Below, piece after piece: positions 1-35,300 of a stretch of 35,300 nt of DNA. The notes beneath the pieces are model-generated. The model searched no databases, had not been told where the DNA came from, and saw only the letters and a program-made list of their open reading frames with translations. Within the stretch, counting starts at the first letter, position 1, and each line of letters starts with the position of its first letter. This DNA comes from Candidatus Kerfeldbacteria bacterium (GTDB lineage: Bacteria > Patescibacteriota > Patescibacteriia > UBA9570 > XYC2-FULL-38-9): positions 1-35,300 of the forward strand of contig JAHBAR020000022.1 in the NCBI GenBank assembly GCA_018500015.2, written 5' to 3'. The translations under genes and the position numbers were made by a program.

Positions 1-24
1 GGAGCTTGGGGATATGAGGATTTT

Positions 25-76
25 GAGTGTAGGGCATATCCAACACTCTACTCCAGTACACAACACCAGAGTGTTG
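25..76 (+). other. Alternative hairpins upstream of the first gene
   Basis: Three short segments can pair in two exclusive ways. GAGTGT at 25-30 pairs with ACACTC at 43-48. Alternatively CAACACTCT at 41-49 pairs perfectly with AGAGTGTTG at 68-76 across an 18-nt loop. No T-run follows, so neither is a convincing terminator. It could be leader structure of the gene starting at 99 or the end of an upstream transcript; the window edge prevents a decision. Confidence 0.25.
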
Positions 77-98
77 CGAAGGTATTGAACCATTACGA

Positions 99-572
99 AT
101 GAAGAATTATAGTATGTTTTCTGAACGATTTCCCAAAAAAATATTCAGAGCAGGCGTTCTGATGGGTGCACTTGGTGCGGCAGCCCCTCACGCTCGGGCC
201 GAAAGTGCGCCACAGCAACCTGCCACAACTCAAGAGTTGCCAGTGGCGCAAGATCCAGCGCCGTTTGCTTCTACTGTTGAAGCGCCGCAACTCCCACTTG
301 CCGCTGACCCAAAAAAGCCGGAAAGCGTAGCCGGAGTTTCTACAGTCCACCATGGCGATGTATATGTGCCGTCTCAACCAACGCCACCATCTCCGGGACG
401 AGCATGGACTCCTTCAGAGCCGCCAGTGCTTCCATTGGCAGAAGATCCAAAGATGCCTGTGCCACCTGTGTTGGATTTGGCGCAAGATCCAGCGCCGTTT
501 TCGCAATATGTTGCTCCGCAGCCACCTACTCCTATCGCAGAACGACCTGTGCGCATTGGTCCACCGCTTTAG
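99..572 (+). CDS. Proline-rich secreted protein with internal decapeptide repeats
   Basis: 157 aa, no family recognised. The N-terminus has a basic stretch, a hydrophobic core near residues 18-29 and an ARA-ES type signal peptidase I site around residue 34, so it is probably exported. The mature part is Pro/Ala-rich and probably disordered. It carries four copies of a motif with consensus L-[PD]-[VL]-A-x-D-P (residues 47-56, 65-74, 111-120, 125-134). Copies one and four share 23 identical nucleotides (244-266 and 478-500), which points to recent duplication. No SD precedes the ATG. A terminator follows at 585-623. It may be a cell-wall-spanning or surface linker; that role is inference only. 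Confidence 0.6.
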   Translation: MKNYSMFSERFPKKIFRAGVLMGALGAAAPHARAESAPQQPATTQELPVAQDPAPFASTVEAPQLPLAADPKKPESVAGVSTVHHGDVYVPSQPTPPSPGRAWTPSEPPVLPLAEDPKMPVPPVLDLAQDPAPFSQYVAPQPPTPIAERPVRIGPPL

Positions 573-584
573 CTCTAGCTAAAT

Positions 585-623
585 ACACAAAGCCATACTA
601 CAGCCCATTTGTGTAATTTTTTT
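585..623 (+). terminator. Rho-independent terminator of the proline-rich gene
   Basis: ACACAAA at 585-591 pairs with TTTGTGT at 608-614 and is followed by seven T residues at 617-623. The T-run overlaps the stop codon of the converging regulator gene. A second small palindrome, TTTAGCT/AGCTAAA at 568-583, overlaps the stop codon. Confidence 0.6.
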
Positions 624-1413
624 ATTCCGGAAATTTGGTAGGCGTGCCGGTGATCCAAAGCGCATCAAAAAGTGTACGCATCGCTTTTGCAATGCGTGGA
701 TGCTCAATGCGCACGAGCATGCCGACATCAGTGAGCAAAAAGGTGACAACATCTCCGTGAATCATCATCTCTTCAACTTCAAATCTGTCTTCGCGAGGCG
801 TGCGAATATGCCATGTACGCTTCTTGAATAACGTATACTCTTTTGGTGTCATTGAGTTTTTTGCAGTGTGCAACAAATTTTCAGTGAAGAGTGCTTTTGT
901 TTCTATTTTTCTTTCAACAAATTGTTTGAGTAAAAATTCCCACTCACCAGGTTTGAACGCAGCCAAGTCGCTACGTGCCGATGTATCACTTTGCACAACA
1001 CGAAATTCAGAACCTTCAGGAAGCGATGCGAGCTCTCGGTAGTGATCGTAGTGCCCAGTTTTAAAATCTTTGACTGAAATTTTTGGTGTCATGCTATCGA
1101 CAAGTGCGAGCGAAGAGAGGAGTGGTGATACTTTCTTGAGCGCATCTGTCCAGCTTTCCATGCGCGCGACGAGCTCTTCACTATCGACCGCCTGCACCAC
1201 TTGTGAGCGGCCTTTCTTTACCAAGCGCACCATCTCTTTCGCGCTCAAATTTTTGAGATGAAAATAGAGAAGCGTGCGATCAATGCCCACTTTTTGCGCG
1301 AGAGTTTTGACAGTAGATTCTGGGCTGGCAACCGCGGCAATATAAATAGAAGTCTCAATAGGTGAGAGATTGAAGCTGCGAAGAGCGTGTTCAATAACAG
1401 CTGTGATTTTCAT
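622..1413 (-). CDS. TrmB-like HTH transcriptional regulator
   Basis: 263 aa from the ATG at 1413. An upstream in-frame start at 1539 would run through the promoter, so it was rejected. Residues about 1-80 form a winged-helix domain of the TrmB type, with a recognition helix around GIDRTLLYFHLKNL followed by a basic wing (LVKKGRSQVV). The C-terminal 170 residues resemble the ligand-sensing or PLD-like half of TrmB-family proteins, which typically bind sugars or other small molecules; the ligand here is unknown. It has its own promoter with a palindrome between -35 and -10, which suggests autoregulation, and faces the small gene at 1550. The end converges on the terminator at 585-623. Confidence 0.75.
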   Translation of the reverse strand: MKITAVIEHALRSFNLSPIETSIYIAAVASPESTVKTLAQKVGIDRTLLYFHLKNLSAKEMVRLVKKGRSQVVQAVDSEELVARMESWTDALKKVSPLLSSLALVDSMTPKISVKDFKTGHYDHYRELASLPEGSEFRVVQSDTSARSDLAAFKPGEWEFLLKQFVERKIETKALFTENLLHTAKNSMTPKEYTLFKKRTWHIRTPREDRFEVEEMMIHGDVVTFLLTDVGMLVRIEHPRIAKAMRTLFDALWITGTPTKFPE

Positions 1414-1437
1414 CTGTAAAGAAAATTTAACACATAA

Positions 1438-1466
1438 ATAATAACTTATTTTAGCTAAAAAGTCAA
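1438..1466 (-). promoter_or_regulatory. Sigma-70-type promoter of the TrmB-like gene with operator palindrome
   Basis: On the minus strand TTGACT (1466-1461) and TATTAT (1443-1438) are separated by exactly 17 nt. A perfect 12-bp palindrome, TTTTAGCTAAAA (1449-1460), fills most of that spacer and touches the -35 box. Predicted transcription start is near 1431, about 18 nt from the ATG. The position is ideal for repression, probably by the encoded regulator (inference). Confidence 0.6.
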
Positions 1467-1485
1467 TATATTTTACAAAATATAT
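1466..1485. promoter_or_regulatory. Inverted repeat between divergent promoters (candidate operator)
   Basis: ATATATTTT (1466-1474) and AAAATATAT (1477-1485) form a perfect 9-2-9 inverted repeat just upstream of the regulator's -35 box and between the two divergent promoters. It could be a second regulator site, although the local AT-richness lowers its significance. Confidence 0.4.
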
Positions 1486-1495
1486 AGTATTTTTT

Positions 1496-1544
1496 TTGAA
1501 TACATTTAGCATTTCTGTACAGTATTGACTCGATCTCAAGGAGG
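1496..1544 (+). promoter_or_regulatory. Promoter and strong Shine-Dalgarno of the 106-aa gene
   Basis: TTGAAT (1496-1501), 16 nt, TACAGT (1518-1523), then the SD AAGGAGG at 1538-1544, five nt from the ATG at 1550. A full SD of this kind is rare in this window, where nearly all other starts lack one. Confidence 0.5.
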
Positions 1545-1549
1545 ATCAA

Positions 1550-1870
1550 ATGACTCATTCAGCGAATATCCAGGAAGTGTGTGATCGCCGTTACTGGATC
1601 GTCCATATCGAGCATTCGCACACTCTTGCTGATTTGCTTGAGCTGATTCTTCGATTGCATCTTCGTAGGCCGTCGCGCGAGGAGTTCGGAGAGTTCGTAA
1701 AAGCGGAGAAGCGTGGCACAGTGTTCCGCACTGTGCTCGATGACGACACCCTGTTCATGGGTCTCCACTCAGGCTTTGGGTGTGGGAGCGATGAAAACCT
1801 ACTCATCATCATGCCTGCACGAGTTCGCGCATGCTGGGGGGACACGCATTGGGTGTTCGTTGATGGGTAA
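1550..1870 (+). CDS. Hypothetical 106-aa protein
   Basis: No family recognised. It is soluble, with no signal peptide or membrane segment. It has a Leu-rich helical centre (residues about 25-40, LADLLELILRLHLRRPSREE) and a C-terminal part with two Trp and several Cys/His residues. The start is fixed by a consensus SD. It is divergent from the TrmB-like regulator across a promoter region with two palindromes, so it may be that regulator's target. The SD, unlike those of neighbouring genes, may mean a separate origin. A 7-bp hairpin follows the stop. Confidence 0.6.
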   Translation: MTHSANIQEVCDRRYWIVHIEHSHTLADLLELILRLHLRRPSREEFGEFVKAEKRGTVFRTVLDDDTLFMGLHSGFGCGSDENLLIIMPARVRACWGDTHWVFVDG

Positions 1871-1875
1871 GCCTT

Positions 1876-1898
1876 GTCGGTGGGCTTCATACACCGAC
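1876..1898 (+). other. Short hairpin after the 106-aa gene
   Basis: GTCGGTG (1876-1882) pairs perfectly with CACCGAC (1892-1898) across nine nt. The following bases are only moderately T-rich, so this is at best a weak terminator or processing site between the 106-aa and 257-aa genes. Confidence 0.35.
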
Positions 1899-1913
1899 TC
1901 TCACTTTATAATT

Positions 1914-2687
1914 ATGAAACACGCACTACTTGCTGGCACATTCGAAATAGGAGAGCGCATACGCAACGCTCAAATTGAAGCCGTGAAAAAAGCCCATCAA
2001 CTTGGAGGTGATATATGCATTCTCGTCAACGATATTGGCATCGCAGAAAAGTTGCTCGCGTATGAAGCGCATGCAATCAATGGCGTGAACGATCTGTATG
2101 CACGTAGGCTCGCATGTGCTCGCAGTGGTTGTCAGATTACGCAGTTACCAAAAACACGCGAAGAAGTCGATGAGTATCGCGACGACGCAGCGCTCAAACG
2201 GATGCTCACAACTTTGCGTGCGTACACATCATCGCTCGAGAAGAGTGTTGTACAAAAAATCTGCACTGAGGTGATTGTGCCTGCTGAAGCGAAATGCAGA
2301 ATCGAGCTTTATGGTAGTTCTGAAAGTTCGGTGCATATCCTCTATGAGCGGGAGTTGCGCAACTCGGCGTCGCAGCATTTGCGCGCAAGTCGTAAGCATT
2401 CTCCTCAGAGTTTTGTACCCCTCATTGAATACGCGCAAAAACATCGACAAGGACTCGCTTTGTTGCTGGAAGAGCTTCAATCTCAGCATCGCATTCCTAC
2501 ATGTCGTGCAATCATGCTTGAGCTCTACACCACTCTTTCGCGTGCAGGTTATGAACAGCTCACCATAGTGCAAGAAGACATTCACCAGCTCGCTTTCGAG
2601 CATGCCTCTGAGCTCTATTGCAACATGCACAATGTGTTCGTGGACGATCAGCGATTTAGTATGCAGATCGTGCACGTTAACCTTTGA
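1914..2687 (+). CDS. Hypothetical 257-aa protein
   Basis: No family recognised. I chose the ATG at 1914 because the reading frame upstream overlaps the 106-aa gene and reads as non-protein-like sequence. The N-terminus (MKHALLAGTFEIGERIRNAQ) leads into a Rossmann-like pattern, GGDICILVNDIGIAE at about residues 31-45. The middle and C-terminal parts look helical. It is soluble, with scattered Cys and no clear metal-binding set. No SD precedes it; co-transcription with the 106-aa gene is likely. The T-box promoter begins inside its last codons. Confidence 0.55.
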   Translation: MKHALLAGTFEIGERIRNAQIEAVKKAHQLGGDICILVNDIGIAEKLLAYEAHAINGVNDLYARRLACARSGCQITQLPKTREEVDEYRDDAALKRMLTTLRAYTSSLEKSVVQKICTEVIVPAEAKCRIELYGSSESSVHILYERELRNSASQHLRASRKHSPQSFVPLIEYAQKHRQGLALLLEELQSQHRIPTCRAIMLELYTTLSRAGYEQLTIVQEDIHQLAFEHASELYCNMHNVFVDDQRFSMQIVHVNL

Positions 2688-2712
2688 CATTTTGAGGTCT
2701 TCGCGCTATCGT
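2684..2712 (+). promoter_or_regulatory. Promoter of the T-box leader
   Basis: Consensus TTGACA (2684-2689), a 17-nt spacer and TATCGT (2707-2712). The -35 box overlaps the stop codon of the preceding gene. Predicted start near 2719, just before the first leader helix. Confidence 0.6.
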
Positions 2713-2718
2713 CGATGT

Positions 2719-2870
2719 ATAGAAACGCGCTGATGCTGGCTTTGTCACCCGGCGGAGCGTTCCGCGTTTGTCGAGCGTATCGGCTGCAGAGTGCTTTTGC
2801 CAAAACGGCGAAAGAATCAGGTGGTACCGTCCGATCCCAAGGACCCTGAACTAAGGGTCCTTTATGTTTT
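2719..2870 (+). promoter_or_regulatory. T-box riboswitch with antiterminator/terminator pair
   Basis: Stem I: AAACGCG (2723-2729) pairs with CGCGTTT (2763-2769), topped by GCTGG/CCGGC (2735-2739, 2749-2753), leaving an internal loop at 2730-2734 and 2754-2762 as the candidate specifier loop. Stem III: CTTTTGCC/GGCGAAAG (2794-2801, 2807-2814). Antiterminator: TCAGG (2817-2821) with CCTGA (2845-2849), the T-box bulge TGGTACC (2822-2828), and GTCC (2829-2832) with GGAC (2841-2844). Competing terminator: AAGGACCCT (2839-2847) with AGGGTCCTT (2854-2862), then a T-rich tail. UGGU predicts a tRNA with discriminator A. Stem I is very short, so the specifier is unresolved (GCG, GAG, CGU and GUU are possible). 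The downstream gene is an HD hydrolase. Confidence 0.8.
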
Positions 2871-2876
2871 AAAGTT

Positions 2877-3851
2877 ATGGACTACACCGATCGCATTTTT
2901 GGAACATTCTCAATCGATGAACCTGTCATCGAAGAGTTGATTTTAAGCAAACCGTTGCAGCGCCTTAAAGAAGTGAATCAGTACGGTGCGTCATTTTATC
3001 GCTTTCCACATTTGTCGACAACGCGCTTTGAGCACTCAGTCGGCGTGTACTATGTGTTGCGAAGGTTAGGCGCTTCGGTGACCGAGCAAATTGTAGGGCT
3101 CTTGCACGATGCTCCGCACACCGCATTCTCGCATGTCACTGACACGGTGTTTGGCGACGCATCGCAAACATTCCACGAAAAGTTTCACGAGAAGATTATT
3201 TTTGAAAGTGAAATTCCGCGCATCATGAAAAAGCACGGACTCTCTGTGTGGGATTTGCTCAACAAAAAAAAGTTTCGTTTGGCTGAGCGCGACATTCCAG
3301 ATTTGTGCGCCGATCGCATTGATTACTTTTTCCGTGATTGCGTCACTGACAAACAGCTCGACCTGCTCGACGCGCGCAAAATGATGGATGACATGACAGT
3401 CGTGAAAGGGGAGATCGCGTTTCAAACGCAAGCGCTCGCTGAGCAGTACACCATTATTTATCGCGAAGCCAACGAGAAGCTCTGGGCAAGCCCGCTGCAA
3501 CACGCGTTGTACTATTTGTTGTCGTCGGCAATGAAACTTTCGCTCGAAGAAGGTGTGCTTACGTTTGAAGAGCTCTTCACCACCGATCAAGAAGTACACG
3601 CGAAAATGCGCGCATCTGGTAACCCGCAGATTTTAAAATATTTGCACGACATGGAACACGTTGAGGTGAAAGAAGACACAAAAGATTACGATTACCACAT
3701 CGTGCCCAAAGTGCGCATTGTCGATCCGTGGGTCGTACAGCTGGACGGCAGCTTGAAGCGCGTCAGTGAAGTCAACGCCGTGATTCAAAAAGACAACGAA
3801 GCGTATGCAGAAAAACTCAAGCGTGGATACTTTGTGAAAGTGCTTTCTTAA
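2877..3851 (+). CDS. HD-superfamily phosphohydrolase (COG1078/dGTPase-like)
   Basis: 324 aa, soluble. Metal-site residues of the HD superfamily are visible: FEH (H53), HD (H77-D78), HTAFSH (H81, H86), and DRIDYFFRD (D146), the usual fingerprint of COG1078 proteins. These proteins hydrolyse nucleotide phosphates; the best-known relatives are dNTP triphosphohydrolases and related nucleotidases. The exact substrate cannot be read from sequence. The ATG lies only six nt after the T-box terminator tail, with no SD, so expression should depend on T-box readthrough and thus on uncharged tRNA. The stop codon overlaps the tail of the opposing terminator. No gene follows in the same orientation before the independent valS promoter. 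Confidence 0.85.
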   Translation: MDYTDRIFGTFSIDEPVIEELILSKPLQRLKEVNQYGASFYRFPHLSTTRFEHSVGVYYVLRRLGASVTEQIVGLLHDAPHTAFSHVTDTVFGDASQTFHEKFHEKIIFESEIPRIMKKHGLSVWDLLNKKKFRLAERDIPDLCADRIDYFFRDCVTDKQLDLLDARKMMDDMTVVKGEIAFQTQALAEQYTIIYREANEKLWASPLQHALYYLLSSAMKLSLEEGVLTFEELFTTDQEVHAKMRASGNPQILKYLHDMEHVEVKEDTKDYDYHIVPKVRIVDPWVVQLDGSLKRVSEVNAVIQKDNEAYAEKLKRGYFVKVLS

Positions 3852-3888
3852 AAAAATACGAGCCGTCTCTTCCACCATTGAGACGGCT
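3850..3888 (-). terminator. Rho-independent terminator of the minus-strand small ORF
   Basis: AGCCGTCTC and GAGACGGCT (3861-3869 and 3880-3888) form a perfect 9-bp stem. On the minus strand the stem is followed by CGTA and seven T residues. On the plus strand the next bases are TAGTCG, so it terminates minus-strand transcription. Confidence 0.75.
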
Positions 3889-3968
3889 TAGTCGAAGATG
3901 TCGAATGCCTCACAAAAAATAAAAGTGCAAATCACCGCGACTTCGTAACATGCGAAGAGCTCGACCAT
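3888..3968 (-). CDS. Small ORF, 26 aa, hydrophobic with three cysteines
   Basis: Translation: MVELFACYEVAVI then CTFIFCEAFDIFD. The ATG at 3968 is preceded by a full anti-SD complement, AGGAGGTG (3979-3972), at five-nt spacing. This is the strongest SD in the window. The stop codon abuts an intrinsic terminator, and a -10 box TATAAT lies upstream, so the unit looks like a complete mini-gene. The peptide is hydrophobic with Cys at 7, 14 and 19 and acidic ends; no family is recognised. It might be a membrane microprotein, a toxin-like peptide or the coding part of a regulatory RNA. Its promoter region overlaps that of valS, so the two may interfere. Confidence 0.55.
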   Translation of the reverse strand: MVELFACYEVAVICTFIFCEAFDIFD

Positions 3969-3997
3969 GAACACCTCCTATACATAAGCCTACTACC

Positions 3998-4014
3998 ATT
4001 ATATATACTGTCAA
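3998..4014. promoter_or_regulatory. Overlapping head-to-head promoters: valS and the 26-aa ORF
   Basis: Plus-strand -10 TATACT at 4004-4009 lies six nt before the valS ATG, which predicts a leaderless valS mRNA. Minus-strand -10 TATAAT occupies 4003-3998, directly adjacent. A minus-strand TTGACA (4014-4009) overlaps the valS -10 but is not at a proper distance from the minus -10. Simultaneous firing looks impossible. Confidence 0.5.
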
Positions 4015-4015
4015 T

Positions 4016-6577
4016 ATGGACAAAGCCTACTCACCCCAAGACCACGAAGCGCGTATCACGCAGGCGTGGGACGAAAAAAAATACAGCAACCCGGATCATC
4101 TTCCTAGCCAAAACGGCGAGCCGCACGCGGTGATGATGCCGCCGCCAAATGTGACCGGCGTGCTGCATCTTGGTCACGCGCTTGAAAACAGCATTATGGA
4201 CACACACATGCGCTACCATCGCATGACAGGAAAACGCACGTTGCTCATTCCGGGTACTGATCACGCGGCTCTTCCAACACAAGCGCGCGTGGAAAATAAT
4301 CTCAAGAAGCAAGGCATCACAAATCCGCGTCAAGAGTACGGTCGTGAAAAGTTGGTCGCGATGATTCGCGAATATGCGGAAAATTCGAAGAGCACAATTT
4401 TATCGCAGATCAAACGCTTGGGCACGAGCTGCGACTGGTCGCGCCTCGCGTATACGTTTGATGAGGAGCGTAGCCGCGTAGTGAACGATGTGTTTGTTCG
4501 CATGTTCAACGACGGGTTGATTTATCGTGGCTACCGTGTGGTAAACTGGAGCATTGCAGGGCAGAGCACGTCATCGGACGACGAGCTTGTGTACGAAGAA
4601 CGTGCGACAACGCTCTACACATTCAAGTACGCAAAAGATTTTCCGATCGCTGTGGCAACTGTGCTGCCCGAAACCAAACTCGGTGACACCGCAGTAGCTG
4701 TACACCCTGATGACACGCGCTATCAGCAGTACATCGGCAAAACGTTCACTGTTGATGTCGGTGCAGAAACTCCGCGCACTATTCACGTGATTGCTGATGA
4801 GTCTGTGGACATGAATTATGGCACTGGCGCGCTTGGTGTGACCTCAGCACATGCGACAGCGGATTTTGATATGTACCAAAAGCATCCTGAAATTGGAATT
4901 ATCCCTGTCATCGGTACGGACGGCAGGATGCTTCCTGCTGCTGGCAAAGCGTATAACGGTTTGCCATTTAAGGACGCGCGCAAAAAATTCGTGCAATGGT
5001 TGCATGATAACGATTTGCTCATTGAAGAAAAAGAGATCGTGCACAATGTTGCGTTGTCAGATAGATACGGCGATGAGATTTGGCCGATGCCGATGGAGCA
5101 ATGGTTTGTGAATGTGAACAAAGAAGTTCCAGGCAAAGGAAAAACCTTGAAGCAATTGATGCTCGAAGCTGGTGCAAAAATTACCATCACTCCTGAGCGC
5201 TTTGCAAAAACGTATACCAACTGGATTACAAACCTGCACGACTGGTGCATCTCGCGCCAAATTTGGTGGGGGCATCGCATCCCGGTGTGGTATCGCGGCG
5301 CGGAAGTTGTTGCCTCTGCAGTGAAACCCGCAGGCGAAGGCTGGATGCAAGACGCAGATACGCTCGACACGTGGTTTTCTTCTGGCATGTGGACATTCTC
5401 GACACTCGGATATCCAAGTTCTGCTCACGTAAAAACATTTCACCCGAGTGCGTGGATTCAAATGGGCTACGAAATTATTTATCTCTGGATGGCACGCATG
5501 GTGTTGTTCTCAACCTATGTGCTGGGTGAAATTCCGTTTCGCGAAGTGTACATTCACGGCATTTTGCGCGATAAGCAAGGACGCAAGTTTTCAAAATCAC
5601 TTGGCAACGGCATTGATCCAATTCAAGTGATCGACGAATATGGCACAGATGCGTTACGTTTGAGTGTGCTCAAAGGTGTCGCGCCGGGCAATGATTCTCG
5701 TTTTTACGAAGAGAAGGTTGCTGACGCTCGTAACTTCGTGAACAAGTTGTGGAATGTTGCGCGGTTTGTATCGCAGATGAAGAAAGATGAGACCACCGGT
5801 CCTGCTACACTTCCTGACCAATGGATTCTCACGCGCTTGCATGATGTTGTAGCTGAAGTAACCGAAGCGTACGAAAAAAATCAGTTCTCGCAAGCTTCCG
5901 AAACGCTCTATCATTTTGTGTGGAACGAGTTTGCCGATTGGTATGTGGAAGCTGCGAAGATCGAAAGCCTCCACGCGCGCCAAGCGATGAACGTGCTCAG
6001 AACTGTGCTTGCGCTGTTGCATCCGCTCACACCGTTTGTGACAGAAGTGATCGCAAAAGAGATGGGCTTCACCCAAGAAGAAGGGGAGTTGATGGTTGCC
6101 GAGTGGCCGAAAGCAGAAGCGTTTGCCGTCGACCACGAATCAACAAAGCGGTTTGCGATTGTGCAAGAACTCGTTACTTCAATTCGCGCTCTCAAAACTT
6201 CATTCCGCATTCCACCTTCAACTCAGCTTCAAGTGCTTGTTGAGCTTGGAGAAGAAGAGCGAGCGTTGGTTGAAAAACTCGCGCGTGTAACTCTCGGACA
6301 AAAACAATCACACCAACATCACGCAACAATTGTTGTTGGTGGGGTCACGGCCTTGGTTATCCTTGATGGAGTAGTAGATATTGAAGCTGAGAAACAGCGT
6401 CTCAAAAAAGAGATTGCCGAAGTGGAAGGTTCGCTCAAAGGTATTCAAGCAAAACTCAATAACGAAAAATTTATGCAGAGCGCTCCTGAACAGGTGCGTG
6501 TGAAGACTCAAGAAATTCATGAGGAGCGTCTTGTTACTATGGCAAAATTGCGTGAAAGTCTAAAACAAATTGATTAA
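4016..6577 (+). CDS. valS: Valyl-tRNA synthetase
   Basis: 853 aa cytosolic class I synthetase charging tRNA-Val. The HIGH motif is HLGH at 51-54 within PPPNVTGVLHLGHAL, and the KMSKS motif is KFSKS at 524-528. The editing (CP1) domain lies between them, and DWCISRQIWWGHRIPVWY marks the second half of the Rossmann fold. DTLDTWFSSGMW is typical of ValRS, but the cysteine zinc knuckle common before it is absent. The C-terminal 60 residues form the ValRS coiled-coil arm. It is shorter than the roughly 950 aa of the E. coli enzyme. A -10 box six nt before the ATG suggests leaderless translation. The T-box at 2719 is separated from it by a complete gene and this promoter. Confidence 0.97.
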   Translation: MDKAYSPQDHEARITQAWDEKKYSNPDHLPSQNGEPHAVMMPPPNVTGVLHLGHALENSIMDTHMRYHRMTGKRTLLIPGTDHAALPTQARVENNLKKQGITNPRQEYGREKLVAMIREYAENSKSTILSQIKRLGTSCDWSRLAYTFDEERSRVVNDVFVRMFNDGLIYRGYRVVNWSIAGQSTSSDDELVYEERATTLYTFKYAKDFPIAVATVLPETKLGDTAVAVHPDDTRYQQYIGKTFTVDVGAETPRTIHVIADESVDMNYGTGALGVTSAHATADFDMYQKHPEIGIIPVIGTDGRMLPAAGKAYNGLPFKDARKKFVQWLHDNDLLIEEKEIVHNVALSDRYGDEIWPMPMEQWFVNVNKEVPGKGKTLKQLMLEAGAKITITPERFAKTYTNWITNLHDWCISRQIWWGHRIPVWYRGAEVVASAVKPAGEGWMQDADTLDTWFSSGMWTFSTLGYPSSAHVKTFHPSAWIQMGYEIIYLWMARMVLFSTYVLGEIPFREVYIHGILRDKQGRKFSKSLGNGIDPIQVIDEYGTDALRLSVLKGVAPGNDSRFYEEKVADARNFVNKLWNVARFVSQMKKDETTGPATLPDQWILTRLHDVVAEVTEAYEKNQFSQASETLYHFVWNEFADWYVEAAKIESLHARQAMNVLRTVLALLHPLTPFVTEVIAKEMGFTQEEGELMVAEWPKAEAFAVDHESTKRFAIVQELVTSIRALKTSFRIPPSTQLQVLVELGEEERALVEKLARVTLGQKQSHQHHATIVVGGVTALVILDGVVDIEAEKQRLKKEIAEVEGSLKGIQAKLNNEKFMQSAPEQVRVKTQEIHEERLVTMAKLRESLKQID

Positions 6578-6603
6578 AAATTACTTCCTGTTTTCATAGC
6601 TCG

Positions 6604-6648
6604 AAATCCGATATGCCACCAAATCCGATTTCTTGGCATATCGGATTT
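6604..6648 (+). other. Perfect 15-bp inverted repeat with a nested third copy, after valS
   Basis: AAATCCGATATGCCA (6604-6618) pairs perfectly with TGGCATATCGGATTT (6634-6648). The 15-nt loop holds another AAATCCGAT (6621-6629), which could compete for ATCGGATTT in the right arm. No T-run follows, so a simple intrinsic terminator is unlikely. It may be a protein-binding site, a processing hairpin or a switch between two hairpins. The rest of 6578-6695 shows nothing clear. Confidence 0.6.
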
Positions 6649-6695
6649 GTTGAATGAACTTTCGGCTCTACATAGCGTTTTTTTTGCCATTTTTA

Positions 6696-6724
6696 TTGAC
6701 TAAAGAGCCTGTTTCAAGTATGCT
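6696..6724 (+). promoter_or_regulatory. Promoter of secG
   Basis: TTGACT (6696-6701), 17-nt spacer, TATGCT (6719-6724). Predicted start near 6731, giving a leader of about nine nt without an SD. Confidence 0.6.
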
Positions 6725-6739
6725 AGCTGGCGTTGTCCT

Positions 6740-6958
6740 ATGAATACTGTACTCAATATTGCTCAAATTATTATTGTTATCTTGCTTGTTGCCTGTGTGT
6801 TGCTTCAACAACGTGGCGACGGTATGGGCGCTGCATTTGGTGGCTCTGACCAGATTGTTTCTGTCCGTCGTGGCCCTGAAAAGATACTGTTTTGGCTTAC
6901 GATCGTTTTTGCTGTTCTGTTTTTCGCGATCTCTCTCTATCGCATGTTCGCAAACTAA
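6740..6958 (+). CDS. secG: Protein translocase subunit SecG
   Basis: 72 aa. Two transmembrane helices (residues about 3-22 and 50-69) flank a conserved loop, LLQQRGDGMGAAFGGSD, the SecG signature. SecG associates with SecYE and assists SecA-driven export. It is the first gene of a unit with the solute-binding protein, whose ATG begins six nt after the SecG stop. Confidence 0.92.
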   Translation: MNTVLNIAQIIIVILLVACVLLQQRGDGMGAAFGGSDQIVSVRRGPEKILFWLTIVFAVLFFAISLYRMFAN

Positions 6959-6964
6959 ATAGAT

Positions 6965-8758
6965 ATGTTTTCTTGGTTACGAAGTCAACCTGACGAAACC
7001 ATTGTCTTTCTTGCGCGTCCAAAACACGCGTTTCCTTCACGTCATCAGCTCACATATGTTTTTTCTTTGTGGACACTACGTCAACGCGTTGTCGCTTTGA
7101 TTGCTGCTGTGGTGTTTGTTGTCGCAACACCGTGGACATTCGGTCGTTGGTACACCAACGCGACAGTGGTGATTCCGCAACACGGAGGCTCATATACTGA
7201 AGGTATGGTGGGGTCGCCCGAATACATCAACCCACTACTATCACCACTCTCAGATGTGGATTCGGATCTTGTACGCTTACTGTTTTCTTCGTTATTTCAG
7301 TATAGCCAAAATGGAGAGTTGCAGCCTGATCTTGTTACTGAATATTCAATATCGGAGGACCAGCTTACGTATACATTTACTGTACGGCAAGATGCGAAGT
7401 GGCACGATGGTGAGCCGGTAACTGTTGATGATATGTTGTTTACCGTTGAGTCAATTCAAGATCCTGTGTTTCAAAGTCCTTTACAGTCTTCGTTGGACGG
7501 TGTCACTGCAACGCGTATTGATGATACTCACTTTTCGCTCAAACTTGCCCAGCCATACGCACCATTTTTGACAACGCTTACATTTGGTATTATTCCGCAA
7601 CATTTGTGGTACGATGTGCCCGGCCAAAATGTGCGCTTTACCGAACTCAACACACATCCGATCGGTAGTGGTCCGTACGCATTTTCTCAACTCACTCGTG
7701 ACTCTACAGGCGCGATCAAATCTGTAGAAATCAAAGAGTACGAAGATTACTATGGCGCAAAACCATTCATCCCAAAATTCACCGCAGTGTTTTTTCCAGA
7801 AAGCGCACTTGCACAAGAGGCATTGCGTAGCAAAAAGGTGGACGGAATCGCCTTCGTACCCGCTGATGCCGTGCAAGAAATTCGAAAAAAGGAAGGTGAT
7901 GTGAACATCACGAATTTGAAAATCCCACAATATACCGCCCTATTTTTTAATCAAGTTGCAAACAAACAATTGCAAGATCCTGCTGTGCGTTTGGCGCTTG
8001 CTACTGCAATCAACCGTGATGATATTATTGCACAGGTGTTTAATGGTGCCGCAGAGCCGATTTTTACTCCAATTTTGCCTGGATATTTGGGTTATAATCC
8101 TGAGGTTGATAAACATCTCACTGATATCGATGCAAGCAACAAAACACTTGAAGATGCTGGATGGAAGTTTCCAGAAGGCGTGACTGCCGATCAAACGATC
8201 GACGATGAGCATCCATACACTCCTCGTGCGAAAAATAACGTGAACCTCGAATTTACCGTTTCGACCGTAGATACGCCGGAATATCGTAAAACACTTGAAA
8301 TAATTCAGCAGGCATGCTATCGTATTGGTGTCAAAATGAATATCGCGATCTTTAGTGCTGAAGATATTCAAAATCAAGTCATAAAACCACGCCATTACGA
8401 AGGACTCTTGTTCTCCGAAATTGTTGGTACAGATCCTGATCCCTATCCATTTTGGCATTCGTCTCAGCAAAAGCATCCGGGCCTGGCACTCGCCATTTTC
8501 CGTGATAAAGAAGCCGATGCATTGTTGCAAGACGCTCGTAAAACGAATAACGCCGAAGAACGTCGGCTCGCATATCTGCACTTTCAAAATAATCTCGCAA
8601 GCTCATTGCCGGCAATTTTCTTGTACAACTCATTGTACTCGTATGCTGTCGACGACTCCGTTCAGGGCATTCCTGAAGAACAGTACATCACTGTTCCTTC
8701 TGACCGCTTCGCAAGTATTGCCTCTTGGTATATGAAATCCAAACGTATTTGGAAATAA
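6965..8758 (+). CDS. Membrane-anchored peptide-type ABC solute-binding protein (family 5)
   Basis: 597 aa. A cytoplasmic N-terminus of about 40 residues is followed by one transmembrane segment (about 42-60, VVALIAAVVFVVATPWTF) and an extracytoplasmic SBP_bac_5 domain of the OppA/DppA type. Family hallmarks include GGSYTEGMVGSPEYINPL, the FTVRQDAKWHDGEPVTVDD segment, and IGSGPYAF. There is no lipobox cysteine, so an uncleaved N-terminal anchor replaces the usual lipid anchor. Probable ligands are oligopeptides. No permease or ATPase gene is in the window, so its transporter is elsewhere or it works alone. It is co-transcribed with secG. Confidence 0.88.
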   Translation: MFSWLRSQPDETIVFLARPKHAFPSRHQLTYVFSLWTLRQRVVALIAAVVFVVATPWTFGRWYTNATVVIPQHGGSYTEGMVGSPEYINPLLSPLSDVDSDLVRLLFSSLFQYSQNGELQPDLVTEYSISEDQLTYTFTVRQDAKWHDGEPVTVDDMLFTVESIQDPVFQSPLQSSLDGVTATRIDDTHFSLKLAQPYAPFLTTLTFGIIPQHLWYDVPGQNVRFTELNTHPIGSGPYAFSQLTRDSTGAIKSVEIKEYEDYYGAKPFIPKFTAVFFPESALAQEALRSKKVDGIAFVPADAVQEIRKKEGDVNITNLKIPQYTALFFNQVANKQLQDPAVRLALATAINRDDIIAQVFNGAAEPIFTPILPGYLGYNPEVDKHLTDIDASNKTLEDAGWKFPEGVTADQTIDDEHPYTPRAKNNVNLEFTVSTVDTPEYRKTLEIIQQACYRIGVKMNIAIFSAEDIQNQVIKPRHYEGLLFSEIVGTDPDPYPFWHSSQQKHPGLALAIFRDKEADALLQDARKTNNAEERRLAYLHFQNNLASSLPAIFLYNSLYSYAVDDSVQGIPEEQYITVPSDRFASIASWYMKSKRIWK

Positions 8759-8830
8759 CGGGCTGACCAGCGCGCTCTATATGTAGAGAACGATGACGAG
8801 CTCGTAATTTCGAGATGCTTCTCTCATTAC

Positions 8831-8912
8831 GCCGAAGTGGTGAAATTGGTATACACGCACGTTTCAGGTACGTGTGGAGAAATCCATGGAGGTTCGAGTC
8901 CTCTCTTCGGCA
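8831..8912 (+). tRNA. tRNA-Leu (anticodon CAG)
   Basis: The complete cloverleaf can be folded. Acceptor GCCGAAG (8831-8837) with CTTCGGC (8905-8911); D stem GTG/CAC; anticodon stem CACGT/ACGTG with loop TTCAGGT, so CAG at 8865-8867; long variable arm TGGA/TCCA (8875-8886); T arm with loop TTCGAGT (8893-8899). Discriminator A8912. The 3' CCA is not encoded. The upstream stretch 8759-8830 holds only small hairpins (CTCTA/TAGAG at 8775-8788, palindrome ACGAGCTCGT at 8796-8805). Confidence 0.96.
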
Positions 8913-8917
8913 CAATT

Positions 8918-8941
8918 CGTAAATTCATTTTAGAATTTACG
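8918..8941 (+). other. Hairpin downstream of tRNA-Leu
   Basis: CGTAAATTC (8918-8926) and GAATTTACG (8933-8941) pair perfectly around a six-nt loop, starting just after the tRNA 3' end. It may terminate or mark processing of the tRNA transcript; the T-run after it is weak. Confidence 0.45.
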
Positions 8942-8986
8942 TGAAACAGATTTTTATTCATTAATTTTAATTCGGTAATCGTTGTT

Positions 8987-10924
8987 ATGAACAACACACC
9001 AACACATTCACAGAACAGAGGTCCGCGAAATTTTCGTGGACAATCTTCAGGCGGTAGCAGACAAGCCGGCCAACCAAAAGGTCGCGGTAATTTTCGTCCG
9101 CATCGTCGTGGCGGAACTAATTTGAAAGACATTTCAAAAAATTGGCAGAAAGCGCCATCGTATGACGCTCGCAACCAACAGAACATTGCTGCTCAATCAG
9201 GCAATCGTCCTACTCGCCCGCAAAACGGCCAACCAATGGCACGCATGCTTCCACGTTCAGTAGGGGGCAACAAACTACGTATTTCCGTCCTCGGCGGTGC
9301 AGAAGAGGTCGGTCGCAATATGACCATGCTCGAATACGGCAAGGACATTATTTTAATCGACTGCGGTTTGGAATTTCCAGACGAAGACATGCCTGGAATT
9401 GACTACATCATCCCGAACATTTCCTGTTTGAAAGGTCGCGAAAAAGATGTGCGCGGTATCATTATCACCCACGCTCACTACGATCACATCGGCGCTATTC
9501 CTCACGTCACGCAAGCGTTGCACAATCCACCAATTTTTTCGGCTCGTTTAACGCTCGGTATTATCGCAAAACGTCAAGATGATTTTCCCGGCTATCCAAA
9601 ATTGGATTTGCGCGAAGTCGATATCGACGGACAAATCAAACTCGGCGATTTCATTGTTGAGTTCGTGCGCATCAACCACAGCGTTCCAGACTCTCTTGCG
9701 ATTGTTGTACGCACACCAGAAGGTATCGTGCTTCACACGGGCGATTTTAAATTCGACCTCACTCCAATCGGCGACCAAGTCACTGACTTTGCAAAACTCG
9801 GCCGCTTGGGTAAAGAAGGCGTGCTCGCACTTATGGCTGATTCGACGAATGCTTCAAAGCCAGGTCAGCAGCTCTCTGAAAAATATATCGGCAAAACTGT
9901 GCAGGGGATCATGGAGCAAGCAGATGGCCGCATCATTGTTGGCACATTCGCTTCCAACCTCAACCGCGTTCAGCAATTGATTTGGAGCGCTGAAGAGTTG
10001 CAACGCTTTGTTGTGCTCGAAGGTTTCTCAATGAAGACCAACGTCGAAATCGCGAAAGCGCTCGGCTATCTTACATTCAATTCCAAGACAATCATCTCCG
10101 CACAAGACGCAGTGAAGATGCCGCCGCACAAGTTGGTGATCATCTGTACAGGTGCACAAGGCGAAGGCGGAGCATCTCTCATGCGCATTGCAACAAAAGA
10201 ACATCGTTTCTTCCAAGTTGAAAAAGGAGACACCATTATTTTTTCTTCCTCAGTCATTCCTGGTAACGAACGTTCGGTACAAAATCTCAAAGACACCTTG
10301 CTTCGCCAAGGCGCGAAAGTCGTTCACTACCAAATGATGGATGTGCACGCTGGTGGTCACGCGCAACAAGAAGATCTCAAGCTCTTGATTCGTTTGATCA
10401 ATCCAAAATACTATGTGCCAATTGAAGGTAATCATTTCTTGCTACACGACAATGCAAACGCGTCTCGCGAGCTCGGCTATGACGACGATCACATCTTCAT
10501 CCCAGCGAACGGTCAAGTGATGGAATTTGCTGGCGGCGAGGGCGTGCTCACAGATGAGCGATTCCTCTCTGATGCTGTGATGGTTGATGGTTTAGGTGTC
10601 GGCGACGTTTCAGAAGTCGTGCTTCGTGATCGTCAATTGCTCGCAGAAGACGGCATGTTCGTCGTGATCGTCACAATCAGCGCAAAAGATGGAAAGATCG
10701 TCGGTAATCCAGACATCATCTCTCGTGGCTTCGTGTACACAAAAGGCAATGAGCTTATTGAAGAAGCTCGTAAAAAAATTGCCGAGGTTGTACAGCCGCA
10801 TAATACTTCTGAGAAACCAAACCCAGTGTATCTCAAGAACAAATTACGCGACGATTTAGGTCAGTATCTGTTTGAAAAAATCCAACGCAGACCAATGATT
10901 CTTCCTGTTATTGTTGAAGTATAG
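8987..10924 (+). CDS. rnj: Ribonuclease J
   Basis: 645 aa. It is a metallo-beta-lactamase/beta-CASP ribonuclease with endo- and 5'-exonuclease activity in mRNA decay and rRNA maturation. The catalytic zinc motif HAHYDH is at 162-167, and LHTGDFKFD, MADSTN and the C-terminal EGNHF and DVHAGGHAQQED segments follow the family order. The catalytic core starts near residue 95. The first 45 residues form an extra Gly/Arg/Asn-rich basic tail (RGPRNFRGQ, KGRGNFRPHRRGG), likely an RNA-binding extension. No SD is present. The gene ends before a strong bidirectional-looking terminator. Confidence 0.95.
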   Translation: MNNTPTHSQNRGPRNFRGQSSGGSRQAGQPKGRGNFRPHRRGGTNLKDISKNWQKAPSYDARNQQNIAAQSGNRPTRPQNGQPMARMLPRSVGGNKLRISVLGGAEEVGRNMTMLEYGKDIILIDCGLEFPDEDMPGIDYIIPNISCLKGREKDVRGIIITHAHYDHIGAIPHVTQALHNPPIFSARLTLGIIAKRQDDFPGYPKLDLREVDIDGQIKLGDFIVEFVRINHSVPDSLAIVVRTPEGIVLHTGDFKFDLTPIGDQVTDFAKLGRLGKEGVLALMADSTNASKPGQQLSEKYIGKTVQGIMEQADGRIIVGTFASNLNRVQQLIWSAEELQRFVVLEGFSMKTNVEIAKALGYLTFNSKTIISAQDAVKMPPHKLVIICTGAQGEGGASLMRIATKEHRFFQVEKGDTIIFSSSVIPGNERSVQNLKDTLLRQGAKVVHYQMMDVHAGGHAQQEDLKLLIRLINPKYYVPIEGNHFLLHDNANASRELGYDDDHIFIPANGQVMEFAGGEGVLTDERFLSDAVMVDGLGVGDVSEVVLRDRQLLAEDGMFVVIVTISAKDGKIVGNPDIISRGFVYTKGNELIEEARKKIAEVVQPHNTSEKPNPVYLKNKLRDDLGQYLFEKIQRRPMILPVIVEV

Positions 10925-10956
10925 CAATAAGACGTGTAGCTTTGGTACACTATTAT

Positions 10957-10985
10957 AAAAAATGCGAGTTGATCTCGCATTTTTT
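10957..10985 (+). terminator. Rho-independent terminator of RNase J
   Basis: The stem AAAAAATGCGAG (10957-10968) and CTCGCATTTTTT (10974-10985) closes a five-nt loop, with a T-run on the plus side and a matching A-run upstream. Confidence 0.8.
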
Positions 10986-10997
10986 AGTATTTAAGGA

Positions 10998-11003
10998 TAT
11001 ACT
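10998..11003 (+). promoter_or_regulatory. -10 box of trpS
   Basis: TATACT nine nt before the trpS ATG would leave a leader of only about three nt. No good -35 hexamer is seen at the right distance. Confidence 0.35.
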
Positions 11004-11012
11004 CTTTTTACT

Positions 11013-12002
11013 ATGAAACAACGACTTTTTTCTGGCATCCAGCCATCCGGGGAGCTTCACATTGGCAATTATATTGGCGCGATAAAGCAGTGGCTTGGAT
11101 TTCAAGAGAGTTATGAAAGTTTTTTTTGCATCGTGGACTTGCACGCAATCACTGTGCGCCAAGACCCTGCGAAGTTGCGCGAGCAAACTCGCAAACTCGC
11201 AAGTTGGTATCTCGCGTGTGGCATTGATCCGGAAAAGTCGACGATGTTTGTGCAGTCCGATGTGCCTGCACATGCGCAGATGACGTGGGTGTTTAACACA
11301 TTCACGCAGATGGGCGAGCTGCAACGCATGACCCAGTACAAAGACAAATCCAAACAGCATGCAGAAAACATCAACGTAGGGTTGTTTGATTACCCAGTGC
11401 TTATGGCTGCCGACATTTTGCTCTATGATCCAGAAATTGTGCCAGTGGGCGAAGATCAAAAGCAACATATTGAATTGGCTCGCGATATTGCAACACGCAT
11501 GAACAACGCGTATGGAAGAGAGCTTTTTGTTTTGCCGAAATACGTTGGTCAAAAAGAAGGCGCGCGTGTGATGGGGTTAGATAACCCAGAGAAGAAGATG
11601 AGCAAGAGCGCAGGGAGCGAGTGGAATTATATTTTACTTTCAGATACAGCAGACGTTGTTGCGAAAAAAATCAAACGCGCGGTCACGGATACAGACACTG
11701 TTGTGCGCGCAGGCGACGACAAACCAGCACTCACAAATTTGCTCACGATCTATAGCATGCTCACAGGTACTTCAATTGCTGATCTTGAAAAGCAATACGC
11801 TGGCAAAGGGTACGGTGATTTTAAAACAGGGATGGCTGAAGCTATGATTGCATGGCTTGCTCCGCTGCAAGAAAAATATGCGATATACATGAATGACCCA
11901 GCAGAGCTTGATCGCGCGCTTTCGCGTGGCGCGCAAAAAGCAAATGCAGTCGCACAGCAGAAACTACACAATGTATATCAAGTTGTTGGTCTCGGTCGAT
12001 AA
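11013..12002 (+). CDS. trpS: Tryptophanyl-tRNA synthetase
   Basis: 329 aa, the usual bacterial TrpRS length. The class Ic signature SGIQPSGELHIGNYIGA holds the HIGH-like HIGN (16-19), and KMSKS is at 195-199. DYPVLMAADILLYD and VPVGEDQKQHIELARDIA are TrpRS-specific Trp- and ATP-site segments. Its 3' end converges with murD, leaving 22 nt with no clear terminator. Confidence 0.96.
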   Translation: MKQRLFSGIQPSGELHIGNYIGAIKQWLGFQESYESFFCIVDLHAITVRQDPAKLREQTRKLASWYLACGIDPEKSTMFVQSDVPAHAQMTWVFNTFTQMGELQRMTQYKDKSKQHAENINVGLFDYPVLMAADILLYDPEIVPVGEDQKQHIELARDIATRMNNAYGRELFVLPKYVGQKEGARVMGLDNPEKKMSKSAGSEWNYILLSDTADVVAKKIKRAVTDTDTVVRAGDDKPALTNLLTIYSMLTGTSIADLEKQYAGKGYGDFKTGMAEAMIAWLAPLQEKYAIYMNDPAELDRALSRGAQKANAVAQQKLHNVYQVVGLGR

Positions 12003-12024
12003 ATAACACCACGCGCTAGCTATC

Positions 12025-13302
12025 TTACTGAAGCCTACGCACGCACTCTTGAAATTGATTGCCCTTGTCTTCAAAGTTTTTGAAAATGGTGTAGCTAGGT
12101 GATGCGCACGAAAGAAGCGCGGCAGTATTTTTTTTGCAATGCTCTGCGATGAACTCAACGGTTTTACCCATTGAAGTGGTATGGAGAGTATGTGGAGCAA
12201 CCCAGCCTGCGTGGATAATTGCTTTTTCGATCGTCTCACCTGAGCTTGGAAAAAAAACAATCACGGGAATTTTTCGTTTTGCAATTTCTTTTGCAAGCTC
12301 AGTAAAATCATATCCGCGATTGAGCCCACCAAGTATTATTGCGCCCGTGTTTGGGAATGTGTGCAATGCTGCAAGCGTTGATTCAGGAGTTGTGGAAATA
12401 GCATCGTCGACCCATGTGATGCTATGTTTGTGACTAACTATTTGTAAGCGATGTTTTAGGGTTATAAAAGAAAGAAGGCCATGGTGCAATGTATTGTGGT
12501 CAATAGTATAGAGCGTTGTAGCTGCAATGAGCGCCGCGACAATGTTGCTTGCGTTGTGTGCGCCCTTTGGCTGCAGCTCTTCAAATGAAGCTAGACGATT
12601 GTTTTGGAAATATATACCGTCAATTCCAACGTAATATCCATCTTTTTGAGGATACGCAATTTTTTTTGCACGTGATTGCGCGGCACGTTTTACGAGTTCA
12701 GCATTTTCAGAATTATAGATGAGCGTCTGCTCTTCAGTTTGTAGCGTCGCAATTTTCATTTTGTCGCTGTAGTACTGCTCAAGTGAGCCGTGATAGTTCA
12801 TGTGTTCGGGAAAAAGATTCACGATAACAGCAATATCAGGCGCTTTTTCTAAACGACTCGCTTGATAGCTCGACATCTCATACACAAAAAGATGATCAGG
12901 TGTGTTGTGGTCGAGGAGTGTGGTGAGTGCAGGGAAGCCGATGTTACCAACAAGTGAGACTGGAAGTTTTGCCGTCTGAATCAGGTGCGCAATGAGCGAT
13001 GCTGTTGTACTTTTTCCCTTGGAACCAGTGACCGCGATAACTTTTCCTTTGCAGTGATCAAGAAAAATATTTGTTGCGGTAGTAATAGCGCGCGCCGTCC
13101 CAAGGAGAGGAGTAGATGGGGGGATACCAGGGGAGACCACGACACAATCGTATAATGAAAGATCAGTTGGATAGTCGGTATTTTTTTGATCAACAAGGCT
13201 GAGTTGAAGATGTGGATACATCTCTGACAAAAAAACCGCAGTTGAGTTGCCTTCGATGCCAGCCCCAAGAATACAGACGTTTTTCAGTTTTTGAAAGTTC
13301 AT
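12025..13302 (-). CDS. murD: UDP-N-acetylmuramoyl-L-alanine:glutamate ligase, MurD2-like
   Basis: 425 aa Mur ligase. The ATP loop GSKGKST is at 93-99, with NLFPEHMNYH near 162-171 and LKHRLQ near 282-287. At residues 299-305 it reads DDAISTT where E. coli MurD has a D-S-K-A-T-N segment, whose Lys319 binds the D-glutamate carboxylate. Ile302 occupies that place, which fits a MurD2-type enzyme that adds L-glutamate for later epimerisation by MurL. Its ATG overlaps the murL stop by four nt (ATGA at 13302-13299), which implies translational coupling. It is the last gene of the operon that begins near 17026. Confidence 0.9.
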   Translation of the reverse strand: MNFQKLKNVCILGAGIEGNSTAVFLSEMYPHLQLSLVDQKNTDYPTDLSLYDCVVVSPGIPPSTPLLGTARAITTATNIFLDHCKGKVIAVTGSKGKSTTASLIAHLIQTAKLPVSLVGNIGFPALTTLLDHNTPDHLFVYEMSSYQASRLEKAPDIAVIVNLFPEHMNYHGSLEQYYSDKMKIATLQTEEQTLIYNSENAELVKRAAQSRAKKIAYPQKDGYYVGIDGIYFQNNRLASFEELQPKGAHNASNIVAALIAATTLYTIDHNTLHHGLLSFITLKHRLQIVSHKHSITWVDDAISTTPESTLAALHTFPNTGAIILGGLNRGYDFTELAKEIAKRKIPVIVFFPSSGETIEKAIIHAGWVAPHTLHTTSMGKTVEFIAEHCKKNTAALLSCASPSYTIFKNFEDKGNQFQECVRRLQ

Positions 13303-14609
13303 AGAAAAATATATTGTAACTCTTCAGGGATGAGATGTTGTGCGCGAGTGTACACTCGCTTTTCAAACTCTGTCATGTGTGGTGCGCGTGGAGCAATTTC
13401 CGCGATGTACATTTTCATTACAGCATCGTCATTGAATTCACCGGTTGTATGTGCCTTTTCAAAAGCAAAGATAACTTCGTCAGGAGTGCCAACGCATTCA
13501 AACGGCTTAAAGTTTTTTACGCCAAAGAGTTCACGGTAGAGATCAAGGAGTTTTTCGTCAGCAAACAGATTTTTCCCAAAGATTTCAACAAGTTGTTTTT
13601 TGGAAACAAAGGCACTCATGAGTGTAAATACGAATGCGCATTTAGGGCATTCACCACACCATCGTTTAGTAGCCTTTTTGGTGATAGAAAAATTTTTATT
13701 GCAGCTCGTGAAGAGTGAAAAATATTCCCCACAGTGTTTTACAAAGAGTTCCGTGATCGTTACTTCGGTAAACGGACGTAGAACGCTACAATAGGTGATG
13801 TCGTCAGTGATGAAATTCCGAACATATTCCTGAAGCATTTTCTCGTACTCAAACGATTTGCTCCACTGGTGATTGACGCTCATGTCGAGGTAATCGACAT
13901 TTGGAACATTCGCACTATTTTCGTTTGAAAGTAAAACGTATTGGTATCCATCAACCGCTGCGCAGAGTAAGGCGACCCACGAAAAAATTGCAGAGATAGG
14001 AATGTGTCCATTGAGAGCGCCTTCCTCATTCCATCGCAGAAGTTGATTGTCGATTGTGCGTGTCACATTGATTTCCGAAGCGCCAAGCTCCGCGATTTGA
14101 GGAGCGAGCGTTGCGTGTGAACCAAACATAAACACATCAAAAGCAATTCCACGTTTTTTTAACAGAGCGCATGTGACTAGCGAATCCTTGCCGCCGCCAA
14201 GCGGAACGAGCGCTCGACCTGTGCGCGGAACCTCGACTGGCTTTGGCACTTCTTTTTCTGTTGCAGGAAAGTGTATGAGATCGCGAAAATCAATTCTGTT
14301 TTCAAAAAAGAATTGACCAAGACCTTTGGTGTACACGCTATTCCAAAATTTTGCCTGTTGTGCTGTGAGCGCGCCAGAAGAGACGATAATGTCGTGAGGG
14401 CAAAACACTTTGTAATAGCTGACACCAAGAATCAAATGTAGGTTGAATAAAAAACGGTCAATGAGCGGCGATGGTGTGATTGGATTTTTTGTGTGAAAGG
14501 TGAGTGTCTCTACAATTTTTTTTTCGTCGAGAGCGTAGACAAAATCAACTGTGCGCCCGTCTTCGCGAATAGTGTATGCACTAAAATCAAAGCGGGTGGG
14601 TTGCCACAT
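13299..14609 (-). CDS. murL: MurL-like UDP-MurNAc-L-Ala-L-Glu epimerase
   Basis: 436 aa. MurL inverts the terminal L-Glu of UDP-MurNAc-L-Ala-L-Glu in an ATP-dependent reaction, replacing glutamate racemase. Visible family features are a PP-loop-like VPLGGGKDSLV (GGGKDS at 138-143), LLSNENSAN (227-235), NHQWSKS (246-252), and a cysteine-rich WCGECPKCAFVF near 317-328. It sits directly after the phosphohexomutase stop (one nt gap, TAATATG) and overlaps murD, the arrangement expected for a MurD2/MurL pair. The assignment rests on motif recall, and a PP-loop ligase of another kind is the alternative. Confidence 0.75.
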   Translation of the reverse strand: MWQPTRFDFSAYTIREDGRTVDFVYALDEKKIVETLTFHTKNPITPSPLIDRFLFNLHLILGVSYYKVFCPHDIIVSSGALTAQQAKFWNSVYTKGLGQFFFENRIDFRDLIHFPATEKEVPKPVEVPRTGRALVPLGGGKDSLVTCALLKKRGIAFDVFMFGSHATLAPQIAELGASEINVTRTIDNQLLRWNEEGALNGHIPISAIFSWVALLCAAVDGYQYVLLSNENSANVPNVDYLDMSVNHQWSKSFEYEKMLQEYVRNFITDDITYCSVLRPFTEVTITELFVKHCGEYFSLFTSCNKNFSITKKATKRWCGECPKCAFVFTLMSAFVSKKQLVEIFGKNLFADEKLLDLYRELFGVKNFKPFECVGTPDEVIFAFEKAHTTGEFNDDAVMKMYIAEIAPRAPHMTEFEKRVYTRAQHLIPEELQYIFL

Positions 14610-14610
14610 A

Positions 14611-15945
14611 TTATGAGCGAATCATCGAAAGTACTTCCGCAGTTTTTTGATCGCGGAGCTCAGCAGTTTTAGCTTCAAGGTTTAAGCGCAGTACAGGCTC
14701 GGTATTGGATGGGCGAACATTGAACCAAAAATCAGGGAAACGAAATGTGACGCCATCGAATTCTGTAAGCACTGCATCGGTGTAGTGTGCTTTGAGTTTT
14801 TCGATAACAGCATCTTTGTCAACAACTTCTGAGTTTGTTTCTTCAATCGCAGAATACGTCTGGAATTTTTTCAGCGCTTCAGAAAATGGAACGTTCATGA
14901 CAGAAAGCATTTCAAGAACAATAAGCGCTGCAATCAAACCAGAATCCGCTCGGAAATTTTGTGAGAAGTAGTAGTGACCCGAATGTTCGGCAGCAAAAAT
15001 TGCACCTGTGTCTTTCATTGTTTTTTTAATATATGAATGACCCACACGTTCCATAACAGCCGTGCCTCCGTTGCGTTCGATGGTTTCTTTTACTACGTCG
15101 CTACATACTACGTTGTAAATCATTGTCGCGCCGGGATTTTTTTGCAACATATTTTCTGCAACCATTGCACCAACTAGCGATGCGGAAATGCGATTACCAA
15201 GTTCATCGACAAAGAATACGCGATCAGCATCGCCATCAAATGCGAGGCCAATGTCGCACTCTTCTTTTTTTACTGTAGCGATGAGATCTTGAACATTTTT
15301 TGGATCGATAGGATTTGGTTCGTGGTTTGGCATTGTTCCATCAAGCTCGAAGTAGAGTGGAATAAGCGTGACTGGAAGGCGAGCAAATACTTTCGGAACA
15401 ATGAAACCACCCATGCCGTTGCCAGCGTCGACAGCAATTTTGAGCGGTTTGATTTTTTTCACGTCGATCATTGAGATAGCGTGTTCAACAAAATCGTTGG
15501 TGATGTCGCGTTCAGTGATTTTTCCTCGTTTTTTGCCCGCAACGAACGTTCCTTCTTCAGCAGTTTTTTGAATATCTTTCAGACCCGATTCAGCTCCAAT
15601 AGGCGTTGCGCCGCTGTTTGTCATTTTAATGCCGTTCCATTGTGCGGGATTATGAGAAGCGGTGAACATAGCAACAGGCATGTCGAATTTTCCCGCTGCA
15701 AAGTAACTAGCATCTGTAGACATGAGTCCGGCATACTCAACATTTTTTCCTCCGTCGCACACACCTTCTGCGAATGCGCGCGAAAGCATGGGCGAGCTTG
15801 AGCGCATATCGTGACCGATGAGGATGGTATCGCCTTCTACACATTGTGCAAACGAGCGACCAATGCGACGAGCAATGTCTTCGTTCAATTGTGTCGGAAA
15901 AATTCCACGAACATCGTATGCTTTAAAAATTTTAGAGAGATCCAT
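14611..15945 (-). CDS. manB: Phosphomannomutase/phosphoglucomutase
   Basis: 444 aa from the ATG at 15945 (MDLSKIFKAYDVRGI). A longer in-frame start inside the upstream gene was rejected. Alpha-D-phosphohexomutase with the phosphoserine loop TASHNP (Ser97), the Mg-binding loop DGDADR (237-242), the sugar loop EHSGHYYF, and the C-terminal phosphate loop RPSNTEP. It interconverts hexose 6- and 1-phosphates to feed nucleotide sugars for envelope polymers. Its start overlaps the end of the bactofilin-like gene by 14 nt, and murL follows after one nt, so the four genes form one operon. Mannose, glucose or glucosamine specificity cannot be told. Confidence 0.93.
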   Translation of the reverse strand: MDLSKIFKAYDVRGIFPTQLNEDIARRIGRSFAQCVEGDTILIGHDMRSSSPMLSRAFAEGVCDGGKNVEYAGLMSTDASYFAAGKFDMPVAMFTASHNPAQWNGIKMTNSGATPIGAESGLKDIQKTAEEGTFVAGKKRGKITERDITNDFVEHAISMIDVKKIKPLKIAVDAGNGMGGFIVPKVFARLPVTLIPLYFELDGTMPNHEPNPIDPKNVQDLIATVKKEECDIGLAFDGDADRVFFVDELGNRISASLVGAMVAENMLQKNPGATMIYNVVCSDVVKETIERNGGTAVMERVGHSYIKKTMKDTGAIFAAEHSGHYYFSQNFRADSGLIAALIVLEMLSVMNVPFSEALKKFQTYSAIEETNSEVVDKDAVIEKLKAHYTDAVLTEFDGVTFRFPDFWFNVRPSNTEPVLRLNLEAKTAELRDQKTAEVLSMIRS

Positions 15946-17026
15946 ATGAACGCTTAATAGAAAGTGACAGCACCCCAATACCAAGAAGTTTGACCACGCA
16001 ATCAAGGAGCCAGCCGATGCCCGGGATACTCGTGAGTATGGTGATGATTACAAATCCAAGAAGGAAAATACCGATAAGTTGCAGCGTAGAGTGTTCACTG
16101 CCTGTTGTGCGTGTAAGAGCTACGCCTACTGCATATGCCACCAGCATTTTACCGACCCATCCAGCAAAAATAAGGAGGAACACACCAACAATGGCAAACG
16201 GAATTCCAATAAGTGTTATGACAAGTAAGCAAAGAGCGCAGAGGACAACAGCGCAAGCCACAGCGCCGCGACCGAGGAACTTGAGTGGCTGGGCGCGCAA
16301 CTCTGTAGCGGCGCGTTGAGCATATGGGTAACCAAATACAATGATAAGTGCGCCTAAAATTGCTGAAACAAGAATGCTCAAGATGCCGCCAACGATTTTG
16401 AGCCCCTTGATGATGACTTGTGGGAAATCGCCACCCTGTGTGATGGTGATGCGATCGGTATCAGCAGAGTTGATTGCGGCATTGTTATTGCCGAGAGTGA
16501 TCTCTGTTGCGTTCATGTATCGACCATCGCCTTTGAGAGTTTTTACTTGAATGTGTGCTGTGCCAGAAATCGTACCATTCATCGTGAGTGTGTTTGCGTA
16601 GATGCGCACGTTGCCTTGTAGCGACGCTTTTTCGCCAATCACAACTGTGTTTGCAAAGATGAGTGTATTGCGTTTCACTGTGCCGTTGATCGTAATACTA
16701 TTGCCTGTTGCGCGCACCGACCCGGATACTGTTTTTTCAATAGTGATTTCACTACCTGCTGCAAATATATCGCCCTCGACAGCGTTCTTGATATCGACCG
16801 TGCCGGATATTGCATACACATCATTGTGTGCAGTTTCATCGATTGTTGTTGAGGCATCGGCGTGAAATTGCACGTCTCCAACTTCGTCAGAAGGCTTGGT
16901 GACATTTTGAACCTCAACTTCTGGAAAAAAATCGTCTGCGTTGACGTTTGTGTCTACGGCGTAGATTGGCGTTGCAGAGAGGACGAGGAGTCCGATGATG
17001 CTGGCAAAAAAGATGCGATGTTTCAT
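15932..17026 (-). CDS. Bactofilin-like exported membrane protein
   Basis: 364 aa. Signal peptide at 1-23 (cleavage near PIYA-VD). Residues about 70-200 consist of short beta repeats rich in G, T, I and V (GDIFAAGSEITIEKT, GSVRATGNSITING, TLTMNGTISGTAHI), as in polymer-forming bactofilins and related right-handed beta-helices. About four hydrophobic helices follow between residue 210 and the end, with a KRSYGSL tail. So the beta-helix is probably outside, anchored by a C-terminal membrane domain. It is first in the operon with manB, murL and murD, which suggests an envelope role. Exact function unknown. Confidence 0.7.
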   Translation of the reverse strand: MKHRIFFASIIGLLVLSATPIYAVDTNVNADDFFPEVEVQNVTKPSDEVGDVQFHADASTTIDETAHNDVYAISGTVDIKNAVEGDIFAAGSEITIEKTVSGSVRATGNSITINGTVKRNTLIFANTVVIGEKASLQGNVRIYANTLTMNGTISGTAHIQVKTLKGDGRYMNATEITLGNNNAAINSADTDRITITQGGDFPQVIIKGLKIVGGILSILVSAILGALIIVFGYPYAQRAATELRAQPLKFLGRGAVACAVVLCALCLLVITLIGIPFAIVGVFLLIFAGWVGKMLVAYAVGVALTRTTGSEHSTLQLIGIFLLGFVIITILTSIPGIGWLLDCVVKLLGIGVLSLSIKRSYGSL

Positions 17027-17053
17027 AAAAAATATTCACTAAAAATCGTTGAT

Positions 17054-17082
17054 AGTATATCAAAAAAAAGCCCTTTCTTCAA
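17054..17082 (-). promoter_or_regulatory. Promoter of the envelope operon
   Basis: Minus-strand TTGAAG (17082-17077), a 17-nt spacer and TATACT (17059-17054). Predicted start near 17047, about 20 nt before the ATG at 17026. Confidence 0.6.
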
Positions 17083-17089
17083 GCCTTTT

Positions 17090-17250
17090 TAAGTAACTCC
17101 ATAAATGGCACGCTGTCGCGAGGCTGTGCCCCGCGACCCTTTCAGGGCTTGTCGTTCAGCCACTCAGCTCTCTCGACGTAGCGCCAACTACGCCTCGGTC
17201 GCTTCGCGGCTTCGAACGACGGCGCATCGCGCTCATTTTTGAAGTTACTT
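17090..17250. repeat. GC-rich structured intergenic element with 8-bp terminal inverted repeats
   Basis: A GC-rich block stands out from AT-rich flanks. It is bounded by AAGTAACT (17091-17098) and AGTTACTT (17243-17250), an 8-bp inverted repeat; the right copy includes the stop codon of the methyltransferase gene. Inside are GTCGCG/CGCGAC (17115-17120, 17132-17137), GTCGTTC/GAACGAC (17151-17157, 17214-17220), and within the latter CGTAG/CTACG (17177-17181, 17188-17192). It looks like an extragenic palindromic or MITE-like repeat, or a structured RNA/terminator. Only genome-wide copy number can decide. Confidence 0.5.
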
Positions 17251-17964
17251 TTTCAGTACCGTCACTATATTTTGTCCTTTTCTTGCTGCAACGTGCTTGC
17301 CGTGGAGTTCATAATACTGCTCAACCATTGTGAGTCTGCTTTCTTTCCCCAGAGCTTGAAGTTCTGCACGGGTGAAAGAATGATAATAGCGCTCGGCTTT
17401 GAGTTCGCCTGTTTGGGATTTCCACGGCACTAGAACGTCGCCGCGATCAAGAGTACTGTCACGAAAACAGCGAGCAATGTATGTGCGCACATGCAAACGC
17501 CAGTAGCGCGTTTGATGCAAATTCCAATTTGTCATCATAATCATTCCTCCACTTTTAATAATGCGTGCAATTTCTTTGAGTGTTGCAGCGCGTTTCTCAT
17601 ATGAGGGAATGTGATGGAAGCTCGCGATAAGAAGTGCGTGATCGAAGCTTCCGTCAGGGAAGGGGAGGTGCTCCATGTTTGCGCGCACGAACTTTTCGGC
17701 TGGATATTTTTTCTCAGCTTGCGCCAGAAGTTCTGGTGAAAGATCTGTGCCGGTGTAGTGAATACCACGCAAACGAAAACTCTCAACGAACCGTCCATTG
17801 CCGCAACCGATGTCGACAACGTTTTCTCCAGACTGAACGTACGCGTCGAGAAGGTCGTCTACACTTTTCCACGGCGCGTATCGCGTTTGCGAAAAATGCT
17901 CGGCGATGGCGTTGTACGCGTTTTGAACACCTTCAATTGTTTTCTCAGCGGCGTGTGTGTGCAT
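17245..17964 (-). CDS. Trm9/ABH8-like tRNA wobble-uridine methyltransferase
   Basis: 239 aa class I SAM methyltransferase. The SAM loop DIGCGNG is at 51-57 and TDLS at 73-76. Beyond the generic fold, several segments match the eukaryotic Trm9/ALKBH8 methyltransferase domain: IAEHFSQTRYAPW (20-32), IASFHHI (113-119), GDVLVPWK (175-182) and RYYHSFTRAEL (192-202). Trm9 methylates cm5U34 to mcm5U34 in tRNA, and cm5U is the product of Elp3, the gene directly divergent from this one. That pairing strongly supports the assignment. A -10 box ends six nt before the ATG, which predicts a leaderless message. An unrelated small-molecule methyltransferase is the alternative. Confidence 0.75.
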   Translation of the reverse strand: MHTHAAEKTIEGVQNAYNAIAEHFSQTRYAPWKSVDDLLDAYVQSGENVVDIGCGNGRFVESFRLRGIHYTGTDLSPELLAQAEKKYPAEKFVRANMEHLPFPDGSFDHALLIASFHHIPSYEKRAATLKEIARIIKSGGMIMMTNWNLHQTRYWRLHVRTYIARCFRDSTLDRGDVLVPWKSQTGELKAERYYHSFTRAELQALGKESRLTMVEQYYELHGKHVAARKGQNIVTVLKK

Positions 17965-17970
17965 GTTGGC

Positions 17971-18015
17971 ATCTTACCGTTTTCTCTTGATTTTTCAAGT
18001 GAAAAACGCTACACT
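17971..18015. promoter_or_regulatory. Back-to-back promoters of the methyltransferase and elp3
   Basis: elp3: TTGATT (17987-17992), 17 nt, TACACT (18010-18015). Methyltransferase (minus): TTGAAA (17998-17993), 16 nt, TAAGAT (17976-17971). The two -35 hexamers abut and together form an imperfect palindrome, TTGATTTTTCAA, so the promoters compete for or share one control point. Confidence 0.65.
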
Positions 18016-18024
18016 CCTTCAACT

Positions 18025-19575
18025 ATGCACGAATACGCACATGAAATTGTGAAGGAAGCGATAGAGCAGCATGTTGCAGATGCAGCTGAACTCAAGCGTA
18101 TTAAAGTTGTGTACGCAAAAAAATACAGTGAGACTGTTATTGAAAATTCCAAGCTGTTGAGAGCGTATCGCGAGATGATAGCGCGTGGCGAAGTGGATCG
18201 CGATGATGAAATGTGGACGTTGTTTTCAAAACGTAAAATTCGAAATCTTTCGGGCGTGGCTGTCATCACCGTTTTGACCAAACCATTTTTTTGTCCGGGA
18301 CGCTGTATTTATTGTCCAACAGAGGTGCGTATGCCAAAGTCGTACCTCGCCAACGAGCCCGGAGCGGCGCGTGCTGTGCGCAATGAGTTCGACCCGTATC
18401 GCCAAGTCTCATCGCGTCTCAAAACTTTGCATGACAACGGACACAACACCGACAAGTGCGAACTGATTGTTTTGGGCGGCACTTGGGACGCGTACCCGCA
18501 CGACTATCGCGAAGAGTTTATCAAGCGCTGCTTTGATGCGTTCAACGAAAGTGAAAGCGCGACATTAGATGAAGCGAAAACGAAAAATGAAACCGCAAAG
18601 CATCGCGTCATTGGTCTCACGCTCGAAACGCGCCCTGACCATGTGACGCACGACGAAGCAAAACATTTACGCCATCTTGGATGCACGCGCGTGCAACTTG
18701 GCGTGCAGACGACTGACCAAAAAGTACTCGATCTAATCAAGCGTGATCAAACGAACCAGCAGGTGATCGACGCAACACGCATCCTCAAAGAAGCTGGCTT
18801 CAAAATTTCGCACCATTATATGCAAGGGTTGCCTGGGGCAACTCCGGAGTCGGATGTGCAGACAGTGAAAGATGCGTTCCTTACTCCAGATTACCAGCCA
18901 GATCACATTAAAATTTATCCGACCGTCGTGGTGAAGACCGCGATTTTGTATCGTTGGTGGAAAGATGGCAGATATACGCCGTACACGCACGAACAACTCT
19001 TGCGGCTTCTTGTCGAGATCAAAAAAATCGTGCCGGAGTACGTGCGCATTGAGCGACTTATTCGCGACATTCCTGGCGAGTCGATTGAGGCGGGGAATAA
19101 AGTCACCAACTTGCGCCAACTGTTAGAAGAGCAGGGAGTGGTGTGTCGATGCATTCGTTGCCGTGAGCCAAAATTGCAGAAGGTGCATTTTGAAGATACC
19201 GAACTTGTTGTGCGCGAGTATAATGCTTCGCAAGGAAAAGAATTTTTTATCTCGTACGAGTCGCACGATAAAAAAACGATCTACGCATTCACGCGTTTGC
19301 GTTTGCAAAAGTTGGAGAAGCACTGGATCCCCGCGCTTCAAGACGCGGCGCTCATTCGCGAGATTCACACCTACGGTCAGCTCGTGCCGATCGATAGCGG
19401 AGCGGGGAGTGTGCAACACGTTGGTTTTGGCAAACGTTTAATGCAAGAAGCCGAAGCACTTGCGCGAAAAGCTGGTTACACAAAGATTGCTGTCATCGCC
19501 GGCATCGGTGTGCGCGAATATTTTCGTAAACTCGGCTACCACCTCGAAGACGAGTACATGGTGAAAGCGTTGTAA
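18025..19575 (+). CDS. elp3: Elp3-type tRNA uridine-34 carboxymethylation enzyme (radical SAM + GNAT)
   Basis: 516 aa from the ATG at 18025; the frame upstream overlaps the divergent gene and was rejected. Radical SAM domain with the 4Fe-4S motif CPGRCIYC (C90, C94, C97), preceded by the basic N-terminal tRNA-binding part. A cysteine cluster, CRCIRCRE (about 374-381), is followed by a C-terminal GNAT domain with the acetyl-CoA loop QHVGFG (464-469) and REYFRKLGY. Elp3 uses acetyl-CoA and SAM to build cm5U at the wobble position; single-subunit forms exist in bacteria and archaea. The predicted leader is only about three nt. Its last codons are duplicated beyond the following transposon. Confidence 0.95.
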   Translation: MHEYAHEIVKEAIEQHVADAAELKRIKVVYAKKYSETVIENSKLLRAYREMIARGEVDRDDEMWTLFSKRKIRNLSGVAVITVLTKPFFCPGRCIYCPTEVRMPKSYLANEPGAARAVRNEFDPYRQVSSRLKTLHDNGHNTDKCELIVLGGTWDAYPHDYREEFIKRCFDAFNESESATLDEAKTKNETAKHRVIGLTLETRPDHVTHDEAKHLRHLGCTRVQLGVQTTDQKVLDLIKRDQTNQQVIDATRILKEAGFKISHHYMQGLPGATPESDVQTVKDAFLTPDYQPDHIKIYPTVVVKTAILYRWWKDGRYTPYTHEQLLRLLVEIKKIVPEYVRIERLIRDIPGESIEAGNKVTNLRQLLEEQGVVCRCIRCREPKLQKVHFEDTELVVREYNASQGKEFFISYESHDKKTIYAFTRLRLQKLEKHWIPALQDAALIREIHTYGQLVPIDSGAGSVQHVGFGKRLMQEAEALARKAGYTKIAVIAGIGVREYFRKLGYHLEDEYMVKAL

Positions 19576-19591
19576 AATAAAGTCAATTTCC

Positions 19592-19618
19592 AATCTCAGA
19601 GTTTTGATCTCAGAGATT
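19592..19618 (+). repeat. Left inverted end (REP-like) of the transposon
   Basis: 27 nt built of the palindromic unit AATCTCAGAG/CTCAGAGATT. It matches the reverse complement of 20339-20365 at 24 of 27 positions. A further AATCTCTG at 19620-19627 extends the palindromic pattern. Confidence 0.75.
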
Positions 19619-19672
19619 CAATCTCTGTGTTTGCAACTTCGAGAGCCGTGTGTTATTGTATATAGCATCTTG

Positions 19673-19702
19673 GACCTCTTCTCTGTCTGAACAGGTCTTT
19701 TT
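19673..19702 (+). terminator. Terminator-like hairpin just before the transposase start
   Basis: GACCT (19673-19677) pairs with AGGTC (19693-19697), followed by five T residues ending at the ATG. IS200 elements use a comparable hairpin to block transcription into the transposase; that role here is inference, and the stem is short. Confidence 0.4.
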
Positions 19703-20326
19703 ATGTATACATTACTTACACATCGCACTTTAGTTAAAGACGGTTATTACCACGTATTCAATAGGGGAAATGGCAAACAAGAGATCTTCCATGATGATGA
19801 AGATTATCAATATTTTTTATCGATATTAGCTGAGTGTCTGCAGCCTCAGGTCCAAAAAAGAAATGGATATATGCGAAAGAATTACCATGAGCTCATTCAG
19901 ATTACCTCCTTTACTCTCATGCCAAATCATATGCATATGTCTATCAAGCAGTGTGATGAGCTCTCTTTAAGTGATTTTCTACAATCAGTATCAATACGGT
20001 ATTCTAAGTATAGAAATAAAAAATACGACTTAGTTGGGCACACATTTCAGGATAGATTTAAAGCTCGTCTTATTGAAGGCGATGAGGATTTGATCAATGT
20101 TTCGGCGTATATTCATTGCAACCCAAGAGATTTGAATCTGGACATTTTTAACTACCCTTATTCAAGTTTGCAGTTTTACGTTAACCCTCATCTCACTCCG
20201 CCGTGGATGCACATAGAGGATGTATCGCAGATTTTCAAGTCTTTTTATGGGTTAGGTAAAAAGGATTGGTCTGTGGAGTATAAGAAATACATTGACGAAC
20301 GACCACATGAAATCTCTGAGATTTAA
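19703..20326 (+). CDS. REP-associated tyrosine (Y1, HUH) transposase
   Basis: 207 aa. N-terminal YYHVFNRGNGKQEIF is the usual opening of TnpA_REP/RAYT proteins. The HUH metal motif is HMH at 76-78 in LMPNHMHMSI. The catalytic Tyr is most likely Y100 in SVSIRYSKYRNKKY, followed by GHTFQDRFKARLI, also conserved. It appears intact and is more AT-rich than its neighbours. It is flanked by REP-like inverted ends, as is typical of these single-strand DNA transposases, and could mobilise itself or related REP sequences. Confidence 0.92.
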   Translation: MYTLLTHRTLVKDGYYHVFNRGNGKQEIFHDDEDYQYFLSILAECLQPQVQKRNGYMRKNYHELIQITSFTLMPNHMHMSIKQCDELSLSDFLQSVSIRYSKYRNKKYDLVGHTFQDRFKARLIEGDEDLINVSAYIHCNPRDLNLDIFNYPYSSLQFYVNPHLTPPWMHIEDVSQIFKSFYGLGKKDWSVEYKKYIDERPHEISEI

Positions 20327-20338
20327 TCTCTGTGTTCC

Positions 20339-20365
20339 AATCTCTGAGGTTGAAACTCTGAGATT
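20339..20365 (-). repeat. Right inverted end (REP-like) of the transposon
   Basis: Counterpart of the left end (24 of 27 identical when inverted). Adjacent palindromic unit AATCTCTGAGATT at 20311-20323 overlaps the transposase stop, and a half unit AATCTCTGTG lies at 20325-20334, so this flank is a small REP cluster. Confidence 0.7.
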
Positions 20366-20405
20366 TATACTTCATTTGTATGTACATGGTGAAAGCGTTG
20401 TAAAA

Positions 20406-20515
20406 TATAATTAAAAAACAGACTGGATCTATAGGGATTCGACATGGTTTGCCTTTAAGTTATTGAATATTTTTGTTTAAAAAATCTGCACCCTGTGTAG
20501 GATGCGGACGAAGAC
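20406..20515 (+). pseudogene. Possible 5' remnant of a tmRNA gene (ssrA)
   Basis: A -10 box TATAAT (20406-20411) is followed about ten nt later by GACTGGATCTATAG and then GGATTCGACATGGTTTGC (20435-20452), which closely resembles the conserved tmRNA 5' segment (GGATTCGAC followed by GGG/GGTTTGC). Downstream there is no pseudoknot 1, no tag frame and no TTCGANTC T-loop or 3' acceptor strand before the opposing gene at 20519 or within it. It is therefore either a truncated tmRNA or an RNA that happens to share the motif. Confidence 0.4.
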
Positions 20516-20518
20516 TAT

Positions 20519-21052
20519 TTATGGGCGACCGTGGTTTTCTTTGATTGTCTGGTATGTATCACTGCCACCATGGTAGCGCAGCTCTGGTGATGATGCCGCG
20601 ATTGTATCGACAATGGTTGCATGTAGCGCGTCTCTAAAATCTTTAGCCTCTTCTTTTGTGACTTCTTCGCCCATAAGAGTGTAGAGTTCGGTTGCTTTAC
20701 GAGTACCATCTAGGGAGGGATTTACACGTTCAAAACTCAATATACCTACATTACCAAAATATTGATCCCCACGCTCACCATCAAGATCTGCAGAGCTATT
20801 TCCGTATACCATGTCGTCATATACGACACTTGTGCGGGCATTAGCTTCAGCAGCAGCTCGCGCCGTGGCTTCGTCGGCTGCATGAAATTCTACAGAGCCG
20901 TATCTTCCAGAAAAGTATTTGTCTTCTGTATAACCTATCACTTTTCCTGTGGCGCCTTGAGCGAGCTGTGCGACACGTTCTAATGCACGTGCGACGCGTT
21001 CTGTGCGAGGTGTTTTTTCAACTGGCTTTGGGGGGCGAGGCATTCGTTCCAT
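20519..21052 (-). CDS. Hypothetical 177-aa protein
   Basis: No family recognised. A basic, Pro-rich N-terminus (about 1-20) is followed by an Ala/Glu-rich helical segment and a mixed alpha/beta part with YGSVEFHAADEATARAAAEANA (split here only by prose) and YFGNVGILSFERVNPS. No signal peptide or membrane helix. It has a consensus promoter of its own whose -35 overlaps the end of the upstream HD-domain gene, so it is expressed separately. No SD. An alternative start is the ATG at 21043. Confidence 0.55.
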   Translation of the reverse strand: MERMPRPPKPVEKTPRTERVARALERVAQLAQGATGKVIGYTEDKYFSGRYGSVEFHAADEATARAAAEANARTSVVYDDMVYGNSSADLDGERGDQYFGNVGILSFERVNPSLDGTRKATELYTLMGEEVTKEEAKDFRDALHATIVDTIAASSPELRYHGGSDTYQTIKENHGRP

Positions 21053-21078
21053 AAGAGAAAGTTATTATTTAACAATAG

Positions 21079-21107
21079 TGTATAGGCTAAAAAATGTACT
21101 CTGTCAA
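21079..21107 (-). promoter_or_regulatory. Consensus promoter of the 177-aa gene
   Basis: Minus-strand TTGACA (21107-21102), 17-nt spacer, TATACA (21084-21079), the best sigma-70 match in the window. Predicted start near 21072. Confidence 0.7.
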
Positions 21108-23050
21108 TCTTCGGTATCTTCATCTCTAAGAGGGAGAATGCGCTCCCCATTATCGCTGTAGATCATAATAAGACCAATGTTTATAATAGCACCATGAGCA
21201 CTGCGTACGGTGTTTGAGATCAACGCTTGTTCTAAACGCCAACGTTGATATTCAGCGACATTGAGGTTGTACGATACTCTTTCAAGACGCGCGTCATACC
21301 CTGGCTCCTGAAATTCAATTTTGCGCAGAGTGTCAAAAATTCTTCGGTTAAAATGCAGTATAAAATTGTAGGCATCGCCATTACGTACGAGTTCGATTTT
21401 TGAAATCGCAAGACACCCCCCTTGATGCTCAAGGACATCGCTACGCATTTCATAACAAGTTTCTATGATGCGTTCGCGTGTGATTGTGTCATGATCTGCA
21501 GGGTCAACATCTTTTGCGGAAGGAATGTTCGCATATTTCTCTTGAGCGAGAATTTCATTAACCACGCGCATACATAGCCAATCGCGAGCCTCTTTTGCTG
21601 TAGTGAGCGCTTCAAGCTCAGTATCTGTGATAGCGGTACCTAGAGCTTCGCGAATACGTCTGCGTATTGAGTCTATGTCAGCAGAGCGTTTATTGTATGC
21701 GCGCTCAAGTTGCGCGTAGAGTGTGTGGTCTTTGCCGTTGCGACCAATGCGTCGAATAACTTCATAATACGCAGGGTGATGACGAACGCGACCCAAACGA
21801 TCGCTCGTCAGGTCCATATTGTCTGCGACGCGCAGAAGAGTAAGGAGTGGACGTTCGCCTGCGTCAGCATGAATGTACTCTACGCCTCCAAGTTCGTCGC
21901 CTTTGGTTACGAGATCAAATTTACGACCGATAAAAAACGGAGAGCCAACAAGACGCTGGACTTCAGCATCAGGCACAGCCCGACGTATCATTTCTTCAGT
22001 TGCGCTAATGTCTTCAGCGCGTTGAGCACCCGCAATATCTACTCGACGAATCGTGCGCGGTTTTGTGGTTGGTGTAAATCCTGGCGCAATAAGGCCGGCG
22101 ATTGCATCTGCTACTCGGGCGTTTGTAGCGAGAAAGGTTCCACGATCCGTTTCAATGCGTACTTGAAAGCGGTCTTGAGGCACGTCAGCGCCATGATAGA
22201 AAATTGCCTCATACATGTCTTGGCGAAGCACATCCAATTTTGCATTAGGCGATTGAATCATGGTGCTTAGGGCATCAACAAAGTTGTCGCTGAGCGCAAG
22301 TTCAGCGCTATCCATGGCGTGCAAAGATTTATTGCGACCCTTGAGATGCGGATACCCACAATCGTGACACATGTGCGTGTGATCTAGGATGAACTCCACT
22401 TCTTGGGCTGTGATCTGATAACGTTCGCACATTTTCATTACTAATGGTGACGCGGCAAAGCGGCGTTCTGGCGCTTCTTCACCAGACAGCGCAGTGGCAA
22501 ATTGTTTTGCGAGATCGGCTATGCGTAAAGAGTGGCCCCAGTCATGAGAGACAAATTGTGGAGGATCTTGCCATTGTTGCTCAAATGCTAAGACAATGAT
22601 GTCGTTCATGTAACGCTCAATTGCAGTATTGAGTCGATCGCGATCATGAGGATCTTCTGGCACAGTGAGCAGGTCAAATGATTCTGCCATGCGTACAAGA
22701 GGAGAGTGTGGCCATGTAGGAGATGGCAGAGCGAAAAAATGGACTGCTCTGCGAATACGCTCGGTTACGCGTGCAGTGATGTGTACGGTTGTCTCGCCAG
22801 TATCACCCTCGATTACTTCTTTAGGTAATCGGGACATAACAGCACGAATGCGTGGATTCAGATATCTGGGTTCCAAGAATGTTGCCAGATGTTGGGCCAT
22901 TGCTTTAGCACGAGCACGCTGTTTTTCAGTTACTATTGTCGTGTCGACACTGCTGAGAGTGCGGTCAAGAATGACCTCTGGTGACAAAGGTGTTGCCGCA
23001 TAGAGTTCGGTTGCAGTGCGTTCGATGGGCTGTGGTTGTGACTCAGGCAT
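21104..23050 (-). CDS. Large HD-domain protein, putative metal-dependent phosphohydrolase
   Basis: 648 aa from the ATG at 23050; a GTG at 23074 would overlap the kinase gene. The region around residues 165-420 carries an HD-type metal site: SHDWGHS (168-174), HDCGYPH (229-235), YHGAD (285-289) and RVADNMDLTSDR (407-418). Helical flanking regions before and after are not recognised. The C-terminus (about 525-630) looks beta-rich. HD proteins of this shape usually hydrolyse phosphoesters of nucleotides or second messengers; the substrate is unknown. It follows the PfkB kinase gene by eight nt, suggesting co-transcription. The size and extra domains are unusual for the family. Confidence 0.6.
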   Translation of the reverse strand: MPESQPQPIERTATELYAATPLSPEVILDRTLSSVDTTIVTEKQRARAKAMAQHLATFLEPRYLNPRIRAVMSRLPKEVIEGDTGETTVHITARVTERIRRAVHFFALPSPTWPHSPLVRMAESFDLLTVPEDPHDRDRLNTAIERYMNDIIVLAFEQQWQDPPQFVSHDWGHSLRIADLAKQFATALSGEEAPERRFAASPLVMKMCERYQITAQEVEFILDHTHMCHDCGYPHLKGRNKSLHAMDSAELALSDNFVDALSTMIQSPNAKLDVLRQDMYEAIFYHGADVPQDRFQVRIETDRGTFLATNARVADAIAGLIAPGFTPTTKPRTIRRVDIAGAQRAEDISATEEMIRRAVPDAEVQRLVGSPFFIGRKFDLVTKGDELGGVEYIHADAGERPLLTLLRVADNMDLTSDRLGRVRHHPAYYEVIRRIGRNGKDHTLYAQLERAYNKRSADIDSIRRRIREALGTAITDTELEALTTAKEARDWLCMRVVNEILAQEKYANIPSAKDVDPADHDTITRERIIETCYEMRSDVLEHQGGCLAISKIELVRNGDAYNFILHFNRRIFDTLRKIEFQEPGYDARLERVSYNLNVAEYQRWRLEQALISNTVRSAHGAIINIGLIMIYSDNGERILPLRDEDTED

Positions 23051-23058
23051 AATTGTTG

Positions 23059-24006
23059 TTATGACAACGGGCACTCTTGGTCAAAATACTGTTTGTACCG
23101 TTCACAGAATTGATCATGCGTGTAAGCGTGTTCTTGTGTGCCGTGGTGTTCAATGGCAAAAGAAGCAGCGCATGCAGCAAGGCGGCCAGTATCTTCGAGT
23201 GAAAGTCCAAGCGTGAGACCTTTGAGCAAGCCAGCGCGATACGCGTCACCGGCGCCTGTTGGGTCGACCATTTTATCTTGCATGAAGCCGTGAATCTTAA
23301 AAGTATTCGATCGAGTTTTGATCGCGGAACCTTTTGCGCCAAGCGTGATCACAAGTGCATCAGTGCGTTGAGCGATTTCGTCTGCAGTTAACCCTGTTTT
23401 TGCTTTCACAAGTTCAAGCTCGTAATCGTTGACTGTAAATAGCGCTGAGCCATCGATCATCATGAGCAATTCTTCTTTGGAATATTCAGGGGTCATTTGC
23501 CCTGGATCAAAAATGTGTGTGATGCCGAGCTCTTTGCACATCTTTCCGTATTTGAGGGAGTCAGCTTTGTTGTTGGCAGGGGAGAGCGACACGATGGTGT
23601 TTTCGCGATCAAGCTTCGTGAAGTCGACGTTTGTTGGAATACCACTTGCGCCCACAAAAAAAGCCGTAATCTGGTTGTTGGCTTTGTCGGTGATAATATC
23701 GCACATGGAGTTCATCGCATCTTCATTGAAATTGAGAAGCGAGACATCAACATTCCGCTCTTTTAAAAATTCAATATAGGAAACAGCTTCGCGTCCAACT
23801 GAAGCAAGAATTTTTGGTCGCTCGCCCAAGAGCGCAAGATTGTAGACAATGTTGCCGCCAGTGCCGCCGCGTTTTTCTTCCACGCTTTCAATGTAAAAAG
23901 AAACACTGAGGTTGTGGATTCTGTCGGGAAGAATGTTATCGCGAAAGTATCCTGGGAAGTTTTTGATGCGATCGAATGCAAGAGAGCCGTGAACGATGAT
24001 GTTCAT
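23059..24006 (-). CDS. PfkB-family carbohydrate/nucleoside kinase
   Basis: 315 aa from the ATG at 24006; a TTG at 24018 is possible but less likely. PfkB signatures are present: the N-terminal GGTGGNIVYNLALLG (47-61) and the C-terminal DPTGAGDAYRAGLL (248-261), with catalytic Asp254. FDRI and DNILPD near the start resemble adenosine kinase/ribokinase-like members that transfer phosphate from ATP to a nucleoside or sugar. The substrate cannot be fixed. It leads the minus-strand pair with the HD-domain protein, a kinase plus phosphohydrolase pairing that hints at nucleotide metabolism. Confidence 0.88.
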   Translation of the reverse strand: MNIIVHGSLAFDRIKNFPGYFRDNILPDRIHNLSVSFYIESVEEKRGGTGGNIVYNLALLGERPKILASVGREAVSYIEFLKERNVDVSLLNFNEDAMNSMCDIITDKANNQITAFFVGASGIPTNVDFTKLDRENTIVSLSPANNKADSLKYGKMCKELGITHIFDPGQMTPEYSKEELLMMIDGSALFTVNDYELELVKAKTGLTADEIAQRTDALVITLGAKGSAIKTRSNTFKIHGFMQDKMVDPTGAGDAYRAGLLKGLTLGLSLEDTGRLAACAASFAIEHHGTQEHAYTHDQFCERYKQYFDQECPLS

Positions 24007-24066
24007 AAAGAAACTCAATGAATAACAAACGCATCTATTTTAGCAAAAAACGGAATAAAAATCAAC

Positions 24067-24095
24067 TTGATTTTTAAGAGGAAAAATGATAGACT
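24067..24095 (+). promoter_or_regulatory. Promoter of the anchored protein-glyA-folD unit
   Basis: TTGATT (24067-24072), 17 nt, TAGACT (24090-24095). The ATG at 24102 lies six nt after the -10, so the message is predicted to be leaderless. Confidence 0.6.
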
Positions 24096-24101
24096 ATAAG
24101 C

Positions 24102-24692
24102 ATGTTTGAATCTTTTCGAAAGCATCGTAAAACAATGTTAGGCCTTGGTGCTGCGGCTGCGCTCGGTGTGGCTGTTGAGCGTTTTTTGTCTGATACAGAG
24201 CCAAAGCCCTTGGATCCTCATGCTGTAGAAACAGCCTCTTCATCTTCTGAGGAGACGGAAGGAGTTCGTGTAACTCGTGTGGAATCTGTATCAGAGCCAG
24301 CAAGACGCGAGGCTGTACCCCTTGAAGAGCAGCAAGTAGACCGTCAAGCTCTCGCGCTTGAAAGAATACAAGAGCTTCAGAGAGAATGTAAGCGGAGTTT
24401 GGGAGATGATTTTAGTGTGAAGATCGTAGATGCTGATACTCAGCAGCCTAGAATATTTATCGTTAACACGAATGATGACAGATCGTATGGATATATAGAT
24501 GTTGATCCGGACTATCTTGCTGCTCCAAAGTTTCGTTGGGCCCCCCCAGTGAGTCTGGAAGTTGAACAAGGCAAGGTGAATAAACAATTTCCATTTGTTC
24601 AGATTGATGGAACGCTTAGTGAGCAGAGCTTGCGTAACATGATTGACTATGTTGATGCTCAGCTCAGTACTGTTGCTGATGAAGGTATGTAG
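24102..24692 (+). CDS. Hypothetical membrane-anchored protein
   Basis: 196 aa. A short basic N-terminus and one hydrophobic segment (residues about 12-26, TMLGLGAAAALGVAV) form a signal anchor. A Ser/Glu-rich linker (about 30-75) precedes a small globular domain (about 80-190) containing FSVKIVDADTQQPRIFIVN and YGYIDVDPDYLAAPKFRW. No family recognised. It starts the unit that continues with glyA six nt after its stop, an odd partner for a metabolic enzyme. Confidence 0.6.
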   Translation: MFESFRKHRKTMLGLGAAAALGVAVERFLSDTEPKPLDPHAVETASSSSEETEGVRVTRVESVSEPARREAVPLEEQQVDRQALALERIQELQRECKRSLGDDFSVKIVDADTQQPRIFIVNTNDDRSYGYIDVDPDYLAAPKFRWAPPVSLEVEQGKVNKQFPFVQIDGTLSEQSLRNMIDYVDAQLSTVADEGM

Positions 24693-24698
24693 AGTGCA

Positions 24699-25937
24699 AT
24701 GATACAGAGTGAACACATTCAACGCCAAGACCCTCAAATCGCAGAGGCTCTCCACAATGAAGAGCAGCGTCAGCGCGATACGATTGAATTGATTCCGTCG
24801 GAAAATTTTGTGTCGCTTGCAGTGCGCGAAGCACTCGGCTCTGTTGCAACCAACAAATACGCTGAAGGGTACCCGGGTAAACGCTACTATGGCGGCAACC
24901 AACATATCGACATCATCGAACAACTGGCGATTGATCGCGCGAAGCAACTGTTTGGCGCTGAGCACGCCAACGTGCAGCCACTTTCTGGAGCGCCGATGAA
25001 TCTCGCTGTGTACGCAGCGTTTTTGCAACCCGGCGACACTGTGCTTGGTATGGATCTTGCGCACGGAGGCCACTTGACGCACGGACACCCAGTCACGTTT
25101 GCCGCAAAAGTGTTTCGTTTTGTGCGCTATGCCTGCGACCCTGAGACAGGCGCGATCGATTATGACGCAGTGCGCGAAATGGCACGACGCGAAAAACCAA
25201 AAATTGTGCTGTGCGGATTTTCTGCGTACTCGCGCGAAATTGATTATGAGAAGTTTCATGCAATCGCCAAAGAAGTTGGTGCTGTTTCGATGATGGACAT
25301 GGCGCACATCGCCGGCCTCGTTGCTGGCGGTGTGCTCAAAAATCCTGTGCCAATGATGGACATCGTGACAACCACCACGCATAAGTCTTTGCGAGGCCCT
25401 CGTGGCGGAATGATTTTGTGCAAAGAAGAGTTTGCAAAAGCAATCGACAAAGCGGTGTTCCCAGGGCTTCAAGGTGGCCCACACCAAAATCAGATTGCGG
25501 CGTTGGCGGTTGCCTTGGGCGAAGCGATGCAGCCAGAGTTTAAAACCTACGCGCAGCAAGTTGTTGCAAACGCCAAAGTCTTGTGTGACGTTTTGCACAC
25601 AGGCGGCATGCGCATTTTGTTTGGCGGTACCGATAACCATCTTATTCTTGCTGATGTCACGCCGCTTGGATTGTCGGGTCGTGAAGCGCAAGAGCTGCTT
25701 GATTCAGTGTCTATCACCATCAACAAAAATATGATTCCGCTTGATCCGCGCAAACCGATGGATCCGTCGGGTATTCGTCTTGGCACACCAGCGATGACGA
25801 CACGCGGTATGAAAGAAGAGGAGATGCGTGTAATAGGTAGCGCTATTCTCGAAGTATTGCGCAATCCTACCGACGCGACACTCCACGCCAAAGTTCGAGA
25901 TGAGATGATCGCGCTGGCTCGTCGTTTTGAAGCGTGA
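24699..25937 (+). CDS. glyA: Serine hydroxymethyltransferase
   Basis: 412 aa, usual length. PLP enzyme converting serine and tetrahydrofolate to glycine and 5,10-methylene-THF. LIPSENFVS near the N-terminus, the [15 protein letters not shown] segment and [13 protein letters not shown], with PLP Lys229, are diagnostic. It sits between an anchored protein and folD, with a 16-nt gap to folD, forming a one-carbon unit. It has no promoter of its own in the six-nt upstream gap. Confidence 0.97.
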
Positions 25938-25953
25938 TACCATTACTTTGCAT

Positions 25954-26811
25954 ATGAGCGAAGAACATCTGACAAAAATTTTGAGCGGCACAGGGTTGGC
26001 AGCGCAAATTCGCCGCGAACTCAAAGAGGCGATTGAAGAGTCCAAAGTGCAGCCAGGGCTTGCTGTTGTGCTTGTCGGGCAAGATCCGGCATCGCGCATT
26101 TATGTGAAGTTCAAAACACAAGCGTCCGAGGAAGTGGGAATTTATTTGGAGACTGTTGAACTGCCTGAAGATATTTCGCAAAAAAAATTGCTCAAGGTGA
26201 TTGCACGGTTGAATAAGAGCAAAGACATTCATGGCATCTTAGTACAACTCCCATTGCCGCGTCATTTGGATACATACGAAGTGATTGAAGCGATTGATCC
26301 CGCGAAAGATGTCGACGGGTTTCATTCGGAAAATGTGGGTTGGCTTTCAATCGGAGAGCCCCGCCTGATGCCGGCAACCACAAAAGGGATTATGACGTTG
26401 CTTGAAGCAAACGATATTGAACTCGCAGGCAAGCACGTGGTGATGGTGGGCGCGAGTAACATTGTAGGCAAACCAACTGCTATGGCGCTCCTCAACAAAA
26501 ATGCGACAGTGACTATTTGCCACAAGCTCACAGAAGATCTCAAAGCGCACACCAAGCACGCAGATATTTTAATAACAGCAACAGGAGTGCCAAAGCTGAT
26601 TACTCCAGATATGGTAAAAGAGGGTGTGGTGATTGTTGATGCTGGTATTACGCGTTATGAGGGCAAGGTTGTGGGCGATGTGGATTTTGAAGCTGTAATG
26701 GACAAAGCCTCCTACATTACACCTGTTCCGGGCGGTGTGGGGCCGATGACTGTTGTCTCCCTTCTGCAAAACACGCTCGAAGCGATGCGTGCCATTGAAG
26801 GCTTAGACTAA
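25954..26811 (+). CDS. folD: Bifunctional methylene-THF dehydrogenase/methenyl-THF cyclohydrolase
   Basis: 285 aa from the ATG at 25954; an in-frame TTG at 25927 lies inside glyA. FolD oxidises 5,10-methylene-THF and hydrolyses the product to 10-formyl-THF. Visible signatures: YVKFKTQASEEVGI with the catalytic Tyr/Lys, GILVQLPLPRHLD, the DVDGFH segment, the NAD(P) loop GASNIVGKP and the C-terminal TPVPGGVGPMT. It acts directly after GlyA in the pathway. Its stop overlaps the converging kinase stop by four nt. Confidence 0.96.
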   Translation: MSEEHLTKILSGTGLAAQIRRELKEAIEESKVQPGLAVVLVGQDPASRIYVKFKTQASEEVGIYLETVELPEDISQKKLLKVIARLNKSKDIHGILVQLPLPRHLDTYEVIEAIDPAKDVDGFHSENVGWLSIGEPRLMPATTKGIMTLLEANDIELAGKHVVMVGASNIVGKPTAMALLNKNATVTICHKLTEDLKAHTKHADILITATGVPKLITPDMVKEGVVIVDAGITRYEGKVVGDVDFEAVMDKASYITPVPGGVGPMTVVSLLQNTLEAMRAIEGLD

Positions 26812-27683
26812 TTCAATATTTTTTCGCACTCTTGGACTATTTCGTGCATAGAGTTTGGCCGTTGTTCGCGATCCCAGTGTGTCATGCGTTTGAGTAGTTG
26901 TTGTAGAGACCAATCATAGGAAGAGGCTGGTAAGTCAAACAGCTCTGTTTTGATCGTCTCTTTTTTGGACACGGCTTCGCTTGTCTCTTCTTTTGAGCGT
27001 TTTGTCATCTTACCGTCGACAAGCGTATAGCGTGGGGTAAGTTCTTGTCCGTAGACAAGGAGGGTGACAATGATGCCGAGCGCATAGATATCGGTTCGTG
27101 CATCAAGCGGAAGGCCGAGGACATGTTCGTATGACATAAATTGCGCAGTGCCAATGACAATATCCGAAGTGGTACGCTGTTGTGTGGCGATGTTCACTGA
27201 AGCTGCCCAATCCATGACGGTGCATTGGCTACCAGCAACATCCCACAGTACGTTGCCGAGTTTCAGATCACAGTGGATCAACCCAAGTTCGTGCACAGGA
27301 AAAAGCGTCTCTGCAATTGCGCGCATGAGGATGATTCCTTCGCGATGTGCAAACCTCCCATTGTGGTGTTCGTCGCGTACAATATCATAGAGCGTCTTAC
27401 CTGCAGCAAGCTCTGTGACCAGATAGGGAATCGCGTGCCCATGGTCGTTCTCTACGCCATGTGTAATATATCGTTGCACATGAGGGAGCGTGTTGACGCT
27501 CATGAGCACCTCTGTTTCGTGGGCTAGGTTAGCACACACACTACTGTCCGTGACAAAATCCACGCGCGGTGTTTTGATAATGATCTTTTTTTGTGTTGTG
27601 GTATCAAGCGCTTGGATGATGACGTTGTATTTTGTGGTGTTGCGCGGCTTCAACTGCGTGAACCGTGGACTTGCATTTTGCAT
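26808..27683 (-). CDS. Hanks-type protein kinase with divergent catalytic motifs
   Basis: 291 aa, cytoplasmic, kinase domain only, no transmembrane or sensor part. Beta-3 Lys is K37 (IIIKTPRV) and the likely alpha-C Glu is in HETEVL (about 55-60). The catalytic loop reads HCDLKLGN (137-144), so the base Asp and the Asn are kept but the Arg of HRD is Cys. The metal motif DFG is DWA (158-160), keeping the Asp. GTAQFMSYE (178-186) replaces the APE segment, and DARTDIYALG is conserved. It could be an active Ser/Thr kinase without activation-loop control, or a small-molecule kinase. It is divergent from the 96-aa/613-aa pair. Confidence 0.82.
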   Translation of the reverse strand: MQNASPRFTQLKPRNTTKYNVIIQALDTTTQKKIIIKTPRVDFVTDSSVCANLAHETEVLMSVNTLPHVQRYITHGVENDHGHAIPYLVTELAAGKTLYDIVRDEHHNGRFAHREGIILMRAIAETLFPVHELGLIHCDLKLGNVLWDVAGSQCTVMDWAASVNIATQQRTTSDIVIGTAQFMSYEHVLGLPLDARTDIYALGIIVTLLVYGQELTPRYTLVDGKMTKRSKEETSEAVSKKETIKTELFDLPASSYDWSLQQLLKRMTHWDREQRPNSMHEIVQECEKILN

Positions 27684-27695
27684 GCAAATATGGTA
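27677..27695. promoter_or_regulatory. Palindrome and -10 box over the kinase start
   Basis: A perfect 12-bp palindrome, TTTGCATGCAAA (27677-27688), contains the kinase start codon. A minus-strand -10-like TACCAT (27695-27690) is six nt from the ATG, again predicting a leaderless message. The palindrome may be an operator for the divergent pair. Confidence 0.4.
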
Positions 27696-27733
27696 TCACA
27701 GAGATAGAAAAAAGTATAAACACATCACACTCT

Positions 27734-28024
27734 ATGGTTTCACCGGAGGTTGAACAATTTACGATGACTTTGCTGATGGAGGCAGGCATCTCAGCATCAG
27801 ATCGATACAAAGATGAGCTTGCGGCTCAAGTGGAGCGACGCATTGCTATTGCAATCACGGAAACGGTTGACAGTCGCACAGCAGTTGAGCTTGAACGCGC
27901 GCTGGTGTTTCAAGACACCCAAGCTATTCGAGAGCTTGTAGGAAGAATTCCCGGAATCCAGAAGGTAATCGAGCGCGAGCTGACCATTTTTCGCAGCGAG
28001 TATCTAAACGCCATTCACGCTTAA
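27734..28024 (+). CDS. DUF5663-like small helical protein
   Basis: 96 aa from the ATG at 27734. All-helical, acidic, with the pattern seen in DUF5663 proteins of Patescibacteria: a helix ending in Gly-Ile, an AQVERRIAIAITETV helix, a central VELERAL segment and a C-terminal IRELVGRIPGIQKVIEREL helix. Function unknown. The next gene starts four nt after its stop, so the two are translated from one message and may act together at the membrane. Confidence 0.55.
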   Translation: MVSPEVEQFTMTLLMEAGISASDRYKDELAAQVERRIAIAITETVDSRTAVELERALVFQDTQAIRELVGRIPGIQKVIERELTIFRSEYLNAIHA

Positions 28025-28028
28025 TTTT

Positions 28029-29870
28029 ATGTCTGACGATACACATATGAAACCAGAAAGAACCGCAAGACCAGTAAGAAGAAGATTGCCTACTGAAACA
28101 GCAGCTCAATATGCAGAAGGGGTGAAAGATCGAGCAGCTCAACGGGAGCGGGCTGAGGGAGAGCGAACAGCGCGGCAGGCGGGCAACGCGGCACTAGCAG
28201 GAGAGGTTGGTAAGGGTCCTGTTGTTTTTGATAGTTATGAACGTGTCTTAGGTGCTATCAGACCCGGAGGAGCAATGTTGAGTACAGTAGAACAGAGCGC
28301 AGGACACGATGCTGAGGCGGCAACTAGCGCCTTTATGCCGGTCCATTTAAGAGAGTTGCGCAAACGAGCTGGTCAACATGCAGTTGAAAGCGGTGCTGCT
28401 GAAGAATCGCTTTTGCAAGAGCTTGATGCGGCAGCTTGGAGTTCTATTGATGTTGGGCCGGCAGAGCGCGGTGGCGGTTCGCGGTTGGCAGAACAACCTG
28501 CCTTTGACTACGAACCTATGGAGAAAATAGCCGCTGGTGATGATACTGATGAAGGAGTTGCTGATGAGATAACGCCAGGCGCATTAACAGATGCTCGTGC
28601 ACAAGCTGAGCAGGCTACTCCTAGAGAACAGCAACCACGGCGGGACGAGCCGTTTAGCGCTCTAATTTCAGCTCGCCCGCCATTCCCTGATCTTTCGCGA
28701 ACACGATGGACACCTCAGGCTCCAGCTACATATGCAGAATTTTCAACCGAACCTATGCTTACTAAGGTGCCTGCTGCAGAACAAGAGACGCTACCGGATC
28801 ATCCGCTTGCTCAGAGGCCTCATGATGATACTACTGAAAGTGAGGAGAGATTTACACCTCCTTCTCCACTTCCAGCTCCAGCAGCTCCAGAACTGCGTCG
28901 TCCAGTAGAAGCGAGTGCCATGCCTGCACCGGAGGTAGCTCGAGCCCAAGCGCCGGTTCGTGCTCTTGAGCAGCTTAAAGAAGCAACAGCAGACCGCGAA
29001 CGCCGAATTCTCACCGCCTCTCCATGGAAGCGTCGACTATTGGCTGGATTGGCGAGTGCTGGCGCTGCTATGGGCGCTCTTGCTGCCATGGTTGTAGGAG
29101 CATACAAGTTGCACGATCGTTGGCAGCATGATGCCGATACTGTTAAAGATCTTGCTGCAGAACAAGAAAGATCAGCCGGAAGCGATCACGTCCCTGCAGA
29201 TCTCCCTGTTGCACCATCTGCTCAAGAAGTACAAAAAAATACTGCCGAGAATTTTTTCGTGGTACAAGATGGGCAAGGTATTTCTCAGGCTTTGCTTAAG
29301 GCTGGTGTGAAATTCGAGCCAATGATGGATGCTCTCAAAGGTTTGCATATTCAAATCGGAGCACGAAATCCTCAGCTCAAAGATGTGTTTGTGATTGCTC
29401 GCGGTGGCGAGCTGGGCATGAAAGTACGTACTGATGCTGAAGGCGCTGTGCTCTCTATTACTTTTACACACGCAAACGGCTCGGCCATGACTCCAGCAGA
29501 ACTGCCGAAGTATTTGGCTGTTGCGGATTGGCGGGCAGAGAAGAAATTACGTGAAGACGCAGCCTCAGCAGAGCCTTTGGGATCAGCTAGTGTTGTGCCT
29601 GTAGGACGCTTGCGCAATGATACTGATTTTGAACCGTTACGGCTTGAGCGTTCCGCGTGGCAAGGTCCGGACACCTCGGGTACTCAAGAGTGGATTGATC
29701 AGTACAGAGCGGCACAGCAAGAGCCTATGCCAACATATAAAAGGCCAATTGAACGAACGAGAGGGTTTACTGTTGTGGACGCAGACATGAATGCAGATGC
29801 CGAGGCACCAACAGTGCACATGGGACGACGTGTACCGTTTGAAGAGGCTCCAACCGAGAGAGTAAAATAA
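28029..29870 (+). CDS. Large single-pass membrane protein, mostly disordered
   Basis: 613 aa, no family recognised. Residues 1-330 are Ala/Glu/Arg/Pro-rich, charged and probably disordered and cytoplasmic. A transmembrane segment follows at about 336-358 (LAGLASAGAAMGALAAMVVG), flanked by KRRL on the inner side. After it comes a helical linker and a folded domain at about 400-500 (NFFVVQDGQGISQALLKAG, VFVIARGGELGMKVRT), which could be a LysM-like or peptidoglycan-associated module, though this is uncertain. The Pro-rich C-terminus holds a VDADMNADAEAP stretch. It is coupled to the DUF5663-like gene and divergent from a protein kinase that might phosphorylate the long cytoplasmic tail (inference). 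A strong terminator follows. Confidence 0.65.
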   Translation: MSDDTHMKPERTARPVRRRLPTETAAQYAEGVKDRAAQRERAEGERTARQAGNAALAGEVGKGPVVFDSYERVLGAIRPGGAMLSTVEQSAGHDAEAATSAFMPVHLRELRKRAGQHAVESGAAEESLLQELDAAAWSSIDVGPAERGGGSRLAEQPAFDYEPMEKIAAGDDTDEGVADEITPGALTDARAQAEQATPREQQPRRDEPFSALISARPPFPDLSRTRWTPQAPATYAEFSTEPMLTKVPAAEQETLPDHPLAQRPHDDTTESEERFTPPSPLPAPAAPELRRPVEASAMPAPEVARAQAPVRALEQLKEATADRERRILTASPWKRRLLAGLASAGAAMGALAAMVVGAYKLHDRWQHDADTVKDLAAEQERSAGSDHVPADLPVAPSAQEVQKNTAENFFVVQDGQGISQALLKAGVKFEPMMDALKGLHIQIGARNPQLKDVFVIARGGELGMKVRTDAEGAVLSITFTHANGSAMTPAELPKYLAVADWRAEKKLREDAASAEPLGSASVVPVGRLRNDTDFEPLRLERSAWQGPDTSGTQEWIDQYRAAQQEPMPTYKRPIERTRGFTVVDADMNADAEAPTVHMGRRVPFEEAPTERVK

Positions 29871-29873
29871 CAC

Positions 29874-29909
29874 ACAACACCGCGCTTCCATTGCGCGGTG
29901 TTGTTTTTT
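29874..29909 (+). terminator. Rho-independent terminator after the 613-aa gene
   Basis: ACAACACCGCGC (29874-29885) and GCGCGGTGTTGT (29893-29904) form a perfect 12-bp stem with a seven-nt loop, followed by a T-run to 29909. Confidence 0.92.
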
Positions 29910-29949
29910 ATGATAGGTTGCTAGTCGAATTATTCTTTTTGCGTTTTGT

Positions 29950-31017
29950 ATGTCTCTTCAAATCGGCATTGTTGGTCTTCCAAATGTTGGTAAATCTACA
30001 CTCTTTCGTGCACTCACAAAAATTGCCGTTCCCGCAGAAAATTTTCCATTTTGCACCATCGACCCCAATGTTGGCGTTGTGGCTGTGCCTGATGAGCGCT
30101 TAGCAGTTCTTGCGCAGCTCGTGAATACTCAAAAACTTGTTCCTGCAACAATTGAATTTGTCGACATCGCGGGTTTAGTCGCCGGTGCGCACAAAGGTGA
30201 GGGTTTGGGCAATCAATTTTTGCAACACATTCGTGAAGTTGATGCCATCGCCGAAGTTGTGCGCGTATTTAAAGATGATGATGTCATTCATGTTGCAGGA
30301 AGCTCTGATCCGGTGCGCGATATGGGCACCATCCATTTTGAACTTGTGATGGCTGACTTGCAGGTGGTTGAAAAATTGTTGCAGAATATTGAAAAAAAAG
30401 TGCGTGGGCAAGACAAGCTTGCTACTATCGAACAAGGAATTTTGCAACGTCTTCAAAAAGCGCTCATCGACGGGCAGTTTGCACACACAGTTGAGCTCAC
30501 TGAAGATGAAACTGAGCAAGTGCGAAAGTATTCTTTGCTCACGTTCAAACCGTTGCTTGTGGTCTCTAACATGACAGAAGGGGATATGGATGCAGAGTTG
30601 CCAACTCAGTTGCAAGAGCTTAAGCCGGTTCGTGTGTCAGCAAAAATCGAAGCAGAGCTTTCTGAGTTGCCTGAAGAGGACGCTCAAATGATGATGGCTG
30701 ATTTGGGAATGAAAGAAAGTGGATTGTCGTCAATTATTCGTGCTGGATATTCAACTCTTAACTTGATGACCTACTTTACGGCTGGAGAAAAAGAGGTGCA
30801 TGCATGGACGATTACTCGTGGGATGACCGCGCCACAAGCAGCTGGCAAAATTCACTCTGATTTTGAACATAAGTTTATTCGCGCCGAAGTTGTTGCCTAC
30901 ACAGATTTTGTTGAGCACGATGGTTGGCAAGGTGCAAAAGCGGCAGGCAAGGTGCGCATGGAAGGGAAGACATACATCGTTCAAGACGGCGATGTGATGG
31001 TCTTCCACAATTCATAA
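29950..31017 (+). CDS. ychF: Redox-regulated/ribosome-binding ATPase YchF (OLA1 family)
   Basis: 355 aa, cytosolic. The Obg-family P-loop is GLPNVGKST (9-17), with FCTIDPNVGVVAVPDERL, the G3 segment DIAGLVAGAHKGEGLGNQFL and the C-terminal TGS-like domain ending in HNS. YchF proteins prefer ATP and bind ribosomes. It is a single-gene unit between two strong terminators. A weak -10 (TATTCT near 29926-29931) precedes it; no SD. Confidence 0.96.
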   Translation: MSLQIGIVGLPNVGKSTLFRALTKIAVPAENFPFCTIDPNVGVVAVPDERLAVLAQLVNTQKLVPATIEFVDIAGLVAGAHKGEGLGNQFLQHIREVDAIAEVVRVFKDDDVIHVAGSSDPVRDMGTIHFELVMADLQVVEKLLQNIEKKVRGQDKLATIEQGILQRLQKALIDGQFAHTVELTEDETEQVRKYSLLTFKPLLVVSNMTEGDMDAELPTQLQELKPVRVSAKIEAELSELPEEDAQMMMADLGMKESGLSSIIRAGYSTLNLMTYFTAGEKEVHAWTITRGMTAPQAAGKIHSDFEHKFIRAEVVAYTDFVEHDGWQGAKAAGKVRMEGKTYIVQDGDVMVFHNS

Positions 31018-31055
31018 TAAAAAACACCGTGTTGATCACGGTGCTTTCTTTTTTT
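31018..31055. terminator. Bidirectional terminator between ychF and the secreted beta-rich gene
   Basis: CACCGTG (31025-31031) pairs with CACGGTG (31037-31043) around a five-nt loop. The plus side is followed by a T-rich run; the minus side by TTTTTT from the A-run at 31019-31024, so it can stop both converging genes. Confidence 0.85.
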
Positions 31056-31059
31056 CTAT

Positions 31060-32616
31060 TTACTGAACGGTGACAGTGAGTGGGTCACCCATAATCACAT
31101 TTGTTGCCAGAACCTTTCCTGCTTTTCTCCCATATACAGGCTGTACGCCTACTTGCATCTCAAAGGTGTCTCCAGATTCAAGATTTGCTACGTTTGCATC
31201 AGAGAGCGTTACCGGGTACCCCTTGTAACCAACCACTTCATCTACTTGTACGCCATCAATCCAGAGAGAGTAGAGAGCTCCTGTCTGTACTCGTTTTTTC
31301 TTAATTTTGTAGACGAATTCTTCGCCAACCGCTGTGGTTGCTGTTGGTGTGCTGTCCATGCTTTGTGCTCGCATGCGTGATGAGCCGCCAACTCCAGCAT
31401 CTTCAACAGCTGAGATGATTCGTGCAGGGAGCGCGTCAAACGCAAGGCGAGTATCGAGATTCAGAACAAATACTTTGGTTTGATCAGTGAGGTTTTTTGT
31501 TGCAAAAAGCATGATGTCTTTTTCAACAATACCATAGGTGACTGTGCGGCGAACTGCGCTAATCACTTCAACATTATATTCCGGACTTGTCTCACCAAGT
31601 CCAGAATCAACTAATTTTTGAACATCACCTGTCGTGTCCATGACGTAGATGTTTGAACCGGTTGCTGCATTGGCGGTGTAAATGACTAAATAGCGATCAC
31701 CATCAACGCGTTGAGAGACCTGCATTTTGTTGATAATGGTATCTTCAGCATCAAATGTAGCTGCTACTTCCCAGAGCTCGCTGTCAGTGTCTGCATCAGT
31801 GGGGTCATACGCAAACAGCGTTGCGCCGTTATCAAAATCTTGATTACCAACATATACCGTTCCATTAAATATCGCGGCTGAAGGAAGATTGTGGTTTGAG
31901 CTATCTATGGCATCTTCAAGGTAGTCCTCACCGATGGTCGTGTATGTGCTTCCGTCAAACGTTTGTACCGAGCCATCAACTTGTGGAAGATAGGCAACTC
32001 CGTCTATTGCGCGTGTTACCTCAAGAGGTGTGCCGGCTGTTTGCCCTGTGGCATCCTCAACATCAGTAAAGGTTGTGCCATCGTATTGAGTAAAGCCACC
32101 GTTATAAAACATGTATAATGTGTCGTTCACAACACCAGAAGCAGGGTAGTATGAAAAAAAGTCTTCATTACCCGCCGTACGAGAGTATAAGAGCTCGACA
32201 GTATCTTTTGAAGTCAGTTTAAAAATACGAGCAATAGCGACGCTATCTTCTTCGCAATTTGCACCAAAGTACACTTCGTCTTTATATGTTGCAATGGCAT
32301 GACGTGATACGCCTGTACAGCCATATCCATCAAGTGGGTTAGTTGTGCTTTGTTCCCATACGGTTCCCGTTGCGTTTGATGTCCACCATTCTGCTCCAGC
32401 ATCATTTGTGGTAATGGCAATAAAACCAGCATGATCAGGATGATAGGTGATCACCGACTCCCCATTCATTGACTCTCCGTTTGTAGAAACAAGATTGCCT
32501 CCTTCATACAGAGCGCCGTAGATGGACGCACTCTCAGTCGCGCGTGTTGTTGGCGTGAGTACTGCAAACGCACAGAGGAAAGTTCCTCCAAACGCTGCCC
32601 AGACACGTGTGTTCAT
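31060..32616 (-). CDS. Secreted beta-rich (propeller-like) protein
   Basis: 518 aa. Signal peptide at about 1-27 (ending TTRA-TES). The mature part is acidic and rich in Thr, Tyr and Asp with repeated short strands such as DEVYFGANC, DTLYMFYNGGFTQYDGT, GVAYLPQVDGSVQTFDGST and GTVYVGNQDFDNGATLFAYD, a pattern typical of Kelch/WD-like beta-propellers. The C-terminal 100 residues appear to form a separate beta domain. Only a few cysteines; no sortase motif or C-terminal membrane helix. Function unknown, probably cell-surface or extracellular binding. A TATAAT box lies about 25 nt upstream. Confidence 0.7.
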   Translation of the reverse strand: MNTRVWAAFGGTFLCAFAVLTPTTRATESASIYGALYEGGNLVSTNGESMNGESVITYHPDHAGFIAITTNDAGAEWWTSNATGTVWEQSTTNPLDGYGCTGVSRHAIATYKDEVYFGANCEEDSVAIARIFKLTSKDTVELLYSRTAGNEDFFSYYPASGVVNDTLYMFYNGGFTQYDGTTFTDVEDATGQTAGTPLEVTRAIDGVAYLPQVDGSVQTFDGSTYTTIGEDYLEDAIDSSNHNLPSAAIFNGTVYVGNQDFDNGATLFAYDPTDADTDSELWEVAATFDAEDTIINKMQVSQRVDGDRYLVIYTANAATGSNIYVMDTTGDVQKLVDSGLGETSPEYNVEVISAVRRTVTYGIVEKDIMLFATKNLTDQTKVFVLNLDTRLAFDALPARIISAVEDAGVGGSSRMRAQSMDSTPTATTAVGEEFVYKIKKKRVQTGALYSLWIDGVQVDEVVGYKGYPVTLSDANVANLESGDTFEMQVGVQPVYGRKAGKVLATNVIMGDPLTVTVQ

Positions 32617-32641
32617 AATAATTGTGTATTTAATAATTTGA

Positions 32642-32647
32642 ATTATA
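32642..32647 (-). promoter_or_regulatory. -10 box of the secreted beta-rich gene
   Basis: Consensus TATAAT on the minus strand, 25 nt before the ATG at 32616. No convincing -35 is seen. It overlaps the region just after the methyltransferase stop. Confidence 0.4.
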
Positions 32648-32652
32648 GTGTA

Positions 32653-33807
32653 TCACGCATTTATTTTTTTTGCGACAATAATTTCTCGACCCACCCGAGC
32701 GTTAGGGCGAAAATAGTACAATGGTTTTTGTGTGAGTGTAAGCTCTGCGCGCTTAAGAATATTTTCTACAGGGAGTCGTTCGTCAAATTCTGGAAGCAGC
32801 CAAAAGGGGAGCGCAGCAACAATCGTGCCGTCGTGAGCTAAACTGGCAGCAAGCTCTAAAAACACCTTGGTGTAGAGTTGCGTCAGTTCGCGTTTTATCT
32901 CGGGAATGTCGCGTTCATACGGTTTTGGTTTGCCTAAGAAGCCTTCAAATATAATGGCATCAAAGGGCGCTGCTGAGCGTAGTGCTAAGTTTTGTCGAAG
33001 TGTTTCTGCAGGTTGCTCAACAACATCTTGTGCGCGTAACTTCATCCATTCAAGATTGCGCATGGTGTCATCGACAGCCTTGCCGCTGACATCCGATCCA
33101 TAGACACGCTCAATGCCCATGAGCAAGGCTTCTTGGAGTACGGTGCCAGAGCCGCAAAATGGGTCGAGGAGGACCGAGTGTTGTGTTGCGCCAGAAAGAT
33201 TTACCATCATGCGCGCAAGTTTTGGCGGAAGCATACCGGATTTGCTGTCGCGCCCGGGTCTGCCATAGTCGCGATGTGAAAACTCCTCAAACGGTTGCAC
33301 AGCCACAGTGCGCGCGAAGAGTGTCTGTTTTCCGTCGCGTACAATGCATAAGTCGCACCCTTTGGCGATGAGATGCTCTTTAGTGACAATCACCGCCGAA
33401 AGTGTGGGATCCTGACTTTGCACAAAACGCACTGAGCGCTCGGATGCCTGTAAACTGCGCTTGAGCGACATGCCGATGTGTCGCACCGCCGACATCCGTT
33501 CTTTTGGCGATTGATCACTATAGAGAGAAACGCCAAATACATTTTTACCATCTGTGGGCAGGTGAGCGACAAGCCAATCATCAATTGTGTTTACTGTGGC
33601 CGTGATTGCTTCTGCGATTTTAATCGTGCCACCAATCCTTCCCATAAACGCGTTTGCATCAATGCTCTGAGCAGTCTCAAGGGTCGCATAGGTTTTGTGG
33701 TTGTAAAGAGTGTACTGCGCGTCGGAGAGGAGTGTATGGCATACACTTTTGAGCTCGGCGTATGACAATGTCGGATGCGAACCAAAAAAGAAAAAGGTGG
33801 TGACCAT
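32653..33807 (-). CDS. Trm11/UPF0020-like RNA (guanine-N2-type) methyltransferase, altered active site
   Basis: 384 aa. The N-terminal half (1-170) looks like a THUMP-type RNA-binding region. The C-terminal half is a Rossmann methyltransferase of the UPF0020/Trm11 type: MLPPKLARMMVNLSG, then the SAM loop DPFCGSGTVLQEAL and YGSDVSGKAVDDTMRNLEW. Such enzymes methylate guanines in tRNA or rRNA. The usual catalytic [DN]-P-P-[YF] after strand 4 is replaced by a segment reading FEGFLGKPKPY. That may mean another substrate or chemistry. Start ATG at 33807 has no SD. Confidence 0.8.
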   Translation of the reverse strand: MVTTFFFFGSHPTLSYAELKSVCHTLLSDAQYTLYNHKTYATLETAQSIDANAFMGRIGGTIKIAEAITATVNTIDDWLVAHLPTDGKNVFGVSLYSDQSPKERMSAVRHIGMSLKRSLQASERSVRFVQSQDPTLSAVIVTKEHLIAKGCDLCIVRDGKQTLFARTVAVQPFEEFSHRDYGRPGRDSKSGMLPPKLARMMVNLSGATQHSVLLDPFCGSGTVLQEALLMGIERVYGSDVSGKAVDDTMRNLEWMKLRAQDVVEQPAETLRQNLALRSAAPFDAIIFEGFLGKPKPYERDIPEIKRELTQLYTKVFLELAASLAHDGTIVAALPFWLLPEFDERLPVENILKRAELTLTQKPLYYFRPNARVGREIIVAKKINA

Positions 33808-33818
33808 AGGTGTATGTT

Positions 33819-33847
33819 AGTATCGCGCAATCTCTAGAATTGATCAA
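33819..33847 (-). promoter_or_regulatory. Promoter of the Trm11-like gene
   Basis: Minus-strand TTGATC (33847-33842), 17-nt spacer, GATACT (33824-33819), 11 nt before the ATG. Confidence 0.45.
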
Positions 33848-33866
33848 TGATGGGTTCTTAAAAAAG

Positions 33867-33895
33867 TTGAAATGTGAAAGTAAATCTGTCATAAT
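33867..33895 (+). promoter_or_regulatory. Promoter of the glycine-rich surface protein
   Basis: TTGAAA (33867-33872), 17-nt spacer, CATAAT (33890-33895). Predicted start near 33902, leaving a leader of about 40 nt without an SD. Confidence 0.55.
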
Positions 33896-33941
33896 AATCA
33901 TAAGAATGTTTATCAAGAAATATCAAAAATAAAGCATTTTC

Positions 33942-35300
33942 ATGGTTCATTATCTGAAGAGTATTGCTCAACATCACCCGCGAAGCATACATGGAAGTGC
34001 ATTGGGTTTTTTGGCGTTATGTAGTGCGCTGATCACTGCTCTATGTGTAGTGTTGAGCCCCTCGGCTGCATATGCTGCAACATGTAACATTGGAACCTCC
34101 ACAACATTCGATCAATCATACATCACAACCAATTCATGCACTGACGTTCATATTACGGGTAGTGCAACTATTACCTTTAGCGGAACACTTGATCTTGTTG
34201 GCACCGGTATTTTTTATGTTGATAGTGGCATCACCATGACCCAAAGCGGTGCGGCGAACTTTACTGATTCAGCTGATTCGTTTGTTATCAACGGCACGGT
34301 GACACATGCTGTCGGCAACAGTGCGGGGGTGAACATCACTGTTGCGACCTTAACTATTTCAAGCACAGGGAGCATTAATGTGAATTCAAAAGGCTGTGCG
34401 GCATCCGGTACATCAAACGGATATGGCCCAAACGGAAGTAATGTCTGTACCGTCACCACAGCTGGTTATGGTACCGGTGCAAACAGTAGTATCGGCGCCG
34501 GTGGTGGTGGGTATGGAGGCAGAGGCGGAAATGGAAGCAGCGGGCACGCTGGTGGAAGTGTCTATGGTTCAGCGTTGACTCCGGCTCTGCAAGGTTCTTC
34601 AGGTGGAAACGCAACGAGTTCGGCGCTTGGGGGTACTGGTGGAGGATTGGTACAGCTGACAGTTTCAGGAGCGTTGACTCTTGATGGTCCTATTTCAGCA
34701 AACGGTGGTAATGGTGCAATCAATAGTACAAATCGAGCTTCCGGTGGTGGGTCTGGTGGCGCTATTAATATCAGCGCGGGAACGCTCGCAGGTTCGAGTC
34801 TCTCGTTTTCTGTGAGTGGTGGTAATGGTGGCGATAACACTACGGCTGACGGTGGTGGAGGTGGGGCCGGGCGCATTTTTCTCAGCTATACTTCTGGCTC
34901 TCCATCATTGAGTGTCTCAAATTTTGTTGCAAACGGTGGCACGGCAACAGGCACAGCACAGGCCGGAACTAAGGGGACAACCTATGTAAAAAGAGGGACA
35001 TCGCCAACTGCGCAGATTACTATTTACAATGGCTTTGAATACGATGATACCGACTTTTTAGAATCCACCTTTACTATTGATTCCAGTGCCACAAATCAAA
35101 CGTGTAAATCAGCTGCTGTGACACCATCGATTACCGCCGGGACAATTACGATCAATGCTGGCATGAACTGTACAGTTTCAACAGTCACCTCATTTAACCT
35201 CTCAGCCACAAGCACGTTTACATTGGGTAGTAGCATCACGTGGACAGTCAGCGGCACCGGCTCCACCGTCGACTGGAATCTCCCTTCAGGAAGCTACACA
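33942..35300 (+). CDS. Glycine-rich secreted surface protein (3' end outside window)
   Basis: The frame from the ATG at 33942 stays open for 453 codons to the window edge. A signal peptide covers about residues 1-46, with a hydrophobic core (LGFLALCSALITALCVVLS) and an AYA-A cleavage site. The mature part starts with Thr/Ser-rich beta repeats (about 50-150), continues into Gly/Asn/Ser-rich segments (GAGGGGYGGRGGNGSS, SANGGNGA, SGGNGGDN, ADGGGGGAGRIFLSY; about 180-325) and returns to Thr/Ser-rich beta sequence. Such proteins are typical large adhesin or surface-layer type polypeptides. Paired Cys are spaced through the beta parts. Full length and anchoring are unknown. Confidence 0.8.
   Translation, partial: MVHYLKSIAQHHPRSIHGSALGFLALCSALITALCVVLSPSAAYAATCNIGTSTTFDQSYITTNSCTDVHITGSATITFSGTLDLVGTGIFYVDSGITMTQSGAANFTDSADSFVINGTVTHAVGNSAGVNITVATLTISSTGSINVNSKGCAASGTSNGYGPNGSNVCTVTTAGYGTGANSSIGAGGGGYGGRGGNGSSGHAGGSVYGSALTPALQGSSGGNATSSALGGTGGGLVQLTVSGALTLDGPISANGGNGAINSTNRASGGGSGGAINISAGTLAGSSLSFSVSGGNGGDNTTADGGGGGAGRIFLSYTSGSPSLSVSNFVANGGTATGTAQAGTKGTTYVKRGTSPTAQITIYNGFEYDDTDFLESTFTIDSSATNQTCKSAAVTPSITAGTITINAGMNCTVSTVTSFNLSATSTFTLGSSITWTVSGTGSTVDWNLPSGSYT

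Follow-up and report, generated by a model that had tools for sequence, protein, structure and literature searches.

A divergent elp3 and Trm9-like methyltransferase gene pair as a candidate route to mcm5U34 in Patescibacteria lacking detectable MnmG

In a 35,300-nucleotide stretch of Patescibacteria DNA (hereafter the window), a gene for a Trm9-like methyltransferase lies back to back with elp3, and the same pair recurs across a bacterial class in which we detect neither MnmG nor full-length MnmE. We consider it quite likely that Elp3 makes cm5U34, that the Trm9-like enzyme converts it to mcm5U34 (mcm5s2U34 with MnmA) without Trm112, and that the pair replaces MnmE–MnmG. The initial annotation of the window had proposed the adjacent enzymes as a two-step mcm5U34 pathway. 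The pairing and the Trm9 scores support that proposal, and the two chemical steps, the tRNA targets and the independence from Trm112 we infer. Missing from the annotation was the absence of MnmE–MnmG, which is the stronger argument for the pathway. These bacteria have probably exchanged one tRNA-modification pathway for another.

The locus and its shared intergenic region

The window belongs to a 1.07-Mb genome with an estimated completeness of 98.8%. The coordinates, strands and back-to-back arrangement given in the initial annotation were confirmed (Table 1): the two genes are divergent and 60 bp apart. A longer, 605-aa elp3 frame beginning at 17758 overlaps the methyltransferase gene and is an unlikely start. 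Two putative sigma-70-like promoters lie back to back in the gap, and their −35 boxes, described at the outset as abutting, meet exactly at 17992/17993. A promoter scan called the minus-strand site, with 9/12 matches (0.2 sites expected from shuffles), and did not call the plus-strand site of elp3. The two genes may be regulated jointly from this region.

Table 1. Features of the methyltransferase–elp3 locus (positions in the window)
Feature	Position	Strand	Detail or basis
Trm9-like class I SAM methyltransferase, 239 aa, putative cm5U34 carboxyl methyltransferase	17245..17964	-	
Divergent promoter region, 60 bp, common to both genes	17965..18024	.	sequence
Promoter-like site, methyltransferase	17971..17998	-	−35 TTGAAA 17993-17998, 16-nt spacer, −10 TAAGAT 17971-17976
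Promoter-like site, elp3	17987..18015	+	−35 TTGATT 17987-17992, 17-nt spacer, −10 TACACT 18010-18015
Elp3, 516 aa, complete	18025..19575	+	ATG start 18025

The surroundings of the pair hold several minor features. On the minus strand, 13299–14609 encodes a 436-aa protein without a Pfam match that carries a PP-loop-like motif (GGGKDSL), and 15932–17026 encodes a 364-aa protein, likewise without a Pfam match, in which bactofilin-like repeats and transmembrane segments are apparent by eye. Positions 17060–17244, which lie between the methyltransferase gene and its neighbor, are non-coding and GC-rich, possibly of repeat or mobile origin. Directly downstream of elp3 lies an IS200-like Y1 transposase (PF01797; 19703–20326, plus strand); none was present near elp3 among the 80 related loci listed from the genome scan described below.

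Relation of the two proteins to Trm9 and Elp3

Pfam and NCBIfam yield no Trm9 model for the methyltransferase (METHYLTRANSFERASE), only generic or other methyltransferase names. It matches the DVU_1556, BioC and UbiE models, each below its cut-off (57 bits against UbiE/MenG, cut-off 158; 60 bits against BioC, cut-off 342), and there is no CmoM model among the 25 profile matches listed. Its best sequence match in the PDB is Yarrowia Trm9 (5cm2_Z, 2.9e-17), with which it shares ~30% identity, and a profile of 35 family members likewise places Trm9 5cm2 first (5.3e-28). Because the margin of this profile for Trm9 over other PDB methyltransferases is modest (101 versus 89 bits), we built a second profile from the C-terminal part only, outside the SAM core; its sole significant PDB match is Trm9 5cm2 (2.5e-5; next 0.41). 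Outside the SAM core the protein has segments of the Trm9 type (DVxVPW, RYYH), and the motifs HFSQTRYAPW, FHHI, DVLVPWK and RYYHSFTRAEL listed in the initial annotation are all found in it. The HMM comparison suggested there favors Trm9: scored with the family HMM, Trm9 reaches 103 bits, and the E. coli enzymes UbiE, BioC and CmoM reach 48, 44 and 35 (the lowest). In the fold ranking of the AlphaFold model (pLDDT 95.5), 3sm3, whose function is unassigned, stands just above Trm9, which is second (TM 0.84 on target, 26% identity).

Mutagenesis of yeast Trm9 singled out R29, H115, R241, Y243 and N271, and R29, R241 and N271 are proposed to orient cm5U34 (PMC5372719). In the window protein these five residues correspond to R28, H117, R192, Y194 and N232, and all are present (5/5); we fixed the mapping on the grounds that the yeast spacings R29–H115 (86) and R241–N271 (30) recur unchanged in the Yarrowia chain. 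Among 106 relatives (61 CPR, 30 Chloroflexota and 15 archaeal), R29 is kept in 106/106, R241 in 100/106 and N271 in 97/106. H115 is mostly conserved, with some variation, and Y243 is variable, being Y in 32/61 CPR rows and 0/30 Chloroflexota rows. Judged by its sequence, the closest characterized relative of this class I SAM methyltransferase is Trm9.

Phylogeny is compatible with membership in the Trm9 family without deciding for it. We built two trees with few outgroups and a single eukaryotic Trm9 fragment standing for the whole family. With this one eukaryotic sequence, a clade of Trm9 and the prokaryotic enzymes is marginally the best fit (AU p 0.54), and a topology with Trm9 outside the prokaryotic group is likewise not rejected (AU p 0.32). 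Groupings of Trm9 with UbiE/BioC or with CmoM are rejected at ~0.02 (CmoM p 0.022). In the first, larger tree, the outgroup rows for CmoM and for a paralog from the same genome fell inside the poorly supported base of the family. The adverse outcome named in the initial annotation, a placement outside Trm9/ALKBH8, was not obtained: the groupings with UbiE/BioC and CmoM are rejected, and the topology with Trm9 outside the prokaryotic group stands beside the single clade. We call the enzyme Trm9-like and stop short of naming it Trm9, since the clade test gave 0.54 versus 0.32 and no Trm112 partner was found.

The Elp3 had been called divergent, which holds for its orientation and not for its sequence, since its TIGR01211 score is 535.9 bits (cut-off 350), over profile positions 1–522 of 522. 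Among solved structures it is closest to Dehalococcoides Elp3 (DmcElp3; PDB 5l7j, 6.7e-117), for which residue roles have been described (PMC6367351). Aligned to 5l7j, the window Elp3 has intact catalytic residues and shares the radical-SAM cysteines (C90, C94 and C97, in CPGRCIYC), the zinc-cysteine segment (CRCIRCRE, 374–381) and the KAT residues, K144, K260, E446 and Y499 being K77, K193, E386 and Y441 of DmcElp3. It differs in an N-terminus extended by ~68 aa ahead of the aligned part.

Pairing across genomes and the absence of MnmE–MnmG

We surveyed 192 genomes, many of them MAGs, drawn evenly from the window's class. The methyltransferase was found in 120 and Elp3 in 119, with both in 110, the methyltransferase only in 10, Elp3 only in 9 and neither in 63. 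The association is strong (odds ratio 77, p 7e-30 with shared ancestry ignored), although such co-occurrence p-values overstate independence because genomes within one class share ancestry. On the same contig, 98 of 106 pairs are divergent and 78 have <500 bp between matches. Since the same divergent pair recurs in ~100 class genomes, chance adjacency is excluded. The co-occurrence across Patescibacteria that the initial annotation had proposed to check is borne out in this class, and elp3 neighborhoods in relatives, whose lack of the methyltransferase it would have counted against the pathway, overwhelmingly contain it.

Several genomes scored with one gene sit at contig ends or thresholds. 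In G184 and G098 (methyltransferase only), elp3 is truncated at the contig edge; in G102 and G120 (scored as Elp3 only), the methyltransferase lies next door, below the first threshold; and in G012 (also scored as Elp3 only), elp3 is at the contig end. Only four inspected genomes (G040, G128, G183 and G150) clearly have Elp3 without an adjoining methyltransferase. The first three, of one family, carry a ~330-aa ORF divergent beside elp3 (L202:3052-4044, L205:2116-3114 and L207:2619-3653), followed by apparent murC and murB. No methyltransferase–Elp3 fusion was noticed from open-frame lengths at the class loci.

A scan of ~85,000 species genomes, confirmed with Yarrowia Trm9 as the query, gave at least 80 best loci. 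Nearly all of the 80 best listed are from Patescibacteria; Elp3 flanks 72 of them, 65 being close and divergent, and the other neighbors of the window pair recur in only 0–12. We read this as association and not exclusivity, because the scan patterns included Patescibacteria rows and the loci are the best 80 listed.

The pairing extends to other lineages. In a Chloroflexota class (that of genome G193, reached from a Chloroflexi locus), the methyltransferase is present in 39/100 genomes, with Elp3 in all 39, and 27/30 loci examined are divergent pairs. In an archaeal class (entered from a Thermoproteota locus), it is present in 16/26 genomes, and elp3 lies downstream on the same strand in 9/17 loci, mostly overlapping. 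The archaeal gene order differs from the bacterial one, and mere inherited adjacency is therefore an unlikely explanation. Ignavibacteriales and Omnitrophota MAGs also have the methyltransferase (L092, with Elp3, and L117), through transfer or as misbinned Patescibacteria contigs; in view of this possible misbinning and of the MnmG that these MAGs encode, we did not count them as extra phyla.

We detected MnmG in 0/192 class genomes with a search that was positive in 9/14 control genomes, and MnmE in 0/192 above cut-off. Weak MnmE-like matches were rejected as full-length MnmE because they cover only profile positions ~170–400, the GTPase part; they often occur twice in a frame of ~460 aa, the pattern expected for Der, which has two GTPase domains. 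In the Chloroflexota class, Elp3 is present in 45/100 genomes and MnmG in 36/100, and the two never occur together (p 1.5e-13, again within one class). Another 19/100 have neither Elp3 nor MnmG, which may reflect incompleteness or a third solution. The thiolase MnmA is present in 177/192 genomes of the window's class (C7:53813-54865 in the window genome).

Proposed pathway and alternatives

In the pathway we propose, the radical-SAM and acetyl-CoA-binding domains of Elp3 would carboxymethylate U34 at C5, giving cm5U34, and the Trm9-like enzyme would transfer the methyl group of SAM to the cm5U34 carboxylate, giving mcm5U34. The 2-thio group of mcm5s2U34 in the tRNAs for Lys, Glu and Gln would come from MnmA, whose gene is at another genomic locus. 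The Elp3/Trm9-like pathway would thereby stand in for MnmE–MnmG. Beyond the window, we lean, with somewhat less assurance, toward the view that across most of the Patescibacteria class, and in part of Chloroflexota, an Elp3/Trm9-like pair working without Trm112 has replaced MnmE–MnmG and makes mcm5U, or mcm5s2U together with MnmA; the Trm9 family would then predate eukaryotes and be widespread in bacteria.

The pair could act on U34 as proposed and yet yield an end product other than plain mcm5U, the ester being an intermediate toward ncm5U or another cm5U derivative. Thermoplasma and yeast both contain ncm5U34, whose route from cm5U in yeast is unsettled (PMC6313347, PMC6367351), and the Chloroflexota enzymes have C, V or A at the Y243 position, so the substrate pocket differs in part. 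Nonetheless, the residues proposed to orient cm5U34 (R29, R241 and N271; PMC5372719) are kept, and no third gene is consistently paired when the window's own neighbors are followed through the 80 loci listed, and we regard such a product as unlikely, if worth some weight. It is also improbable that the methyltransferase acts on another tRNA position or translation component and has only its regulation in common with Elp3, through the intergenic region between the two genes. Class I methyltransferases switch substrate easily, and ~30% identity to Yarrowia Trm9 would leave room for such a switch, but near-obligate co-occurrence in two bacterial phyla, the different archaeal gene order, the Trm9-specific C-terminal segment and the conserved Trm9 substrate residues all argue against it.

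The generic Pfam and NCBIfam names, and the matches to the DVU_1556, BioC and UbiE models below cut-off, are what would be expected of a UbiE- or BioC-type methyltransferase that lies beside elp3 through chance or shared ancestry. We consider this very improbable given the family-profile scores (103 bits for Trm9 versus 48, 44 and 35), the rejection of Trm9 groupings with UbiE/BioC or CmoM (p ~0.02), the lack of conservation of the other neighbors among the 80 loci listed and the pairing statistics.

Several known systems resemble this one. CmoM methyl-esterifies a carboxyl group at wobble U34 (cmo5U to mcmo5U), as we propose for the window enzyme; it differs in its substrate, has the lowest reference score and is separated from Trm9 in the tree tests. 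The bacterial MnmE–MnmG(–MnmC) system also acts at C5 of the wobble uridine U34, alongside thiolation by MnmA, but it uses other enzymes and makes cmnm5/mnm5 side chains. Eukaryotic Trm9/ALKBH8 shares the class I fold, the TRYxPW, HH, DVxVPW and RYYH segments, a C-terminal Asn, Elp3 as the upstream enzyme and the five yeast substrate residues. The window enzyme is, in contrast, bacterial, a lone 239-aa methyltransferase domain, divergent with elp3 and only distantly similar, in a bacterial family in which Y243 and H115 vary. The archaeal Elp3 and Trm9-like pair (Sulfolobus, Haloferax; PMC2584109, PMC5372719, PMC7663514) also combines clustered genes with an Elp3 that stands alone, other Elongator subunits being absent; in the archaeal class surveyed here, the two genes are co-directional and mostly overlapping, not divergent.

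The description of the pathway in the initial annotation as regarded as eukaryotic is too strong: a clustering of Elp3 with Trm9 was predicted for Sulfolobus in 2008 (PMC2584109), and according to a review mcm5U34 is documented in Haloferax (PMC7663514). In vitro, archaeal Elp3 has been shown to make cm5U34 (PMC5372719). Contrary to our findings, bacteria have been reported to contain no detectable methyltransferase gene of this kind (PMC5372719), and bacterial Elp3 has been placed in one clade (PMC7663514). The accessible part of a 2026 paper describes Elp3 in numerous bacteria and mentions no methyltransferase partner (PMC13315578). Our literature search, which left subscription papers and preprints mostly outside, found no report of a bacterial Elp3/Trm9-like pair and nothing relevant on Elp3 in Patescibacteria or Chloroflexi.

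So far, mcm5U34 has counted as a eukaryotic and archaeal modification, and wobble U34 chemistry in bacteria as the work of MnmE–MnmG. In a large radiation of bacteria, and in some Chloroflexota, we find instead Elp3 accompanied by a Trm9-like enzyme, without MnmG, a pairing that predicts a specific nucleoside in the tRNA of these bacteria. If the proposal is true, it would explain how reduced genomes without MnmE–MnmG decode purine-ending split-box codons, and it would be a bacterial version of "eukaryotic" anticodon chemistry, with a small, possibly Trm112-free enzyme pair usable in vitro.

Characterized Trm9 needs Trm112, and Trm112 is known in Sulfolobus and Haloferax, which served as search controls. 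The Trm112-like partner that the initial annotation proposed to look for did not materialize: PF03966 has no match in the window genome. We considered a dependence of the window enzyme on Trm112 and found it unsupported; given this absence, the enzyme probably works without it. Across the class, Trm112 matches above cut-off lie in frames of 316–393 aa and not in free-standing small proteins. At L067 and L070, a Trm112-type zinc domain and a methyltransferase domain share one long frame, consistent with fused activator domains.
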